Of a DNA stretch of 64,000 bases, positions 1 to 64,000 are shown piece after piece (positions within the stretch are counted from its first letter, which is position 1; each line of letters opens with the position of its first letter). Under the pieces are notes generated by a model. The model saw only the letters and a list, made by a program, of their open reading frames with translations. It made no database searches and had not been told where the DNA came from. Position numbers and translations under genes: made by a program. The stretch comes from Candidatus Sysuiplasma superficiale (GTDB lineage Archaea > Thermoplasmatota > Thermoplasmata > Sysuiplasmatales > Sysuiplasmataceae): contig JAGVSJ010000008.1 in assembly GCA_019720975.1 (NCBI GenBank), positions 1 to 64,000 of the forward strand, in the 5' to 3' direction.

Positions 1-363
1 TCCGGAAGGTATCATCTTCCTCCGGCTCAGGTATGATGACTGCGTCTTCGTGTATCTGTAGAGTATGTCGGCCTTGTCTTCCTGGAAGTCCCAGGGCTTC
101 ACTATGACAAGGTCCCCCTCCCTTATCCACATCTTTTTCTTTATTTTGCCGGGTATCCTTCCCATTCTTGCCTTTCCGTCTGCACACTGAACCCGTATCC
201 TGGAGCCGCCCAGGAGCTGATCTGCCACTGCCAGCATTTCGCCGTTATTCCTTCTTGGAAGCGGAACACGCATATAGTTGTCACTCCCCTCCTCCCCTTC
301 AACTATGGACTCTTCACGGCTCTCAAACCGGGCCTGCCTTTCTCTGTTGCTTTTTATGCTCAA
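1..363 (-). CDS. eif1A: translation initiation factor aIF1A (3' end beyond window)
   Basis: Reading the minus strand from a TTG at 363 gives about 121 codons that run off the left edge. aIF1A binds the 30S A site and helps position initiator tRNA and mRNA. Seen: the stretch MRVPLPRRNNGEMLAVADQL, then GGSRIRVQC, then DGKARMGRIPGKIKKKMWIR, then EGDLVIVKPWDFQEDKADIL and RYTKTQ, the OB-fold order of archaeal aIF1A. The TTG start is chosen because GGAG lies about 7 bases upstream and a TATA-like box lies at 405-417. An internal ATG in the MRVPLP segment (near 270) is the alternative and would give a length closer to the usual 100-115 residues. The part beyond the usual C-terminus, SSYLSRRKMIPSG, is cut by the window edge. 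Confidence 0.9.
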   Translation of the reverse strand, partial: MSIKSNRERQARFESREESIVEGEEGSDNYMRVPLPRRNNGEMLAVADQLLGGSRIRVQCADGKARMGRIPGKIKKKMWIREGDLVIVKPWDFQEDKADILYRYTKTQSSYLSRRKMIPSG

Positions 364-404
364 GTAAATTCTCCGTTTGAATGTTATTAGTAAGTTGGAC
401 TGAA

Positions 405-417
405 TTAAATATATTAC
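405..417 (-). promoter_or_regulatory. box A/TATA-like element for aIF1A
   Basis: On the minus strand an A/T run reading ATATATTTAATTC sits about 45 bases before the aIF1A TTG, so transcription would start near 385 with a short leader containing GGAG. It is A/T-rich in both directions and could be used divergently. Confidence 0.45.
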
Positions 418-495
418 TGTGTAAAGCAGGAGGGGCAGGTTCTAGAGGGTGTGCCCTTATTATTCTCAGGCACACCCATCATCGAATTTAAGAAC

Positions 496-505
496 AAATA
501 TATAC
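496..505 (+). promoter_or_regulatory. box A/TATA-like element for acetyl-CoA synthetase
   Basis: AAATATATAC is centred about 40 bases before the ATG at 541. A start about 26 bases downstream leaves a short leader holding AAAGGA, which favours the 541 start over the in-frame GTG at 451. Confidence 0.5.
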
Positions 506-540
506 GGACCGGTCATTTTCTGCACAAAAGCAAAGGACAG

Positions 541-2484
541 ATGGCAATGGCTGAAAGAGATGTTTTACCCGTGAATGAGGTATATCACCCGGGTATCGGC
601 AATTACAGGCAGATATACAGAGAATCCCTTGAAAAAGTTGACAGTTTCTGGGAAAGACATGCCCAGATACTGGACTGGCACAAGAGATGGGACACTGTTT
701 TGGATTCCAGCAATCCTCCATTTTACAGGTGGTTCGTCAACGGGAAACTGAATGTGTCGTACAATGCGCTTGACCGCCATGTTATGCACGGAAGAAGGAA
801 CAAGGCAGCATATATATGGGTGGGGGAAGACGGGACAGAGAAGATAGTCACATACGACGGGCTCTTCAGGAGAGTTAACAACCTTGCACAGGCGTTGAAG
901 AATCTGGGCATATCCAGGGGGGACAGAATAATCATCTACCTTCCAATGATACTTGAGGCTCCAGTGGCAATGCTTGCGGCTGCGAGGATCGGTGCCGTAT
1001 TCTCGTTTGTCTTCGCAGGCTTCGGGGAAGGTGCTCTTTCTGAAAGGATAGAAGATTCCAAGGCAAGGATGGTGATAACAGCAGACGGAGCTTTCAGGAA
1101 CGGAAAGGTTGTGGAACTCAAGAAGATTGTTGACGAGGCGCTTGAGAAAACATCTTCCGTGGGCACTGTACTTGTCGTGAAGAGAACCGGCACTGCGATC
1201 CAGATGCAGGAAGGAAGGGACATCTGGATGCACGACGTGACTGAGGATGCCTCCGCCTTCGTCCAGCCCGAGTGGATGGACTCAAATGACCCGCTTTACA
1301 TCTTGTATACCTCCGGAACCACCGGAAAACCGAAGGGTGCCGTCCATGGAAATGGCGGATACTCGGTCTGGATTGCGAACACTCTCAAATGGGCATTCGA
1401 TCCGCATGAGGATGACAGGTGGTGGTGTGCCGCTGACATTGGATGGGTCACGGGACACAGTTACATTGTGTTTGCGCCTCTTTTTCTTGGCCTGACTTCC
1501 ACCATGTACGAGGGGGCAATAACATACCCTGCCCCTGACAGGTTATGGGAAATAGTTGAAAGGTACAGGGTGAATCTGCTCTACACGTCCCCAACGGCAA
1601 TACGCACACTGATCCGTTTCGGTGAAAAATATCCGCGGATGCATGACCTCTCATCGCTCAGGGTCCTGGGCACGGTCGGAGAGCCGATAAATCCGGCAGC
1701 GTGGAAATGGTACTATGAGAACATAGGAAGGTCAAATTGCCCCATCATAGATACTTACTGGCAGACTGAAACTGGAGGGTTCATGATTGCACCTTCGATG
1801 GCTCTCGGGCTTCCTCCGCTTAAGCCCGGTTCGGCAACGTTTCCGATGCCGGGGGTGGAGCCGGTAATACTGGATGAAAATGGTCATGAGCTCGGAGCCG
1901 GAGAGAAGGGGTACATTGCCTACAGGAGACCATGGCCGGGCATGTTCCTCACACTCAACAATGATCCGGAGAGGTTCAGAAAGGCATATTTCGAGAAATA
2001 CCCCGGGATGTACTACTGCGGTGACTATGCAATCAGAGACGCCGACGGATACTACTGGCTGCTCGGAAGAGCGGATGAGGTGCTGAAGGTCTCCGGTCAC
2101 AGACTCGGTACAATAGAGATAGAGGATGCGCTCATAAGCTCAAAGGAGGTTGCGGAAGCTGCTGTTTTTGGAAAACCTGACACAGTCAAAGGAGAGGTGA
2201 TAGTTGCATTTGTTGTCCTTAAGGATGAGTACCGTGGGGACACTCAGGTTGTTTCTTCCCTCAGGAAGCGTATAAGGGAAGAGCTCGGTCCCATATACGT
2301 CCCCGAGGAGATACATGTGGTAAAGACGCTTCCGAAGACAAGGAGCGGCAAGATCATGAGAAGGGTTGTTAAGGCTGTGGCACTCAACCAGCTTCCAGGG
2401 GATATAAGCACACTTGAGAATTCCGCCTCCGTCGATGAAATCAGGGAGGCAATAGAGGCATTCTCAAAGGAAGCGGAAGGCTGA
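541..2484 (+). CDS. acs: acetyl-CoA synthetase (AMP-forming)
   Basis: Activates acetate (or a similar short acid) with ATP through an acyl-adenylate to acetyl-CoA, in the cytoplasm. Seen: the ANL-superfamily P-loop YTSGTTGKPKG near residue 256; the ACS-specific tryptophan-rich segment WWCAADIGWVTGHSY; TYWQTETGG for adenylate binding; GDYAIRDADGYYWLLGRADE; and the C-terminal PKTRSGKIMRR with the catalytic lysine. From the ATG at 541 it has 647 residues, the normal size of the family. A GTG at 451 would add 30 residues of low-complexity leader and is less likely, because the local box A and AAAGGA point to 541 (or the nearby ATG at 547). The lysine in the C-terminal motif is the residue that Pat-type acetyltransferases modify, and a GNAT-ACD fusion lies at 53787. 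Propionyl-CoA synthetase activity cannot be excluded. Confidence 0.92.
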   Translation: MAMAERDVLPVNEVYHPGIGNYRQIYRESLEKVDSFWERHAQILDWHKRWDTVLDSSNPPFYRWFVNGKLNVSYNALDRHVMHGRRNKAAYIWVGEDGTEKIVTYDGLFRRVNNLAQALKNLGISRGDRIIIYLPMILEAPVAMLAAARIGAVFSFVFAGFGEGALSERIEDSKARMVITADGAFRNGKVVELKKIVDEALEKTSSVGTVLVVKRTGTAIQMQEGRDIWMHDVTEDASAFVQPEWMDSNDPLYILYTSGTTGKPKGAVHGNGGYSVWIANTLKWAFDPHEDDRWWCAADIGWVTGHSYIVFAPLFLGLTSTMYEGAITYPAPDRLWEIVERYRVNLLYTSPTAIRTLIRFGEKYPRMHDLSSLRVLGTVGEPINPAAWKWYYENIGRSNCPIIDTYWQTETGGFMIAPSMALGLPPLKPGSATFPMPGVEPVILDENGHELGAGEKGYIAYRRPWPGMFLTLNNDPERFRKAYFEKYPGMYYCGDYAIRDADGYYWLLGRADEVLKVSGHRLGTIEIEDALISSKEVAEAAVFGKPDTVKGEVIVAFVVLKDEYRGDTQVVSSLRKRIREELGPIYVPEEIHVVKTLPKTRSGKIMRRVVKAVALNQLPGDISTLENSASVDEIREAIEAFSKEAEG

Positions 2485-2530
2485 CGAGTCTGCCTGAAAA
2501 GTTAGATAGGAAGGATGATTACTCAGCAGC

Positions 2531-3868
2531 ATGGAAAAGAGATTCGTCGTCATAGGCGGGGATGCGGCAGGGATGAGTGCCGCATCACGAATCAGAAAGC
2601 GTCTCCCGGACAGCAGAATCACTGTGCTCGAATCTGGAAACTATGTGTCATACTCGGCGTGCGGGATGCCCTTCCACATCGGTGGCATCGTGAACGATTT
2701 CGGCAGCCTCATCCATTACCCGGTGGAGAAATTCGTGAATGAGAGGAGGATAGACGTCAGAATTGGCCACAGGGTGACGGGAATAGACAGGGAGGGGAGG
2801 ACGGTCGAATATACAAATGGAAGGGAGAAGGGAAGGGAAAGCTATGACAGACTTGTAATAGCGACGGGCGCCAGGCCAAAGATTCCGGAGGAATTGCATG
2901 GAATAAAGAGGGTTCATACACTTCGCACACTTGACGATCTGGTCCCCTTCGAGGATTCCGCACAGAGAGCAAATGACATCACCATCATCGGAGCGGGATA
3001 CATAGGACTCGAACTGTCCGAGGCTCTCAGAAACAGGGGAAAGAGGGTAAGGGTAATCCAGCATTCGGACACCGTCCTCCGGGGATTTGACAGGGAGCTT
3101 GCTGCAACGGTCCTGAAAGAACTGTCGGACAACGGTGTTGAGGTGCACCTGAACAGCGTGCTCACAAACGCAGAGATGGATGGAGACAAAATCAGACTCG
3201 AAACAACTGATGGTTTCAGCTTCAGCACTGATATGGTGGCAGCTGCAACTGGCGTCAGACCGAACAGCGAGATAGCTGCAGAGGCAGGACTTGAAATTGG
3301 AACTTCAGGCGCCATATTGGTTGACGACCACATGCGCACCAGTGATGTCGACATCTATGCCGCAGGCGACGTTGCGACCACATTCAACAGGATTACGGGC
3401 GCCCGCACCTATATGCCGCTGGCGACAGGTTCGAACAGGTCAGGAAGGGTTGCGGGGGAAAATGCTGCAGGGGGAGACATTCGATATGCGGGCATCACGG
3501 GAACCGAGGTTGTGAAAGTCTTTTCACTGGAAGTGGGCAAGACAGGTCTGGACCATTTGGAGGCATCAAGAGCCGGATTTGACCCGGTGTCTGTCACAAT
3601 CACTTCCACGTCACGCTCAACTTACTACCCTGACAGTGCCCCGCTCACTGTCAAGCTTACTGGTGACAGGAGGAAGGGCATTGTTCTTGGTGCAAACATG
3701 ATAGGCAGGGAAGGTGTTGCGAAGAGAATTGATGTGGTTGCGGCCGCGCTGGCTTCAGGAATGACAGTAAGGGAACTCGCGGACGTGGACTATTCATATT
3801 CTCCTCCCTTTGCCCCTGCATGGGAACCTCTGGGCGTGGCCGCCGATGTCCTGCTTGGAAAGCTTTGA
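2531..3868 (+). CDS. cdr: CoA-disulfide reductase / NAD(P)H oxidase family flavoprotein
   Basis: Single-cysteine pyridine nucleotide-disulfide oxidoreductase, probably reducing CoA disulfide with NAD(P)H or acting as an NADH oxidase. Seen: an N-terminal FAD-binding loop (GGDAAGMSAA, residues 9-18), the family active site SYSACGMPF with Cys44, a central NAD(P)H loop IIGAGYIGLELSEAL, and the FAD motif DIYAAGDVA. The C-terminal part carries YSPPFAPAWEPL near the end, typical of Cdr-like enzymes, whose tyrosine(s) can assist catalysis. At 445 residues it matches the family. It starts 46 bases after acs and may be cotranscribed; keeping CoA thiols reduced would suit the many CoA-using enzymes in this window. 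CoA versus oxygen or polysulfide as acceptor cannot be told from the sequence. Confidence 0.88.
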   Translation: MEKRFVVIGGDAAGMSAASRIRKRLPDSRITVLESGNYVSYSACGMPFHIGGIVNDFGSLIHYPVEKFVNERRIDVRIGHRVTGIDREGRTVEYTNGREKGRESYDRLVIATGARPKIPEELHGIKRVHTLRTLDDLVPFEDSAQRANDITIIGAGYIGLELSEALRNRGKRVRVIQHSDTVLRGFDRELAATVLKELSDNGVEVHLNSVLTNAEMDGDKIRLETTDGFSFSTDMVAAATGVRPNSEIAAEAGLEIGTSGAILVDDHMRTSDVDIYAAGDVATTFNRITGARTYMPLATGSNRSGRVAGENAAGGDIRYAGITGTEVVKVFSLEVGKTGLDHLEASRAGFDPVSVTITSTSRSTYYPDSAPLTVKLTGDRRKGIVLGANMIGREGVAKRIDVVAAALASGMTVRELADVDYSYSPPFAPAWEPLGVAADVLLGKL

Positions 3869-3944
3869 GCGAAGCAGACTCTAAAATAGTCCGCCGGACG
3901 GCATCAAACTAATTTACCTGTAGGTTGATCGCTTTTCAGGGACT

Positions 3945-4430
3945 ATGGAAGTACCCGGCATTATGCTGCGGAATGGCTGGAACAGGGCTCAACTTCTTGC
4001 CCTTGCGGCTCGAGTGCTCAAATTTTCTCTTTCAGGAATCGTGGGTTTCGCCGTTTTCGAAGTCATACTCATTGTCGGCCTGCAATTCTACGGTATCGCG
4101 AAAATACTGAGTATTGACATAATTGCTTTCATTCTGGGAACAACCGCATCCTTTCTTTCGAACGAAGCGTGGACATTCAGAGGCACCAACAGGGAAGAAG
4201 GCAGAACAGCTTCCGCCAGAGTTTTGAGACTTGCATATTTTCAGATTGTCAGTCTGGGTGGAAATACGATAGTGATAGCGTGCCAGATTGCGCTCCTACT
4301 TTACCTCGGTATACCTGCATACATCGGCACAGCCTTTGGAGGGGCGCTGAGTCTCCCGTTGAACTACAGGCTCAGCACCATCCTCGTCTGGAGAGACGTG
4401 CGGAGAACCATCATGAGCCCGACAAAATAG
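3945..4430 (+). CDS. GtrA-like four-helix membrane protein
   Basis: Small integral membrane protein of 161 residues. Four hydrophobic segments are visible: LSGIVGFAVFEVILIVGLQ, ILSIDIIAFILGTTASFL, IVSLGGNTIVIACQIALLL, and IPAYIGTAFGGALSLPLN. The arrangement, with NEAWTFRG after helix 2 and NYRLSTILVWRD at the end, fits the GtrA family, which takes part in moving polyprenyl-linked sugars across the membrane or in cell-surface polysaccharide synthesis. No glycosyltransferase partner lies beside it here; it stands alone between cdr and an aldolase gene. Substrate unknown. Confidence 0.7.
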   Translation: MEVPGIMLRNGWNRAQLLALAARVLKFSLSGIVGFAVFEVILIVGLQFYGIAKILSIDIIAFILGTTASFLSNEAWTFRGTNREEGRTASARVLRLAYFQIVSLGGNTIVIACQIALLLYLGIPAYIGTAFGGALSLPLNYRLSTILVWRDVRRTIMSPTK

Positions 4431-4723
4431 AACCGGGAGAAAATCTAGTTGTGTGTTTCAAAACTTGTGTTCATGTTTCCAAATTATTCTCTGTCACCGC
4501 AAAGAAATGAATTCGTTATTCCGGGATCTCATTAAATGAGTTTATGGCGGCAATGTAAAATGCGGAAGCAGGTTTTGAATCACACCACTGCCAATGAGCT
4601 GGATGAAACCTGCTCATTTAGGGGAGCTCATTTACAGGTAGCGATGAACAGGAAAAATACCTTGTAAACACCTTCCAGCAGATTCCCAAATGATTAATAG
4701 AACCGGAGGGGTAGCCGGAAGTC

Positions 4724-5629
4724 ATGGAGTTTAAAATAGAAGGCATCTGGTCCCCTATGCCAACACCGCTTGACAGATACGGAAAAGTGGACATACCAAA
4801 GATTGGTGCAGTTGTTGATTATCTGATTGAAGGCGGGATCGATGGCCTTTTTCCTCTTGGAACGACCGGGGAATTTGCGATGCTCGACAGAGAGGAAAGA
4901 AGGACAGTGATACGCGAAGTGGTTGAAAGCGCAGGTAAGAGGGTACCGGTTCTTGCCGGAATCTCAGATCCTAGCCTTGAGAACATAATTGAATTTGCCA
5001 GAGATGCGTCAGCTGCAGGTGCGGACGGTCTGGTGGCCACACCTCCGTACTATTATTCCGTTGGCGATGAAGGCATTGTCAACCATTACAGGAACATACA
5101 TGAGCATGTGGAGCTGCCCTTGCTGATATACAACATACCCGAATGGACGCATAATCCGGTCAGCCCGACGGCACTCAAAGAGCTCGCCGACGAAGATATC
5201 GTCGCCGGAATGAAATACACTGAAAACAATCTGTTCAACCTGCTGAGGTATATCGACGTTGCAGGTGACAGAATAGCCATATTCACAGGTTCCGACGCGA
5301 TGGCGCTCACCTGTCTGGAGTTTGGAGGCAGGGGCGCTGTTGTAAGCATGAGCAACGTATGGCCTGCAAAGGCTGCGAGCATTTTCGACCACTACAGGGA
5401 AGGCAGAATTGACGAGGCAAGAAAGGCGCAGAAAGAACTGCTGCCTGTTATCGAGGCCGTCGGAATAGGACACTTCCCGGCCGGACTGAAGGAAGCGATG
5501 GCACAGGTTGGTATGAACGTCGGCGGCGTGAAGAAACCCCTCGAACAAGCAAGCAGGAAGGAAAGGAACGATATCAGAAGATTGCTGGAGAAGACGGGTC
5601 TATCTCTCAATCGAAGGCTACGCACCTGA
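4724..5629 (+). CDS. DapA/NanA-family aldolase (class I, Schiff-base)
   Basis: TIM-barrel aldolase/synthase of 301 residues. Seen: GTTGE at 46-50 (pyruvate-binding loop), Tyr136 in LLIYNIP and the Schiff-base Lys164 in GMKYTENN, the canonical catalytic set of the dihydrodipicolinate synthase / N-acetylneuraminate lyase / 2-keto-3-deoxygluconate aldolase superfamily. ATG follows GGAGGGG by about 14 bases, a loosely spaced ribosome site. No lysine-biosynthesis neighbours are present, so a sugar-acid aldolase, for example 2-keto-3-deoxygluconate aldolase of a non-phosphorylating Entner-Doudoroff route, is at least as likely as DapA. The sequence does not decide between them. Confidence 0.8.
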   Translation: MEFKIEGIWSPMPTPLDRYGKVDIPKIGAVVDYLIEGGIDGLFPLGTTGEFAMLDREERRTVIREVVESAGKRVPVLAGISDPSLENIIEFARDASAAGADGLVATPPYYYSVGDEGIVNHYRNIHEHVELPLLIYNIPEWTHNPVSPTALKELADEDIVAGMKYTENNLFNLLRYIDVAGDRIAIFTGSDAMALTCLEFGGRGAVVSMSNVWPAKAASIFDHYREGRIDEARKAQKELLPVIEAVGIGHFPAGLKEAMAQVGMNVGGVKKPLEQASRKERNDIRRLLEKTGLSLNRRLRT

Positions 5630-5844
5630 TTTAATATCGAAGCGGTAACAGCAACAGCGGGGAATCAGAATTTCGCCGCTTCCGTCGGACGATGCAACCG
5701 AACCACTTTTGTTCACCCTGCTTCACGTTCTTCAAGCACCTGTGTCTGCAGCAAATCCGCCGCCGTCAAGGGCCATGTGGTCTGAAGTTCCTGTTCCTGA
5801 ATCGGTTCAAGGATACTCGTGAAAGTAACTGTGCCGTTTACCGT

Positions 5845-6006
5845 TTAGCAGAGCGTTGCGTTCTGTGCATTGATGGTGGAAACGGCTGTAAGAGGCTGCG
5901 CGTTTTGCAGCTGACTGGTGCAGGCTGCTTCCATCTGCATGATGTAGATCGCTGAGATGATGATCGCGGTTGCGACAACGACCGCGAAAATCATACGCGA
6001 CCACAT
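5845..6006 (-). CDS. small single-span membrane ORF, unrecognised
   Basis: 53 codons from ATG at 6006. The translation starts MWSRMIFAVVVATAIIISAI, one N-terminal hydrophobic helix of about 18 residues, followed by a polar, Gln/Asn/Ala-rich tail ending ...NAQNATLC. A short basic N-terminus, a helix and a small outer tail resemble pilin-like or other anchored secreted peptides, but length and family are unclear. No clear ribosome site. It may equally be the remnant of a larger surface-protein gene, since its neighbourhood is decayed. Confidence 0.3.
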   Translation of the reverse strand: MWSRMIFAVVVATAIIISAIYIMQMEAACTSQLQNAQPLTAVSTINAQNATLC

Positions 6007-6242
6007 GCACATTTACCGAAGGGCGTGAACAGGTTCCCACCTCGAGATAACTGGCAGTTGCATACACCTTTCTGCTTTTGACCGGGATGATTCGCCTGCA
6101 CCAGTAACAAAAACATTCGGCAATGAAGCCGGAGCTGTAACTCACTCAGCTAATAGTGGGTTGCATCAGCTGTCGCTATCGAGGAATAAACCGACGCCTG
6201 TCACATTAGTGGCATTGAAATTCACTTACTTATGTGAATAGA

Positions 6243-6264
6243 ATGGGTCTGCTCAGATTTGAAC
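6243..6264. repeat. imperfect copy of tRNA-Pro 3' end (possible att site)
   Basis: 22 bases starting atgggtc and ending cagatttgaac match 9188-9209, the T-loop to acceptor 3' end of tRNA-Pro, at 19 of 22 positions in the same orientation. In tRNA sense it reads T-loop TTCAAAT, a T-stem strand, then CAGACCC. The two copies lie about 2.95 kb apart and bracket the decayed region with the transposase. This is the pattern left by elements that integrate at tRNA 3' ends; chance or a remnant of another tRNA is possible. Confidence 0.45.
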
Positions 6265-6631
6265 GATAATTGGTTTGAACCAGTATGTATTTTACGGTTT
6301 TTGAACAAAATTTGCCATGCTTTTTGAGTAATGACCGGCGCTCATTTCAACGCACTTCTCTCACCGCCGGTTCATGTATCGTAACCCCGAATGCGTTAAT
6401 CGGCGTTTCCACTGCTACCGGCGAGTGCATGCTTTACCGTTGTGCGCTGCGTCCCTGCCAGGTGATCTTCTGACAGCTGTGTGTTTCATTATAATCTATG
6501 TTCAATTCCTTAAGCTTCAGTAGTAAACCTCTTTCACGATGAAAGCGGTTTTCAGAGGGCTTCCCTCCGGGTGTTTTCCTATCCCCTTCAGGAACTGCCT
6601 GTTTTCCATTCGCTCTGCCATGTGATATGCC

Positions 6632-7126
6632 TCACAGATTTGCTGGTATTGCGTGATATTCTACGGAAACGCCTGCAGGCACGGAAAGGACAATCGGGGA
6701 CACGACGGTGAACGTGTCTATGCTGTTAACCTCCGGCGTAATCATGACTTCCCAAGTTGCACCGCCGGGGGGTACTGAAAAGTTAAGCGTCCCGGATAGC
6801 GCATACCCTGTCTGCCAGACTGTTTTCACCATGCTTGTGTTGTTCGGATAGAAGTATACGAGTGAGAGGGAGCATCCGTCCGTCGAATTCCATGCGCCTT
6901 TCACGGCGACTGGGACGGCACCCTTCACCTTCAGCGAGAAGAGCATTATCGCACCGGAACTGTTGACTGAACCGTTGAAATAGAGAGGCATACTCCATCC
7001 GGCCGGCAGCACCGTCAGCGTACGGGCATGACTGTCCGGCGCTTCCCTAGTCAGATAGGCCATCACGCCTGCGGTTGCCGTGATTAGCAGCACCGCAACC
7101 ATGATTGCAACGTGCTTTGCCATCAT
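6632..7126 (-). CDS. membrane-anchored or secreted protein, unrecognised
   Basis: 164 residues. The N-terminus reads MMAKHVAIMVAVLLITATAG, a basic start and one strong hydrophobic helix (signal anchor), followed by an extracytoplasmic part rich in Ser, Thr, Val and Pro with several N-x-S/T sites (NGSVNSSG, NSTDG, NNTS), suggesting a beta-rich, possibly glycosylated outer domain. ATGATG at the start gives two choices; AGGT lies just upstream and favours the second. There is no recognisable family. It stands in the accessory region beside broken genes but is itself intact. Confidence 0.6.
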   Translation of the reverse strand: MMAKHVAIMVAVLLITATAGVMAYLTREAPDSHARTLTVLPAGWSMPLYFNGSVNSSGAIMLFSLKVKGAVPVAVKGAWNSTDGCSLSLVYFYPNNTSMVKTVWQTGYALSGTLNFSVPPGGATWEVMITPEVNSIDTFTVVSPIVLSVPAGVSVEYHAIPANL

Positions 7127-7268
7127 CTACCTGAAGGAATCGTGAGCGAATTATTTAACGATACCATAAGCTGAATTGAACCGGGCGATGTGCTATCCCC
7201 GTAAAAATATCCTCCGTATAGCATGAGCGTTTTCCCTGGATTTGTATATTGTTAGAAAATCGAAAGTG

Positions 7269-7734
7269 TTATTCGATATTTACCTTCACCTCAGATAATC
7301 GATACAGCTTGCCTTTCACCTGGCTTCCCATAGGGCGGGCATCAAGAGTAAGAGATAGCGGATAACAACCCGGCGCTTCAATGGAACATCCGAAAACAAA
7401 TGTCCCTCCCTCGCCTGGCTCGAGCGTAATGTCTTGGGTAGAGAAAACACCAGATCTTCCCATCCACTGGATTCCCAGAAATTGAAAGCCATTGAGTGGA
7501 GTATTTCGCACTGAGACGTAAACAGGCATGGACTGTTTTGTTTCGCATGTAGAAAAACAACGAAATGGGAGCACCGCCTTTGACCGACGGATGCTTAAGC
7601 GGCTTCACAAGACGGCAATCCAACGGGTTAAAATGCAGTACCCATTTGTCAATTAGGCATTTCAAAACTTCATATATTCCTGTTGAAATTAAACCTGCGA
7701 GCACGCCTCCTGCAAGAGCGGACAAGTAACCCAT
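7269..7734 (-). pseudogene. frameshifted anchored protein gene
   Basis: Two overlapping minus frames together make one plausible protein. The first (start 7734) reads MGYLSALAGGVLAGLISTGI, a hydrophobic N-terminal segment, then ...LDCRLVKPLKHPSVKGGAPI. The second frame, open from about 7574 to 7269, continues with MPVYVSVRNTPLNGF, GVFSTQDITLEPGEGGTFVF and LSLTLDARPMGSQVKGKLYR, which has the look of a beta-sandwich domain. The switch must occur near 7530-7560, where a run of five A lies at 7553-7557. It is either a true one-base mutation or an assembly error. Function unknown. Confidence 0.5.
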
Positions 7735-7845
7735 AAGTTCTCGCAGCGCTAAGAAATATTTCAGATTTATATATCCTTAATAGGGTCAATGGCCGTTTGT
7801 TTCTCAAAGCCAGTGGACATCTAACTTCACTCGGAATAATGTTGT

Positions 7846-8439
7846 CTAGCCAGCCTGTCCCCGATCGATTTGTCTACTCCCTGAAGGTTGAATCCAGCAC
7901 CAGCAGACCCTATTCAGCTTCAATTCACCTGCCTGCCCCGCCGGTTCCTGACCCGATGCTGTTGTCAACTCTGGCAGCAGTTCCCTCGCCTTATCCACCA
8001 GCCTGCCCTCCTTCCTTGCCTCATACAAGGCAGAAACAAGACTTTGATTGTTGGATCGGACCTTGAGCCTTGCCGCAAGTGCTTCGCCTCCCTCTCCGCT
8101 GTTTGCAGGTTCGTCGAGTATCTCCTTCACTGCTTTCATCGCTCTTAGAGGGGTACCACCCAGTGTTATCTCTCTCTGTCGTCTTTCGTTAAGCTCCTTT
8201 TTAAGCGATTCTTTCACCTCACTCATTCTTTCAAGCAGACGGCCATAATCAATCCGCTCTTCATGATTTTCGGCCTCCCCATCGAGCAATATGAAGACAG
8301 TGTCGGTAATCAAGTCGCTTATTTCTCTGTCGCCGTCGAAGTACTTTGTTCGCCAGTAGAGATCGGAACCGTTCCTAAACACCACAAACCCGGCATTCCT
8401 TTTGCCTTTCTTGAAGGCGCCGATGTCGTCTGGTATCCT
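7846..8439 (-). pseudogene. truncated helicase-like C-terminal fragment
   Basis: An open minus frame follows a TAG at 8440-8442 and has no good start. It translates as RIPDDIGAFKKGKRNAGFVV, FRNGSDLYWRTKYFDGDREI, then a charged helical part with LLERMSEVKESLKKELNERR and LDEPANSGEGGEALAARLKV. The beta-rich opening with YW, followed by a charged helical tail, weakly recalls the C-terminal end of large SNF2/HepA-type archaeal helicases; this is impression only. The 5' part is missing exactly where the transposase remnant begins, so the element probably removed or displaced it. The last 20 or so residues (Trp/Cys-rich) look out of frame. Confidence 0.35.
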
Positions 8440-8527
8440 CTACAGCTATTCGATGGGTTTATCCTAGTTTATGTTTGCGAGTGTGTCAAGAGGATCGCTT
8501 GTGTGGAATGGACCCCTGTTTTTACAA

Positions 8528-9183
8528 TCACCTTCTGCCTTTTAGATTTGATGTGACCACCTCCGGCGCAAGCTGCTTCTTCCAATTCATGTAAAACTCT
8601 CTTGGTGTCGAATAACCTATTGCTGCATGGAGTCTTGCATTGTTGTAGTCGCTGAATACATGCGGCGTGTATTCGGCAGCTTCCACGTAGCTGCCGAACT
8701 CCATGGACCCAGATGTACTCAGTCTTCAGCGTGCTGTGAAACGACTCGATATGCCCCTGCTGTTCAGGTGTGCTGTTTGCGATGAATTCCTGCCTTATGC
8801 CCAGCGCCTTCATGGACTCCATGAATGCACTGGACGAGAACTGCGAGCCGTTGTCCGACCTCAGAACGAGGTTGGGCAGATCCATCCCTTCTGTTGCCCT
8901 GAGGAGGCAATCAATTGCATGCTGCTTCCTCATGTCCCTGGCAAACAAATATGCCAGCCATTCCCTTGTAAAGCAGTCCGGGATGTTGAAGAGGTAGCAT
9001 CGTCTGTCGTTGCCGCACCAGACATAGGTTATGTCTGTCTCCCACAGCTGGTCGGGAGCTGTGGGAATGAACCTTATGCGTTCAGAGCCTGCAAATGACC
9101 TTTCCCTCTTCCTCGGGGACTGGCACTTTTTCTCATGGATCGAACGATTCTGAGGCCGTTATTTGATGGTTTGGAACCACAAT
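8528..9183 (-). mobile_element. IS3-type transposase (OrfB) remnant with frameshifts
   Basis: The rve/DDE integrase core is clear: WETDITYVW (first Asp), LVLRSDNGSQFSS (second Asp), then STPEQQGHIESFHSTLKTEY with the Glu. The gene is broken in two places. Near 8705 the frame shifts and the C-terminus continues elsewhere as MEFGSYVEAAEYTPHVF, SDYNNARLHAAIGY and NWKKQLAPEV, stopping at 8528. Near 9131-9135, at a run of five T, the N-terminal part SNNGLRIVRSMRK is in a different frame from KCQSPRKRERSFAG. No OrfA, start codon or clear terminal inverted repeats were found. The remnant ends against the 3' end of tRNA-Pro. Confidence 0.75.
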
Positions 9184-9189
9184 CCGTAT

Positions 9190-9261
9190 GGGTCCGTCCA
9201 GATTTGAACTGGAGTCACCAGCACCCCAAGCTGGAAGGATACCAAGCTACCCCACGGACCC
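9190..9261 (-). tRNA. tRNA-Pro (anticodon GGG)
   Basis: 72 bases on the minus strand fold as a cloverleaf. The acceptor is GGGTCCG with CGGACCC, the anticodon stem CCAGC/GCTGG holds loop TTGGGGT (anticodon GGG), and the T arm is CCAG-TTCAAAT-CTGG. CCA is not encoded and there is no intron. Its 3' end is copied imperfectly at 6243-6264. Confidence 0.93.
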
Positions 9262-9296
9262 CGCAAGGAGATTTCTGCCTTCCACAGTAGGTGACA

Positions 9297-9488
9297 TCAG
9301 TGGAATGGTATAACCTCATCGATGAGATCAGCATGAGATATGATCATTCTCCTGCAGCAGTATCTTCTGATGCCAAGGGAATCGAGTACTTCCTTTGGAG
9401 ACTCTCCCATACCTACCCTTTTCACGTAAATCTCATAGGAGCTACCTATTACCTTGCCGCAGCTGAAACATCTCACCGGTATTATCAA
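9297..9488 (-). CDS. rpoN: DNA-directed RNA polymerase subunit N
   Basis: Archaeal counterpart of eukaryotic Rpb10, a 63-residue zinc-binding subunit of the polymerase assembly platform. The translation from TTG at 9488 reads MIIPVRCFSCGKVIGSSYEI and ends CCRRMIISHADLIDEVIPFH. The CFSC and CCRR pairs are the zinc ligands. The TTG start is chosen because it gives the family's conserved N-terminus (IPVRCFSCG) and has GGTG upstream; longer starts would overlap S9. It closes the L18e-L13-S9-RpoN operon, a gene order conserved in archaea. Confidence 0.93.
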   Translation of the reverse strand: MIIPVRCFSCGKVIGSSYEIYVKRVGMGESPKEVLDSLGIRRYCCRRMIISHADLIDEVIPFH

Positions 9489-9492
9489 TTTA

Positions 9493-9900
9493 TCACCTGT
9501 ATGACTTCTGCTTTCTCTTCCTCGCACCACGTCCGCCAGGTTTCTTCGGCAGCTTCCTTCTCGGATCGCTGATCAGCAACGATCTGTCGTACTGGCGGAA
9601 TATCCTCTCCAGCCCCTCATCCTTGAGGAAAGAAACAAGTCCCTTTGCAATTGCGGTCCTGGCAGCCTCAGCCTGACCCATTACGCCCCCGCCACTTATA
9701 TCCACATCGATATCAAGACTCTTTGCTCTGTCGCCTGCGAGAAGCAGAGGTTCCATCATCTTGCTTCGTGCAATCTGAGGATCGACAATCTCAATGGGTA
9801 CGTTATTCACTCTTACCCTGCCAAAACCTTTCCGTGCTACAGCAGTTGCGACTGCTGTCTTCCTCTTCCCAACCGTTATTACAGAATCTGAATCGCTCAT
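9493..9900 (-). CDS. rpsI: small-subunit ribosomal protein uS9
   Basis: 135 residues. The N-terminal VITVGKRKTAVATAVARKG and the C-terminal basic tail DPRRKLPKKPGGRGARKRKQ with KSYR at the end are diagnostic; the tail reaches the 30S P site. The ATG overlaps the end of L13 by four bases, so translation is coupled. It is part of the L18e-L13-S9-RpoN operon. Confidence 0.96.
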   Translation of the reverse strand: MSDSDSVITVGKRKTAVATAVARKGFGRVRVNNVPIEIVDPQIARSKMMEPLLLAGDRAKSLDIDVDISGGGVMGQAEAARTAIAKGLVSFLKDEGLERIFRQYDRSLLISDPRRKLPKKPGGRGARKRKQKSYR

Positions 9901-10325
9901 CGGTTCACCCTTGCACCAAGCAGTTCTGATATTTCACCCAGGCGGGTGTATCTCTTGCCTCTTTGGGGTGCCTTCTGGAGTTCAGGCTTGATATCACCGA
10001 TCTGTTTGGGAACGCCTGTGTAAACCTTCAACCTGCGATAAGCCGACTTACCTCGGGCTGTCTTCATGGGAAGCATTCCCCTGACAGTCCTCCTGAAAAT
10101 GCCGTCCGGCATTCTCGGGTAATACGGACCCTTAATGGCCTTTCCTCGCTGATACGCACTGAAATACTCCTGGTAGCTCCTCTCCGCCGAACCTGAAACA
10201 AGTGCCTTTTCCGCGTTTATGACCGTTATTTCCTCACCGTTGAGGAGCCTCTTTGCAATTGAGCTTGAAAGCCTGCCAAGAACCGCCCCATCCGCATCCA
10301 CAACTATCATTGAATCACCATTCAT
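9897..10325 (-). CDS. rplM: large-subunit ribosomal protein uL13
   Basis: 142 residues of archaeal/eukaryotic-type L13 (L13a). Seen: IVVDADGAVLGRLSSSIAKR, then INAEKALVSGS, KGPYYPRMPDGIFRRTVRGM and RRLKVYTGVPKQ, all family hallmarks. The start overlaps the L18e stop in an ATGA arrangement; an ATG five codons later is possible and gives the more usual N-terminus. Overlaps S9 by four bases at its end. Confidence 0.96.
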   Translation of the reverse strand: MNGDSMIVVDADGAVLGRLSSSIAKRLLNGEEITVINAEKALVSGSAERSYQEYFSAYQRGKAIKGPYYPRMPDGIFRRTVRGMLPMKTARGKSAYRRLKVYTGVPKQIGDIKPELQKAPQRGKRYTRLGEISELLGARVNR

Positions 10326-10699
10326 GCCATCAATCTCAGGCCGGAACCACCAGGGTTAGATTTCACCAGATCCTCAATGTCATAAATCTTGCATCCAGCC
10401 TTTTCAAGCTTTGTCCTCGCTGAGGAGGAAAGTGAATATGCTGAAATTGTGATCTTCTTCGTAATGTTCCCGTTTCCAAGAACCTTTCCGGGAACAATTA
10501 CTGATTCACCATCCTTCACCAGTCTGTTCAGCCTGTCGAGATTGATCACCGGTCTGTTGGCAACCGGCCCCTCAAGTCTCACTGCAACAGCCCGCCACAC
10601 AGGGGCGTTACCCCTTGCCGAAACCCCATAGAGCTCTGCAACAAGCCTTTTCAGCTCGGGATTCGTTTTCAAATTCCTCTTTCTAGCGTTAACACCCAT
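10322..10699 (-). CDS. rpl18e: large-subunit ribosomal protein eL18
   Basis: 125 residues; the L18e family is shared by archaea and eukaryotes. Diagnostic parts are NPELKRLVAELYGVSARGN, VIVPGKVLGNGNITKKITIS and a C-terminal GGSGLRLMA. The ATG has GCAGGTG about 8 bases upstream and a box A at 10741-10750, so this is the first gene of the operon with L13, S9 and RpoN. Confidence 0.96.
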   Translation of the reverse strand: MGVNARKRNLKTNPELKRLVAELYGVSARGNAPVWRAVAVRLEGPVANRPVINLDRLNRLVKDGESVIVPGKVLGNGNITKKITISAYSLSSSARTKLEKAGCKIYDIEDLVKSNPGGSGLRLMA

Positions 10700-10740
10700 T
10701 TGCTACAGCACCTGCTTGAATCCTTCGCTAAGAACCATCT

Positions 10741-10750
10741 GTTTATATAC
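10741..10750 (-). promoter_or_regulatory. box A for the L18e-L13-S9-RpoN operon
   Basis: On the minus strand GTATATAAAC is centred about 46 bases before the L18e start; initiation about 26 bases downstream leaves a leader of about 20 bases holding GGTG. A strong match to the archaeal TATA consensus. Confidence 0.7.
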
Positions 10751-11285
10751 TTTTCACCTCTCATTTCCCTGACAAAGCATTTCAATGCCAGATGAAAAAA
10801 GAAGAACACTTTACTTTTACCGCAGAAACAGATGAAAGGAGGATAAATTTCTCCGCCCCATAAAATGACACCTGTTTGAACGAAGCTGTTGTTCTTTCCC
10901 TTGGAACGTTTCCTGACCTCCGAAGGGGGCACAGAATTCCATTTACATTCTAATTAGATGCGGCGGAAATGGGCAAATCTCTGATGAATGTAAGCCAGGG
11001 AAGGACCATACACAGCAGTCAGGTGTCTCGAATCTCCCCATACAACAGAGTATAAAGGAAAAGCAGGAGAGAAAGGTTATTGTAAGGGTGTGTGTTTGCT
11101 TTAGATTATTGATTGCAATTTTTAATGTCGATCGTTTTTATAGTAAGTGTAATTTCCCAATCGCGAGCAGGCGACCGGGAGGAGCTACGCGGATTATGTT
11201 TACATGTCGTGTGCTTTACGGCTTCAGGATGTTACAGCCTGATCGGTGTGGCGTTCAACCAGCCTGGCTCCCGGAGTGAAATAGA
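10751..11285. other. 535 bp intergenic region, no gene seen
   Basis: Separates the divergent ribosomal operon and the endonuclease IV homologue. The only longish open frame (minus, to 10932) runs through the L18e promoter and is phenylalanine/lysine-rich without family features. A/T-rich patches around 11100-11150 could be promoters. A small RNA cannot be excluded, but I see no convincing structure. A ribosome site GGAGTG lies just before the gene at 11286. Confidence 0.4.
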
Positions 11286-12305
11286 ATGATCAGATACGGA
11301 CCTTCCGGAATACCGCTTTCCTGTAAGGGGAGAACCCTATTCGACGGCATAGAAGACGTCCATCTTCTCGGCCTTACAGCACTCGAAGTGCAGATGATAA
11401 GGACGAACGTTTCGTCGCGGCTGCCTGATGATGAGGAGATAGGAAGAACACCGGCCGAACTCGAGACAGACATGATAGTTCAAATAGAAAGAGGAAGCGG
11501 AAAGAACAGATGGATAACCAATGACCCACAGGAAAAGATACGCCAGGGCGATTCGTTGCTCATTCTTGAGAGCGGCCTCTGCCACTCATACATTGAACTT
11601 TACGAGATGGCTGAGTATGCGCGCGACCACGATGTGCAGCTTTCAGTTCATTCCTCCTACTACGTGGATCTGTCTGGAAGGACAGAAATGGTGGAGAGAA
11701 GCAAGAATAACCTCAAGTGGGCAGGACTTGTGTGCAACGCACTCGGAGGTGTGGTAACCAGCACGCAGCTGGGATTCTACGGCAGCAGGGGAAGGAAGGC
11801 GGGAACGGAACAGATACTCAAGAACCTCAGGAGCGTGAGGGACTGGTGGAAGGAAAACAAGATATCAGCTCCGATTGGTATCGAAACAAGTGGGCGCCAG
11901 GAAGTTTTCGGAGGTCTTGACGAAGTAATCGACGCCGTAAGACGTGTGAAGGGCACCGTGCCTGTCATTAATTTCGCACATCTTCACTCCAGAGAAAACG
12001 GCTCGTTGCGAGAACCGGAGGATTTCAGGACAGTGATATCGAAGGTCAGGAAGGTTTCAGACAACTTAATCTACACCTCCTTTTCAGGTGTTGAACACTA
12101 TGGAGGCAATGAACTCAGATTGACTCCGATTAAACGCGGCGATCTGAGGTTTGAGCCGCTCGCAGAACTAATTGTTGAGGAGAACTATGACATGACAATA
12201 ATATCGTGCTCCCCTCTTCTGGAACACGATGCAATATACATGAAGGTCATATTCGAGAGAATCCTTTCAAGACAGGTCACTAAAGAAGTAAAGGAAAAGG
12301 TCTGA
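11286..12305 (+). CDS. nfo: endonuclease IV-like AP endonuclease / TIM-barrel protein
   Basis: 339 residues of the xylose-isomerase-like TIM barrel used by endonuclease IV, which cuts DNA at abasic sites with three metal ions. Metal-ligand-like segments follow the family order: LSVHSSYYVDLSG, IGIETSGRQEVFGGLDEVID, INFAHLHSRENGS, and FSGVEHYGGNELRLTPIKRG ahead of ELIVEENYD. GGAGTG precedes the ATG by about 7 bases. Archaeal Nfo-like proteins are often of this length with an extra C-terminal stretch. It converges on the JAMM gene of the ubiquitin-like operon with only 54 bases between. Another sugar-phosphate or DNA-repair role within the superfamily is possible. Confidence 0.8.
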   Translation: MIRYGPSGIPLSCKGRTLFDGIEDVHLLGLTALEVQMIRTNVSSRLPDDEEIGRTPAELETDMIVQIERGSGKNRWITNDPQEKIRQGDSLLILESGLCHSYIELYEMAEYARDHDVQLSVHSSYYVDLSGRTEMVERSKNNLKWAGLVCNALGGVVTSTQLGFYGSRGRKAGTEQILKNLRSVRDWWKENKISAPIGIETSGRQEVFGGLDEVIDAVRRVKGTVPVINFAHLHSRENGSLREPEDFRTVISKVRKVSDNLIYTSFSGVEHYGGNELRLTPIKRGDLRFEPLAELIVEENYDMTIISCSPLLEHDAIYMKVIFERILSRQVTKEVKEKV

Positions 12306-12359
12306 AGCTCAGGCGGTAAGGTCTTGAGGTCCCGGGGCGCCGGATGCCAGACCGTCATT

Positions 12360-12902
12360 TCATTTTTCCCGGAAGATACAGTACCCGGCAGATACAAACC
12401 GATTCCCCTCTTTTGAGAAGAAGGCGATTTTTCCATCCGCTGCGTCGATGACGGCAGAAACGGCAAATGGCTGCCTGAACCATCTTTCATGGGTCCTTGC
12501 ATCTGTCAAAGACAAAAAACAGCCCTGCCCGGTGTGTGAATGAAACCAGCCAACGACAAAAGCACAGGATGACGCATCTTCAGTCACATCCTGCGGCAGC
12601 GGTAAAGGTGAGTCATGATTCACCTCCACATGATGCGCTGAGGCAATCACAGGCAGTCTGCATATACCCTGTACAATCGTTCTTATGGAATTCCCCAAAC
12701 GAGCCGGTTTGCCAAGAAGCAGCCCCATCGTCTCCTTCCCTTCCCTGAAGGATTGTATGGAATCGTGTAACATATGTTCAATGACTGTATCTCTGACAAA
12801 AACGGAGGCGTCTCTCTGGGAATCTATGCATTCGACAATGTTGCCGGGGCTATCGAGCTCCCCGATCACGAATTCACTACTCGCCACTATTCTTGTGCTC
12901 AT
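12360..12902 (-). CDS. JAMM/MPN+ metalloprotease (deubiquitinase-like)
   Basis: Zinc isopeptidase expected to remove the ubiquitin-like protein from targets. Numbering from the upstream GTG at 12911, the full JAMM set is visible: Glu60 in KETMGLLLG, then His124 and His126 in GWFHSHTGQGCFLSLTD, Ser134 and Asp137. The loop pattern HSH-x-G-x-GC-x-LS-x-x-D matches the form in eukaryotic Rpn11 and CSN5, including the Gly-Cys, rather than the simpler bacterial forms. The ATG at 12902 (three codons after the GTG) is preferred because AGGGTG sits 6 bases upstream. The gene overlaps the 3' end of the E2 gene by 26 bases. It is the last gene of the E1-Ub-E2-JAMM operon. Since the ubiquitin-like protein already ends in GG, deconjugation rather than maturation is the likely job. 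Proteasome association is unknown. Confidence 0.9.
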   Translation of the reverse strand: MSTRIVASSEFVIGELDSPGNIVECIDSQRDASVFVRDTVIEHMLHDSIQSFREGKETMGLLLGKPARLGNSIRTIVQGICRLPVIASAHHVEVNHDSPLPLPQDVTEDASSCAFVVGWFHSHTGQGCFLSLTDARTHERWFRQPFAVSAVIDAADGKIAFFSKEGNRFVSAGYCIFREK

Positions 12903-13365
12903 ATGCAGCACCCTGTGTCATGTATGAAACGGCCCGTCTGCAAATGTCGAACCCCAGCGGTTCACCGATATTAGGGTTCTCAATCAGGTGTGCTATGCCG
13001 GATATAAGTGAGTAGAGGGTGCGATCTGCCCTCCAGTCAAGCAGTATCCTTGTGCACACAATTCCCTTTTCTTCGGCTGGACTTATATTTGGATGAAATA
13101 TCGGTGTGAGCCATCTGACACTAGGCTTACGGATGGGATAATCTCTGTGTATCGTGACTTCAAAACTGTGAGTATTAGTCTGCCTGACTGTACCATCACC
13201 ATCAACAAGAAGCCCCACGGGTCCTTCAAGACTGACTGTGAGGATTACGGGAAAGGAGGCGGTCGCAACCACTGAAGGTGTGACGGTTATTCCGTTGATG
13301 GTTCTGCATATATCCATCTCCTTCTCAAGTCTCTTTCTAAGGAGCTCCAAAGGCAGCGGCATCAT
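12877..13365 (-). CDS. E2 ubiquitin-conjugating enzyme-like protein (UBC fold)
   Basis: 162 residues. E2 enzymes take the ubiquitin-like protein from E1 onto a cysteine and pass it to a lysine. Visible in family order: N-terminal helix LELLRKRLEKEMDICR; a beta-sheet ending in IHRDYPIRKPSVRWLTPIF; the HPN motif at 91-93; active-site Cys104 in KGIVCTRILLDW; Trp111; and a helix with IAHLIENPNIGEPLG. The catalytic Asn of HPN and the Cys 11 residues after it are kept, as in classical eukaryotic E2s, so the enzyme should be active. The start ATGATG overlaps the TGA of the ubiquitin-like gene. The N-terminus suits interaction with the E1. No E3 gene is visible nearby, so direct E2-to-substrate transfer is possible. 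Confidence 0.9.
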   Translation of the reverse strand: MMPLPLELLRKRLEKEMDICRTINGITVTPSVVATASFPVILTVSLEGPVGLLVDGDGTVRQTNTHSFEVTIHRDYPIRKPSVRWLTPIFHPNISPAEEKGIVCTRILLDWRADRTLYSLISGIAHLIENPNIGEPLGFDICRRAVSYMTQGAAYEHKNSGE

Positions 13366-13583
13366 CCACCTTCCGGGTCAGGAAGTATCTCTATAGTATC
13401 CCCATCCCCTATGTCGGCTTCGCCTACAGTCTTTGAAGCGGGTATGAGCCTCCTGCCCAACCTGAGGAGATATGGCTCACGTGCCATAGACCAGAATTCC
13501 ACTGCACTGTCCAGTATCTCCTGCAGTCTGGTGGATGAATCAACCTCAATCAGGGCAGTGTTTCCTGTCAGTGCATTCCTCAC
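13362..13583 (-). CDS. ubiquitin-like protein with C-terminal Gly-Gly
   Basis: At least 73 residues (start GTG at 13583, AGGA 5 bases upstream). The opening ALTGNTALIEVDSST matches the beta1-beta2 hairpin of ubiquitin (LTGKTITLEVEPSD), the helix RLQEILDSAVEFW follows, and RLIPASKTVGEADIGDGDTI corresponds to RLIFAGKQ... of ubiquitin. It ends ...PDPEGG, so the conjugating diglycine is already exposed. The only lysine, Lys51, falls where ubiquitin has Lys48. The GTG start would cut off most of beta-strand 1; the ten codons upstream (GVTTKIHRIT) are open, in frame with the E1 stop codon, and supply the expected strand, so the true N-terminus is uncertain. The TGA overlaps the E2 start. It could also be a SAMP-like or sulfur-carrier protein, but the E2 and JAMM partners argue for protein conjugation. 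Confidence 0.88.
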   Translation of the reverse strand: MRNALTGNTALIEVDSSTRLQEILDSAVEFWSMAREPYLLRLGRRLIPASKTVGEADIGDGDTIEILPDPEGG

Positions 13584-13613
13584 CGTTATCCTATGTATCT
13601 TCGTTGTAACACC

Positions 13614-14414
13614 TCACGTGTGATTGGGGCAAATAGGGCTGAATTGAACCTCCAGTTCGCTAAGAATACACGTTCTGCCATCATAGAGAAGAAGTGTTCC
13701 TTCCTTCCTGAGATGCGATACAATCTTGACGGCTTCAAGTGACTGGATTGAGCCGACAATCCCTGCAACAGCCGGCTCCGAAGGAATCCGCCTCGAAGGA
13801 AAGGAGGCTTCCCTTCCTCCGCAGCTGTATTCGCTATCCACAGAATCCATGTGAGAGCCGTTGAGAGTGCATTCGTAACAAGCTGTCCGTGGGGGCAGAA
13901 CAACCTGTATCCTGCCATTGAGACCATCTATCCCGCCATCGATGTAGGGGATACCGGCGTAATAACAGTTCGAATTCAGGTGGAGCCTTGTTCTGATAGA
14001 ATCGACGCATCCTATTACAACAGAAAAGCGGGAGAAAAAGGTGTGATCCAGCGTGGTGGCGTCCATAGGAAAGCACTCCACTGAACAGTCCGGATTCAGA
14101 AGCCTGGCCCTTGAAGAAGCCGCCTCTGCCTTGGATCTGTGCGTTTCTGCATCACTTCTGTCAAAGAGGAAACAGCGGCCAAGGTTTGTGTAATCCACTC
14201 GATCGCTGTCAACCACAGTCATCAGAGAAGGTGCATACAGTGCAAGATTCTTTATAACTTCATTGCCCAGGGCCCCTGCACCGACTACGCATATTCTCGA
14301 GGAACGTATCCCGCCGAAATCCAGCTCCCTGATGAGCCTGATGCGCGAATATCTGTCTTCACTGCTCCGTATATGCGGCTGCTCTTGCAACACTGGAGAG
14401 GATAATGTATCCAT
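13614..14414 (-). CDS. E1-like ubiquitin-activating enzyme (ThiF/UBA superfamily)
   Basis: 266 residues; adenylates the C-terminal glycine of the ubiquitin-like protein and forms a thioester with it. Seen: nucleotide loop GAGALGNEVIKNLAL (45-59), VVDSDRVDYTNLGR (acidic and Arg ATP contacts, Arg80), Lys95, CVDS (Asp138), zinc ligands CYEC (179-182) and CPNH at the end, and Cys198 in the segment YSCGGREASFPSRR before GIVGSIQSLEAVK. Its place between the zinc CxxC and the conserved helix matches the catalytic Cys of Uba3-type E1s. MoeB/ThiF/UbaA-type activity is the alternative, but the operon with E2 and JAMM favours a true E1. ATG at 14414 has no clear ribosome site and a box A-like element at 14455-14463, shared with divergent trpS. 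The stop is in frame with the next gene. Confidence 0.9.
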   Translation of the reverse strand: MDTLSSPVLQEQPHIRSSEDRYSRIRLIRELDFGGIRSSRICVVGAGALGNEVIKNLALYAPSLMTVVDSDRVDYTNLGRCFLFDRSDAETHRSKAEAASSRARLLNPDCSVECFPMDATTLDHTFFSRFSVVIGCVDSIRTRLHLNSNCYYAGIPYIDGGIDGLNGRIQVVLPPRTACYECTLNGSHMDSVDSEYSCGGREASFPSRRIPSEPAVAGIVGSIQSLEAVKIVSHLRKEGTLLLYDGRTCILSELEVQFSPICPNHT

Positions 14415-14504
14415 TTATTTTACTTACTGACTGATTATCTGCTGCTAATCAGAAGCTTTATGCACATCTCAGACTTATTCGTGAGTTCGGAGTAAGTGCT
14501 CTCC
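14415..14504. promoter_or_regulatory. divergent promoter region, ubiquitin-like operon / trpS
   Basis: Ninety bases separate the two start codons. GCTTTATGC at 14455-14463 gives TATA-like sequence in both directions (GCATAAAGC on the minus strand), placed to start trpS near 14485 and the E1 operon near 14433. Joint control with a tRNA synthetase gene suggests a housekeeping rather than an induced role; this is inference. Confidence 0.4.
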
Positions 14505-15605
14505 ATGAATGAGGATTTTGTCGTTACCCCCTGGGAAATGAAGGGTGAGGTCGATTATGACAAGCTTGTCACCAGGTTCGGTACGTCCTACATAAGTGAT
14601 GAACTGATAGCCAGGATACCCGGGGGAAGGGACAATATCTTCCTCAAGAGGAAAATATTCTATTCACACAGGGACCTTGACTGGCTGTTAGACAATTATT
14701 CAGCCGGAAATCCCTTCTATCTTTATACAGGCAGAGGACCCTCCAGCGGAACGCATCTCGGACATATGATACCCTGGATGTTCACCAGGAATTTGCAGGA
14801 CGCCTTCAAAGCAAAGCTGTACTTTCAGATGACAGACGATGAGAAGTTCCTTTTCAAGGACTCGCTGTCGCTGAGGGATACTGAAAATGCCACAATGGAC
14901 AACATACTCGATTTCATAGCACTCGGTTTTGATCCGTCAAAGACAAAGATCATCATTGATACCAGGGACATCTCACACCTTTACAGGATTGCGCTGAAAG
15001 TTTCAAAGAAAGTGACGTTTTCCACAGCAAGGGCAGTTTTCGGCTTCGACAACAGCACGAATATTGGGTCCATATTCTTCACTTCAATCCAGTCTGTTCC
15101 TGCGTTTCTGGAATCCGAAATTGCGGGAAGAAATGTACCCTGCCTGATACCATGCGGAATAGACCAGGATCCGCATTTCAGGGTAACGCGCGATGTCGCA
15201 CCGGTTCTTGGATACTACAAGCCTTCACTCATACACTGCAAGATGCTTCCAGGGCTTACGGGAGGTAAGATGTCAAGCACGGGAGAAGCTGCAATATACA
15301 CCACAGACACAGACGCGGAAATCAGGAAAAAGATAATGAATGCTTTCACCGGGGGAAGGGCCACGGTTGAAGAGCAACGCAGGCTGGGTGCCAACCCTGC
15401 GATCTGCCCCATATTTCACCATTATGAATATCTTTTTGAGCCTGATGACACAAAGTTCAAAAAGATAGAGGAAGACTGCAGAAGCGGCGCGCTGCTCTGC
15501 GGCGAATGCAAGGCAAACCTTCTTGCAAAGGTAAAGGTGTTCATGGATGGGCACCGCAGAAAACGGGAAGAGGCCAGAAAAATGGTGGACAGATTCCTGC
15601 TCTAA
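14505..15605 (+). CDS. trpS: tryptophanyl-tRNA synthetase
   Basis: Charges tRNA-Trp; archaeal/eukaryotic-type class I synthetase of 366 residues from the ATG at 14505 (a GTG three codons earlier is possible). Seen: HIGH-like GRGPSSGTHLGHMIPW, the Trp pocket region PCGIDQDPHFRVTRDVAPVL and the KMSKS-like loop GGKMSSTGEAAIY. The early part PWEMKGEVDYDKLVTRFGT is the conserved archaeal N-terminus. It is followed after 15 bases by pheS, so the two synthetases are probably cotranscribed. Confidence 0.95.
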   Translation: MNEDFVVTPWEMKGEVDYDKLVTRFGTSYISDELIARIPGGRDNIFLKRKIFYSHRDLDWLLDNYSAGNPFYLYTGRGPSSGTHLGHMIPWMFTRNLQDAFKAKLYFQMTDDEKFLFKDSLSLRDTENATMDNILDFIALGFDPSKTKIIIDTRDISHLYRIALKVSKKVTFSTARAVFGFDNSTNIGSIFFTSIQSVPAFLESEIAGRNVPCLIPCGIDQDPHFRVTRDVAPVLGYYKPSLIHCKMLPGLTGGKMSSTGEAAIYTTDTDAEIRKKIMNAFTGGRATVEEQRRLGANPAICPIFHHYEYLFEPDDTKFKKIEEDCRSGALLCGECKANLLAKVKVFMDGHRRKREEARKMVDRFLL

Positions 15606-15620
15606 AAAGGTGAAAACTCG

Positions 15621-17138
15621 ATGGTCAGTGATGATGGCAAGGGGAAGGGAAGTGCTGAGAATCTCAGCCTGTCAGAGAAGAAGATATTGTCGGCGCTTTC
15701 CAAATTCGGTGGAAGGGCATCTCTTGGTCAGATATCATCTGCATCCAACTTCAAAAATCCGGCAGAGCTCATGAACGCGCTGAACTGGCTGAAGGCCAAG
15801 GGATATGTCTGGATAGATGAGAAGGTTGTGCGCTTCTACACGCTTAAGGACAGAAGTGCTGTTTCCAGGCCTCTTCCCGAAAGGGAGGTTCTCACTGCGA
15901 TAGCAGGCGGAGCTGCGCCACTGGAAGACCTCGCCGGGATGATAGGCAGGGATCGGATTTCAGTTGCGATAGGGTGGCTGAGGAAAAAGGGTTGGGCCAG
16001 GATCGATGAATCGAAGAGGGTCTCCATAACAGACAAGGGAAAGGCTGCACTGAACATCCCGGGTCCGGACGAAGAAATTTTACGAAGACTCGAAAGGGAG
16101 GAGGTAGAAGAGACTGAAGAAAACAAAGATGTCCTTAGGGAGCTCCTTTCAAGGCGGGATTTCATAAGCGAACATGAAAGGATAGTGAGGGAAGTAAGCC
16201 TTAAGGAGAAAGGGATGGAGGCAATTCAGGCAGGACTCACATTCGATGAGGAGATATCACTTCTTTCAGGCGAAATACTTAAGAGCGGCAGATGGAGGGA
16301 AATCAGGCTCAGGCCATATGACATCAGGGCACCAGTGGAAGTGATTTCGGGACCCAGACGCCATCCGCTCCTCAGAACCATCAGACAGGTGTCGGAAGTA
16401 TTTGCCGAGATGGGATTCACCGAGATAGAGGATGAAATAATACAGTCGGCATTCTGGGACATGGACGCGCTATTTACGCCGCAGGATCATCCGGCAAGGG
16501 ATATGCAGGATACTTTCTATCTTTCAAATCCGTCGGCTTTCAGACTCGAGAAGAGGCTTGTCTCGAAGGTGAGAGATGCCCATGAGAATGGCGGCGCCAC
16601 CGGCTCGACAGGATGGGGCTACACATGGAATCAGGGAGAAGCTGAAAGGGCGCTGCTGAGAACGCATACCACAGTTGCAACAATAAGATACCTTGCTGCC
16701 CACAGGAAACCGCCGGTGAAGGCATTCACAGTGGGCAGGATATTTAGACATGAAGCAATGGATTCCACACACCTCTCAGAATTCCACCAGATCGAAGGAA
16801 TCATTATGGAGAAGAGTGCGTCTTTCGACATGCTGTGCAGCGTACTCGCTGAATTCTACAGGAAGATGGGTTTTGAAAAAGTCAGGATGAGGCCAGGCTA
16901 TTTTCCATATACCGAACCGTCAATGGAAATCGACATTCATTACGGCGGGAAATGGATAGAGCTTGGCGGTTCCGGAATGTTCAGACCGGAAGTTCTCAGG
17001 CCCATAGGCGTCAGGTATCCTGTGCTTGCATGGGGACTGGGACTTGAGAGGCTCGTGATGATAAGATACGGATTCAAGGACATAAGGGATATTTACTTGA
17101 GCGATGTGGACAACCTGAGGAAGATGCCGCTTCTCTAA
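15621..17138 (+). CDS. pheS: phenylalanyl-tRNA synthetase alpha subunit
   Basis: 505 residues, the usual archaeal length. The N-terminal third holds winged-helix units (LSEKKILSALSKFGG and PEREVLTAIAGGAAPLEDLA), followed by a charged linker and the class II catalytic core: HPLLRTIRQVSEVFAEMGF (motif 1), the motif 2 region TVGRIFRHEAMDSTHLSEFH with QIEGI, GGSGMFRPEVL and the motif 3 WGLGLERLVMIRYG. It works with PheT, which is not in this window. The 3' end overlaps the convergent winged-helix gene by four bases. Confidence 0.95.
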   Translation: MVSDDGKGKGSAENLSLSEKKILSALSKFGGRASLGQISSASNFKNPAELMNALNWLKAKGYVWIDEKVVRFYTLKDRSAVSRPLPEREVLTAIAGGAAPLEDLAGMIGRDRISVAIGWLRKKGWARIDESKRVSITDKGKAALNIPGPDEEILRRLEREEVEETEENKDVLRELLSRRDFISEHERIVREVSLKEKGMEAIQAGLTFDEEISLLSGEILKSGRWREIRLRPYDIRAPVEVISGPRRHPLLRTIRQVSEVFAEMGFTEIEDEIIQSAFWDMDALFTPQDHPARDMQDTFYLSNPSAFRLEKRLVSKVRDAHENGGATGSTGWGYTWNQGEAERALLRTHTTVATIRYLAAHRKPPVKAFTVGRIFRHEAMDSTHLSEFHQIEGIIMEKSASFDMLCSVLAEFYRKMGFEKVRMRPGYFPYTEPSMEIDIHYGGKWIELGGSGMFRPEVLRPIGVRYPVLAWGLGLERLVMIRYGFKDIRDIYLSDVDNLRKMPLL

Positions 17139-18358
17139 CCCTTGTTCATATTTGCCAGGCTCCTCATTTTTGCTTCAATTCTGGCCGCCTCGCGGTAATC
17201 TTCCTTCTGCCTTGCGACCACGGCAAGAAGGCTGTAATTCATGATAGTCTCATGAACATCTGCTGATGCTGTGGATACATGGAGGGCTTCTCCAAGTTCA
17301 TATTCGGCTTCCTGAACGCCTCCGTAAGAAAGTGCGATCCTTGCACTGATCCTGTGAAGCGAGGAAAGATTTCTGGGCGGCATCCCATCCCTTCTCAGCC
17401 TGTCAAGTGCTCTTTTGCCCTCGCTGATCCTTCCGCCCATCACGCAGGACTCGGCGTAAAGCAGCAGAGCTTCGGTGCATTCGGAACCGCAGGATCGCGA
17501 AAGCTCGAGTGCACACTGCCAGTCCCCCTCGGAAATACAGTATCTCGAAGCGAGAACGAGAAGACCGTCACATTTATCGGCCGACCTGGCGCTCTCAATC
17601 ACAATCCTTCTCAACTCTGCATCACCACACGCTTCGATCTCCCTCGAATGAAACGCGACGGTTCTGTCAGCCTCTGATAGCCTCCCGCTGAGAAGAAGGT
17701 ATTTCATCCTTGAACAGTAATCATCTGTCCTCAAAAAGTAGTCTGCAAGAAGACCGTACGCGAATTTGCGGATACTTTCATCCTGGAGATGGCTGTCCAC
17801 AGCCTCATATGCCATGTCCATTAGAGAAAGGCTTGCTGGATCTGAAGGAATGGTGAACGGAATTTTCCTGTCTATTTCGAGCGCCCTCCTATTAAGCGGC
17901 ATTCCTGCAATCCTCAGTGCGCAGAGTATGAGCAGATCTTTCTGTTCCATCCTGGCCGTGACCTCTGACACGGAAACAGCACCCGGGGTGCGCAATGCCT
18001 CCTGAATGAGTCTGCGTGTGCCTCTCCTGTTTATCAGTTCCGATGCAGTTTTCATTCCATTGTCTGTTAGAAGATATACCTTAACATCCCTCTCAATACC
18101 TCTGATCCTTGCCCTTTCACTGTAGAACATCCCTCTCGAAGTGCCCCTTTCGAGTTCTATCGCCACATGCGCCCTGGACAGGGCGAGCGATTCAGATATA
18201 CCGTACTGCGTCAGCCTGTAAGTATCCTTACGCCCACCATTGCCCTGGAGGGTCTCCAATATGTGCATCAGTATGCGATCTCTGACAGTGAATGTTTCAT
18301 CCTTCAGCGTCAAATAGCATCGGCATACAATAATTGACCTGTAATATGAGTTTTTCAT
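17135..18358 (-). CDS. winged-helix protein with helical-repeat (TPR-like) C-terminus
   Basis: 407 residues. The start region contains a winged-helix DNA-binding domain: VRDRILMHILETLQG, YRLTQYGISESLALSRAHVA (recognition helix area) and a wing with VYLLTDNGMKTASEL. The rest is helical and Leu/Arg/Ala-rich, with TPR-like pairs such as GDWQCALELSRSCG, YAESCVMGGRISEGKRALD and LLAVVARQKEDYREAARIEA. Similar wHTH-plus-helical-repeat proteins are common in Thermoplasmata and probably regulate transcription. The ATG at 18358 sits between two copies of a 16-base repeat, so an operator may overlap the start; a TTG at 18313 is an alternative start. Target genes unknown. Confidence 0.65.
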   Translation of the reverse strand: MKNSYYRSIIVCRCYLTLKDETFTVRDRILMHILETLQGNGGRKDTYRLTQYGISESLALSRAHVAIELERGTSRGMFYSERARIRGIERDVKVYLLTDNGMKTASELINRRGTRRLIQEALRTPGAVSVSEVTARMEQKDLLILCALRIAGMPLNRRALEIDRKIPFTIPSDPASLSLMDMAYEAVDSHLQDESIRKFAYGLLADYFLRTDDYCSRMKYLLLSGRLSEADRTVAFHSREIEACGDAELRRIVIESARSADKCDGLLVLASRYCISEGDWQCALELSRSCGSECTEALLLYAESCVMGGRISEGKRALDRLRRDGMPPRNLSSLHRISARIALSYGGVQEAEYELGEALHVSTASADVHETIMNYSLLAVVARQKEDYREAARIEAKMRSLANMNKG

Positions 18359-18374
18359 ACCCGCAATATGAGTT
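18337..18374. repeat. pair of 16-base direct repeats (candidate operator)
   Basis: 18337-18352 and 18359-18374 agree at 14 of 16 positions (core aatatgagtt), 22 bases centre to centre, two helical turns. They flank the apparent start of the winged-helix gene; a weaker related sequence lies at 18402-18411. An autoregulatory binding site is a natural reading but unproven. Confidence 0.4.
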
Positions 18375-18478
18375 ACCCATAGTTTTCAGTGAAAAGCCAT
18401 CCCAATATGGCATGAGGTGAAAAGGATAAAGTCGGGCGGAAGGGGTCACAAGCAGTATGTTCCGGCATCCCCCGCTGA

Positions 18479-19162
18479 TCAGCCGGTGCGTGATCTGAAT
18501 TCGTCCGCAGCCTGTTTGAGGGAAGCGAATACCTTGACGGCTCCGGCATCATAAAGTTCGTCGGATGTTGACATACCTCCGGTAATCCCGAATGGTGTCA
18601 CCATGCAGGCACTGAATGCACGGATGTCAACCACACTATCGCCGAGACCGAAAGTGTTTTCAGGCCTGGCGCCGATGCTCTTCATTGCCATTTTTATCGG
18701 CTTTGTATTAGGTTTCATCTCCCACAGGACTTCATCCCTTGTGACTATGGAACTGAAAAAGTTGATCATGCCGAGCCTCTCAGCACACCTGATTATGGCT
18801 GACCGGCAGTTTGAGCTCGTTACAGCTGCAGTTATAAGGTTTGACCTGAGAACCTCAAGAAATTCAAAACACCCCTCGTTGGCAACTGCCTTTTCGGCCC
18901 CCTCCTCTTCGAAATCGCAGAGCCTCCCTGAAGCCCTCATCCATCTTTCCCTCCTGCTTCCAGGCGGCCCACGATCGAAATTTACGGATTCACGCAGCAG
19001 ACTTACGGGCAGAAGATCAAGGCTGGAAACTTCGAAACTGTTTTCAACGAGTATCCTGCGGACCTCGATTCCTGCACTGCGCCAGTCCACCGCATCAGAC
19101 ATGTCGACGAGCGTCAGATCAAAATCGAGCAGCGCCGAACTGTAAGCTGCCAAGCGTGACAC
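18479..19162 (-). CDS. HAD-superfamily hydrolase
   Basis: 227 residues. HAD motifs in order: DFDLTLVD near residue 13 (nucleophile and acid Asp), TSSN (motif II), Lys in EMKPNTKPIKMAMK (motif III) and GLGDSVVDIRAF (motif IV). An alpha-helical cap lies between motifs I and II, so this is a C1-cap type, close to phosphoglycolate phosphatase or beta-phosphoglucomutase relatives. It precedes no obvious pathway; korB lies 38 bases further on the same strand upstream, so it may be the last gene of that transcript. Substrate not predictable. Confidence 0.78.
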   Translation of the reverse strand: MSRLAAYSSALLDFDLTLVDMSDAVDWRSAGIEVRRILVENSFEVSSLDLLPVSLLRESVNFDRGPPGSRRERWMRASGRLCDFEEEGAEKAVANEGCFEFLEVLRSNLITAAVTSSNCRSAIIRCAERLGMINFFSSIVTRDEVLWEMKPNTKPIKMAMKSIGARPENTFGLGDSVVDIRAFSACMVTPFGITGGMSTSDELYDAGAVKVFASLKQAADEFRSRTG

Positions 19163-19200
19163 ATTCCCGTTTTACAGCGGTCCCCGCAACAGCCGTCGGT

Positions 19201-20076
19201 TCAGTCGAACATAGACAGGGCCGCTTTCCTCTCAATATCGTTGAACCTTCTCACTTCCTTCACCGGTATGGAGTTTCCTGTTGTCTCCCTCAGGAGTTCG
19301 TCAAATGAAGGAAGGTCTTCCCTCCTATAGAATATGCCCAGCGGTATCTTATCCTGTTCGAGCGCCCTGGTCATTGCGGAGTGATAGTCTGACGGGTCGT
19401 GCTTCACAGAGTCGAGGTCATACATTCGTGCCCTGATGTCGTCATAGAGATCGTTCCACGTCACGCATGGGCTCAATACGTCTACGAGCGCGAAACCCCT
19501 GTGCTTGATCGCCTCCTGGATCATGCGTGTGAGAGGTTTGACCTGACCTGAAAAGCCTCTAGCTACAAACGTGGCGCCAATACCTAGAAGGGAGGAGAGG
19601 GGGTTCAGCGGGAATATGCTGCTTCCGAAAGGTGTTGTCTTTGTCTTCTGGCCGAACCTTGAGGTAGGCGAAAGCTGACCCGTTGTCAGGCCATATATCT
19701 CATTGTTCAGCACAATCAGTTTGATGTCGTGATTCCTCCGTGCAGCGTGCACAACGTGATTAAACCCTATGCCATATTCATCCCCGTCCCCTGCTATGGC
19801 AATGACAGTGAGTGCAGGGTTTGCAATCTTTGCACCAACAGCAACAGGAACTGGTCTTCCATGCAGACCGTGATGCCCGTAAGTCCTGATATAGCCAGGG
19901 AAGTTCGATGAGCACCCTATTCCAGATGATATGAGCACGTTGTGTGGTTCAATCTTCAGCCCTGCAAGCGCGCCTTTCACTGCCGAGAGGGCGCCGAAAT
20001 CACCGCATCCCGGACACCAGTCCGGGCGTATGTCGCTCTCATAGAGCTTCATGTCAAAGAGCTGTTCTCCAATCAT
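19201..20076 (-). CDS. korB: 2-oxoacid:ferredoxin oxidoreductase, beta subunit
   Basis: 291 residues. Binds thiamine diphosphate and one 4Fe-4S cluster; with the alpha subunit it oxidatively decarboxylates 2-oxoacids to acyl-CoA, reducing ferredoxin. Seen: DWCPGCGDFGALSAV (two cluster Cys), SSGIGCSSNFPGY, SPCVTWND (further Cys), and the TPP motif GDGDEYGIGFNHVVHAARRN followed by LNNEIYGLTTGQ. The ATG directly follows the alpha stop codon (TAAATG). The two-subunit layout is that of Sulfolobus-type and Thermoplasma-type enzymes with broad 2-oxoacid range. Confidence 0.92.
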   Translation of the reverse strand: MIGEQLFDMKLYESDIRPDWCPGCGDFGALSAVKGALAGLKIEPHNVLISSGIGCSSNFPGYIRTYGHHGLHGRPVPVAVGAKIANPALTVIAIAGDGDEYGIGFNHVVHAARRNHDIKLIVLNNEIYGLTTGQLSPTSRFGQKTKTTPFGSSIFPLNPLSSLLGIGATFVARGFSGQVKPLTRMIQEAIKHRGFALVDVLSPCVTWNDLYDDIRARMYDLDSVKHDPSDYHSAMTRALEQDKIPLGIFYRREDLPSFDELLRETTGNSIPVKEVRRFNDIERKAALSMFD

Positions 20077-21846
20077 TTAATTCATCACCATCTTTGTTTT
20101 CGTCATTTCCCTTATCTTCTGCAGTATATCACCCGGTTCTATTGGTTCACCCGAGTAGGAAAGGAATCTGTCTTCGATCACAATACCCGTCTCTCTTGCG
20201 ATTAGTCCGGCCATCTGGCCGCTATAGTTTCCCTCCACATCAACAAGTCTCTTTGATCTTCTAAGGATCGAGGCAACCTCCTTCCATTTCAGCGGGAACA
20301 GGTCAGTGAATTCGATTGAATTGACGCTTACTCCCTCACTCCACAGTTTTCTGAGTGCTTCCCTTACCGGGTTGGAAGTGCTGCCCCAACAGACGATTGA
20401 GATCTCAGCATCCTCTGGCCCATTGATTTCAGGGAGGTTCATCTGTTCGGCTATACCCTGAAGTTTTCCCATTCTCTTGTTCATCATCCTGACCCTGAGA
20501 TCCACCGCATGGGAGAGACCAGCTTCGACGTCACTCAGATCATGGCCGTACTCATCATGTTCATCAGTTTTCGCAACGAACATGCCGTTCGGCGTTCCAG
20601 GCAGCACCCTTGGAGAGATGTTGTCTTCTGTCAACTCGTATCTCCTGAACCATACGGACCCATCCTTTGGTACCTCTGAAATCAATTTCCCCCTATCAAT
20701 CTCCACATCGAAATTCAAATTTTCGACTGTCGCATAGCCGCCGTCGCCGATTCCAAAATCCAGCAGTATAATGACTGGAACCTGATACCTTTCAGCAAGG
20801 TTGAAGGCTCTTGGCATTGTATTGAATGTTTCTTCGGGATTCCTGGGTGCAATAATGACCCTTGGGAAATCGTCCTGCGATATACCGAGCATCATGTTCA
20901 GGTCTCCCTGTGCGGTCTTTGTGGGCAGTCCCGTTGATGGTCCTGCCCTCATCACATCCACAACAACAATCGGAGTTTCGTTCATTGATGCCATACCGAA
21001 CGCCTCCTGCATCAGTGCAAATCCCCCTCCGCTGGTACCGCACATTGCCCTTGCACCTGCAAATGCCGCACCTATTGTTGCGCCGATCGCGGATATCTCA
21101 TCTTCGGCAAGGAGAACTGAAATACCCATCTTCTTTGCATTGTATGCCATGTAGTGGAGGATCGGGCTTGCGGGAGACATGGGATAGGCAGCATAAAATC
21201 GGCAACCCGCGCTGACAGCTCCCGCTGCGAGAGCGAAATCTGCGTGTGCAAATCTTCTCCTGATACTGTAATCGAACTCAAGCTTTCTTGTAGGAACAAA
21301 ATCCTCTTCAGTCTTCTCGTATCCTTCCAAGGCAGCCTTCACATTGCCCTCAATCACTTCCCTGCTCTTGGATGCAAACTGCTCCCGGATTACCTCCTCC
21401 AGAATCTTCCTGTCAATATTGAGTATTCCGCCGATTGCACCTATTCCCACGGTGTTCTTCATCAGCGGCCGTTTGTCATATTTCAGCGCAATTTCGGTCA
21501 AGGGCAGGGGAATCTTTGTCACACCCTCAGGAACAGCACCAGCCTTGACGAATTTCGGGTCGTATATAACAGCACCACCCCTGTTTATTCTGCCTGCATG
21601 CTCATCATATGCAATCTGCGTCAGCGCAAGCAGATAATCAATGCCGTATCCGAGCGATGTGACTCTCCAGTTCCCCGCATGTATGTGAAACCACACATGT
21701 CCTCCCCTTATCAGTGACTGGTTGCCGTTGTATGTGACCACGTACTGTCCACTCCGTGAGAGCATACGGGTGACAATTTCACCGGCGCTCTGAATACCGT
21801 CACCTGCTGCAGCCCCCAGTCTTATTGTAATGTCCATTTCCTTCAA
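20077..21846 (-). CDS. korA: 2-oxoacid:ferredoxin oxidoreductase, fused gamma-alpha subunit
   Basis: 589 residues. The first ~190 are the gamma domain (IRLGAAAGDGIQSAGEIVTR, SLIRGGHVWFHI), the rest the alpha domain with FYAAYPMSPASPILHYMA, a variant of the YPITP substrate-binding motif, and FGMASMNETPIVVVDVMRAG. The fused gamma-alpha form pairs with KorB and lacks a separate ferredoxin-like delta subunit. The apparent TTG at 21846 and the ATG three codons later (21837) are both possible starts. A/T-rich sequence near 21904-21912 may be its promoter. Confidence 0.92.
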   Translation of the reverse strand: MKEMDITIRLGAAAGDGIQSAGEIVTRMLSRSGQYVVTYNGNQSLIRGGHVWFHIHAGNWRVTSLGYGIDYLLALTQIAYDEHAGRINRGGAVIYDPKFVKAGAVPEGVTKIPLPLTEIALKYDKRPLMKNTVGIGAIGGILNIDRKILEEVIREQFASKSREVIEGNVKAALEGYEKTEEDFVPTRKLEFDYSIRRRFAHADFALAAGAVSAGCRFYAAYPMSPASPILHYMAYNAKKMGISVLLAEDEISAIGATIGAAFAGARAMCGTSGGGFALMQEAFGMASMNETPIVVVDVMRAGPSTGLPTKTAQGDLNMMLGISQDDFPRVIIAPRNPEETFNTMPRAFNLAERYQVPVIILLDFGIGDGGYATVENLNFDVEIDRGKLISEVPKDGSVWFRRYELTEDNISPRVLPGTPNGMFVAKTDEHDEYGHDLSDVEAGLSHAVDLRVRMMNKRMGKLQGIAEQMNLPEINGPEDAEISIVCWGSTSNPVREALRKLWSEGVSVNSIEFTDLFPLKWKEVASILRRSKRLVDVEGNYSGQMAGLIARETGIVIEDRFLSYSGEPIEPGDILQKIREMTKTKMVMN

Positions 21847-22132
21847 TTTTCTCGCCCTGTTTTGATGATTTCTCGACTTATTCTACTTCTATTACCTCAC
21901 TAACACTTTAAACGTTTTGGAAAAATTCGTTAAATGCCGATTAAATTGAGTCTGATTCAGGCAAACGAGCAAAATTTCAAGGGAACTGACAGGAGTGGCC
22001 GCCAGAAGAGGTACGCAGACGAATGACAGTCATCTTACTCAGGCTTATCTGGCAACCATCGTCTGACAATCGTCTGCCCAATCAGATAAAATTAAATAAA
22101 GAATCGCACATTGCTACCTCAAAGGGATCGGG

Positions 22133-22579
22133 ATGTTTCTGCTAGCAGAGCTCTCAGCAGTAGTGTGGGTACTTGTTTCACTCACTCTTTCAATATGGGT
22201 CTTCAACGATGCCTGGTTGCTGTCGCACACCAGGGCATGGGCTGTCGCAGTCTTCATATTCTTTCCACTCTCGTTTACACTCTACCTTTACTGGTCGAGA
22301 TGGAGAAGGACAATTACCGGTGAATACAGAAAACCGGAATATGAGGTGAACACGGCTGTGTTCGCCGCTTCCTCCGCCACAGGTCCTGTAAGGGCCAGCA
22401 CAACGGCGCGAAAAGAGGGGGCGGAACAGAAGGGAGATCGGAGTACTGCAGACAAGGGTGGTTACTCGCAGTCACTTCCACGGTGTCCACGTTGCGCTAC
22501 AGCAGTATCATTCTATGACGTGAGATGCATTAAATGCGGGCAGCAGTTGCAGGGCATGCCTTCCGGGCAGTCCTTCTGA
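22133..22579 (+). CDS. two-helix membrane protein with C-terminal zinc ribbon
   Basis: 148 residues. Two hydrophobic helices at the N-terminus (LLAELSAVVWVLVSLTLSIW and AWAVAVFIFFPLSFTLYLYW), a basic stop-transfer segment, a low-complexity Ala/Thr/Gly-rich linker, and a C-terminal CPRCATAVSFYDVRCIKCG ribbon (four cysteines in two CxxC pairs). Cytoplasmic zinc ribbons on membrane anchors are common among archaeal proteins of unknown function; a similar layout, in reverse order, is found at 63136. It is convergent with the ATPase gene, 11 bases away. Confidence 0.6.
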   Translation: MFLLAELSAVVWVLVSLTLSIWVFNDAWLLSHTRAWAVAVFIFFPLSFTLYLYWSRWRRTITGEYRKPEYEVNTAVFAASSATGPVRASTTARKEGAEQKGDRSTADKGGYSQSLPRCPRCATAVSFYDVRCIKCGQQLQGMPSGQSF

Positions 22580-22590
22580 ATGCTGACCGT

Positions 22591-23781
22591 TCATTCCTGT
22601 TTCTTCAGTTCCCTGACTATCCTGTCATGGGTCTGCTGAATACTCTCGACCCCGGTGTTCAGCAGAATACACCTTGATGACTCTATTTCACGCCTGAAGA
22701 ATTCCTCCTGCCTTCTGTCATCCCTTACGAGAAGGTAAGGATTGTACCATGGTTCCTGCGCTATTGTCCCCCACTTCTCTTTGGGCCCGGCTCCTGGTCT
22801 TATCATGTATTTCCCCTCGAGAAGAACATTTATTGCATCGTCCGGATCGAGATTTACCTGGGCTTCCGAAGTGGAGTCCCTTCTTAAGAGAACCAGCAAT
22901 CTCAAGACCGCAAAATCTCCGACCTTTTCTTCACCGCGCATCCATTCCCTCGGGAGCAGCGCTCTGGAGTTACCGAATGCGTAGAAACACCATTCTCTTC
23001 CATCGTCAAAAACGCACTTCCTTTCACCCCGCGCACATCTGTCCCAACACGACTGATTCTGGCAGTCCTGCTTCCTCACAACAACATTTTCACACTTGCA
23101 ACCGTCAAGTATCGGTCTGAGCCAGGGCTCATTTTCCTCGTTCTCCGTCCTCACGTAAAGGCGTCTTTCCGGCTGCCTCACTATGAAACTGTGCCCTTTC
23201 CCGTCCCTGAGTCCAGGCGGATGCTCAATGTACACCCAGTCATCACCGACAACCTTTCCGTTTGGATGCTGAAAGAGCTTGTTAACCTGTGTCGTCTTTC
23301 CTGTGCCGGTGGGAGCAACAATCACTACGCCCTTTCCATCCAGTTCAGCGCACGCACCATGGATTGAGTGCGTATTGTAGTATCTCTCAAGAATCGCAGC
23401 TGCCATGCCCAGCGCCCAGCTCTTGGCCTGGCCGTAGTACTCAGTGTTTATGAAAAGAGCAGTATTGAGTTCAGGCGAATATAGCGCCTGCGGTTCCATT
23501 CCTGGAACACCGATCACGGAATACATGAAGGCATGAGGCAGAGCATCCCTGTTGTTTGGTGCAGGCCACCAGTTCTCTCTCCAGAAGTCATACTGGTGCT
23601 CACTGTTTCCTGTATATCTGACTATGATCCCGTTGATGTTCGCATCCCATACGTACTTTCTGTGGTAGGGAAGGTACCGGAGGACATTTGAGAGTATTTC
23701 TCTCATTTCACTTGCAGGAAGGTCTTTTCTTGACTTCGCCCTTGAAGTTTCGCGAGTTATGTAGTTGTTTAGGGTTGCCAT
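22591..23781 (-). CDS. HPr kinase/PEPCK-fold-like ATPase with cysteine-rich insert
   Basis: 396 residues from the ATG at 23781, chosen because a box A lies about 34 bases upstream (23811-23820) and a longer start would enter the promoter. The P-loop APTGTGKTT is preceded by HGACAELDGKGVVIV and followed by NGKVVGDDWVYIE. This 'store, P-loop, DD' arrangement resembles HPr kinase and PEP-carboxykinase-fold ATPases. Between the ATPase segments is an unusual insert with about eight cysteines (DGCKCENVVV, KQDCQNQSCWDRCARGERKC), probably a metal-binding module. The N-terminal part has many aromatic residues (YDFWRENWWPAPNN). No HPr or PTS genes are in the window, so the classical HPr role is unlikely. 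Function unknown. Confidence 0.65.
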   Translation of the reverse strand: MATLNNYITRETSRAKSRKDLPASEMREILSNVLRYLPYHRKYVWDANINGIIVRYTGNSEHQYDFWRENWWPAPNNRDALPHAFMYSVIGVPGMEPQALYSPELNTALFINTEYYGQAKSWALGMAAAILERYYNTHSIHGACAELDGKGVVIVAPTGTGKTTQVNKLFQHPNGKVVGDDWVYIEHPPGLRDGKGHSFIVRQPERRLYVRTENEENEPWLRPILDGCKCENVVVRKQDCQNQSCWDRCARGERKCVFDDGREWCFYAFGNSRALLPREWMRGEEKVGDFAVLRLLVLLRRDSTSEAQVNLDPDDAINVLLEGKYMIRPGAGPKEKWGTIAQEPWYNPYLLVRDDRRQEEFFRREIESSRCILLNTGVESIQQTHDRIVRELKKQE

Positions 23782-23810
23782 TGAAATACCATCTGACAAT
23801 TCGTGCTGAC

Positions 23811-23820
23811 GTATTAAAAT
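23811..23820 (-). promoter_or_regulatory. box A for the PEPCK-fold-like ATPase gene
   Basis: ATTTTAATAC on the minus strand, centred about 34 bases before the ATG at 23781, leaving a leader of a few bases without a ribosome site; it fits a near-leaderless transcript. Confidence 0.5.
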
Positions 23821-23945
23821 AATGGCAAACAGGGGTGTCACTATTTGTCAATTTTGGACACCGAAAAGTGGCAGTACGGCCGATGGAGGGTATATATGGA
23901 CGGTTCCGTACTTCAGCATCCCTGTAACATCTGAGGTGTTGAAGA

Positions 23946-24686
23946 ATGCATGTCATGCTGATGGATGAGGAGGGGAAGAAGTACTACATCCATGGCAAAG
24001 GAATGGTCAAAATCAGGGGACTTGGCGTAGTGGATGCCGACCGTATCCGCACAACACCGTACGGGGAGAGCATAAGGATAGCTGGCAAACGTTTCATTGT
24101 CGTCAGACCGACTGCGGAGGAAATCATCTCATCCATCACAAGAGGGCCTCAGGTGATAACTTCCAAGGACGCTGCGATAATCGTGCACTATCTCGGTATA
24201 GGAAACGGTTCTGCAGTCATAGAGGGCGGTGCCGGATCCGGATGTCTATCACTTTTTCTCCTTCAGTCGGTCTTCCCTGACGGTGCTGTCATCAGTGTGG
24301 ATAACAGGAGTGATCATCTCAGGATCGCGGCTGAGAACGTTTCAAATTCTGATTTTTCTGCCTGCTGGCATCCTGTAAAGGGGGACATCAGGCACATACA
24401 GCTTAGCCATCCTGCTGATGCAATGGTTCTGGACATACCGGACCCCTGGGATGCGCTTGATACTGCATCATCATGTCTGAAAGCAGGTGCAATCCTTGCC
24501 GTATACCTTCCCACAATAAACCAGACAGAGAAAACGGTCGTGATATCTCAAGGCACCTCTTTACGCCATGAGACGAGTTTCGAGCTTCTGATGAGAAAAC
24601 TTGAAGTGAAGGATGGAGGGACAAGGCACAGTTACGAGACACTTGGTCATACCGGATACATATCGATCTTCAGGAAGATGTCGTGA
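23946..24686 (+). CDS. trmI: tRNA (adenine-N1)-methyltransferase TrmI
   Basis: 246 residues. Methylates N1 of adenine 57/58 in the T-loop of tRNA using S-adenosylmethionine. Seen: an N-terminal small beta domain, RGPQVITSKDAAIIVHYLGI, the SAM loop EGGAGSGCLSLFLL, AVISVDNRSDHLRIAAENV, the catalytic region MVLDIPDPWDAL, VYLPTINQTEKTV and the C-terminal ETLGHTGYISIFRK. All are typical of archaeal TrmI, which forms a tetramer. It stands alone; marC follows after 78 bases. Confidence 0.9.
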   Translation: MHVMLMDEEGKKYYIHGKGMVKIRGLGVVDADRIRTTPYGESIRIAGKRFIVVRPTAEEIISSITRGPQVITSKDAAIIVHYLGIGNGSAVIEGGAGSGCLSLFLLQSVFPDGAVISVDNRSDHLRIAAENVSNSDFSACWHPVKGDIRHIQLSHPADAMVLDIPDPWDALDTASSCLKAGAILAVYLPTINQTEKTVVISQGTSLRHETSFELLMRKLEVKDGGTRHSYETLGHTGYISIFRKMS

Positions 24687-24764
24687 AGGACACATGCTGT
24701 GTTCCGGCGCTCAACAAGTTTTAATCTGCGATATGATTAGGGAAGGGCACTCAGTGCGGATGAA

Positions 24765-25394
24765 ATGTTGGATTTCGCATTCTTCCTGGCATCGGCTGCA
24801 GCGATATTTGTTGTGGTGAATCCTATCGGCAATGTGCCCTTCTTCCATATGCTCACCACAGGCTATGATCCCGAGCTGAAGAAAAGGGTGATAATGAAAG
24901 TGGTGTACGTCACACTCGGTGCACTCGTTTTGTTCGGCCTTTTTGGAAAGTTCATATTTGCGCTCTACGGAATAACACTGCCGGCCTTTGAAATTGCGGG
25001 TGGCATACTCCTCTTCACCACATCCTTTTCAATGCTTCAGGGGGAGAACCCACGTTCCAAGGCAACCAAAGAGGATGCGGATGAAGCGCTTTCGAAGGAG
25101 TCTGTTGGAATAGTGCCGCTTGGCATACCGCTCTTTGCCGGACCTGGTGCGATTACAACCGTCATCATATTCTTCGGGGAGGCCAAGGGACTGGTTGATG
25201 ACATATTTGTTCTGATTTCAATACTCATAACAGTTGTCATATCCTACATATCCCTTGTCTATTCAGGCCCCCTCTTCAGAAGAATGGGGAGAATGGGTGC
25301 CATGGCCTTTTCCAGAATTGAGGGAATACTTCTCGCAGCTCTGGCAGTCCAGTTTGTAATAACAGGGATAGTTGCTGTCATTCATGCAATATGA
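24765..25394 (+). CDS. MarC-family membrane protein
   Basis: 209 residues with six hydrophobic helices. The opening FFLASAAAIFVVVNPIGNVP (helix with the family NPIG motif) and IPLFAGPGAITTVIIFFG, the second half's matching PGA segment, are diagnostic of MarC/UPF0056. The family's role is unclear; the name came from antibiotic resistance in E. coli but was later questioned. A TTTTAATC box lies about 45 bases upstream. ATG is preceded by a weak ribosome site. Confidence 0.82.
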   Translation: MLDFAFFLASAAAIFVVVNPIGNVPFFHMLTTGYDPELKKRVIMKVVYVTLGALVLFGLFGKFIFALYGITLPAFEIAGGILLFTTSFSMLQGENPRSKATKEDADEALSKESVGIVPLGIPLFAGPGAITTVIIFFGEAKGLVDDIFVLISILITVVISYISLVYSGPLFRRMGRMGAMAFSRIEGILLAALAVQFVITGIVAVIHAI

Positions 25395-25695
25395 ATTACA
25401 GACCACAGATTGCCGAGGACACGACATGTCCGATGCGCGCAGAAATGTCTGCCGGCTGCAGCTTACAGCGGGATGCAAGAACCCGAACTGCACAAGAGTG
25501 CATCAAATCTGAGGAATTCAGAGCCGATCGAACGTTATGTCCCGAAGATCCATTCCGCAGGCGGTGGGGGCTCACAGCTAACATTTTTGGAGCCAGGATA
25601 CAGGTAAACGGGATACCACCATTCCAAACCTTAAAGTGCGAGAACAAAATCAGACGCAATCTGTTCCCGCTGTGCGGTGTTCCAACGGTTGTTGA
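25395..25695. other. 301 bp intergenic, no gene supported
   Basis: Open frames of 65-102 codons occur on both strands but are rich in Cys, Arg and Pro, without homology-like pattern, start signals or consistent codon use. I see no RNA structure either. Confidence 0.4.
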
Positions 25696-26940
25696 ATGAT
25701 GAAGGACAAAGATTGGCGGGAGGATCTGATGCTTGGCAACAGACCTCTCTGGTCCATTGGCGTAGCAGTCATGATAAGGTCAATAGGATTTGGAGCAACC
25801 TGGCCATTCATGGCCATATTCTTTACCAGATACCTCAGAATACCAATATATGAAGTCGGAGCAATCTTTGCCATGCTCGCCATCAGTGGTGTATTCTTCC
25901 AGATATCCGGCGGGTACTTGAGCGATTTCAGGGGGAGAAGGTTTTCACTGCTGCTGGGGAGCGCTTCGGGCATAGCAATCTATACATCAATTATCACTTT
26001 GCTGTTCAGCGGGGCACCAGCTCTGCCTATTGTGGTTCTCTTCATCCTGACGTCTGTTTCGGGCTCGATAATCTTTCCGGCGGCCAATGCGTATGTTGCA
26101 GACGTCACGCTTCCTTTTGAGAGGACAAGGGCCTATTCCATATACCGTATACTTGCAAACACAGGGTGGGCTGCGGGACCACTGATGGGTTCAATTCTTT
26201 TCCGGTACGGTATCGTGTGGATCTTTGTTCTTGTCGACATGACACTTCTGTTGCAGTTCTCCACCCTCTACCTCCTGGTCAGGGAGAAGAGAGATACGCG
26301 GGTTCGCGTGAACAGAATGGAAGGAATAAGGGAAAGATTTTCAATGCTGCTTGTATACGATTCTTCCCTCCTGATATTCAGTGCAGGTACATTTCTCCTC
26401 ATGATGCTTGTCTCACAGTTCTCAGTGACACTTCCTGAATACGTTGTGGTCAAGGGGGCAATCTCAGCAGACCAGCTCGGTTACATCTACGCAGTCAACG
26501 GACTGGTTGTTATGCTCGGCCAGTTTCCTACAACATCCCTTGTGAGAAGAATGCGTGAAACAGATGTGGTAATAATTGGTACCTTATTCTATATGCTTGG
26601 ATACTTCCTCGTCGCCTTCTCTTCAGGGCTTATCCCTCTGATGGCTGATATGGCAATAATAACCACCGGCGAAAATCTGACCACGCCAAGCATGAACAGC
26701 ATCGTTTCGAAACTCGCGCCCCAGGACAGGGTAGGAAGGTACATGGCCTTCAACGGTATGGCAAACTCGGCCGGAAGGGCAATGGGTCCGACAGTTGGCT
26801 CGTTGCTGTTGTTCCTCTTCTCTTATAACGGCTTCAGAGTCTGGTCGTTTATGGATGTGTTCGGAATAGCTTCCATTATACTTATCCTCACATTGCAGCG
26901 GAAACGTGGAACTTCACCCCAGAAACTCCCCTCCATTTAG
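25696..26940 (+). CDS. major facilitator superfamily transporter
   Basis: 414 residues with about twelve hydrophobic segments. Between helices 2 and 3 is GGYLSDFRGRRFSLLLGSAS, the MFS loop (G-x-x-x-D-x-x-G-R-R). The second half carries a weaker copy, LGQFPTTSLVRRMRETDVVI. No specific substrate motif is evident; such proteins can export drugs or take up organic solutes. ATGATG at the start offers two codons. It stands between marC and the pur genes and seems to be transcribed on its own. Confidence 0.85.
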   Translation: MMKDKDWREDLMLGNRPLWSIGVAVMIRSIGFGATWPFMAIFFTRYLRIPIYEVGAIFAMLAISGVFFQISGGYLSDFRGRRFSLLLGSASGIAIYTSIITLLFSGAPALPIVVLFILTSVSGSIIFPAANAYVADVTLPFERTRAYSIYRILANTGWAAGPLMGSILFRYGIVWIFVLVDMTLLLQFSTLYLLVREKRDTRVRVNRMEGIRERFSMLLVYDSSLLIFSAGTFLLMMLVSQFSVTLPEYVVVKGAISADQLGYIYAVNGLVVMLGQFPTTSLVRRMRETDVVIIGTLFYMLGYFLVAFSSGLIPLMADMAIITTGENLTTPSMNSIVSKLAPQDRVGRYMAFNGMANSAGRAMGPTVGSLLLFLFSYNGFRVWSFMDVFGIASIILILTLQRKRGTSPQKLPSI

Positions 26941-27075
26941 CCCCGGTTCCACCTCTCGCCTGCTATGGACCTTGGAAACACTTTATCACCTCACTGAACG
27001 GGCTCAGCAGGTGAAATCGGTGAACTTCTGGGTGAATTTAAAATATAAATTGGCAATCCTGCAGCGGTAATTGAA

Positions 27076-27318
27076 TTGCCAGTATACGAGATAAGAATTT
27101 CATTGAAGGAGGGCATTGTTGATCCTGAGGGGGAGAACACGATGAAGACGCTCCGGCTTCTTGGATTCAGCGATGTGAGGAAGGTGTCATCCATGAAATT
27201 ATACTCGGTGGATATCGAAGCCGGTGATCAGGAGGCTGAAAGGCGGATAGAGGAGATTTGCCGTAAACTCCTCGCGAACCCTGCAATTCACAACTACAGC
27301 TACAGGAAGGTAAAGTAG
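27076..27318 (+). CDS. purS: phosphoribosylformylglycinamidine synthase subunit PurS
   Basis: 80 residues from TTG at 27076. PurS bridges PurL and PurQ in the fourth step of purine synthesis. Seen: VYEIRISLKEGIVDPEGENT, MKTLRLLGFSDVRKVSSMKL and a helix ERRIEEICRKLLANPAIHNY, the standard PurS pattern. A/T-rich TTTAAAATATAAATTG at 27034-27049 is the probable promoter of the purSLQ operon; there is no clear ribosome site. purL starts after two bases. Confidence 0.92.
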   Translation: MPVYEIRISLKEGIVDPEGENTMKTLRLLGFSDVRKVSSMKLYSVDIEAGDQEAERRIEEICRKLLANPAIHNYSYRKVK

Positions 27319-27320
27319 CG

Positions 27321-29669
27321 ATGCGTGGAACAGGTAACCATACGGACGGCGCTGGCCTGTTCTGGTATTCGGGCACGGATGACGTGTGGAATGTCCGCAT
27401 CAGGGAAGCTGATGATGAGCAGCTGCTGGAAATAAACAGGAGGATGGAGCTGGGACTGACACTTGATGAGCTGACATCCATAAGGAAATATTTCATTGAC
27501 AGAGGCAGGGATGCCACAGATATCGAGATGCAGGCTATTGCGCAGGCGTGGAGCGAACACTGCAGCTACAAGACATCGAAGTCTCTCCTGCGGAAGCATG
27601 TTTTCCCACTCGCCGGCAGAGCATTTGCCAGTGGGGATGCCGGTGTGATGGAGTTTGATGCCGATCATGTCTATTCACTAAAAATGGAAAGCCACAATCA
27701 CCCGAGTGCAATAGAACCCTACGGGGGCGCCGGAACAGGGATAGGAGGCATAGTAAGGGACATCCTCTGCATGGGAACAAAGCCCGTCGCTCTGGCGGAC
27801 CCGATATTCTTCGGAGATCTGGACGTCAAATTTGATTCACTTCCGGATGGTTCAAAACACCCGAAATATCTTTTTTCCGGAGTTGTTTCAGGTATCAGGG
27901 ATTACGGCAACAGGATAGGCGTTCCGACAATATCCGGTGGAGTCTGGTTTGACAACAGCTATCTTTCAAACTGCCTTGTCAATGCAGGATGTGTTGGTTT
28001 CGGGCGCAAGGACAGAGTGATGGTCAACCATTTCATCTCTGCAGGAAATGCAATAATACTGGCAGGTGGGCTCACAGGAAAGGACGGCATACATGGAGTG
28101 AATTTTGCGTCAAGATCGCTCACTTCACAGGCGCATGAGAGTGATCGCGGGGCAGTCCAGCTTGGTGATCCAATCACTAAAGAGCCGCTGATCCACGCGA
28201 TCCTTCAGCTTGTCGAGGACAGGAAGATACTGTCCATGAAAGATCTTGGAGGCGGGGGGCTGTCTGCGGTTGTCGGAGAAATGTGCGTTTCAGGGGATCT
28301 GGGCGCGACAATCGACATCGATGCTGTTCCGCTGAGAGAAAGAGGCATGAAGCCCTGGGAGATATGGGTGTCTGAGTCGCAGGAGAGAATGCTGCTTTCG
28401 GTTAGGGAGGAGGATATTGATGCAGTTCTCTCCGTCTTTGATTTCTGGGACATAAACGCAAGGAACATAGGCCAGGTGACAGGGACAGGCAACATTGTTG
28501 TCACACATAAAGGCAGGAAGATACTGGAACTTGACAGTCTCTTTACTGTAAAGGCGAAAGAGCTTGACAGACCGACGAAGGAGAGACGCATTCGGCGGAC
28601 AGTTTCAACACCGAATCTAAACAGGGAACTGTTTGGCCAATATGCTGAAAGGGTCATATCTGACCCAAATGTCTGCAGCAGGGACTGGATAGTGCACATG
28701 TATGATTATGAGGTTGGAGGGAGATCCGTAATCAAGCCCCTGCATGGACTTCCTGGAAGGCAGTCGCATGGAGATGCGTCCGTAATCAGGCCCGTCACCG
28801 ACAGCTGGAAGGGGCTCGGGATTTCTGTTGCATCTCAGCCATGGGTTGCTTCGGTCGACCCTTATCAGGGCTCGCTTCATGCTGTTGACGAGCTCTGTCG
28901 AAACCTTGTTTCAGTGGGCGCCAGACCGGATGCCATAACAAACTGCCTCAATTTTGGAGATCCCGGCAGACCTGAGGTTATGTGGGAGTTCAGCGAGGCT
29001 GTCAGAGGGATGGCCGATGCCTCCTCTGCAATGGGAATTGCGCTCCCTTCAGGTAACGTCAGTTTCTATAACGATGGCAGCCGTGGGCCGATAATGCCCA
29101 CTGTATCCCTGATGGGCACAGGGATAGTCGATGATGTGAGAAAATGCCTGACCTCAGACCTGAAGAGGGAGGGGTCAGATCTGTATTTTATAGGCGCCCC
29201 TACCGGAAGGCTTGGCTGCTCCACATTATCCCGCATAGCAGGATTGGCGGCAAACGACTTTCCCCAGGCCGACATATCGCATAGTGCCAGAATGTTGAGG
29301 AGGATGCTTTCTGCAATATCGGAAGGGCTTTTCATCTCCTGCCATGATGTTTCTCAGGGTGGCCTTTTCACAACACTTGCTGAGATGTCTTTCGGAGGTG
29401 GTATCGGCTTCAGATCCTGCTTCAATTTCAATAACAGCATCTCACCGGTAAACCTGCTTTTTTCTGAACCACCTTCCTGCTGGGTTGTGGAAGCTGATCC
29501 AGGAAGAAGGATGCTTATTGAAGATATGTTCGGCGAACATGCGTTCAGGATCGGGACAACCGGAGGTAGGGAAATAGTGGTCAGTGACAGCAAAGGACTC
29601 CTCTATCAGGAAGATGTGGACCGACTGATGAGTTTGTGGTTAAAACCACTCTGGGAGAGGATGGGTTGA
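27321..29669 (+). CDS. purL: phosphoribosylformylglycinamidine synthase subunit PurL
   Basis: 782 residues; the ATP-dependent synthase that turns FGAR into FGAM with ammonia from PurQ. Seen: AQAWSEHCSYKTSKSLLRKH, ESHNHPSAIEPYGGAGTGIG (catalytic His region), and the repeated AIRS-like half with AVDELCRNLVSVGARPDAIT and SFYNDGSRGPIMPTVSLMG. Length is that of the small bacterial/archaeal PurL working with separate PurS and PurQ. ATG at 27321 may extend the usual N-terminus by about 20 residues. purQ follows after one base. Confidence 0.95.
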   Translation: MRGTGNHTDGAGLFWYSGTDDVWNVRIREADDEQLLEINRRMELGLTLDELTSIRKYFIDRGRDATDIEMQAIAQAWSEHCSYKTSKSLLRKHVFPLAGRAFASGDAGVMEFDADHVYSLKMESHNHPSAIEPYGGAGTGIGGIVRDILCMGTKPVALADPIFFGDLDVKFDSLPDGSKHPKYLFSGVVSGIRDYGNRIGVPTISGGVWFDNSYLSNCLVNAGCVGFGRKDRVMVNHFISAGNAIILAGGLTGKDGIHGVNFASRSLTSQAHESDRGAVQLGDPITKEPLIHAILQLVEDRKILSMKDLGGGGLSAVVGEMCVSGDLGATIDIDAVPLRERGMKPWEIWVSESQERMLLSVREEDIDAVLSVFDFWDINARNIGQVTGTGNIVVTHKGRKILELDSLFTVKAKELDRPTKERRIRRTVSTPNLNRELFGQYAERVISDPNVCSRDWIVHMYDYEVGGRSVIKPLHGLPGRQSHGDASVIRPVTDSWKGLGISVASQPWVASVDPYQGSLHAVDELCRNLVSVGARPDAITNCLNFGDPGRPEVMWEFSEAVRGMADASSAMGIALPSGNVSFYNDGSRGPIMPTVSLMGTGIVDDVRKCLTSDLKREGSDLYFIGAPTGRLGCSTLSRIAGLAANDFPQADISHSARMLRRMLSAISEGLFISCHDVSQGGLFTTLAEMSFGGGIGFRSCFNFNNSISPVNLLFSEPPSCWVVEADPGRRMLIEDMFGEHAFRIGTTGGREIVVSDSKGLLYQEDVDRLMSLWLKPLWERMG

Positions 29670-29670
29670 G

Positions 29671-30507
29671 ATGAAGCGTTCTGAGATCAAGATCGCCATA
29701 CTCAGGATCGAAGGCACCAACATGGAGGATGAAGCTGCTGCCGCATTCACCTCCGCAGGCACTGAGGCGGAAATGGTTCACCTTAAACAGCTCGAGGGCA
29801 GATGTCCGGCAGGGATGAGACGTTCACTTGAGGATTACAGCATGATGGTTATACCAGGCGGTTTTTCCGCCGGAGACTATGTCAGGGCAGGGGCAATCTT
29901 CGCATCGAGGATAAAGAGCTCAATTGGCAGGGAACTGCTTGACTTCATAGATGAAGGAAAACCGGTGCTCGGAATATGCAACGGCTTCCAGGTTCTTGTG
30001 GAACTCGGCATACTTCCGTCCGGAGGGGAGAAGGGGGAGCTTCTCCCTCGTGCCGCTCTGGCAACTAATCTGTCCACAAGATATGAGTGCAGACCGGCCT
30101 TCCTGAAATGCGTGAGGAGGACGTATTCTGTATTCACTTCTCTGATTCCGCAGGGATCAGTCATAGCTGTTCCGACAGCACATGCTGAGGGGAAGGTCAC
30201 ATTTCCGCCCTCCAGATCGGATGAATGGATCCGAAAACTCGAGGAGCTTGACGAAATAGTGTTCCGTTACGTCGATGACAGGGGAGATTTCGCCGGTTAC
30301 CCGTGGAATCCCAACGGCAGCATCCATAACATAGCGGGCGTCACTGACGACACAGGCTGCGTGCTCGGAATGATGCCACATCCGGAGCGCACCTACTGGC
30401 GCTTTCTGCATACAGACTGGACCAGAAAGCCTGAGGAAGCTCAATTGAAGGGGGATGGAAGCCTGATAATAGACTCTGCGGTGTCCTACATAGAGAAGAA
30501 CTTCTGA
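29671..30507 (+). CDS. purQ: phosphoribosylformylglycinamidine synthase glutaminase PurQ
   Basis: 278 residues. Class I glutamine amidotransferase giving ammonia to PurL. Seen: VIPGGFSAGDYVRAGAIFAS, the nucleophile loop LGICNGFQVLVELGILPSG (Cys), TAHAEGKVTFP, and the C-terminal catalytic pair in MMPHPERTYWRF. The first ATG is one base after the purL stop. Somewhat longer than the typical 220-260 residues. Confidence 0.94.
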   Translation: MKRSEIKIAILRIEGTNMEDEAAAAFTSAGTEAEMVHLKQLEGRCPAGMRRSLEDYSMMVIPGGFSAGDYVRAGAIFASRIKSSIGRELLDFIDEGKPVLGICNGFQVLVELGILPSGGEKGELLPRAALATNLSTRYECRPAFLKCVRRTYSVFTSLIPQGSVIAVPTAHAEGKVTFPPSRSDEWIRKLEELDEIVFRYVDDRGDFAGYPWNPNGSIHNIAGVTDDTGCVLGMMPHPERTYWRFLHTDWTRKPEEAQLKGDGSLIIDSAVSYIEKNF

Positions 30508-30525
30508 TGAATTCAGGAAGCGATA

Positions 30526-31185
30526 TCAATCCATCTCCACCTCTGCTTCAACAATGTCTCCGTCATGGAGTGAAAGACGGGAACGGAGATTTTCCCTGGC
30601 TATGAGCTCCATCACATCCGTATAATGAGTTCGGACTGGCAGTATGACGGAACACTCTATCCCCTGAATCCGGCCAAGAAAACATTTAACATCGCCGAAA
30701 GTTCTTCCCTTGCTGACAAAGCCTTCGATTCTGATTCCCTCAGAATAGGAAAGTCTCTGGAAGAGCGGCATGTCTGCCGGCACGACCCTGATATTGAGAG
30801 TTCCTTCAAAAGGTTCGAAAAGAAGTTTCTTCAAAAACTGCTGCTTGTACTTCGGCTGAGAGATGTAATATTTCCCCTCGCCAAGGCCACTGAATACCGT
30901 TCCGTGTATCTGCATTCTCTTCGCAGGCTCAAAGAGAAGCTTGTATTCAAGGTATTCCTTCTTCAGCAATTCCACTCCCTTGGGAGAGAGCATCAGCCTC
31001 TGCCCCTTATGCCCGATTTGCCTTTCGATGAGGCCAGATTCAGCGAGCTTCAGTATTGTCATTGATGCTGCCTGCTGGCTTATTCCCAGAGCTTCTCCCA
31101 GCCTTTTCGAAGTGACTTCTGTGAAGGCATTCAGGGCACCCATAATTGCGAGCTGTTTGAGTGCAGTTGCATGTACCTGTTTCAT
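30526..31185 (-). CDS. ribK: CTP-dependent riboflavin kinase with HTH domain
   Basis: 219 residues. Archaeal RibK phosphorylates riboflavin to FMN using CTP. The N-terminal ~85 residues are a MarR-like winged helix (TSKRLGEALGISQQAASMTI, LAESGLIERQIGHKGQRLML), and the rest is the kinase barrel: MQIHGTVFSGLGEGKYYISQ, LFEPFEGTLNIRV (nucleotide/Mg region), PVRTHYTDVMELIARENLR and DGDIVEAEVEMD. The HTH suggests it may also regulate its own or other flavin genes, as has been shown for RbkR in some archaea. It converges on purQ. Confidence 0.92.
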   Translation of the reverse strand: MKQVHATALKQLAIMGALNAFTEVTSKRLGEALGISQQAASMTILKLAESGLIERQIGHKGQRLMLSPKGVELLKKEYLEYKLLFEPAKRMQIHGTVFSGLGEGKYYISQPKYKQQFLKKLLFEPFEGTLNIRVVPADMPLFQRLSYSEGIRIEGFVSKGRTFGDVKCFLGRIQGIECSVILPVRTHYTDVMELIARENLRSRLSLHDGDIVEAEVEMD

Positions 31186-31243
31186 CTCGCTTCATCTCAG
31201 CACGGATGTGGAGTTGATGCGCGGAATTAAATTTTGCTCTGAA

Positions 31244-31621
31244 TCACAAGGCTTCGTCGGAACGGAAGAAGTCGAGTTTCCTACCTGACCTGAGCGTCAT
31301 TACCCTCACTCCCTTCGAAGAGAGTTCCCTTGCAAGGCGCATATCGTTGGTGACAACAGCGAAAGCACCAAGTGATTTGGCCGCCTCAGCAACTGAATCG
31401 TCCCCCTTCCTCCGGGAGTCAAAAACAGTATAACGTGAAGCCAGCCTTTCGGCCATTCTTGCCTCTCTCTTGCCTATCAGAGACAGTTCGGTGACTACAG
31501 ACGACGGAACGATGATTTCATGTTCCCCAACAAGTCTGTCGATTTCAGCATCAATGTTGAGGCTGTTTTCAAAGATGGAGATGAGTGCGCTTGTGTCCAG
31601 TATTATCTTCTGCACAGCCAA
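31244..31621 (-). CDS. PIN-domain ribonuclease-like protein
   Basis: 125 residues. PIN nuclease pattern: IILDTSALISIFENS (first Asp), a conserved Glu in SSVVTELSLIG, GDDSVAEAA and AVVTNDMRLARELSSKGVRV with the last Asp. It sits directly after aIF2-gamma, an archaeal arrangement that indicates an Utp24/Fcf1-like rRNA-processing or ribosome-linked nuclease rather than a VapC toxin; no antitoxin gene is present. Translation starts just at the end of eif2g. Confidence 0.85.
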   Translation of the reverse strand: MAVQKIILDTSALISIFENSLNIDAEIDRLVGEHEIIVPSSVVTELSLIGKREARMAERLASRYTVFDSRRKGDDSVAEAAKSLGAFAVVTNDMRLARELSSKGVRVMTLRSGRKLDFFRSDEAL

Positions 31622-32854
31622 TCACACGACTATGCCAAATCCAATCAGGCGCCATTTGCCCGCAAATTTTCTTGATATGGCAACGCGCTGGTTCTTCTCA
31701 ACACAAACAGGTATCTTGAGGTTGACGTCGCACAGTTCATTCCTTGCGCTTGTGACCAGACCAACCGTCGTAGAGGTGCCCAGATTCAGCATGAGCGGTT
31801 CATTTGTCTTTATGCTTTCAATCTTCTGCTCATCGGTACTTCCGACGACCCTCTCGAGAAGATGCGTTTCCATTGAAAAACTCTGCATTACAGTCGGAAG
31901 TGTCCCCGGCTTACCTGCAATCTTGCCCACAAGGCTGTCAGACTTGGTCAGGGAAGGGTCCAGCTTCGTTCCGACTGCGATCAGCCCGCCGGGACCCGCC
32001 GACTTGAACGCCTGGCCACCCGACTGAATTGAAACGACTGTCGAATAGAGGGGTTGCCACGTGACCTTATTCCCCGATTCGCTCCTTTTACCGGGGGATA
32101 TCTCAATTTCATCGCCTATTGAGAGTTTTCCCTGTGATATTGTTCCACCGATCACACCTCCCCTGAGCTCGTCAAGCGGCGTTCCCGGAACATTTACATC
32201 GAACGACCTTGCTATGTACATCCTCACCGGTTTAGAAGTATCCCTTTCCGGTGTGGGTATCACTTTCTCAATACTCCAGGTCAGGTAGTCAAGATTTGTT
32301 CTGTGGTGGGCACTCACAGGAACAATGGGTGCGTTTTCCGCAAACGTTCCCCTGACAAATCTTGTTATCTCCTCGTAACTCCTGATTGCCTGTTCTTCCG
32401 TCACAATGTCTATCTTATTCTGAACAATTATCAGATTCCTGACTCCTATCACATTCAGTGCCATCAAATGCTCCTTTGTCTGCGGCTGGGGACACTTCTC
32501 GTTGGCGGCTATGATGAGCAGAGCACCGTCCATAATTGCTGCACCGGAGAGCATTGTGGCCATCAGTGTCTCATGTCCGGGCGAGTCGACAAATGAAACA
32601 GATCTCATGTATTTTACTGGACCGTCGCACTTGAGGAACTCCTCCTGTGTTGAATAGCATTCGGGTTTATCGCATCCGTCACATCTGAATATATGCGCAT
32701 CTGCATAACCCAGCTTGATGGATATACCTCTCTTGATTTCTTCCGAATGTCTGTCAGTGGATGTGCCGGTGAGAGCCTTCACAAGGCTGGTCTTACCGTG
32801 ATCGACGTGGCCAACAAGACCGACGTTAACCTCAGGCTGTCTGGAGACATGCAT
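31622..32854 (-). CDS. eif2g: translation initiation factor aIF2 gamma subunit
   Basis: 410 residues; the GTPase subunit that brings initiator tRNA to the small ribosomal subunit. Seen: [19 protein letters not shown] (P-loop), [19 protein letters not shown] (switch I), the zinc knuckle [39 protein letters not shown] (switch II), QNKIDIV and two beta-barrels. It starts at the last base of S6e and leads into the PIN gene: S6e - aIF2-gamma - PIN, a conserved archaeal order. Confidence 0.97.
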
Positions 32855-33246
32855 TACTTGCTCTCCTTTTTCTGGAGAATATCAGAAACAGGCGTTGGAC
32901 CAAATGTGGTTATCTTGAGGTTCAGTTGCAGGGTTGACGGCGAAACAGTGTTGCCGCGGACATTCTTCCTCTTCCTCACTCCCTTACGATCAGGTTTGAA
33001 ACCCACACCTCCGGAGAGCATAAGCTTTCTTCTTCCCTGTCCTGGCAGGTCGTGGCGCATGGGAAAGCCGTCCTTGTCGGATCCGCCGGTTATCTGTAGT
33101 TTGTACCCCGGAAGCTTGAAATAGATTCCGTCAACAATGTCCCCTATCTTCTTCCCTATCAGTGCTGATGTCTGCGGCCCGGCGACTTCCACCTGATATG
33201 ATTTTCCTGTCTTTGGATCGTTCACCACTGCCTTAAAGTCAGCCAT
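32854..33246 (-). CDS. rps6e: small-subunit ribosomal protein eS6
   Basis: 130 residues. Family hallmarks: [65 protein letters not shown]-type [14 protein letters not shown] and [20 protein letters not shown]. No ribosome site before the ATG; leaderless transcription from the A/T-rich element at 33271-33293 is likely. First gene of the S6e - aIF2-gamma - PIN operon. Confidence 0.96.
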
Positions 33247-33270
33247 GAAATTCTACACCTATGTGCGCTT

Positions 33271-33293
33271 CAAATTTAAACAGTGTATTATAC
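33271..33293 (-). promoter_or_regulatory. promoter elements of the S6e operon
   Basis: Two A/T boxes on the minus strand: GTATAATAC (33285-33293) and GTTTAAATTTG (33271-33281). The second is about 26-30 bases from the ATG and would give a leaderless message. Confidence 0.45.
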
Positions 33294-33348
33294 TTTTCCT
33301 TGATGTGCGCCCGATTCATCGGTACGGAGAGAGGGAAAGTGAAACATT

Positions 33349-34770
33349 TCATGCTTGAATGTTACTTGATGTGTTTGTCCTGTTTCCGCTTTTCTGTCCC
33401 CTGCTTATTCTTTCCCTGCGGCCCGTCAGAAAATATACAGCGCCCGTGACAACCAGAGCGACGTAATAACTTATATCTGCGCCGCCAAGATAATTAAGCG
33501 AAATGAAGCCTGTATAACTGAGATTGCCATATCCCCAGGAGATAAATGGAACGGAACAGAGCAGGCCCAGCAGGTAGCTGAATATACCGTTTCTTCTGAA
33601 AGCCGGGGAAGCTGCCACCTCACGGTAATCCCTGTGGCCCAGCACAAAAAAATCGATAAGCACAATCGCAAGCCAGGGAGTGATCCAGTAATCAAGCAGC
33701 AGGAGGAATCCCTCATAGAAGGAAGTGAAACTGCCGGACAGAGTGACAGTGAGTGCTGAACCTATGATGCCTGAGAAGAGAACTGCCTTCCAGCGGCTCA
33801 TGCGTATATCAAGCACAAGCGACGAAAGCGCGCTCGTGTAAATATTCAGTGCATTGGCCGCAAGCGTTCCCAGGACAATGGCAAGCAAAGAGGCCGCACC
33901 TAGAGGTCCGAGTATCAGCGCAAAAGATCCTATTATACCGACGGAGGCAGCATTTGAAAAATTTCCATACACGTACACTGCAATCAAAGCGCCAAGTGCC
34001 TCGAACCATAGTGAAGCGATAAAGCCACCGGCAAAAGTGCTGGCGAAGATACGCTTCCTGCTTGTTGATTCAGCAAGGTACCGCGAATAATCGGACGCAT
34101 ATGGTCCCCAGCTCATCAGGTACGAAAGGGATGCGCCCGCAAGCAGAACAGCATAAGGATAGAATGACGGAACGCCAGGGTGTACAAGAGGGACATAATG
34201 ACCGAATCTCCCGCTGTGCAGCATCACAACAGCAGTTGCAATTGCAAAGAAGAGACCGAGAACAACTGCCATTATGCGTTCAAACTGATGAATGAAATTG
34301 TGACCGTATATACCTATGATTATCATGGAGGAGAGGAGGATGAGAGCTGAAGGGAGATAACCGATGTGAAGCAGGTCATTCAGCGCAAAGGAGCCGAGAA
34401 CAGCATTGACGGTAAACCAGCCGACTGTACTCGACCACTGTAGAGCTGCGGGAAGATAGGCGCCCTTTCTGCCAAAACTCCTTCTTGATATGATCATCTG
34501 GGGATATCCGAATGAGGGACCGGTGGCACTTGTCAATCCCAAAAGAATACCTCCAAGAAGGTTACCGGCGAGGAGTGCGACAAGCGATGGAAGGAGAGGG
34601 AGAGAAAAGAGGGATACAGCGAGATATCCCACAGCGTAACTTCCAATCGTGACATTGGAGGCAAACCAGAGCGTAAAAAGCCTTCCTGGTTTTCCATGGC
34701 GCTCGTTTTCAGGAATGTGTTCCGTGCCGAAGGGTTCAACCTTCAGTACCCTGTTTCCATAGGTATCCAT
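33349..34770 (-). CDS. NCS1-type nucleobase/cytosine-purine permease
   Basis: 473 residues from the ATG at 34770, picked because GAGGAGGTC lies about 10 bases upstream; a GTG at 34827 is the longer option. About twelve hydrophobic helices. Seen: ENERHGKPGRLFTLWFASNV (the NCS1 entry segment), NLLGGILLGLTSATGPSFGY with PQMIISRRSFGRKG, and LLAGASLSYLMSWGPYASDY with SRYL, motifs of the purine-cytosine permease family. It imports nucleobases or related compounds such as allantoin or hydantoin with a cation. Single gene, convergent with nothing close by; exact substrate unknown. Confidence 0.85.
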   Translation of the reverse strand: MDTYGNRVLKVEPFGTEHIPENERHGKPGRLFTLWFASNVTIGSYAVGYLAVSLFSLPLLPSLVALLAGNLLGGILLGLTSATGPSFGYPQMIISRRSFGRKGAYLPAALQWSSTVGWFTVNAVLGSFALNDLLHIGYLPSALILLSSMIIIGIYGHNFIHQFERIMAVVLGLFFAIATAVVMLHSGRFGHYVPLVHPGVPSFYPYAVLLAGASLSYLMSWGPYASDYSRYLAESTSRKRIFASTFAGGFIASLWFEALGALIAVYVYGNFSNAASVGIIGSFALILGPLGAASLLAIVLGTLAANALNIYTSALSSLVLDIRMSRWKAVLFSGIIGSALTVTLSGSFTSFYEGFLLLLDYWITPWLAIVLIDFFVLGHRDYREVAASPAFRRNGIFSYLLGLLCSVPFISWGYGNLSYTGFISLNYLGGADISYYVALVVTGAVYFLTGRRERISRGQKSGNRTNTSSNIQA

Positions 34771-34958
34771 TTCATTCTGGACCTCCTCGGCCAGCCGGCA
34801 ACAATCAATTGCACCCTCAGGCAGCACATCATACAGTTCACTTAGATTAGATTTTCCACTGTATCATAAAGGGCCCGAAATGTGCTGGTCCGCATGTAAA
34901 ATGCATTCCCACTGATGAATTCCCAAGAAATAAGTACTATGTTTGCCAATGCCTGGTT

Positions 34959-35936
34959 ATGAAGTACAGGAGTATCGGGAAGACTTCCATCCGTGTGTCG
35001 GAGATAGGTTTCGGTGCCTGGTCTGTCGGTACTAACTGGTGGGCGGAAAACAGTGAAAATATTGAGACAAGAATGCTTGAGGAGGCAGTGGAAAGAGGCG
35101 TGAACTTCTTTGATACTTCCAATGTCTATGGAGATGGCAGGAGCGAGGCAATACTGGGAAATTTCATTAAGGGAAGAAGGGAGGAATTCGTAATTGCGTC
35201 AAAATTCGGTTATATTGTCGACGCTCCAAGGACAGGCGGTGCACATTCGGAGAGACCGCAGCTCTTCACCGCGGAACACATGAAGTCCTCACTGGAGAGA
35301 ACCCTACGCAACCTGGGAACTGACTATATTGACATCTACCAGCTGCACAATCCTAAGATGGACGCAATTGAGAATGATGAGCTCTTCGCAGAACTTGAAC
35401 ACCTTGTTGATGAGAATATCATCCGGGCATATGGCGTTGCGCTCGGCCCTGCGATCGGCTGGAAGGAGGAAGGGTTGAAGGCCATAAGGGAAAGGGGTAT
35501 CAGCACGCTGCAGTCCGTTTACAACATACTTGAGCAGGAGCCGGGACTTTCGCTTTTCGGGGAGTGCGGCGCCAGGGGTGTATCAGGACTGGTGCGCGTT
35601 CCGCACGCATCAGGAGCGCTCGACGAGCGTTTCAACATATCAGAAAAACTCAGGAGCGATGATCACAGGAACTTCAGGACAAGAAAGTGGCTCGAAGAAA
35701 TGAGCGGATTCTCCCGCAGACTTGCCGCAATGGCGGAGGAAAACGGACTGAAGCTCACACAGCTCGCAGTAGCCTTTGCACTTTCAAACAGCGCTGTCGC
35801 ATCTGTTCTCCCGACATTCTCAAGTGAGGAGGACGTGGAACTGTTCATTTCTGAAGAAAGCATGCGTGGGCTTTCCCCGGCAATGCAGCATGAAATAAAC
35901 TCAATTTATGAAGAAGCCCGTAAGATCGTTGTCTGA
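34959..35936 (+). CDS. aldo/keto reductase
   Basis: 325 residues, TIM-barrel NAD(P)H-dependent reductase. The tetrad is visible: Asp and Tyr in FFDTSNVYGDGRSEAI, Lys in VIASKFGYIVD and His in DIYQLHNPKM. The N-terminus MKYRSIGKTSIRVSEIGFGA is standard. It belongs to the group of small oxidoreductases acting on sugars and aldehydes (YghZ/Tas-like). A/T-rich AAATAAGTACTATG lies about 25 bases before the ATG, compatible with leaderless transcription. Substrate unknown. Confidence 0.85.
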   Translation: MKYRSIGKTSIRVSEIGFGAWSVGTNWWAENSENIETRMLEEAVERGVNFFDTSNVYGDGRSEAILGNFIKGRREEFVIASKFGYIVDAPRTGGAHSERPQLFTAEHMKSSLERTLRNLGTDYIDIYQLHNPKMDAIENDELFAELEHLVDENIIRAYGVALGPAIGWKEEGLKAIRERGISTLQSVYNILEQEPGLSLFGECGARGVSGLVRVPHASGALDERFNISEKLRSDDHRNFRTRKWLEEMSGFSRRLAAMAEENGLKLTQLAVAFALSNSAVASVLPTFSSEEDVELFISEESMRGLSPAMQHEINSIYEEARKIVV

Positions 35937-35946
35937 AACTCATCTT

Positions 35947-36414
35947 CTAAGTTCTAAAGCCGAGAAGCTGCTCCCTCGATGAGCCTTCAACCATCATGCA
36001 GCGATCCTGTATCACTGTCATGCCGGCTGACGCCGCCTTGGCTGCAGCGCTATCGTTCCTTATTCCAAGCTGCATCCATATGACAAACGGCCTTCCGAAT
36101 CTTTGTCGTATCGTCAAAACCTCATCTACTATTGAAGGCACGTCGGAGGACGGTCTGAAGATATTGACGATCTCCAGCTGCGACTTCAGTTCATCAGGAA
36201 GGCTGCCCAGTGAGGGGAACGCCTTCCTCTCCAGGACGCTGTCTGCGGTCGGGTTGACCGGTATCACGTTGAAGCCCCTGTCCATCAGAAATTTCGCGAC
36301 CCTGTGGCTGTCCTTGCCGGGATCCTTTGAAAGGCCAACAACTGCAACCGTCCTGAAATCCCTGAATACACCATCTATTTCCGTGTCCATTGTCTCAAAG
36401 CCCTGCACAACCAT
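35947..36414 (-). CDS. CoA-binding (Rossmann) protein, YccU-like
   Basis: 155 residues forming one CoA-binding domain: FRTVAVVGLSKDPGKDSHRV, KFLMDRGFNVIPVNPTADSV, IVNIFRPSSDVPSIVDEVL and a C-terminal part MTVIQDRCMMVEGSSRE, where the H/C-M-x-x-E stretch is typical of this small family. The domain is the same as that in succinyl-CoA synthetase alpha and in the ADP-forming synthetase encoded divergently next to it. The exact start is uncertain (ATG at 36414 or eight codons later). Role unknown. Confidence 0.8.
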   Translation of the reverse strand: MVVQGFETMDTEIDGVFRDFRTVAVVGLSKDPGKDSHRVAKFLMDRGFNVIPVNPTADSVLERKAFPSLGSLPDELKSQLEIVNIFRPSSDVPSIVDEVLTIRQRFGRPFVIWMQLGIRNDSAAAKAASAGMTVIQDRCMMVEGSSREQLLGFRT

Positions 36415-36601
36415 GCGGGTTCTGCATCATCAACCTTGCCATTTGAGCCAGTTACTGAAATGCTGCTCTCATGATGAAATGTTCGCCGCTGCCGGAGTGA
36501 AATACCCGCTGATGAGGCATTATTCAGTAGGGTAGTGCATGCTCAAACCTCAACCTGACAAACCATTTATCAGATGCAACACCATCACCAGAAGAGGGCG
36601 A

Positions 36602-38725
36602 ATGATGCGTCCGGGAAGAAACTCCGTATTGATTGACAATAGCATGTTCAGAAAGATAACATCACCGTGCAGCGCTGCGGTAATCGGGGCAAGCGATACG
36701 GCAGGAAAGATTGGAAACATGATGCTGACATCTCTCATAGAATACGGTTACAGGGGAAGACTGTATCCTGTGAACCCGAAATACAGAAAGGTTGTCGGGC
36801 TCACCTGCTACAGCTCCATCCGGGATGCAACGAAGGCGAACAACGGCCCGGTTGAAATGGTGTACATTGCTTTACCTGAGGAGTCCGTCGCTGATGTGGT
36901 AAAGGAGTGCATTGAGAATGGTGCGGGCATTGTGGTAATACTTTCACCTTCAACTGACACATCAGTCAGAGTGGATGAAACTGAAAAGGACTTACTGAAA
37001 ACTGCCATATCTTCAGGGACACTTATCCTTGGACCCAACTGTCTTGGTATCTACAGCCCCTCCGGTGGTCTGAGCTTCAGTCCCCGGCTCAGCCGCAAGG
37101 ACGGGAAGATCGCATTCATATCGCAGAGCGGCTCCATGTGCGAACTTTTTGTCCTTTCCATGCAGGACAGGGGACTGGGAGTTGGTACCGCCATCAGCAC
37201 AGGTAATGAGTTAATGGTATCCGTCGAGGATCTTATCGCACCAGTGGTTGAATTTTCCGGTGCCGAGGTCGTTGCGATCTACGCAGAGCAGATCAGATCG
37301 CCACAGAAATTCATTGATCAGTGCAGGAAAATCTCATCCTATTCCCAGGTCGTCGTTTACAAGGCTGGTAATACTGAGTCGGGGAGAAGAGCAGCTATGT
37401 CCCATACCGGTGCGATAGCGGGAATGCCTGAGGCATATTCGGCGATATTCAAGAAGGCCCTGGCTGCTGAAGTGAGAAGCTACGATGACCTTGTCAGCAC
37501 GGTGACGGCTTCTGCACTTTCGCGCAGTATATCGGGCAGAAGAGTGGGGGCAATTTCAGCGCCCGGCGGTCTTTGCGTGACGCTATCAGACGCTCTTGAA
37601 AGATACGGTTTCTCTCTCCCTGAAATCGATGAGCCCCTGGCGCTAAGGCTTGGAGAAATACTCGGCAGGAGCAGCGCACTGAGAAATCCGCTGGACCTTA
37701 CCATGTCTGCCATATCAAATATAAGGCTCTATGGTGAAACATGCAGCGAATTTGCACGATCCGGCCTATTCGACTTCATCGTCGTGGGTGCGCCGACCTC
37801 TTTCTCGATCGCACCATTCGTGGAAGAGATGAAGAGGGTAACTGGTGAAATCAGCATTCCGTTATGTGTCGTCTGGCAGGGAGATGATCCCGGTGTCAGA
37901 GATGGACTGAGAATGCTCAATTCAGCGGGAATACCTGTTTTCGGCTCGCCCGAATCGATTGCTTCCTCAATCGACAGGCTGCTGAAGATCAGGAAACGGA
38001 GCAGTCGGCAGCAGAATGAGAATCCTGTATTCGATGATGTCGGAAGAGCGAACGCAACTGAAAGAACCGGCGATCGTGGCAGATGGCTATCTGTTACGGA
38101 GATCGCAGCTCTGCTTTCCGCGCATCACATTGTAAACTTTGAAGAGAAGCCTGTCAGCGATATTGATGCCGCGATTGAGTTCACGGCATCAGGGAGTTAC
38201 CCGTTTGTTCTGAAAAAACACTGGGAGGGGCTTACGCACAAATCTGCTCATGGAGCGGTCATAACAGACATATACAACACCGAAATGCTCAGAAAGGCGT
38301 GGGAGCAGCTTGAAAGGATCAGCGCTGACGGCGTTTGTGCCGGGGAGTATGTGACCATTACTCCACAGATCAAGGGAGGGATTGAACTTGCCATAGGCTC
38401 ATTCAGGGGTCCCGGGAACTGTGCTGTCATGATGTTCGGACTTGGAGGGACACTGATTGAGTACTGCGGCAGGAAATCCTTTGCACTTGCTCCTGTGTCC
38501 GATGCGGAGGCAGAAGAGTTAATAGAGGAATGCGGACTGGAGCAAATGTTCAGACTATCAGGTTCACAGAGATGGACGGAGATGAGTGCTGTCAGAGCGG
38601 CAATTACTGATTTCTCAAGGATGGTCGCATCGGAAGACAGAATACTTGAGATGGACGTCAATCCGCTGATATGCAGGGGAAGCGAATACTTTCCTGTCGA
38701 CGTGAAGATAATGGTTTCGGAATGA
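36602..38725 (+). CDS. acyl-CoA synthetase (ADP-forming), fused alpha-beta
   Basis: About 707 residues. Converts acyl-CoA, ADP and phosphate to acid, CoA and ATP; in archaea this is the energy-yielding step of acid formation. Order of domains: CoA-binding (AAVIGASDTAGKIGNMML), succinyl-CoA-ligase-like with LGPNCLGIYSPSGG and AFISQSGSMCELF, the phospho-His loop AAMSHTGAIAGMPEAYSAIF, then an ATP-grasp beta part with YPFVLKKHWEGLTHKSAHGA, MMFGLGGTLIEYCGRKSFAL and EMDVNPLICRG. The catalytic His is present. The start is taken at the ATG pair at 36602, after GAGGG and a TTTATC box; the longer frame from 36539 lacks signals. Acetate versus branched or aryl acids cannot be told. Confidence 0.87.
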   Translation: MMRPGRNSVLIDNSMFRKITSPCSAAVIGASDTAGKIGNMMLTSLIEYGYRGRLYPVNPKYRKVVGLTCYSSIRDATKANNGPVEMVYIALPEESVADVVKECIENGAGIVVILSPSTDTSVRVDETEKDLLKTAISSGTLILGPNCLGIYSPSGGLSFSPRLSRKDGKIAFISQSGSMCELFVLSMQDRGLGVGTAISTGNELMVSVEDLIAPVVEFSGAEVVAIYAEQIRSPQKFIDQCRKISSYSQVVVYKAGNTESGRRAAMSHTGAIAGMPEAYSAIFKKALAAEVRSYDDLVSTVTASALSRSISGRRVGAISAPGGLCVTLSDALERYGFSLPEIDEPLALRLGEILGRSSALRNPLDLTMSAISNIRLYGETCSEFARSGLFDFIVVGAPTSFSIAPFVEEMKRVTGEISIPLCVVWQGDDPGVRDGLRMLNSAGIPVFGSPESIASSIDRLLKIRKRSSRQQNENPVFDDVGRANATERTGDRGRWLSVTEIAALLSAHHIVNFEEKPVSDIDAAIEFTASGSYPFVLKKHWEGLTHKSAHGAVITDIYNTEMLRKAWEQLERISADGVCAGEYVTITPQIKGGIELAIGSFRGPGNCAVMMFGLGGTLIEYCGRKSFALAPVSDAEAEELIEECGLEQMFRLSGSQRWTEMSAVRAAITDFSRMVASEDRILEMDVNPLICRGSEYFPVDVKIMVSE

Positions 38726-38726
38726 T

Positions 38727-41273
38727 CTACCGCCGATTCCGGCGCCCTTTCCTTGCAGGGCGGGATATTTCCCTTTCGAGCAATTCGACGGATCTGCGCA
38801 GTTCCCTGACTTCAGCCCTCAGACGCGACACCTCACTTGAGTATCTGTCATCGGCACTTCTGAAGGTGCTGGCTGAAATCCGGGCTATTGCCTCAAGAGC
38901 CCTTCTCTTGAGTCTTCCATCCCTTTCCCTGGACACCAGCGCTTCAAGTTCGCCGATGCCTTCCCTGTTTGATATTATTTCGGCAGCCTCAATTGCGGCC
39001 TGCCTGTACCTGAGATTGTCCGATTTCAGCTGCAGGTAAACAAACTCCCTTACCTTTCTCTCATCCCTCCCGATCTCAGCGATTGTCCTGAGCGCCGCAC
39101 CGCGCACCCGCCAGCTGTAGGAGGGAGCAGTGAAACCCTTGAGGTATTCGATGTCGCTGGCTTCGCCGCACTCTCTGAACGCTGTTATCGCGGCCTGTTT
39201 AACGACGTCCAGGTGAGAGCGTATGGAAGCTGCTTTCTTCATAACGTCTGTCGTGCCCCTTAACCCAATAGACGCATATGCGGTCACCGCTTCGGCGCCA
39301 ACGGCATAGCTCTCATCTTCAAAAAGTGTTCTGAGCAATTCTGACGATGAGCTATCCCGGAAGATACCGATTGATTTTACAACCTGCTTTCTCGACCGCG
39401 AGTCCTTGAGTCGTACTGCAGAATGCAGAGCCTCCAGTGATTCAGTTCTGTTTATTCTTCCTAGAGCCTCAGCACATGCTGCGTGAACTCCCCAGAAATT
39501 ATCCTTTTTCAGCTCCGAGCTCAGGGCCTCGCATATCCTGCGCTCACTCCTGCGTGAAAGCTCCCTGGCCGCTGAGATCTTCTCTGAATTGGTCCCATTC
39601 TTCAGTTGCGAAATGGCGTCCTCAACAGGGCGGTCGTAGTCAATCTTCTTCAGTATGTTTCCGCACGCGTCGATTGAAATGAAACAAGGTCTCTCGTCCA
39701 CTTTGAATTCAAACGATTCCTCCTCCTTCCTTACGTCCAAGACATGGTCCTCCCTCCTTCCATCTCCGAAAGCAATTGAAATCGGAAGACTCAGTCTGAA
39801 AACAGGTGTGATTGCATCCGTCTTCTGTTTCTGCTTCACCACGAGTTTGACTTTTGACTCCCTGCCGTTCCATTCAATCCTGACAGCAAGTTCAGGGAAC
39901 CCTGCCCCGTACACCCATTGATCGAAGAACCACTGAAGGTTCCTCCCTGAAGTTTCCTCTATGGCCCTGATTAGATCTGCCGTTTCAACATTCTTCAGCA
40001 TATTGGTTTTGCAATAGTTGCTAATTGAATGGAAAAAGACGTCGTCCCCCAGTTCCTTCCTCAACATGTGAAGAACGAGTGCACCTTTCTGGTAGGTCGT
40101 TTTGTCAAAAAGTTCAGCCGGGTAGAGATAACTGCGCTGCACTATCGGCCTCCTGTAATTTTCTGCATCTTCCTTGAAGTATGCTTCTGCACACTGTTCC
40201 AGGAAGACATGAAATTCATCCTCACCCTCGTCATGTTCGCGGAAGAGCCCATCAAAATAAGTGGCAAATCCCTCGTTGAGCCATATATTGGACCAGTCCT
40301 TTGCTGTGAGAAGATCCCCCCACCATTGATGTGCAAGTTCATGAGCCACAAGGCCGGTGCTCGGAAAGTCGTTCTCCGCCCTTGCGTCGTGCAGTGTTTC
40401 GTCCGTCTGTGTTGTAGCGCTGACGTTCTCCATACCTCCCCAGATGAAGTCGGAAACTGCGACCTGAGAGTATTTCTCATAGGGGTAGTCGACACCGATT
40501 AACTTTGAAAAGAAATCGATCATCTTCGGTGTCTTGCCGAATGAACGCTTCGCTTCCTCCTCTCGCCCCTTCTGCACGTAGTAGGTGACAGGTATGTTCT
40601 TCCACCTGTCCTCTATCACAGCAAATTCACCCACCGCAACCGAATTGAGATACGTTGAATGGGGCACGCTTTCAAACCAGACAAATGTCCTCTTCTTGTT
40701 CCTCCTGTCGTCCACAACCTTCATCAGTTTACCGTTTGAAACGGACGTGAACTGCTCATCCGCAGTCACTGAGATCTCTGTCGTGTATTTCATATTAGGA
40801 TAATCAAAGCAAGGGAACCAGTATCCCGAATACTCATCTTCACCCTGCGACCAGGCCTGCCAGGGCTTGCCGGGATTGCTCTCATCTGGTGAGACAAAAT
40901 AGAACCCCGCCTCCGGACTGCAGCTGTAGCTTATCGAAATGTCAAGCCTTCTGCCCTCAATTCCCTTAACCGGGATATGTATGGCGCCTCCAGTGTAGGA
41001 ATAGGAAATCTGCCTTCCCTGGCACAGAACCTCTTCTATTTCCATCTCCTTTGCGTCAAGAACGATCTCCTCAAGTGTTCCTGTCTCCAGCCTCAGTATA
41101 TTATAGTCCACCCGGCCCGTGATGCTTCTCCTCCTGATGTCCACTCTGATGTGAAGCTTCATGTGCTCGATTCTGTATTCGATGTCCCTTGGGTATTTCG
41201 GTTCTGCCCCGGGCAATTCGAATCTTCCTTTCATTTCAGTAACTGTTGCATCGTAATCCATATTACCGGACAA
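38727..41273 (-). CDS. M1-family aminopeptidase with C-terminal HEAT repeats
   Basis: 848 residues. Zinc aminopeptidase like tricorn interacting factors F2/F3 of Thermoplasma, which finish peptides from the proteasome/tricorn route. Seen: the exopeptidase motif WGGMENVSATTQTDETLHD, HELAHQWWGDLLTAKDWSNI (HExxH) and WLNEGFATY with the third zinc ligand. After about residue 570 come alpha-helical HEAT-like units (AARELSRRSERRICEALSSE, AACAEALGRINRTESLEALH, AALRTIAEIGRDERKVREFV), then a coiled coil (VSRLRAEVRELRRSVELLER) and a basic tail ...RKGRRNRR. This M1-plus-HEAT layout is unlike ordinary ERAP-type C-terminal domains and recalls TAF2. It ends one base from the Acd gene. Confidence 0.88.
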   Translation of the reverse strand: MSGNMDYDATVTEMKGRFELPGAEPKYPRDIEYRIEHMKLHIRVDIRRRSITGRVDYNILRLETGTLEEIVLDAKEMEIEEVLCQGRQISYSYTGGAIHIPVKGIEGRRLDISISYSCSPEAGFYFVSPDESNPGKPWQAWSQGEDEYSGYWFPCFDYPNMKYTTEISVTADEQFTSVSNGKLMKVVDDRRNKKRTFVWFESVPHSTYLNSVAVGEFAVIEDRWKNIPVTYYVQKGREEEAKRSFGKTPKMIDFFSKLIGVDYPYEKYSQVAVSDFIWGGMENVSATTQTDETLHDARAENDFPSTGLVAHELAHQWWGDLLTAKDWSNIWLNEGFATYFDGLFREHDEGEDEFHVFLEQCAEAYFKEDAENYRRPIVQRSYLYPAELFDKTTYQKGALVLHMLRKELGDDVFFHSISNYCKTNMLKNVETADLIRAIEETSGRNLQWFFDQWVYGAGFPELAVRIEWNGRESKVKLVVKQKQKTDAITPVFRLSLPISIAFGDGRREDHVLDVRKEEESFEFKVDERPCFISIDACGNILKKIDYDRPVEDAISQLKNGTNSEKISAARELSRRSERRICEALSSELKKDNFWGVHAACAEALGRINRTESLEALHSAVRLKDSRSRKQVVKSIGIFRDSSSSELLRTLFEDESYAVGAEAVTAYASIGLRGTTDVMKKAASIRSHLDVVKQAAITAFRECGEASDIEYLKGFTAPSYSWRVRGAALRTIAEIGRDERKVREFVYLQLKSDNLRYRQAAIEAAEIISNREGIGELEALVSRERDGRLKRRALEAIARISASTFRSADDRYSSEVSRLRAEVRELRRSVELLEREISRPARKGRRNRR

Positions 41274-41409
41274 CTGTATCAGTGGTGTTCATTTAAAAAT
41301 TTGTAAATGTGGCCAAACAGCTGATTCCACATTATCGCACAGGACAAAATGAGAGTTTCGTGTATGCTCCGCGAACAGCTTCACCTGCAGGAGGCGAAGC
41401 TATGCATGT

Positions 41410-41419
41410 CTTATATATC
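41410..41419 (+). promoter_or_regulatory. box A for S15 gene
   Basis: CTTATATATC lies about 42 bases before the S15 ATG; a start near 41441 would leave a short leader carrying GAGGT (41445-41449). Confidence 0.6.
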
Positions 41420-41456
41420 AGTTGTTCAATGCAAAGAAGGTAAAGAGGTAAATTCG

Positions 41457-41900
41457 ATGTCAAGAATGCACTCCAGCAGAAAGGGAAAGGCGTCCTCCCA
41501 CAGGCCCATGGTAACTGCCAGCCCTGCCTGGGTACAGATAACCGGTGAAGAGGTCACCAATCAGATAATTCAGATGGGGAAGCTCGGGAAACGTGCTTCA
41601 CAGATTGGTCTTGTTTTGAGAGATCAGTATGGCGTCCCTAATGTTAAGCTTCTTACAGGAAAGTCAATTATACAGATACTTGAGGAAGCAGGAATAAGAC
41701 CGCAGCTGCCTGAGGATCTAAGTTCACTCATCGAGAGGGTCAAAAGTGTCTCAGCACATATTGCTGAAAACAAGGGAGATAACAGTGCAAAACGGGGTTT
41801 GCAGCTGATAGAGTCGAAGATAAGGCGCCTCGCGAAATATTATGCAAGAAATGGTGTAATACCTTCGAACTGGAAATACTCGCAGGAAAACCAGGGATAA
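41457..41900 (+). CDS. rpsO: small-subunit ribosomal protein uS15
   Basis: 147 residues, archaeal S15/eukaryotic S13 type. ATG at 41457 is chosen over longer frames because GAGGT sits 7 bases upstream and the N-terminus MSRMHSSRKGKASSHRPMVT is the family's. Seen also: IIQMGKLGKRASQIGLVLRD, YGVPNVKLLTGKSI, RVKSVSAHIAENKGDNSAKR and LAKYYARNGVIPSNWKYS. It is followed after 21 bases by recJ, a conserved archaeal neighbourhood. Confidence 0.97.
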   Translation: MSRMHSSRKGKASSHRPMVTASPAWVQITGEEVTNQIIQMGKLGKRASQIGLVLRDQYGVPNVKLLTGKSIIQILEEAGIRPQLPEDLSSLIERVKSVSAHIAENKGDNSAKRGLQLIESKIRRLAKYYARNGVIPSNWKYSQENQG

Positions 41901-41921
41901 GACAATTAAGTGAATTGACAG

Positions 41922-43292
41922 ATGACTGAACTTGACCTGAATGTGAAACTCCAGGAAAGATTGGATGAAGCGAAGAAATTATTGCTTGACAAAAGGCATT
42001 CGGTCGTCCGCGTGGTCAGCCATTATGATTCAGACGGCGTAAGTTCTGCTGCAGTGCTGTCTGTCATGTTGAAGAGGCTCGGATGTCCTTTCCACCTCTC
42101 CCTATCCCGCAGCCTTGACAGCATATTGATCGGGAAACTCAGGAAAGAAGGCAGCGGCCTCCATATATTTTCAGATATGGGCAGCGCGCAGATACCCCTG
42201 CTCAGGGAACTGGAGGGCGACGTCATAGTGCTCGATCATCATAAGGCAGAGGCGGATGATGCGGCTGATGGAAAGATAGTTCATGTAAATGCATCTCTCT
42301 TTGGCGCAAACGGAACTACCGATGTGAGTGGTTCTACGACATCGTTCATCATGGCACAGAACGTGGACGAAAGAAACTGGGATTGCGCCCCTCAGGCGCT
42401 TGCCGGGGCGCTTGGCGATATGCAGCATCTTGGCGGCTTCAGGGGTATCAATGCACAGATACTTAAGAAGGCAATTGAGCTCGGATTTATCAATGAGCGC
42501 AGGATGCTGGCCGTGCAGGGGAAAAATTTGCTGGAAACAGTCAACCACACACCCGAACCCTATTTTGCGGGATTCACAGGGAGAGCTGACCTGTTTTTGG
42601 GCAGGTTCCGGGACACAGGAATTGAGATGGAAAAGCCATATTCGGAGTATGACGCAGATGATCTAAGAATGGTTGCCAGCATTCTTACAACACTTCTCGC
42701 ATCCAATGGATGCGAATATGAGAACGTGGAGCAGATAATCTCCACCCAGTATTTTGATTCAAACACAGGGATGAGCATATCTGAAATATCGAGCCTTGCA
42801 AATGCGTGCGGCAGGACAGAAAACTATTCCGCGGGCATCTCGATGGAGCTTGGTGACGCGGCTGCCCAGGAGAAGGCGAGGGAACTTCGGGTGGATTACA
42901 ACAGGAGGATAATTTCAAGACTCATGGAGCTTGAGAAGGGGATCGAGCAAATGTCCTCCATCCAGCATTTCTCTACAGACGACTCCTCTCTGGCAGGCGC
43001 GCTCTGCGGACTCTACATGTCTTTCATAGGAAGAAAGGACAAACCGACCCTCGCCTATTCGCTTGCCGGCAATGATTACAAGATAAGCGCACGGGGAACA
43101 AGACGACTTGTGGAGGCGGGACTTGATCTTGCAGAGAGCCTCTCTGTTTCCGCATCGAGGTTTGGTGGGCAGGGTGGGGGACATGTTGTGGCTTCCGGTG
43201 CCACCGTACCAAAGGACAATCTGAAGGGATTCTTGGAATCCGTGAATGATATCACTTCGAAACAGCTCGAAAAGGCTGCTGCCTCCAGGTGA
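41922..43292 (+). CDS. recJ: RecJ-like/GAN DHH-family single-strand exonuclease
   Basis: 456 residues. Archaeal RecJ/GAN homologues degrade single-stranded DNA and bind the GINS replication complex; related to Cdc45. Motifs: VVSHYDSDGVSSAAVLSVML (motif I D-x-D), FSDMGS, VIVLDHHKAEADDA (DHH), and the C-terminal DHHA1 part with AYSLAGNDYKISARGTRRLV and SRFGGQGGGHVVASGATV. The last 41 bases overlap the convergent Kae1 gene. Cotranscribed with S15. Confidence 0.9.
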   Translation: MTELDLNVKLQERLDEAKKLLLDKRHSVVRVVSHYDSDGVSSAAVLSVMLKRLGCPFHLSLSRSLDSILIGKLRKEGSGLHIFSDMGSAQIPLLRELEGDVIVLDHHKAEADDAADGKIVHVNASLFGANGTTDVSGSTTSFIMAQNVDERNWDCAPQALAGALGDMQHLGGFRGINAQILKKAIELGFINERRMLAVQGKNLLETVNHTPEPYFAGFTGRADLFLGRFRDTGIEMEKPYSEYDADDLRMVASILTTLLASNGCEYENVEQIISTQYFDSNTGMSISEISSLANACGRTENYSAGISMELGDAAAQEKARELRVDYNRRIISRLMELEKGIEQMSSIQHFSTDDSSLAGALCGLYMSFIGRKDKPTLAYSLAGNDYKISARGTRRLVEAGLDLAESLSVSASRFGGQGGGHVVASGATVPKDNLKGFLESVNDITSKQLEKAAASR

Positions 43293-44259
43293 CATTTACC
43301 TGATCTGTCCTGTATCTCTGGTTTATCACTGTATCAGATATCGTCATCCTCTGGCCGGAGGAGTAGGCAATCAATCCGTTCCAGGCAATCATAACGCCGT
43401 TGTCCGCAAAAAAGGGAAATGGAGGTTCGAACAAGGTGGCACCGCGTTCCTCAGCCATCACCCTGACCATTTCTGCCAGTCGCCTATTTCTGGCCACACC
43501 TCCGGCCAGAAGTATTTCCTTCTTGTCCGCCTGCGCTGCCGCCCTTTCTGTAACTTCGGTAAGCATTGAAAAAACAGTTTCCTGAATAGAAAAACAGAGA
43601 TCTTCGAGACTGCAACCATTGTTGATATGCTGCCTTGCTGCCGTAAGGATGCCTGAAAATGATACATCCATACCCTTCACGGAATAGGGGAGGTCCAGAA
43701 GTTCACTTCCTTTCTTTGCCATCTCCTCTATTTTCGGGCCCGCATAGAAGCCAAAACCTGCCATTATGCCTATCTTGTCAAGCATGTTTCCAACACCTAT
43801 GTCCATTGTCTCACCGAACACGCGGTACCTCCGCTTTGCATACGCTATAACCTGAGTATTCCCACCTGAACAGTATAACATCAGAGGATCTGAGTCAGCT
43901 CTGTTCATTCTTCCAATTTCGAGATGTGCAACGCAATGATTGACACCGATAATCGGCCTCATGAGAGATATCGAAAGAGCCCGGGCGGCGGTTGCCACTG
44001 TTCTGAGACATGGCCCGAGTCCGGGACCCTGCGAAAAGGCAATGATATCCAGATCCCGAGGTCTTATATTGGCGTCCTCAATGGCCCTATTCACCATTGG
44101 AACGACGACCTCTGCATGATGATTTGCAGCTTCGCGCGGATGTATCCCTCCCTTGGGCGGATGGTACATATCCCTTTCATCTGCCAGAATTTCACCATCA
44201 GATGAAACAATGCCGACGCCAACCGTATGGGCGGTGCCCTCTATACCTATGCACAGCAC
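43252..44259 (-). CDS. kae1: Kae1/TsaD tRNA threonylcarbamoyltransferase subunit
   Basis: 335 residues. Catalytic subunit of the KEOPS complex making t6A37 in ANN-decoding tRNAs. Seen: GIEGTAHTVGVGIVSSDGEI, GGIHPREAANHHAEVVVPM, FSQGPGLGPCLRTVATAARA, VNHCVAHLEIGR (metal His pair), LYCSGGNTQVIAY, VSFSGILTAARQHI and LLAGGVARNRRLAEMVRVM. No Bud32 kinase is fused to it, unlike Methanocaldococcus. It starts at GTG 44259 with a box A at 44281-44290, so the message is probably leaderless. Overlaps recJ by 41 bases tail to tail. Confidence 0.95.
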   Translation of the reverse strand: MLCIGIEGTAHTVGVGIVSSDGEILADERDMYHPPKGGIHPREAANHHAEVVVPMVNRAIEDANIRPRDLDIIAFSQGPGLGPCLRTVATAARALSISLMRPIIGVNHCVAHLEIGRMNRADSDPLMLYCSGGNTQVIAYAKRRYRVFGETMDIGVGNMLDKIGIMAGFGFYAGPKIEEMAKKGSELLDLPYSVKGMDVSFSGILTAARQHINNGCSLEDLCFSIQETVFSMLTEVTERAAAQADKKEILLAGGVARNRRLAEMVRVMAEERGATLFEPPFPFFADNGVMIAWNGLIAYSSGQRMTISDTVINQRYRTDQVNVTWRQQPFRAVSK

Positions 44260-44280
44260 ATATCCTATTAAAACAAATTC

Positions 44281-44290
44281 CCTTATAAGT
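44281..44290 (-). promoter_or_regulatory. box A of kae1
   Basis: ACTTATAAGG on the minus strand, centred about 26 bases before the GTG start, fits a leaderless transcript. Confidence 0.6.
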
Positions 44291-44352
44291 GTTTCAAGAA
44301 TGTTTTACCAAACTTTATTAATCCATCAGGTGTAGATATCGGCAAGGTGAAA

Positions 44353-44982
44353 ATGAGGCTGAATCTTGAGGGCAGGGAGGGACGGAGGGCAAAAGAAGGG
44401 GTGGGAGAACATCCGGCACCCGAATCGGACTATCTCACAATGTTTCGGGCATCCAGGAGGGAATCTGCTTCTGATGAAGCAGTGAGGACGCTCAAAGGGC
44501 AATTTGCAGGATCGCTTGACGCCAGGATGAATTTCGATTCCGTATTCAGGGTCGTCAGGAAGACTGTACTGAAGCACACAGGAAGGGAAAGACCCGGTGT
44601 CGGTCTTGCTCTCGCAGATCTGCCCAATGAACTGGGTGCATATTGGGAGATTGGGGGAAACTACATTGTTATGAATTCGATACTTGTAGGTGCGATGCGG
44701 CGAATAGCCGCATCTGAAACTGAATACAACTCTTTCATATACACAATACTCGCACACGAGTACATACATTCACTTGGATTTGTGGATGAAGCTGATGCAA
44801 GAAGAATCACGGCTGCTGTTGCAATTGAAGCTTTCGGCCCGGAACATCCAGCCGCCGTTATTGCTAATGGAGACATATGGACAATTTATCCTGTGCTGAG
44901 ATTTGCCCCATCGGGCTTGAATGAGAATATACGTTTTGTGGAGAATTTCGACATTGAGCGAACGAGCAGTTACATCAGATAA
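44353..44982 (+). CDS. putative zinc metallopeptidase (HExxH), unrecognised family
   Basis: 209 residues from ATG 44353 (AAGGTG 4-5 bases upstream; a GTG two codons earlier is possible). The key part is IYTILAHEYIHSLGFVDEAD, an HExxH zinc motif followed by Gly and an acidic residue, preceded by an IGGNYIVMNSILVG strand. The arrangement is like small single-domain archaeal zincins, and the C-terminus carries hydrophobic and aromatic residues (NGDIWTIYPVLRFAP). No signal peptide, so it acts inside the cell. Substrate unknown; it lies just after the divergent kae1 promoter. Confidence 0.6.
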   Translation: MRLNLEGREGRRAKEGVGEHPAPESDYLTMFRASRRESASDEAVRTLKGQFAGSLDARMNFDSVFRVVRKTVLKHTGRERPGVGLALADLPNELGAYWEIGGNYIVMNSILVGAMRRIAASETEYNSFIYTILAHEYIHSLGFVDEADARRITAAVAIEAFGPEHPAAVIANGDIWTIYPVLRFAPSGLNENIRFVENFDIERTSSYIR

Positions 44983-45100
44983 CTGCTCCAGCATTCGATC
45001 GTTTAACATTTCCGGTGGAGACGGTGATGAAGGTTACAAATATAGGCTTACGTTAAACCTACAGTTGTATCCAACAAGACAGGAAGCGAAAATAAAAGAA

Positions 45101-45193
45101 GGGCTCATGGTCTAGTGGTTATGACGTCGCCTTGACATCCCTGATAAAGGGTCGAAACGGCGGAGGTCTCCGGTTCAAATCCGGATGAGCCCA
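45101..45193 (+). tRNA. tRNA-Val (anticodon GAC) with 20-base intron
   Basis: Acceptor GGGCTCA pairs with TGAGCCC and A is the discriminator base; the T arm is CTCCGG-TTCAAAT-CCGGAT in outline; the anticodon stem TCGCC/GGCGG holds TTGACA...C. An intron of 20 bases at 45138-45157, after position 37, forms a canonical bulge-helix-bulge: TTGA pairs with TCGA, the bulges are CAT and AAC, and the intron hairpin is CCC/GGG around TGATAAA. Spliced length 73, CCA not encoded. Confidence 0.93.
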
Positions 45194-46104
45194 TTTCAAT
45201 TACAGGCATATAGACAAGAAGGAAAAAGTTGTGGTTTCTTGTAATAACTAAATTAAATTGAGTATATTAACTATTGAAATTTGGCTCAAAGCTGAGGGAA
45301 TATGACCTATATGGGTCAAATCATGCCTCCCTCTGTTGTAGGTAGTGACGGCCTTACTGGGGACTTTTCAATCATTATCCTGAACTGCTTCGGTATATCA
45401 GACCGCACACACATTTTGTCCGTCTTCATCTTCGATATGGGTGGCACGTGCAGGGGAGTGCATCCTTCGGCGAATATTGAGCGAGCGTATTCTTCCCGAA
45501 GAACGGGTCGGAGACACTGTAATGGAGCGGCAGTGCAACTAAGTTGATGAACATCGGTCCATGCGCGCTGATACATAACAGGCAGTGTGACTCCAACAAC
45601 TGCAGCAGCTTCAGTCGATTTGGTCATTACTGCATCCGTTAACGGCGACTTCAATGTAAAGGTCAGTCCTTGTACCTACGACGTTACCGCTACATACACT
45701 CAGGCCACAATGCTTGCTCTGACGATGTCGCTCTGATTTGCGGACAATTGACACATCTCGCGTTAGCCCTGTCACGCTCCACGCCATCATCCCAACCTGA
45801 CCCATCCTGCATAACCGCTGAGTACATCGGCTTTGTGATTGTTATCTTCGTGATGGCAGGCAAAGCAACTTTCGCAGACCTGTGTAGTAAAGGAAGCCTC
45901 AGTGAAGCAGGCTGCACTGTCCTCGCTGCCCCTGGACAATCGAATAACGGATGAACGCTAAATCATTTGGAGAATGCTCAATTGTCGTGCTACGTCGGCA
46001 GTTCAGCCCAGTTCCCCACGTTCGGCGGTGCAGCTTCTCAGTGTGCCGGTTTAAGTGTCTCCGCGAACACCCTCACACCTCATTCCGGTCAATAAAGCAT
46101 GCTG
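45194..46104. other. 0.9 kb gene-poor stretch after tRNA-Val
   Basis: No complete gene could be supported. A start-less plus-strand fragment (45572-45736) reads like a piece of a surface-protein domain. Other frames are short and lack family patterns. It may be another decayed insertion behind a tRNA gene. Confidence 0.4.
45572..45736 (+). pseudogene. fragment of secreted/surface-protein domain
   Basis: An open frame between a TGA and a TGA, without start codon, reads YITGSVTPTTAAASVDLVIT then ASVNGDFNVKVSPCTYDVTA. The alternating Thr/Val/Ala strands and 'G-x-V-x-...-Y-x-V' look like a beta-sandwich repeat (for example a carboxypeptidase-regulatory-like domain). No flanking signal peptide in the same frame. 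Probably a gene remnant; could be chance. Confidence 0.3.
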
Positions 46105-47031
46105 TCATATCACTCGCTGTTTATGCACGTTGATATATCCTAGCACCTCATTTCTGGATACAATTCCGCTGATGGCACCTGAACTCACCCTCTTTGCAGC
46201 CGCAAAGTTGGCTGCATCAAGACATGACCGAACATCCAGTCCCATGAATAGTGCCCAGAGAAACACAGCATCAAAAACGTCACCTGCACCGACCGTATTA
46301 TCGATCCTATCCAATCTGACACCTCGGGAGTGAATGGTTTGTCCTGCATTGTGGCAGCGGGAACCGAGCGCTCCCATCTTCTCGACAATCAATTTGTCTG
46401 AGAAATCCAGGCGCCTCTTCTGCACCATTCTGTCAAATATCCTCTTCTCCTCCGAATTGAGAAATATAATGTCCGAAGCGACACAGAAGACATCCGGACT
46501 GGGTATATCAGCAATAAGAGGACCTGGATCGAATGCAACAGTGACGTTCTCTGAAGAACATATATCCAGCACCTTCCTCATTGACTTGAGGGTCCCCGCA
46601 CCAGAAGCAAGTGTGTATCCATCAAAGAACAGCATACGCGCTCTAGAGATGATGGACCTTCTGGTCGCATGAGCAATGTGATTTATGGGGTCGCTCCATC
46701 CTATGAATGAATGCCTGTGGCTGTTTGCCACGATCACTGCACATACTGAAGTCCTGCACTTGGCAGACCTTCTCACATATCCTGTCTCAACACCTTCGTT
46801 CTTCAGCGAATCGAGAAGAAGTGAACCGTTGCAATCACATCCCACCGTATCAAGCAATGCAGTTCTCAGACCCATTCTGCTTGACGTGATTGCAACAGTG
46901 CACATTGCGCCAGGAATAATATCAAGGGTTGGGGATGACTCCACCACTTCCGAACTGAGGGGAAAAGAATCTATCCTGAAGTAGATGTCCAGGACCGCGT
47001 CGCCGACAAGAAGGAGATCAATTTCCTTTCG
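46105..47031 (-). CDS. PfkB-family carbohydrate/nucleoside kinase
   Basis: 308 residues from ATG 47031. PfkB kinases phosphorylate sugars or nucleosides. Seen: LLVGDAVLDIYFRIDSFPL, PGAMCTVAITSSRMGLRTAL (substrate side), VAFDPGPL, LNSEEKRIF and the anion-hole/catalytic motif DNTVGAGDVFDAVFLWALF, with the conserved GAGD. The start overlaps the end of the DraG-family gene by 14 bases, so the two are translated together. The same pairing, an ADP-ribosylglycohydrolase-like protein with a PfkB kinase, is known from E. coli yegU-yegV, suggesting joint breakdown of a nucleoside or ADP-ribosyl compound. Confidence 0.83.
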   Translation of the reverse strand, partial: RKEIDLLLVGDAVLDIYFRIDSFPLSSEVVESSPTLDIIPGAMCTVAITSSRMGLRTALLDTVGCDCNGSLLLDSLKNEGVETGYVRRSAKCRTSVCAVIVANSHRHSFIGWSDPINHIAHATRRSIISRARMLFFDGYTLASGAGTLKSMRKVLDICSSENVTVAFDPGPLIADIPSPDVFCVASDIIFLNSEEKRIFDRMVQKRRLDFSDKLIVEKMGALGSRCHNAGQTIHSRGVRLDRIDNTVGAGDVFDAVFLWALFMGLDVRSCLDAANFAAAKRVSSGAISGIVSRNEVLGYINVHKQRVI

Positions 47032-48010
47032 CATGCAATAGCGCTCCTGCAAGTCTGGTAAGATCCACGCTGGAAACAAGGCGCACCGTTTTAATCCATT
47101 CTTTCCTTATGCGGCAAATGCCCGAATACGCACCAGACATGGCCCCCGCTATGGCACCGATGGTGTCACAATCACCGCCAAGATTTGCTGAGAGCAACGC
47201 AGACCGGTTGAAATCTCCACGTGCATAGTAAAATATTGCCATGGCAACAGGGACTGCGTCTTCGGTGAGCGCTTTTCTCTTTCCCTTCATGAAAGAATAG
47301 AGAGATGTGAGGAGGTTTTCATCGCAGTCGGCTGCCTCAGCAATTCTCAACGCATGTTCAATGCGGAGGTGAAGTCTCTGTCTGTGACCTCCACAGCGCG
47401 AACACTCAGGATTCATTGAAGCGTCGACCGCAGAATCAACGATCCTCATTACTGACCTCTCACCCTCTATTGCCCTCTTCGTCGCGACACATACAGCACT
47501 GGCACCGGCTATTGCTATGAAAGTGCAATGGGTGGGTAAGCACGCTTCCTCAACATCCCTCTTAGTATCCTCTATCGAGGAACCGACGTCGAAAATTGCG
47601 ACAGGGGATATTCTCATTGCACAGCCATTAGTTGTCCCGCCCGAACCTGCCTTATCAATTCTCTCCCCTGACATGAGTTTCAGAATGGCCCTCCTCGTGC
47701 TCGGACCTATGATAGTTGTCTCAAGTATATTTTTCTCCCTTGCCCATGAGACAAGAGCGCGTGCAAAACATTCGGAAGAGACGCGGCCGCATTCCAGAAT
47801 TGAATTTGCCAGTACAATAGTCAGTTCCGTGTCGTCTGTGAAACTTCCCCTAGCAAGCGACTCATGAACGGTTGATAACTTCGGATCAATAAAATCAACC
47901 ACTTTGCCGAAAAGCTTCACGATACGCTTGTGGGACATGAATGTTGTTGCAGAACCAAGCGCATCAGCTATGGCGACACCATTGAGAGCGCCTGCAGCCC
48001 TTTGTTCCAT
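47018..48010 (-). CDS. ADP-ribosylglycohydrolase (DraG) family protein
   Basis: 330 residues from ATG 48010 (TTG three codons earlier possible). Dinuclear Mg/Mn hydrolase fold that splits N- or O-glycosidic ADP-ribose bonds. Seen: AIADALGSATTFMSHKR, the metal site RGSFTDDTELTIVLANSIL (T-D-D), SGGTTNGCAMRISPVAIFD, and ALLSANLGGDCDTIGAIAGA with the second D-x-D metal motif. All ligand positions look intact. A CSRCGGHR stretch near the middle may be a local zinc site. Translationally coupled to the PfkB kinase downstream. Confidence 0.86.
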   Translation of the reverse strand: MEQRAAGALNGVAIADALGSATTFMSHKRIVKLFGKVVDFIDPKLSTVHESLARGSFTDDTELTIVLANSILECGRVSSECFARALVSWAREKNILETTIIGPSTRRAILKLMSGERIDKAGSGGTTNGCAMRISPVAIFDVGSSIEDTKRDVEEACLPTHCTFIAIAGASAVCVATKRAIEGERSVMRIVDSAVDASMNPECSRCGGHRQRLHLRIEHALRIAEAADCDENLLTSLYSFMKGKRKALTEDAVPVAMAIFYYARGDFNRSALLSANLGGDCDTIGAIAGAMSGAYSGICRIRKEWIKTVRLVSSVDLTRLAGALLHAKGN

Positions 48011-48123
48011 CTCTATCAAGATTCTACCACCCCCCGCATTCCAGCATTACATCCTTCGACTGCCTCCATGCATAAGAACAGCCATGCAACTGCAAGAGCC
48101 TTCCCGAATAAAAAGACTGGCAG

Positions 48124-48288
48124 TTAGGTCCACAGATAAAGGATTACGAGCATGTCTCTGGACAACAGTGTTCCTGCAATGATGAAGAGAAGGGTAATCA
48201 CACTCATGCCAATAATCGAGTACGACAGCATGCTCCTCCGAATCCTTCTGTCAAAAGGAGGCAGGTCAAACAGCCTATGAATGGGCAA
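48124..48288 (-). CDS. small single-span membrane ORF
   Basis: 54 codons from TTG 48288: a basic amphipathic lead (LPIHRLFDLPPFDRRIRRSM) and one strong helix (YSIIGMSVITLLFIIAGTLL) with a short tail. A TATA-like GATTATATCG at 48304-48313 lies about 20-25 bases upstream, compatible with a leaderless TTG. It is the last member of a series of short membrane ORFs on this strand, so it may be a remnant rather than a gene. Confidence 0.4.
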   Translation of the reverse strand: MPIHRLFDLPPFDRRIRRSMLSYSIIGMSVITLLFIIAGTLLSRDMLVILYLWT

Positions 48289-48312
48289 GTGCCCGGAATC
48301 AGTACGATATAA

Positions 48313-48438
48313 TCAGTGAGTTTTGGAAAAAAAGTATGGCCAGATTGCTATCACGTAAAGGATGAAGCTTGCAGCAAAATACCATGCCGCCGTACCTCCT
48401 ACCATCAACCTGAATGCTACTACGGGCTTCTTTACGTT
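48313..48438 (-). CDS. short hydrophobic ORF directly after 48439 gene
   Basis: In the same frame as, and directly after, the stop of the upstream membrane protein. It reads NVKKPVVAFRLMVGGTAAWY then FAASFILYVIAIWPYFFSK. An ATG at 48405 gives 30 residues. One membrane helix with aromatic ends. Either a tiny protein coupled to its neighbour or the read-through tail of a broken gene. Confidence 0.3.
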   Translation of the reverse strand, partial: NVKKPVVAFRLMVGGTAAWYFAASFILYVIAIWPYFFSKTH

Positions 48439-48887
48439 TTACATTGAGGCGAAGTCACCTGGAACTGATACCCAAACTGGATTTACGGCGTTACTGCCAT
48501 AATACTCTTTAAATTCCTTCTGTGCTTCATCTTTCTCCTCAGACTTTTTGAGTCTTATGATAGACGCTGATAGTTTGAGCCTGGTCATGAAAATTATCAG
48601 TTCCACGATAATTATGGACGGCCCGAGTGACATTCTCTTCAAAGCAACGGACAGTACGGCTACGACTACAGCCGCTGTTGCCACAACATTGCCAACTTTT
48701 ATGAAATCGAGTCCACGATGGAAAGCCCTGGACCTCTGCCTCTTCGGGAGAAGTTCATGGGGTTTGCAGGTATAATATCATATTCGCCAGCCACGGTGAA
48801 TATGAGTATTGCGAGCGAAATAAGTATGCCGACGACTTCTCTTGTCACGATCAGTACAGTGAACACTATCGCACAGATGGAAAGCAA
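48439..48887 (-). pseudogene. frameshifted multi-span membrane protein gene
   Basis: Two frames combine: from TTG 48887, LSICAIVFTVLIVTREVVG then ILISLAILIFTVAGEYDIIP; after the run of four G at 48759-48762 the other frame continues HELLPKRQRSRAFHRGLDFI, then VATAAVVVAVLSVALKRMS and a charged C-terminus KKSEEKDEAQKEFKEYYG. Adding one base in the G run joins them into a protein of about 150 residues with three or four helices. True mutation or assembly error. It starts only a few bases after the stop of the fragment at 48891. No family assigned. Confidence 0.45.
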
Positions 48888-48890
48888 TAA

Positions 48891-49076
48891 TTAACGCTTT
48901 CTGCAGATGTAGGCCGCAGAATGCCCGGCAACCATTCCACCTGTAAAGAGCCGGAGAAGGAGCCATACTGGAATGAGTGCCGGCAGACATAGCTGTACCG
49001 TCACCCAGGCTGTGGCGATATTTGGGAGAAAGTGGGTGTATTCCCCGAATGGTGTTCCAGTACACAGGGCAAAAAA
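48891..49076 (-). pseudogene. fragment resembling carotenoid-biosynthesis DUF422/CruF protein
   Basis: 61 codons after a TGA, no start codon: FFALCTGTPFGEYTHFLPNI, ATAWVTVQLCLPALIPVWLL and GGMVAGHSAAYICRKR. The G-x-PFG-x-Y...LPALIPVWL succession is like the conserved segment of CruF-type (DUF422) carotenoid hydratases, which are multi-span membrane proteins; only one short part is present. No other carotenoid genes are in the window. The family match is my recollection of the motif and is tentative. Confidence 0.35.
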
Positions 49077-49279
49077 TCAACTCGTGAAGAGAAGACCGTT
49101 TTGAATTCCCAAAATACGTGGAATAGTCGGTAGATGACGCACTCAGCTGTCAAATGCGCCTGATTTAAAATATCTTTGTTTTGATCGAGAAGGAATCTGA
49201 ATCACGGCAATCGGTGAGCATTTCCCCTCTTCCAGATTGATTTTGATGACTGGAGGCTTTGATCTGGAGCAAATGTCGA

Positions 49280-49729
49280 CTATCTTACAATAAGCACAGA
49301 GCAGTGAGCATAATGAACTATACCGGCGGCCACGCTCCCAAGAATTAGCCTCTTGAATCCGCCTAAGCCTCTGGTGCCCGCGACGATGAGATCGAATTTC
49401 CCATTTTCCGCATATCGGACAACTGTGTCAACAACTGATCCATCACTCACAAGGATATCGACAGCCGCTTTGGCACCAACGCCCTCAGCAGCGACTCTGA
49501 ACTTCGATGTGAATCGCTCGGCCTCCTTCCTGGCATCTGCCTCCAGCTTATCCACTGGAACATAGACATCGCCAGTAATACTTATCGGAGGCAGTTCAAG
49601 CACATGAAGAATTGTAAGTTCTGCGCCGGAGTCGTATGCTATTCTGGATGCGGTTTCAGCAGCCTTCGCAGAGCTTTCAGAACCGTCAACCGCCACAAGT
49701 ATCTTTCCAGGCTTGAATTTCTGAGACAC
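49280..49729 (-). CDS. universal stress protein UspA family
   Basis: 149 residues from GTG 49729. ATP-binding Usp fold: GKILVAVDGSESSAKAAETA at the start, VDILVSDGSVVDTVVRYAEN and the phosphate-binding GTRGLGGFKRLILGSVAAGI with VHYAHCSVLIVR at the end (G-x2-G-x9-G(S) pattern), so ATP is probably bound. A box A (49760-49771) about 35 bases upstream suggests near-leaderless transcription. Its role in stress response is general. Confidence 0.9.
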   Translation of the reverse strand: MSQKFKPGKILVAVDGSESSAKAAETASRIAYDSGAELTILHVLELPPISITGDVYVPVDKLEADARKEAERFTSKFRVAAEGVGAKAAVDILVSDGSVVDTVVRYAENGKFDLIVAGTRGLGGFKRLILGSVAAGIVHYAHCSVLIVR

Positions 49730-49810
49730 ATTACCACGTGAGGCTGAAATAGGGTCGAGATATTAAAATAATCACACTGATATCTGCTGTCAGCTGGACG
49801 TTGTGGCTTC

Positions 49811-51184
49811 TCACACAACCTCCCTTGCGGCTGATGAGATACCTTCAGAGGCCATCGGATGCTGATTTGACATGTTTGCCAGATCTATAGCCTTAGCCCC
49901 GAGGGAAAGCGCTGCAGCTATCTCGCCTATAAGGTTTCCGGCATCTATTCCCATAACCCATCCACCGACAAGTTTTGTTGTCATTGCATCAAAGAACAGC
50001 CGGATCTCGCCTTCGGTTTCACCGAATATCTGGGCCCTGGAATCTCCTTCAAATCTGTAGTGGCCCTCAATCAGGCGGATTCCGGAAGCTTCCTTCCTCG
50101 TAACTCCTACCACCGCACCCGCAGGGATGGTGAATACAGTCGTGGGGATTGAAAGCAGGTCCACGTAATCACTTGTCTTCCTGCCCGAAAGTATATTGTG
50201 GGCCGCAACGAGGGACATTCGAACAGCGGCGTGAAACAGTGGTTTGAGTCCGTTCACATCGCCTGTTGCATAAATATTGTCGATGTTTGTCCGCATGGAT
50301 GCGTCCACCGTTATGCCGTTCTTCGTCCTTCTTATTCCTATTCTGTCAGCACCTTCAGGAATGACTGGCCTGCGACCGGTTGCGCACAGTACAACGTCAG
50401 ATTCCACCTCTCTTTCCTTTCCATTCAATGTGAATGATGTTCTCTTCGCCTTCCCATCATCCACGACACGTGTGACGGATGCTGATGTCAGGATTTCAAT
50501 TGAAGGATCGAGGAGTGAGACGAGGCCGGAAACGAAGTCTTCGTCCATATTGGAAAGGACCCTTGGCATGAATTCAAGAAGTGTAACCTTGCTTCCCAGA
50601 GCAGCGAACATTGAAGCTGTTTCAAGACCTATATATCCACCCCCAATTACTGTCAGCGATTCCGGAACCTGCCTGAGTGTAGGGTTGAGGCTGAATATGT
50701 CGCGGCTGTCAATGCAACGCTCAATTCCCTCTATACTGGGTCTCCAGCTTTCAGAACCGCTTGCTATTATTATGTAGTCCGCACTATATTCCTTGTCGCC
50801 AGACTCAGTGTGCACAAGAACATGGTGGTCGTCCTGTATCTCCGCCATCCCTTTGACCAGTTCAAGTCCAGGAAAACTTGAAAGTTCCCTTTCGTGCATG
50901 GCATATCTTGCCTGCTGAACAGCGTCCTTGTGTTCGACTATTTTTGAGTAATCAACGAATATTTTCCCATCAATGCCATAGCTCGCGAATCTTCTGCTCC
51001 TTGAGAACATGACGGCTGTTTCCCTGACCGTCTTGCTTGGTATGCATCCCTCGGAAAGGCAGTTTCCACTGGTGACACCTTTGATGTCTACCATCACTAC
51101 TTTCCTGTTTGCTCTGGAAAGTTCAAATGCGCCAGGATATGCGCCGCCTCCTGCTCCTATTGTAATCACGTCAGTCTTCTCCAT
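49811..51184 (-). CDS. dihydrolipoamide dehydrogenase-like flavoprotein
   Basis: 457 residues. FAD/NAD disulfide oxidoreductase of the class I type: IGAGGGAYPGAFELSRANRK (FAD loop), redox pair NCLSEGCIPSKTV (C-x4-C), NAD loop VIGGGYIGLETASMFAALGS, DNIYATGDVNG, and the C-terminal His-Glu in MSNQHPMASEGISSAA. These are the features of lipoamide dehydrogenase, mercuric reductase and relatives. No E1/E2 components of an oxoacid dehydrogenase or glycine cleavage system are nearby, so the partner is unknown. It is divergent from the P-type ATPase gene. Confidence 0.85.
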   Translation of the reverse strand: MEKTDVITIGAGGGAYPGAFELSRANRKVVMVDIKGVTSGNCLSEGCIPSKTVRETAVMFSRSRRFASYGIDGKIFVDYSKIVEHKDAVQQARYAMHERELSSFPGLELVKGMAEIQDDHHVLVHTESGDKEYSADYIIIASGSESWRPSIEGIERCIDSRDIFSLNPTLRQVPESLTVIGGGYIGLETASMFAALGSKVTLLEFMPRVLSNMDEDFVSGLVSLLDPSIEILTSASVTRVVDDGKAKRTSFTLNGKEREVESDVVLCATGRRPVIPEGADRIGIRRTKNGITVDASMRTNIDNIYATGDVNGLKPLFHAAVRMSLVAAHNILSGRKTSDYVDLLSIPTTVFTIPAGAVVGVTRKEASGIRLIEGHYRFEGDSRAQIFGETEGEIRLFFDAMTTKLVGGWVMGIDAGNLIGEIAAALSLGAKAIDLANMSNQHPMASEGISSAAREVV

Positions 51185-51302
51185 ATTATCTCATCTTCTC
51201 ACTGAACAAACGTGAACAACACTCTAATACATTGCCCTTTTACATATTAGACATCTGATTGAATAGACATGATTTGGTTATGAAAATTGAAGGATGTGAA
51301 GC

Positions 51303-53705
51303 ATGGAAATTTCAAAAGATGAAATGGTCAGCATGTCCTTTCAGTCAATTGCTGAGAGGCTTGGTTCAGACCTAAAAAACGGTCTAGCCTCATCTGAGGC
51401 ACAGAGCAGGATATCCAGATACGGATATAACGAGATCGAGGGGGAAAAGAAGAACCCTCTCATATCATTGGGCAAGAAATTCTGGAATGCGTCTGCCTGG
51501 ATACTTGAATTTGCTGCTTTCCTGACCTTCATACTCGGCAAATTGCTTGATTTCTACATTATCGTTGCACTGATTGTTTTCAATGCTATATTGAGCTTTT
51601 CTCAGGAAATGAAGGCAAATGAGGCACTCGAGGCTTTGAAGAACAGACTGCAGGTGAGAGCCAGGGTTTTAAGAAGCGGGGAATGGAGTACGATCGAGGC
51701 AAGACTCCTTGTTCCTGGAGACATCATCAGGGTGCGCGCGGGAGACTTCGTTCCAGCTGACATGAAGATAATAGATGGGGATGTGGAAATAGACCAGTCC
51801 GCCCTGACAGGAGAATCCCTCACAGTCACAAGAAAAAAGGACGATCCTGCTTACTCAGGTTCAATATTGAAGAGGGGCGAATGCAGCGGAATAGTTGTTT
51901 TCACAGGAAAGAACACGTATTTCGGAAAGACCGCAGAGCTTGTAAGGATAGCGCATCCGCGACTGAGAATCGAACATGTCATTTCAAGGGTTGTTGCCTG
52001 GATGATACTCCTGGTTGCGATACTTCTCGCTGTTGCTGTGGCTTCATTCATACTCAGACATGAGAACGTTATAACACTTATACCACTGATGCTGGTTCTG
52101 GTCGTCGGTTCCATACCGATCGCGCTTCCAGCAATGTTTTCAATCAGCCTTGCGCTTGGAGCAGAACAGCTTTCCAGATCAGAAGTGCTTGTCACGAGAC
52201 TCGATTCGATTGAGGGTGCCGCAACGATGGACGTCCTTGCGAGCGATAAGACTGGAACTATTACCATAAACAAGCTCAGTATTTCAGAAATTGTGCCCTT
52301 CGGCTGCTCCGAGAATGAAGCCATGTTGTATGGAGCCCTGGCCTCAGATTCCGCAAACCAGGATCCGATTGACACTGCATTTCTCGAGGAAACAGGGAAA
52401 AGGGGTATTGATCTGAGCAAATTCAGTATAACAAGGTTCATTCCGTTTGATCCGGCTACAAGACGGACTGAGGCGGAAGTATCGTCTGAGAATGATGAAA
52501 TAGCTGTTGCCAAGGGGGCGGTTGAAACAATAGCCCAGATGTGCGGCAAGTTTGACAGAACACTTCTTGACGAAGAGATAAAGAAAGCTTCTGTTTCAGG
52601 CTCACGAGTCATTGCGGTGGCGGCAAGGAAGAGAAATGGGCGATGGGAGATGAAAGGATTGATTGCAATGAGCGACCCGCCCCGTTCAGATTCTGCCCAA
52701 ATGATAAGCGAACTGAAGGATCTGGGAGTGAAGGTGAAGATGCTTACCGGGGATGCCGTTCCAGTAGCACATACAATAGCGGAGACAGTGGGAATAGGGA
52801 GGAACATAATCAGTGTCAGGCAGCTGAAGGAAAACAGGGAAGGAATGGCAGATCTCGCCTGGTCCAGTGACGGTTTTGCTGAGGTGTACCCGGAAGACAA
52901 GTACCTGATAGTAGGCGCGCTTCAGAAGGCCGGCCATATAGTAGGTATGACTGGAGACGGCGTAAACGACGCGCCGGCACTCAGACAGGCTGATGTGGGC
53001 ATTGCCGTGAGCAGTGCCACAGATGTCGCAAAGGGAGCTGCGGGGGTGGTGCTAGTTTCTCCAGGCCTGAAAAATGCAGTCAGCCTTGTAAGAATCGGAA
53101 GGCAGATCTACGAAAGGGTGAATACATGGACCCTGAGCAGGCTGACAAGGACTTTTCAGAATGTTGTGTTCGTCACCATTGCTCTGCTTCTTACAGGGCT
53201 CCAGGTGCTCTCAACATTTGACATGGTTCTTCTTCTGTTCCTTTTTGACTTTGTCACCCTTACCCTTTCGACAGACAACGTCGTCTGGCCCAGAAAACCG
53301 GCCAGATGGAACATGTTTGATCTTGCGGAGGCGTCATCAATCATCGGTACTGTCATGGTTATTGAATCGTTTTTTGCACTTTATTTCATACTCCGTTCAG
53401 GCCTTGCAATCGCCGGTATTCAGACACTTGTATTCGACTACCTGCTTTATTCAAACATATTCAATCTCATAAACATAAGGGAGAGAAGAAATTTCTGGTC
53501 CAGCAGGCCGTCGTCTGTCATGTCGGCAGCGATAACGGCTGACATAGTAATCTCTGCTGTGATGTCGGTCACAGGCATACCTGGTCTGCACAGTGCGCCG
53601 TTTGATTACGTTGTTCTCACATTTCTGCTTGCGCTACTCTTCAATCTGGGCATAAACAACTTTGTAAAACTGCTGTCACTGAAATATTTGAGACTCAGCT
53701 GGTAA
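51303..53705 (+). CDS. plasma-membrane-type H+-transporting P-type ATPase (P3A)
   Basis: 800 residues. Proton (or other cation) pump. Seen: the actuator SALTGESLTVTRKKDDPAY (TGES), the phosphorylation site DVLASDKTGTITINKLSI (Asp near residue 315), the nucleotide part KGAVETIAQMCGK, KMLTGDAVPVAHTIAETVGI and MTGDGVNDAPALRQADVGIA. It lacks the heavy-metal CPx and has the P3A N-terminus LKNGLASSEAQSRISRYGYN and about ten helices. FDFVTLTLSTDN in a late membrane helix has an Asp where plant and fungal H+ ATPases carry the proton-binding Asp. Thermoplasma has a similar enzyme. In an acidophile it could help keep the cytoplasm near neutral. Confidence 0.9.
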   Translation: MEISKDEMVSMSFQSIAERLGSDLKNGLASSEAQSRISRYGYNEIEGEKKNPLISLGKKFWNASAWILEFAAFLTFILGKLLDFYIIVALIVFNAILSFSQEMKANEALEALKNRLQVRARVLRSGEWSTIEARLLVPGDIIRVRAGDFVPADMKIIDGDVEIDQSALTGESLTVTRKKDDPAYSGSILKRGECSGIVVFTGKNTYFGKTAELVRIAHPRLRIEHVISRVVAWMILLVAILLAVAVASFILRHENVITLIPLMLVLVVGSIPIALPAMFSISLALGAEQLSRSEVLVTRLDSIEGAATMDVLASDKTGTITINKLSISEIVPFGCSENEAMLYGALASDSANQDPIDTAFLEETGKRGIDLSKFSITRFIPFDPATRRTEAEVSSENDEIAVAKGAVETIAQMCGKFDRTLLDEEIKKASVSGSRVIAVAARKRNGRWEMKGLIAMSDPPRSDSAQMISELKDLGVKVKMLTGDAVPVAHTIAETVGIGRNIISVRQLKENREGMADLAWSSDGFAEVYPEDKYLIVGALQKAGHIVGMTGDGVNDAPALRQADVGIAVSSATDVAKGAAGVVLVSPGLKNAVSLVRIGRQIYERVNTWTLSRLTRTFQNVVFVTIALLLTGLQVLSTFDMVLLLFLFDFVTLTLSTDNVVWPRKPARWNMFDLAEASSIIGTVMVIESFFALYFILRSGLAIAGIQTLVFDYLLYSNIFNLINIRERRNFWSSRPSSVMSAAITADIVISAVMSVTGIPGLHSAPFDYVVLTFLLALLFNLGINNFVKLLSLKYLRLSW

Positions 53706-53786
53706 AGGACATGGCTGCATAACGCATGCGTTGCATTAAAAAATACGGCATATTGATTTAAGTGATTGCGGTTATGAGTTGAGGAA

Positions 53787-56504
53787 GTGAGAGATGTGGG
53801 TAACAAGGCAGAGATCCCTTCTGAAGCTGTCTTGAAAGACGGAACGCTGATAGAGGTACGTGTTGCAGGCAGGCCAGAGGACGAAATGCTTCAGGAATTT
53901 CTGAATGAAATGAAGTCAGAGGTTTCTGTGCTTCATTACTTCGTAAATGCCGAAGGCAAAGATGAACATACCGTAACAACCGATTCGGAGAAGCAGGTTG
54001 TGATTGTCGGGCTCAGAAGCGGAAGGATAATTGGTGCCTCTTTTTTCAGAGTGTTTGCCGGCAACAGGGCTGAAATTGCGCTTCTTGTTTCAAAGGACGT
54101 TCAGGCACTCGGCGTAGGAACAATACTTCTTGGACAGGCTATTGAGATGGCCAGCAAAATGGGAATAATGGAAATGAATGCATTTGTACCTTCAGAGAAC
54201 AGGAGGATACTGGACATCATCAAGAGCGCGGGTATTCCCGTAGCGCTTGCAGTGGAAAACAAAAATGTGATAGCTACCTTTCCAACATCCATGCTGCCCG
54301 AATTTCTGGAAAGATATGAAAGAAGGGAAGCAATAGCAACTTCGGAAGCACTGAGATATTTTTTCGAGCCGAAGACCATAGCCGTTATTGGAGCATCCAG
54401 GTACAGGAACACCATAGGCGGTGAATTGTTTCACAACATCATTGATTCTGGATTCACAGGGACAGTCTTCCCCGTGAATATAAACGCAACTTCTGTTCAG
54501 TCTGTTGCTTCATATAAATCGGTGATGGACTGCCCTGGAAACGTGGATATGGCCATAATTGTTGTCCCTGCGAAATCAGTTATTCAGGCCGCAGAAGAGT
54601 GCGCAAGAAAGGGTGTCAGAGCAATTGTTGTCGTGAGTTCGGGTTTTTCCGAAACAGGCACTGAGGGGATGGAGAGACAGAAGGAACTGACAGATCTCTG
54701 CAGGAGTTCCGGACTACGGATGATCGGGCCGAACTGCATGGGCCTTGCGAACACAGATCCTAGTTTCAGCCTCAATGCACAGTTCAGCCCGCAGACAATT
54801 AGAAGAGGTGAGATTAGTTTTCTGTCACAGTCAGGGGCACTGGGGATTGTCACTATAGACTTAGCCAACAAACTTGGAATAGGAATGGCAAAATTTGTTT
54901 CTGTTGGAAATAAGGCAGACATATCCGGAAATGACCTGATAGAATACTGGGAAAATGATGAAGGGACGAAGATCATATTGCTCTATCTGGAATCGTTCGG
55001 CAACCCCAGAAAATTTTCACGCATTTCAAGGAGGGTTGCAAGGAAGAAACCAATTGTAGCTGTGAAGAGCGGACGTTCTGCGGCCGGTTTCAGGGCTACC
55101 CAGTCTCATACCGGAGCACTACTTGCTGCATCAGATGTCACGGTAGATGCTCTCTTCCGTCAGGCGGGAATAATCCGGGCAGAAACACTTCAGGAGATGT
55201 TTGACGTTGCCACAATACTTGCCAGCCAGCCAGTTCCGCGCGGTAGAAGGGTAGCGATAATCACAAATGCAGGGGGTGCAGGCATACTTGCGGCCGACGC
55301 ATGCGAATCATACGGAATGGAAGTACCCGAACTTTCGCCAGATGTGCAGGAATCATTGAGGAAATTTCTGCCTGCCGAAGCTGCTGTGAGAAACCCGGTT
55401 GACATGACAGCAAATGATGTACCTGGCGGATACCTAAATGCCATAAAGACTGTTGCGGGTGGCAACATGGTTGATGCCATCTATGTGATTTACGTTCCAG
55501 CGATATCTGTCGATCCCGGCCGAGTTGCACGCGAGATTAATGAAGCCGCTTCTTCTCTGAAGGGCAAGATAACAATTGTAGCCAACTTCATGGCTTCAAG
55601 GGGTCTCGCAAATGAACTTTCCGAACCCTACGACAGCCAGCCTGCTGAGACGGTAAGGATACCTTCATATCCCTTTCCTGAGGATGGTATCAAGGCACTT
55701 TCTCTCGCGGCATCTTATGGGGAGTGGCTTTCTCTGCCTGATGAGCCTCCCGCCGTATTCACAGACATAAGAAGAGAAGAGGCGGCATACATACTCTCCG
55801 GCGATGACGCAGCCGAAAACGACGGCTGGCTGTCTCAGGACAGTGTCAGAAAGATCCTTGAATGCTACGGAATTGCTCAGGCAGGAAGCGCTCTGTGCAA
55901 TTCTCCCGAGGAGGCAGGAAATGAGGCCGGAAGGATGGGCGTGAAGGTCGTGCTCAAAGGAATTGCCCATGGTCTGGTTCACAAGACTGAAGCCGGTGCC
56001 GTCGTTGTAGGCCTTGAAGGTAGACAGAATGTAGCCGAATCTGCAAGGAATATGCTGAAAAGGCTTCAGGATGCAGGCTACTCAGGAGTAAAGTTCCTGG
56101 TACAGGAGCAGATTGAAAACGCCGTAGAAATGTTCATCGGTGTGACAAACGACGGTAATTTTGGCCCTGTTATAGCCTGCGGTGCAGGCGGCATAATGGT
56201 CGAACTCATCAGAGATGTTGCAGTGAGTCTTACTCCTCTCTCTAGACACGACGCGGAGAAGATGCTGAAATCGCTCAAAACATACAGGCTGCTCTCTGGT
56301 TTCAGGGGCGGACCGACATACGATACAGATTCGTTGACCGAAATGATCCTGAGGCTCGGCAATCTTGTGGAGGATTTTCAGTCAATATCCGAACTGGACT
56401 TCAATCCGGTTATGGTAAAACAGAAAGGCGGAGGGGCGTTCGTCGTTGATGCCAGGATCAGAATAACTCCGCGCAGAGAAATGCCTTACGTCGGAATAAG
56501 GTGA
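53787..56504 (+). CDS. GNAT acetyltransferase fused to ADP-forming acyl-CoA synthetase (Pat-like)
   Basis: 905 residues. The first ~190 are a GNAT domain (RAEIALLVSKDVQALGVGTI, GQAIEMASKMGIMEMNAFVP, acetyl-CoA site Q/G-x-G-x-G), followed by an ACD part: KTIAVIGASRYRNTIGGELF, MIGPNCMGLANTDPSFSLN, FLSQSGALGIVTIDLANKLG and RATQSHTGALLAASDVT (phospho-His present), then an ATP-grasp module with VVLKGIAHGLVHKTEAGAVV, VIACGAGGIMVELIRD and ELDFNPVMV. In Salmonella Pat the GNAT lies at the C-terminus and the ACD is inactive; here the GNAT is N-terminal and the His is kept. It may acetylate proteins such as acetyl-CoA synthetase (541) and sense CoA species. Start GTG 53787 follows GAGGAA. Confidence 0.85.
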   Translation: MRDVGNKAEIPSEAVLKDGTLIEVRVAGRPEDEMLQEFLNEMKSEVSVLHYFVNAEGKDEHTVTTDSEKQVVIVGLRSGRIIGASFFRVFAGNRAEIALLVSKDVQALGVGTILLGQAIEMASKMGIMEMNAFVPSENRRILDIIKSAGIPVALAVENKNVIATFPTSMLPEFLERYERREAIATSEALRYFFEPKTIAVIGASRYRNTIGGELFHNIIDSGFTGTVFPVNINATSVQSVASYKSVMDCPGNVDMAIIVVPAKSVIQAAEECARKGVRAIVVVSSGFSETGTEGMERQKELTDLCRSSGLRMIGPNCMGLANTDPSFSLNAQFSPQTIRRGEISFLSQSGALGIVTIDLANKLGIGMAKFVSVGNKADISGNDLIEYWENDEGTKIILLYLESFGNPRKFSRISRRVARKKPIVAVKSGRSAAGFRATQSHTGALLAASDVTVDALFRQAGIIRAETLQEMFDVATILASQPVPRGRRVAIITNAGGAGILAADACESYGMEVPELSPDVQESLRKFLPAEAAVRNPVDMTANDVPGGYLNAIKTVAGGNMVDAIYVIYVPAISVDPGRVAREINEAASSLKGKITIVANFMASRGLANELSEPYDSQPAETVRIPSYPFPEDGIKALSLAASYGEWLSLPDEPPAVFTDIRREEAAYILSGDDAAENDGWLSQDSVRKILECYGIAQAGSALCNSPEEAGNEAGRMGVKVVLKGIAHGLVHKTEAGAVVVGLEGRQNVAESARNMLKRLQDAGYSGVKFLVQEQIENAVEMFIGVTNDGNFGPVIACGAGGIMVELIRDVAVSLTPLSRHDAEKMLKSLKTYRLLSGFRGGPTYDTDSLTEMILRLGNLVEDFQSISELDFNPVMVKQKGGGAFVVDARIRITPRREMPYVGIR

Positions 56505-56578
56505 CGGCGAATTCCAACTGTCACCTTCCCTCCGCAGAGAGTGACTGATGCACACAGAGACCCAACTTCTGGTCCGGA

Positions 56579-57034
56579 TTATATCAGTGATGCCCTGTTT
56601 ATCCTGACTTCCTGTAGTGGCCTGTCCTGCCTGTTTCTCTTTACCTTGCTTATATTGTCAACTACGTCCATTCCCTCGATCACCCTTCCGAAAACAGGAT
56701 GCTTCGTGTCGAGGAAATTATTGTCTGCAACGTTTATGAAGAACTGGCTACCCCCTGTGTTTGGACCCGCATTCGCCATTGACACAGTTCCTCTGACATT
56801 CCTGTTTGACCTGGAAAATTCGTCCCGGATACTATAGCCTGGCCCGCCCATTCCAGTACCAGTTGGATCACCGCCCTGGATCATGAAACCGGGTATAACT
56901 CTGTGGAATACGACACCGTCATAGAAACCGCTGCTCACCAGCTTCCTGAAATTATCTGCAGTTACCGGCATAGTTTCATCGAAAAGTTCAATCTTAACAT
57001 TTCCCATGCTTGTCTCCAGCAGAACAACTGACAT
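56579..57034 (-). CDS. cyclophilin-type peptidyl-prolyl cis-trans isomerase
   Basis: 151 residues from ATG 57034, chosen because the box A at 57065-57074 fits a near-leaderless message and the N-terminus MSVVLLETSMGNVKIELFDE is standard; the longer frame would cross the promoter. Seen: FYDGVVFHRVIPGFMIQGGD (catalytic Arg in FHR), GTVSMANAGPNTGGSQFFIN and KHPVFGRVIEGMDVV. Cytoplasmic, PpiB-like. Helps protein folding. Confidence 0.94.
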   Translation of the reverse strand: MSVVLLETSMGNVKIELFDETMPVTADNFRKLVSSGFYDGVVFHRVIPGFMIQGGDPTGTGMGGPGYSIRDEFSRSNRNVRGTVSMANAGPNTGGSQFFINVADNNFLDTKHPVFGRVIEGMDVVDNISKVKRNRQDRPLQEVRINRASLI

Positions 57035-57064
57035 ATTAATCTCATAAAGCAAGGAAGTAAACTG

Positions 57065-57074
57065 CTTAATATCT
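57065..57074 (-). promoter_or_regulatory. box A for cyclophilin gene
   Basis: AAGATATTAAG on the minus strand lies about 35 bases before the ATG. Confidence 0.5.
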
Positions 57075-57221
57075 TTTGCCACAACCTTACGCCCTCTCTT
57101 CCTGATACTGGCGATATCTTTGTAGTCAACGGTAGAACAGTCTCTGTGATCGATTTCCGAGCGGGCATCAGACAAATTAAATATTACTGACTAATAATTA
57201 CTGCTCTGGAGCAATATCACT

Positions 57222-57440
57222 ATGACTGAGATGACACCCGTAGAAGAACTGGTTGTGAAGGTACTTGAAGAGCTTGGAGCGACGAAGGATACAGCTGTCA
57301 GGACTGCTGACGACATAACAAAAAAATGCGGCAGACCGAAGGGGCTTGTTGCAAACGCACTCCAGAGCCTTGCCCAGAAGGGGATAATAAAGAGGGTTGC
57401 AAGGGAGAAGGCTGCAGGATATTATCTCATCAAAAAATGA
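57222..57440 (+). CDS. small winged-helix protein
   Basis: 72 residues: VEELVVKVLEELGATKDTAV, ADDITKKCGRPKGLVANALQ (putative recognition helix), SLAQKGIIKRVAREKAAGYY (wing). Only one wHTH domain with no extra parts, like many conserved Thermoplasmata proteins. A/T-rich AATTAAATATTAC at 57174-57185 lies about 40 bases upstream. It is divergent from the cyclophilin gene. Probable transcription factor; target unknown. Confidence 0.7.
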   Translation: MTEMTPVEELVVKVLEELGATKDTAVRTADDITKKCGRPKGLVANALQSLAQKGIIKRVAREKAAGYYLIKK

Positions 57441-57599
57441 ATTGCCGCCATCAGCCGGTTGCCATCGTCAAGTGCCTGATGTCATCATCGGTTGGCCGCT
57501 TCAGCACGTTCAGGGAAATGATTTACTCATGAATGGAAAGCAGGTTCCAGGACAGAAGATGCGGGAAATGCGGAATGGATAAAAGCTGATTGAAAGGAA

Positions 57600-58211
57600 T
57601 CAATCTGGCTTCAGTCCAACTCTCTCCAGGAAGGTCCGAAGACCGGCCGAGTCGACAAAGTGATGGCTTTCAATGCCACTGGCTTCAGCGGCCTTCACGT
57701 TCTCAGCTGAATCATCAATGAATATACAGTTTTGTGCAGAAGAATTCTCCTCCGAAAGGACCAGTCTGAAGATACCTGGATCAGGTTTGAGAATACCTGT
57801 CCTGAACGACAGGAATGTTCTGTCAAATATTTCCTGAAATCCGAATTTACGGGAGAGCATCTGCCATGTGTGCTCAGGCATATTGCTGACCGCCTCAAGA
57901 CGCAGATCATACATTCTTCTGACACGTAGGTAGAGTTCAATGACGTCCTTCTTCTCCAAAAGGCTCTCGTCGTGAAGTTTTGTGAACGAGACCACATCAA
58001 GCGGGACGCCTGTAGAGTGAATCACACCGAGAGCAAAATCATCAAATGTCATCGTGCCTGCATCGAGTTTACGTGCGAGACTCTTCATTGTTTCATATGA
58101 GAGATCACTGTCTTTTCCGAAGGATCTGTATAGAATCTCAGAAAGAATGCGATAGGGATTCTCCACGCATACACCGCCAATATCAGTAAGAATCAAGTTT
58201 ACCTCGTCATG
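57600..58211 (-). CDS. HAD-superfamily hydrolase
   Basis: 203 residues from ATG 58211 (a longer start would overlap the end of etfBA). Motif I is LILTDIGGVCVEN, with Asp nucleophile and Gly at the usual second-Asp-plus-one place (DxGG form), motif III Lys in GILKPDPGIFRLVL and motif IV NCIFIDDSAENVKAAEASGI (DD). Similar to YihX/epoxide hydrolase N-like HADs. It is the last gene of the FolE - Rieske - EtfBA direction. Substrate unknown. Confidence 0.75.
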   Translation of the reverse strand, partial: HDEVNLILTDIGGVCVENPYRILSEILYRSFGKDSDLSYETMKSLARKLDAGTMTFDDFALGVIHSTGVPLDVVSFTKLHDESLLEKKDVIELYLRVRRMYDLRLEAVSNMPEHTWQMLSRKFGFQEIFDRTFLSFRTGILKPDPGIFRLVLSEENSSAQNCIFIDDSAENVKAAEASGIESHHFVDSAGLRTFLERVGLKPD

Positions 58212-58255
58212 CATGGAATTGCCTCCCTGATCGGAATCCACGAAATGAATGTGGT

Positions 58256-60001
58256 TCAATTCAAGTCTTTCGCAGTTCGATGAATGTCGATATACTTGCA
58301 CATACCTTCGACAAACTCGAAGAGATCTCCAACTATTCCAATATCTGCATATCTGAATATGGGTGCATCCTGCCTGCTGTTAACTGCCACCACCTTCCCA
58401 GCATACCTTATACCCACAACATGGTTATCCTGACCTGAAATACCAAGCGCTATGTAGAGACCTGGGGAGATGGATGTTCCTGTAAGGCCGATCTGCTGCT
58501 GCCGCGGAATCCAGCCTGCATCAACAATAGGTCTGGTTCCACCTACTGCCGCACCGAGACGTTCGGCAAGAGGTAGGATCTTCCTGACATTTTCACTGCC
58601 TCTGAGCCCGCGACCCAGTCCAATCACTATGTTGCTCCCGTGCAACGGCCTGTACGTTCCATCCACAGGGATGTGGCCTGTACGGCGCACCTTTACGGCA
58701 CCATTCGCCTTGAGAGTGCTCACAATCATCCGATGTGTGCCCGTACCCTTTCGCCTCCTGAGCATCCCCTGACGAACTGTGGCCATTTCCGGTACCGTCC
58801 TCGATGTAATTGAGGCAACTATACCTCCCCCAAAGGCAGGTTTGTACTGAAGCAACCGTCCTTCAGCGAATCTCAAATCTATGCAATCGGCAGTCAGTCC
58901 CAGTCCGGTTCTTGCCGCAATTGAAGGTGCTATTTCCCTTCCGTCGACGGTTGAAGGCAGAATGATACATCGTGGTTTTCTGTTCAGGACCTCTGATGCT
59001 ATGGTGTCGGCAATCAATTCGTTTTCGCTGCAGTCGATATATTCATACTCGTGGCAGAGGAGATCATTCAATTTCCCTGGCTCAATGTTGCCTATAATCC
59101 TGACCCTGAAACCATTCTCAAGAGCGATTTCTGAAAGCTTTGACGCTATCTCATAGGCGGTCTGGACATCGTTAAGGGCCACGCCCCACAACTCCTCCTT
59201 TCCGCAATCCGGTGGAAGATGAAGTTCTTCAGCTTCAGCGGGCACCGATCCTTCAGCCAATTCCAGAACGCACCTGAAAGCCTCTTCCCCCATGTTTAAA
59301 AATCTTACCTTTCTGTAGTTGCTCACAGCCTCCGTACCCATGACTACTGTCGGGGAATCTGCACCTCCAACTTCACATTGCAGTTTCGACGAGTCAAGAA
59401 AGCGTACCCTTTCCTCAAAATCAGGGGATGGTGGCAGAGGCATTCTTGCCCTGTTGATCTTTTCACTCACTGAGAGTACTGCCGGTAGATCCATCTCGAA
59501 CAAAGACATGCCGTCCTCCCGTTCCTGCTCCACGCTGACAGCCTGTCCGTCCCTGATGAATTCGATCTTCGTGACGGCTGATTTGAAAGGGTATCCGATG
59601 ATCGTCGCGATCTCCGGAGGGACCTGGGATGTTTCGCCGTCAAGCGAATATTTTCCGGCCAGAACCAGATCCGGCTTAATCCCGGTTATGAATGAAGAAA
59701 GAACACGGGCAGTAATGTATGTATCGGCACCCGCGAATCTTCTGTCTGAGATTACATATCCCCGGTCTGAACCCATCCTCAGTGCCTCGACAATGACGTC
59801 CTTTGAGGCGGGCGGTCCCATAGTCACTGCGATTACCTCCCCACCCATCTTTTCCTTTATCCTCACCGATTCCTCTATCGCCTTGCGATCGAACGAATTC
59901 ATAAGCAGTGGAACGCCTTCCCTGCGTATTCTCAGAGTGGACGGATCCAGCTCTATCCTGTTGACGTCTGGTATCTGCTTTACGAGAACAACTACTTTCA
60001 T
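58256..60001 (-). CDS. etfBA: electron transfer flavoprotein, fused beta-alpha (EtfBA)
   Basis: 581 residues. N-terminal ~260: EtfB (MKVVVLVKQIPDVNRIELDP, GVPLLMNSFDRKAIEESVRI, ALRMGSDRGYVISD, LAGKYSLDGETSQVPPEIAT). After a linker: EtfA with IILPSTVDGREIAPSIAART, then GHIPVDGTYRPLHGSNIVIG and FAD domain GAAVGGTRPIVDAGWIPRQQ, QIGLTGTSISPGLYIALGIS, DAPIFRYADIGIVGDLFEF. Carries electrons from acyl-CoA dehydrogenases or other flavoproteins. The fused form occurs in Thermoplasmata-like archaea. The 5' end overlaps the Rieske gene by four bases; no FixC/X genes are near, so the Rieske protein may be its redox partner. Confidence 0.92.
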   Translation of the reverse strand: MKVVVLVKQIPDVNRIELDPSTLRIRREGVPLLMNSFDRKAIEESVRIKEKMGGEVIAVTMGPPASKDVIVEALRMGSDRGYVISDRRFAGADTYITARVLSSFITGIKPDLVLAGKYSLDGETSQVPPEIATIIGYPFKSAVTKIEFIRDGQAVSVEQEREDGMSLFEMDLPAVLSVSEKINRARMPLPPSPDFEERVRFLDSSKLQCEVGGADSPTVVMGTEAVSNYRKVRFLNMGEEAFRCVLELAEGSVPAEAEELHLPPDCGKEELWGVALNDVQTAYEIASKLSEIALENGFRVRIIGNIEPGKLNDLLCHEYEYIDCSENELIADTIASEVLNRKPRCIILPSTVDGREIAPSIAARTGLGLTADCIDLRFAEGRLLQYKPAFGGGIVASITSRTVPEMATVRQGMLRRRKGTGTHRMIVSTLKANGAVKVRRTGHIPVDGTYRPLHGSNIVIGLGRGLRGSENVRKILPLAERLGAAVGGTRPIVDAGWIPRQQQIGLTGTSISPGLYIALGISGQDNHVVGIRYAGKVVAVNSRQDAPIFRYADIGIVGDLFEFVEGMCKYIDIHRTAKDLN

Positions 60002-60318
60002 GGTATTTCGACCATTATGTCCTCTCCTTCTATCTTAACCCTGTAAGTCTTTAGAGGAGTCGCCTCTCCTCCATCCTGAGGAGGCGAAATCACTTCTCCC
60101 GTAGCAGGGCTGTAGGTAGCGAAATGAAAGCCGCAGACTATATTGCCATCCTCAAGGGTGCCGGACGAGAGATCATCATTCTCGTGGGTGCATCTCAGCG
60201 ACGTCGCGTACAGATTGTTCCCTGAGCGGATGAGAAGTATCTCCTTGCCGCCAACCTCAGCTCTCAAAAGTCCGCTCTGATTTATGCTGTTCAGTTGCGC
60301 TGCTCTGTACCAGGTCAT
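59998..60318 (-). CDS. Rieske [2Fe-2S] ferredoxin-like protein
   Basis: 106 residues. Soluble Rieske domain with ligands CTHE (Cys, His) and CGFHFATYSP (Cys, His), spaced about 20 residues apart as in NirD/biphenyl-dioxygenase-type ferredoxins. No membrane anchor. It overlaps the EtfBA start by four bases (ATGA), so they are translated together, and follows folE after 54 bases. The close coupling suggests electron transfer with the flavoprotein; which way is unknown. Confidence 0.88.
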   Translation of the reverse strand: MTWYRAAQLNSINQSGLLRAEVGGKEILLIRSGNNLYATSLRCTHENDDLSSGTLEDGNIVCGFHFATYSPATGEVISPPQDGGEATPLKTYRVKIEGEDIMVEIP

Positions 60319-60371
60319 AATTCAAGCTATCTGTTCTAAATATAAAGAGTTCAGTGCAGTGACCGCTGTAT

Positions 60372-60935
60372 TCATTCAAGTAATCTGAGGGCCTCCTCCT
60401 TTGTCTCCGGATGGGTTTCGAAACTGCCTCTGATGGCACTTGAAAGCGTTTCTGAACGTATCGACTTTGCGCCTCTCATTTCCATGCACATATGGCGCGC
60501 CGTGACAAGCACCATGACCCCTTTCGCGTTGAGTTTGGTATGAAGAAAGTCTGCAAGTTCCGCCGTCAGCCTTTCCTGGACCTGAGGTCTTGAGGAAAAG
60601 AACTTGACGGTGCGCGGTATCTTGGAAAGACCAACTATCCTGTCTCCAGGAATATAGGCTATGGACACATGCCCAAAGATGGGAAGAAGATGATGCTCGC
60701 ACATTGAATAGAACGGGATGTCTCTGATTGCGATTATGTCGTGATAGCCCGGATTCTTGAATGAAGTCATTCTGGGTTCATTTTTATCATCGAGTCCAGA
60801 GAACAGTTCCGAATACATTCCGTAAACCCTTCTCGGCGTATTCCTGAAAACTTCTGTATTTTCATCAACCCCGATCTCACGGAGAATCGTTCTGACCGCT
60901 TCTTCTATTCTTGACTGTGATCTCGAACTTTTCAT
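60372..60935 (-). CDS. folE: GTP cyclohydrolase I (FolE type)
   Basis: 187 residues. Converts GTP to dihydroneopterin triphosphate. Seen: MCEHHLLPIFGHVSIAYIPG with zinc Cys and the catalytic His pair, GLSKIPRTVKFFSSRPQVQE with the Q-x-x-Q-E-R-L core, and ARHMCMEMRGA (second zinc Cys). This is the classical bacterial/eukaryotic FolE, not the MptA type of most archaea. Divergent from the pteridine-reductase-like gene at 61142, 207 bases away; the region between is the likely control point. Confidence 0.93.
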   Translation of the reverse strand: MKSSRSQSRIEEAVRTILREIGVDENTEVFRNTPRRVYGMYSELFSGLDDKNEPRMTSFKNPGYHDIIAIRDIPFYSMCEHHLLPIFGHVSIAYIPGDRIVGLSKIPRTVKFFSSRPQVQERLTAELADFLHTKLNAKGVMVLVTARHMCMEMRGAKSIRSETLSSAIRGSFETHPETKEEALRLLE

Positions 60936-61141
60936 ATTGATGCACCGTCTGCATTAGTGATTGCAGCCTGCCTATCTCCAGTATCACATTCGTTATATCC
61001 CTTTCCATGTGTTCAGGTCGACAGGGCAGCGGGCCGGTCTCCGGGTGGAGCAGATCTTCAGATCGGCGAGGCAGCAGACCAGGTTTGTCGTACTTGTATG
61101 GTGACTGATGGATTTAAGTTGAACCGCATACATTCATCCTC

Positions 61142-61891
61142 ATGGATAAACTGAAGGGGAGAAGAGCGCTAATCACTGGTGGCGCAAAGAGAGTGGGAAG
61201 AGCCATAACCACCGCACTTTCGAACGAAGGAGTTGAGGTGGTCATACATTATAACAGATCTGACAGGGAAGCGATCGAACTCAGATCGGCCATCGAGAAG
61301 GGCGGAGGCAAGGCTTGGACTGTGAGGGAAGAATTCACAGACATGGATTCAGCGGACAGACTCATGAGGTCAGTGAATGAAATGGCCGGACCGGTTGACA
61401 TACTTGTGAACAGCGCCTCATCATTTCCCGAGCGCTTACAGAGAGAACCGCTGAAGAATGAGTTTGAATCGATGATGAATATAAATGCCGCCATTCCCTG
61501 GAGACTCGCGCATCTCTTTTCGCAGCAGACTGCGGGGGGTGACATAATAAACTTACTTGACACCAGGATTTCTGGCCACGACCTTGGAAGGACAGCATAT
61601 TTTCTCAGCAAACAGATGCTGCGACATCTCACAGAGGAACTGGCACTGGGCCTTTCGCCACGTATAAGGGTAAATGCGATAGCTCCTGGACTTGCGCTGC
61701 CACCTGCTGGCAAGGGGATTGATTACTTTGAAAAACTCAAAGAGGAGGTACCTCTCCGTAGATACGGAAAACCCGAGGATATTTCAGATGCACTTATATT
61801 CCTGCTGAAACAGGAATTCATCACAGGTCAGATCCTTTTCATCGACGGCGGGCAGCATCTCACCGGGAAGATTTACGGAAAAACTGTCTGA
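61142..61891 (+). CDS. short-chain dehydrogenase, pteridine reductase (PTR1/FolM)-like
   Basis: 249 residues. SDR with NADP(H)-type N-terminal ALITGGAKRVGRAITTALSN (TGGxxRxGxxI, as in PTR1/FolM), VNSASSFPERLQREPL (matching the NASSFYP part of pteridine reductases), and catalytic Tyr and Lys in TAYFLSKQM. Pteridine/dihydrofolate reductase activity is the reading favoured by the neighbouring folE, folB and folK; a general 3-oxoacyl reductase role is the alternative. ATG has no strong ribosome site. A TATA-like TTTAAG lies about 30 bases upstream. Confidence 0.8.
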   Translation: MDKLKGRRALITGGAKRVGRAITTALSNEGVEVVIHYNRSDREAIELRSAIEKGGGKAWTVREEFTDMDSADRLMRSVNEMAGPVDILVNSASSFPERLQREPLKNEFESMMNINAAIPWRLAHLFSQQTAGGDIINLLDTRISGHDLGRTAYFLSKQMLRHLTEELALGLSPRIRVNAIAPGLALPPAGKGIDYFEKLKEEVPLRRYGKPEDISDALIFLLKQEFITGQILFIDGGQHLTGKIYGKTV

Positions 61892-61924
61892 GATGTGCCC
61901 ATGAGTAACCGGTCTCACTGCAAA

Positions 61925-61937
61925 TGTATTTAATTTC
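61925..61937 (+). promoter_or_regulatory. TATA-like element before folB
   Basis: TGTATTTAATTTC would start transcription near 61958, ahead of the ATG pair at 61969/61972 that follows AGGGG. This speaks against the ATG at 61924 as the folB start. Confidence 0.45.
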
Positions 61938-61968
61938 AGGACATTCTCACCTGAACCGCAAGGGGCAG

Positions 61969-62361
61969 ATGATGTTAGGCAGTGACAACTGTGAGGAGAA
62001 TTCGATCATCATAAGGGAGCTCAGATTGCGCTGCATTGTCGGAATCAACGAACATGAGAGACACCAGAAACAGGATGTCCTAATCAGCCTGGAGCTGTGG
62101 ACAGATTTCAAAAAGGCCGTTGAAAGCGATTCAATCGAGAATGCCGCTGATTACAAATCGCTGACCAAAGAGATCATAACGAAAGTAGAAGCATCGAAAT
62201 ATTTCCTCGTTGAGACACTGGCTGACATGGTGGCGCGCATATGTCTTTCGAGGGAAAACATCAGAAAGGTATTGGTGGTTGTCGAGAAGCCCGGAGCACT
62301 CAGATTCGCATCTAGCGTCGGAGTTCGAATAGTCAGAAGCAAGTCTGATGCCAATGACTGA
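61969..62361 (+). CDS. folB: dihydroneopterin aldolase
   Basis: 130 residues from ATG 61969 (second ATG 61972). Cleaves 7,8-dihydroneopterin to hydroxymethyl-dihydropterin and glycolaldehyde. Seen: IIRELRLRCIVGINEHERHQ (Glu), VLISLELWTDFKKAVESDSI, AADYKSLTKEI, and VVVEKPGALRFASSVGVRI with the catalytic Lys. Bacterial FolB family, distinct from MptD/MptB enzymes. The end overlaps folK by 14 bases. Confidence 0.92.
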   Translation: MMLGSDNCEENSIIIRELRLRCIVGINEHERHQKQDVLISLELWTDFKKAVESDSIENAADYKSLTKEIITKVEASKYFLVETLADMVARICLSRENIRKVLVVVEKPGALRFASSVGVRIVRSKSDAND

Positions 62362-62878
62362 TGTATATCTTTCACTGGGATCCAATGTCGAACCGGAACT
62401 GAATATAGTGAAGGCGCTTGAAGAACTCAACAAGATATTGGAGATAAAAAAGGTATCAAACGCATACAGGACAAAACCTGTTGACGGGCCTCCGCAGCCT
62501 GATTACTGCAACCTTGTAGTGCTTGCAGAAACAGATATTGACCCGGGAGAGCTGAAATTCTCATACCTCAGGGAGATAGAAAGAAAGCTTGGAAGGTCGA
62601 GGTCTGCCGACAGATATGGTCCCAGAACAATAGATATTGATATAATAATTTACGGTGATTCATGCATAGATAGCGACGAAATGCGTATTCCGGATCCTGA
62701 CATATATACAAGATCCTTCCTTGTGCTGTGCCTCTATGAACTGTCACCGGAGCTCAAGGTACCTTGCGCCTCCCTTGATATCGGCAAGCTTGTGACCAGG
62801 ATAGACAGAAAGGGACTGGTGAAGCTTCCGGCTCTCTCACATGAAATCAGGAAATTTGTTCAATCCCACAAATGCTGA
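62348..62878 (+). CDS. folK: hydroxymethyl-dihydropterin pyrophosphokinase
   Basis: 176 residues. Transfers pyrophosphate from ATP to 6-hydroxymethyl-7,8-dihydropterin. Seen: DVYLSLGSNVEPELNIVKAL, PVDGPPQPDYCNLVVLAETD, LGRSRSADRYGPRTIDIDII (ATP/Mg loop, D-x-D), IPDPDIYTRSFLVLCLYELS. Both the ATG at 62348 and the ATG two codons on fit. Overlap with folB suggests coupled translation. The next enzyme, FolP, is not in the window. Confidence 0.94.
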   Translation: MPMTDVYLSLGSNVEPELNIVKALEELNKILEIKKVSNAYRTKPVDGPPQPDYCNLVVLAETDIDPGELKFSYLREIERKLGRSRSADRYGPRTIDIDIIIYGDSCIDSDEMRIPDPDIYTRSFLVLCLYELSPELKVPCASLDIGKLVTRIDRKGLVKLPALSHEIRKFVQSHKC

Positions 62879-63095
62879 TGGAGGCGAATTGAAGGAAAGG
62901 GAGAGCTGAAATTTATGAACGCTGGTGAAAAACGACGGATGAAATGCCCGTTTGTCAGAGACCGGGGGAAGACAAGAGACTTGCATGCCAGTAAACGCAG
63001 AAGCAGACTGCGCAACTTTCAGCCTGCGTTGGAAGGACGAATCGTCCGAAGGCCTGGAATGATAAGAATATCTCATTTTGTAACTGGGTGGAAAA

Positions 63096-63106
63096 GATTA
63101 ATTTAT
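63096..63106 (+). promoter_or_regulatory. box A for the zinc-ribbon membrane protein
   Basis: GATTAATTTATG about 35 bases before the TTG at 63136; leader of a few bases only. Confidence 0.45.
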
Positions 63107-63135
63107 GAAAGAGCAATGGGCTTCTGGGTCATCAA

Positions 63136-63924
63136 TTGCCTCCAAGTCGTAAGATCAACTGTCCGGCATGCGGATTCTCGATAAGCGCAACAGCCAAAAC
63201 ATGTGATTTCTGTGGATATGAACTAAACGCATCCCTGACCGGTTCGGATAATGAACAGGCTCATGTTACTGAAACAGAAAAGAGCACGTCAAAACGAAAC
63301 GGGCAGTCTGATCAGATTAGGGCGGCCAGCGGAAGGAGAAACGGAGAGAGAGAAAAGGCACAGGCGCCAAAGGCAGAGACTGCAGCTGGAGAGAGCAACG
63401 TCGCGACTGTCAGACCTTCAGGTAATGCTTCTGCGGCTCCAGAAATCGATCCGGAAAAGAGGATCAGGGAGCTTGAAGCCCAGCTTTCTGAAGCAGAAAA
63501 GGAACTTGATGTCATATCCAAAATACTGGCTGAAGGCAGCACATCGGCGGCACAGTCGAAACCCGTTGCGGAATCGAAGGGTGTGACTGCCCCTGCTGTC
63601 ACCATGGGCAACCCGAACCTGCCTGAACCTGTCAGAAGAGGGAAAATTGATGCTGAGAGGGAAGCTGGGAAGTTGGCCGGCGCCCCGCCAGCAGGGGATG
63701 AAGAGAAATCAGGAATGGCCGGTCTGCGGTTTACTGCAAAGGCGAAGGCACTTTTGCCGATAATTGCCGGCGCAGTCATATATGGCATTTCCTTTGCATT
63801 TCCTGCACAGCTCGGAAGCACCGAGCAATACTTTTTAGCCGTGACCGGTTCTGTTCTAGTCGCCACAGGCATATTTGCATCAATTGAACCGGTCGGCACC
63901 AGCCAGGGCAGAACCCCGGCGTGA
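63136..63924 (+). CDS. zinc-ribbon, coiled-coil, two-helix membrane protein
   Basis: 262 residues from TTG 63136, the start supported by the box A. N-terminal ribbon INCPACGFSISATAKTCDFC (CPxC and CxxC), a long low-complexity and charged linker, a coiled coil EKRIRELEAQLSEAEKELDV, and two C-terminal hydrophobic helices (LLPIIAGAVIYGISFAFPAQ and FLAVTGSVLVATGIFASIEP). The ribbon would be cytoplasmic. A similar kit of parts in reverse order occurs at 22133. Function unknown. Confidence 0.6.
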   Translation: MPPSRKINCPACGFSISATAKTCDFCGYELNASLTGSDNEQAHVTETEKSTSKRNGQSDQIRAASGRRNGEREKAQAPKAETAAGESNVATVRPSGNASAAPEIDPEKRIRELEAQLSEAEKELDVISKILAEGSTSAAQSKPVAESKGVTAPAVTMGNPNLPEPVRRGKIDAEREAGKLAGAPPAGDEEKSGMAGLRFTAKAKALLPIIAGAVIYGISFAFPAQLGSTEQYFLAVTGSVLVATGIFASIEPVGTSQGRTPA

Positions 63925-64000
63925 AAGTACCTGGTAACCTGAATGCTCCTGATACTGCGCCTGCGAAGCAAAGGCAGAAGCTTGCGCCTTGCTGCCCTCT

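What the first reader, a model, noticed from the sequence alone, without database searches (positions are those of the whole stretch)
60372..62878. Bacterial-type pterin/folate genes in an archaeal chromosome
FolE (with MCEHHLLP), a PTR1/FolM-like reductase, FolB and FolK stand together. Most archaea use MptA/MptB/MptD/MptE instead. It suggests synthesis of a bacterial-type folate or tetrahydrobiopterin-like cofactor, probably by gene transfer. FolP and FolC are not in the window.
Basis: partly seen in the sequence, partly recalled or inferred. Interest (0 to 1): 0.5.

Follow-up and report, generated by a model that had tools for sequence, protein, structure and literature searches.

The report
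Archaeal folate pathway with bacterial genes
One family of archaea has lost the usual archaeal enzyme that starts pterin synthesis and instead carries a block of bacterial-type folate genes, which probably feeds its older folate-assembly enzymes.

Summary
FolE stands back to back with SDR-FolB-FolK at the stated place, and all 8 sampled genomes of the window's own family (two genera) keep this layout. In 150 genomes of the class, FolK and FolB (over cut-off) occur in exactly these 8. FolE occurs in 17. The archaeal first enzyme MptA occurs in 128, but in 0 of these 8; MptD also in 0 of 8.

FolP and FolC are elsewhere in the genome. FolP is class-wide, so the bacterial-type front end feeds an older back end. 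DHFR (FolA) is absent from all 150 genomes. The SDR has the pteridine-reductase marks (TGX3RXG, Asp, YX3K), so it may make the tetrahydro form. No biopterin-dependent hydroxylase was found (0 of 8).

Three results complicate the simple folate reading. The archaeal kinase MptE is kept alongside FolK. "FolB" groups with FolX, the monapterin epimerase. Vibrio plasmids carry the same four functions as a folK-folX-folE-folM cluster.

Gene transfer is likely from the distribution, but no donor was found and the FolE tree does not prove it. The parts are known; the combination is a lineage-specific variant.

The parts
60372..60935 (-). FolE, GTP cyclohydrolase I (type IA), 187 aa
   Evidence: TIGR00063 204.3 bits (cut-off 181.6), PF01227 222.2 bits; C79, H81, H82 and C150 invariant in the family alignment A1
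60936..61141 (.). Divergent intergenic stretch between FolE and the SDR-FolB-FolK run; probably holds both promoters (inference)
   Evidence: gene layout
61142..61891 (+). Pteridine-reductase-like SDR (PTR1/FolM/PruA type), 249 aa
   Evidence: TGGAKRVG (TGX3RXG), NLLD, YFLSK; T12, G13, R17, G19, D140, Y153 and K157 invariant in 8 of 8; best solved relatives are pteridine reductases (2.8e-48) and FolM 5tgd (9.4e-46)
61924..62361 (+). FolB/FolX-superfamily protein (dihydroneopterin aldolase or epimerase), 145 aa
   Evidence: PF02152 104.5 bits; best solved relatives FolX 4aey and 1b9l; groups with FolX 100/99; E45, Y77, E97 and K122 invariant
62348..62878 (+). FolK, HPPK-type pyrophosphokinase, 176 aa; start overlaps the end of FolB
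   Evidence: TIGR01498 111.2 bits (cut-off 54.1); RTIDID motif; Asp in place of E. coli His115 in 8 of 8
59998..60318 (-). Rieske-type ferredoxin, 53 bases after FolE on the same strand
   Evidence: PF00355 1.8e-15; next to FolE in 7 of 7 family genomes whose contig runs on past FolE
58256..60001 (-). Fused electron transfer flavoprotein (beta+alpha), overlaps the Rieske gene by 4 bases
   Evidence: PF01012, PF00766; same position in the 7 family genomes where it can be seen
63136..63924 (+). Zinc-ribbon membrane protein of unknown function, conserved neighbour after FolK; role in the pathway not claimed
   Evidence: found in 7 of 8 family genomes; the contig of the eighth ends about 0.6 kb after FolK; no family over its cut-off

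Best explanation
This archaeal family makes tetrahydrofolate by a hybrid route. Bacterial-type FolE makes dihydroneopterin triphosphate from GTP in place of MptA. After dephosphorylation by an enzyme I did not identify, the FolB/FolX-like protein makes 6-hydroxymethyl-dihydropterin. FolK, perhaps with the kept MptE, pyrophosphorylates it. The class-wide FolP and the genome's FolC make dihydropteroate and dihydrofolate. The PTR1/FolM-like SDR makes the tetrahydro form, because no FolA was found. Shown: gene presence, conservation, layout, distribution, motifs. Inferred: every enzyme activity, the order of steps, the SDR as dihydrofolate reductase, and acquisition by gene transfer before the two genera split.
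For: Cluster in 8 of 8 family genomes. FolE 8 of 8 and MptA 0 of 8. FolK and FolB (over cut-off) in exactly these 8 of 150. MptD 0 of 8. FolP 8 of 8, and 91 of 91 good genomes of the class. FolC 8 of 8, 7 over cut-off. DHFR 0 of 150, with the control Haloferax volcanii found. No beta-RFAP synthase over cut-off in the family: the weak hit in the window's genome is a homoserine kinase, so a methanopterin end product is unlikely. The SDR motifs match those given for pteridine reductases in PMC1971073 and PMC13259868 (passages read). PMC13259868 reports that a P. aeruginosa homologue works best on dihydrofolate. PMC1971073 lists Parachlamydia with FolM and no FolA.
Against: MptE is kept in 8 of 8, so FolK is not simply a replacement. 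FolB is nearer FolX than FolB, and FolX is a very slow aldolase (PMC1971073). DHFR and MptD are also missing in other families of the class that lack this cluster, so other enzymes can do those steps. The SDR misses the NCBIfam equivalog cut-offs (202 of 281, 166 of 288). The pABA genes, the DHNTP phosphatase, ThyX/ThyA and PTPS-type enzymes were not searched.
Confidence: 0.6

Rival explanations
1. The block is a transplanted reduced-pterin module of the tetrahydromonapterin kind: FolE, FolX, FolM and a FolK-like kinase. It makes a second reduced pterin. Folate is made with MptE, and FolE became the only GTP cyclohydrolase after MptA was lost.
For: FolB groups with FolX at 100/99. The SDR has FolM/PTR1 marks. 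Three Vibrio plasmid loci carry folK-folX-folE-folM and Salinivibrio has folM-folX. MptE is kept in 8 of 8.
Against: No biopterin-dependent hydroxylase in 8 genomes, and MptD absent in 8 of 8, so an aldolase for folate would still be missing. FolK of the family does not group with the Vibrio cluster FolK. The FolB of the family keeps the KPGA and SVG letters of E. coli-type FolB where the FolX rows have KPHA or KLHA and SVS.
Confidence: 0.22
2. The genes are old in the class and were lost everywhere else; no gene transfer.
For: The AU test does not reject one clade of all archaeal FolE in the sample (p 0.16). The four genes' GC is 0.448-0.495 against 0.495 for the window, so no recent import shows.
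Against: FolK and FolB over cut-off occur in 8 of 150 genomes, all in one family of 28, which would need very many losses. Family FolE is up to 50% identical to bacterial FolE but 33-41% to the other FolE of the class.
Confidence: 0.12
3. FolE serves mainly the tRNA base archaeosine (7-deazaguanine pathway), and the three other genes do something else.
For: FolE also starts the deazaguanine pathway (established knowledge), and MptA is gone.
Against: FolE is fixed next to SDR-FolB-FolK in 8 of 8, and FolP and FolC need a pterin supply.
Confidence: 0.06

Closest known systems
Bacterial de novo tetrahydrofolate pathway (FolE, FolB, FolK, FolP, FolC, FolA)
   Same: FolE, FolB-superfamily protein, FolK, FolP and FolC are all present
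   Different: No FolA; a PTR1/FolM-like SDR in the operon; MptE kept; FolP class-wide, with about 120 extra residues at the N-terminus of the own copy
Gammaproteobacterial folK-folX-folE-folM cluster (Vibrio plasmids)
   Same: Same four functions in one place
   Different: Order and strands differ; identities to V. pelagius are 38% (FolE), 25% (FolM), 38% (FolX) and 31% (FolK); different FolK clade
Archaeal pterin route MptA/MptB/MptD/MptE
   Same: MptE is present in 8 of 8, and the product before FolP should be the same
   Different: MptA and MptD absent in 8 of 8; MptB not searched
Sulfolobus acidocaldarius (control genome)
   Same: FolB, FolK and MptE found over cut-off, MptA not found
   Different: No FolP, FolC or MptD found there, and a beta-RFAP synthase hit. 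FolE is listed, but one of the 11 controls is under the cut-off and the tool does not say which

Membership tests
FolE (GTP cyclohydrolase IA) | Scores over the equivalog cut-off TIGR00063 | tested here: met
   204.3 against 181.6 bits
FolE (GTP cyclohydrolase IA) | Zinc and catalytic residues (CEHH and the second Cys; roles recalled) | tested here: met
   C79, H81, H82 and C150 invariant in 8 of 8
Pteridine reductase (PTR1/FolM/PruA) | TGX3RXG and YX3K motifs (PMC1971073, PMC13259868) | tested here: met
   present in 8 of 8
Pteridine reductase (PTR1/FolM/PruA) | NCBIfam equivalog cut-offs (PRK09134, PRK09135, PRK06483, TIGR02685) | tested here: not met
   202 of 281, 166 of 288, 108 of 249, 114 of 321.7 bits; so it is called pteridine-reductase-like, not FolM
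Pteridine reductase (PTR1/FolM/PruA) | Reduces dihydropterins or dihydrofolate | not testable with these tools
   needs an enzyme assay
FolB (dihydroneopterin aldolase) | FolB superfamily (PF02152) | tested here: met
   104.5 against 31.8 bits
FolB (dihydroneopterin aldolase) | folB equivalog cut-off TIGR00525 | tested here: not met
   68.8 against 72.15 bits
FolX (epimerase) | FolX equivalog cut-off PRK11245 | tested here: not met
   102 against 152 bits
FolX (epimerase) | Groups with FolX in a tree | tested here: met
   100/99 with 3 gammaproteobacterial FolX against 32 other rows taken as FolB; few FolX sampled
FolK (HPPK) | Equivalog cut-off TIGR01498 and the two Mg-binding Asp (recalled) | tested here: met
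   111.2 against 54.1; D96 and D98 invariant
FolK (HPPK) | His at the position of E. coli His115 | tested here: not met
   Asp in 8 of 8; His in 34 of 36 bacterial rows, no motif match in the other 2, Vibrio and Halomonas. So it is not a strict family mark
Complete bacterial folate pathway | FolP and FolC in the genome | tested here: met
Complete bacterial folate pathway | FolA dihydrofolate reductase | tested here: not met
   PF00186 0 of 150
Complete bacterial folate pathway | pABA synthesis (PabA/B/C) and DHNTP phosphatase | not tested
Tetrahydromonapterin/biopterin cofactor for aromatic hydroxylation | Biopterin-dependent hydroxylase | tested here: not met
   PF00351 0 of 8
Methanopterin pathway | beta-RFAP synthase | tested here: not met
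   no family genome over cut-off; the hit in the window's genome is homoserine kinase

The most novel reading that the evidence does not exclude
A whole bacterial reduced-pterin module (FolE, FolX-like, FolM-like, FolK) was taken up before the two genera split. It displaced MptA and MptD. It now gives this archaeal family two linked pterin outputs: tetrahydrofolate, with the FolM-like SDR as its only dihydrofolate reductase, and a second reduced pterin made through the FolX-like epimerase. That would explain why both MptE and FolK are kept.
Probability: 0.25. Interest if true: 0.6.

Novelty: new variant of a known kind. Interest (0 to 1): 0.42.

Why it matters
It is a clean case of an essential archaeal pathway whose front end was swapped while the back end stayed: among 150 relatives, this family lacks MptA and MptD and has a bacterial-type block fixed in their stead. 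It offers a candidate answer to how an archaeon without FolA reaches tetrahydrofolate, which can be tested with one purified enzyme. The kept MptE beside FolK asks directly whether two pterins are made.

Tried and rejected
Methanopterin as the product: rejected, because no family genome has a beta-RFAP synthase over cut-off and the weak hit in the window's genome is homoserine kinase. Biopterin cofactor for hydroxylases: not supported. Full replacement of the archaeal route: rejected, because MptE is kept.

A recent import shown by base composition: not seen. Viral carriage: two scans of viral contigs with FolB and FolK found no relative. A single bacterial donor of the whole block: none of the 80 best FolE loci shows SDR-FolB-FolK next to FolE, though many of those contigs are short. 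In the FolK and SDR trees the family stands alone.

Three origins of FolE in the class (families f1 and f9, and genus g29 of f17): the trees separate them, but the AU tests do not reject joining them (p 0.16, 0.38, 0.20), so this is not claimed.

Papers: three looked-up papers, on MptD/MptE, on archaeosine and on FolX/FolM, are not held, so what they say is not used. The literature searches listed no paper that describes this cluster in this group by its title or the start of its abstract; subscription journals are mostly not covered, so this is weak evidence of novelty.

Rows dropped or mis-cut: L034 (FolE fragment) was left out of the FolE trees. One FolB row (L149, 35 aa) was dropped. One search cut five FolB-FolK fusions to the wrong half, and one search replaces it. 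In one search the row L127 was cut from a 318 aa frame and has a branch of about 10, so it is unreliable. One search used 62 of the 98 rows.

Full report
What is there. FolE (60372-60935, -) stands back to back with a run of three genes, SDR (61142-61891), FolB (61924-62361) and FolK (62348-62878), all on +. FolK starts inside the end of FolB. FolE, FolB and FolK match their Pfam families well over cut-off. FolE and FolK also pass NCBIfam equivalog models: TIGR00063 at 204.3 of 181.6, and TIGR01498 at 111.2 of 54.1. FolB misses the folB model narrowly (68.8 of 72.15) and the FolX model clearly (102 of 152).

Conservation. The genome sample holds 8 genomes of the window's own family, in two genera. 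All 8 carry FolE facing SDR-FolB-FolK. Where the contig allows it to be seen, FolE is followed by a Rieske ferredoxin and a fused electron transfer flavoprotein. Identity to the window is 75-90% for FolE, 40-61% for the SDR, 52-62% for FolB and 43-52% for FolK. So the block is fixed and old in this family, and not an assembly error.

Distribution over 150 genomes of the class (28 families, 63 genera). FolE 17: 8 of 8 in the own family, 5 in one genus of family f17, 4 in family f9. FolK 8, all in the own family. FolB over cut-off 8, all in the own family; two more weak hits lie under the cut-off. MptA 128, with 0 of 8 in the own family and also none in the five f17 genomes with FolE. MptD 110, with 0 of 8 in the own family; the f17 and f9 genomes with FolE keep it. 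MptE 140, including 8 of 8. FolP 140, including 91 of 91 genomes of good quality. DHFR 0. MptD is also absent from several other families of the class, so its absence alone is not special.

The back end. FolP is in the own genome on contig C13 and FolC on C90. FolC was found in 8 of 8 family genomes, 7 over cut-off; the eighth is a partial match in a frame of 183 aa. FolC outside the family was not searched. Beta-RFAP synthase hits in the family are far under cut-off, and the one in the own genome is a homoserine kinase at 311 bits. A folate, not a methanopterin, is the likely product.

The SDR. It has TGX3RXG, an Asp at the place of the usual catalytic Ser, and YX3K, in 8 of 8. In the alignment with Trypanosoma pteridine reductase these positions line up (residue roles partly recalled). 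PMC1971073 and PMC13259868 (passages read) give TGX3RXG as the mark of pteridine reductases. PMC1971073 notes that folM-like genes cluster with pterin genes; its authors predict that such genes make reduced pterins rather than folate. PMC13259868 reports that the P. aeruginosa homologue is most active on dihydrofolate. With no FolA in the class, this SDR is the best candidate in this family for making tetrahydrofolate. The rest of the class lacks FolA without this cluster, so another solution must exist there.

Complications. First, MptE, the archaeal counterpart of FolK, is kept; the own copy has intact-looking SDMDGD and HFHGDN stretches (their role is recalled). Second, FolB groups with FolX in a tree of 43 rows (100/99) and its best solved relatives are FolX, but the sample holds only 3 FolX, all gammaproteobacterial. 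Third, three Vibrio plasmid loci carry folK-folX-folE-folM. The four-function block is therefore known in bacteria and may be a monapterin module. Against a direct descent, the family FolK does not group with the Vibrio cluster FolK, and identities are 25-38%. Fourth, FolK has Asp where E. coli has His115 in 8 of 8, against His in 34 of 36 bacterial rows.

Origin. The best bacterial FolE relatives are Clostridia and others at up to 50% identity, higher than the 33-41% to the other FolE of the class. The family FolE is one clade on a long branch. The AU test does not reject all archaeal FolE of the sample as one clade (p 0.16). None of the 80 nearest FolE loci carries SDR-FolB-FolK beside it. 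Transfer from bacteria is inferred mainly from the distribution of FolK and FolB. An archaeal go-between cannot be excluded: the control Sulfolobus acidocaldarius has FolB and FolK, and I could not fetch its sequences.

Taxon. The window holds archaeal genes such as an eIF2-gamma-like protein and a Kae1-like protein (names recalled from sequence). I take the class to be Thermoplasmata, from recall only.

Verdict. The parts are known; the set is a new variant.

Noticed in passing
window 12360-14414 (-): A run of ThiF/E1-like (PF00899 5.8e-47), a 73 aa protein ending in GG, an E2-like protein (PF00179 2.7e-15) and a JAB protease (PF01398 1.8e-8): it looks like a complete ubiquitin-like conjugation set in an archaeon.
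   Followed up: partly
window 58256-60935 (-): FolE, a Rieske ferredoxin and a fused electron transfer flavoprotein form a tight same-strand run, conserved in the family. Why FolE is tied to electron-transfer genes is unexplained.
   Followed up: partly
L001:1426-2592 (genome contig C13): FolP has about 120 residues before the DHPS domain with no Pfam or NCBIfam match; many FolP frames in the class are of similar length.
   Followed up: no
G034, G052, G088, G102, G115 (loci L040-L044): One genus of family f17 has a FolE 38-41% identical to the window's, no MptA, but keeps MptD and MptE: a swap of the first step only.
   Followed up: partly
window 62348-62878 and family FolK in L028-L035: All 8 family FolK proteins read PDPDI where most bacterial FolK read PHPR, replacing the His that corresponds to E. 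coli His115.
   Followed up: partly
window 53787-56504 (+): A 905 aa protein with a GNAT acetyltransferase domain fused in front of an acyl-CoA synthetase (ADP-forming type); a second such synthetase without it lies at 36539-38725.
   Followed up: no
window 45101-45193 (+): ARAGORN reports a tRNA-like gene with a four-base anticodon (gaca); probably a false or intron-bearing call.
   Followed up: no
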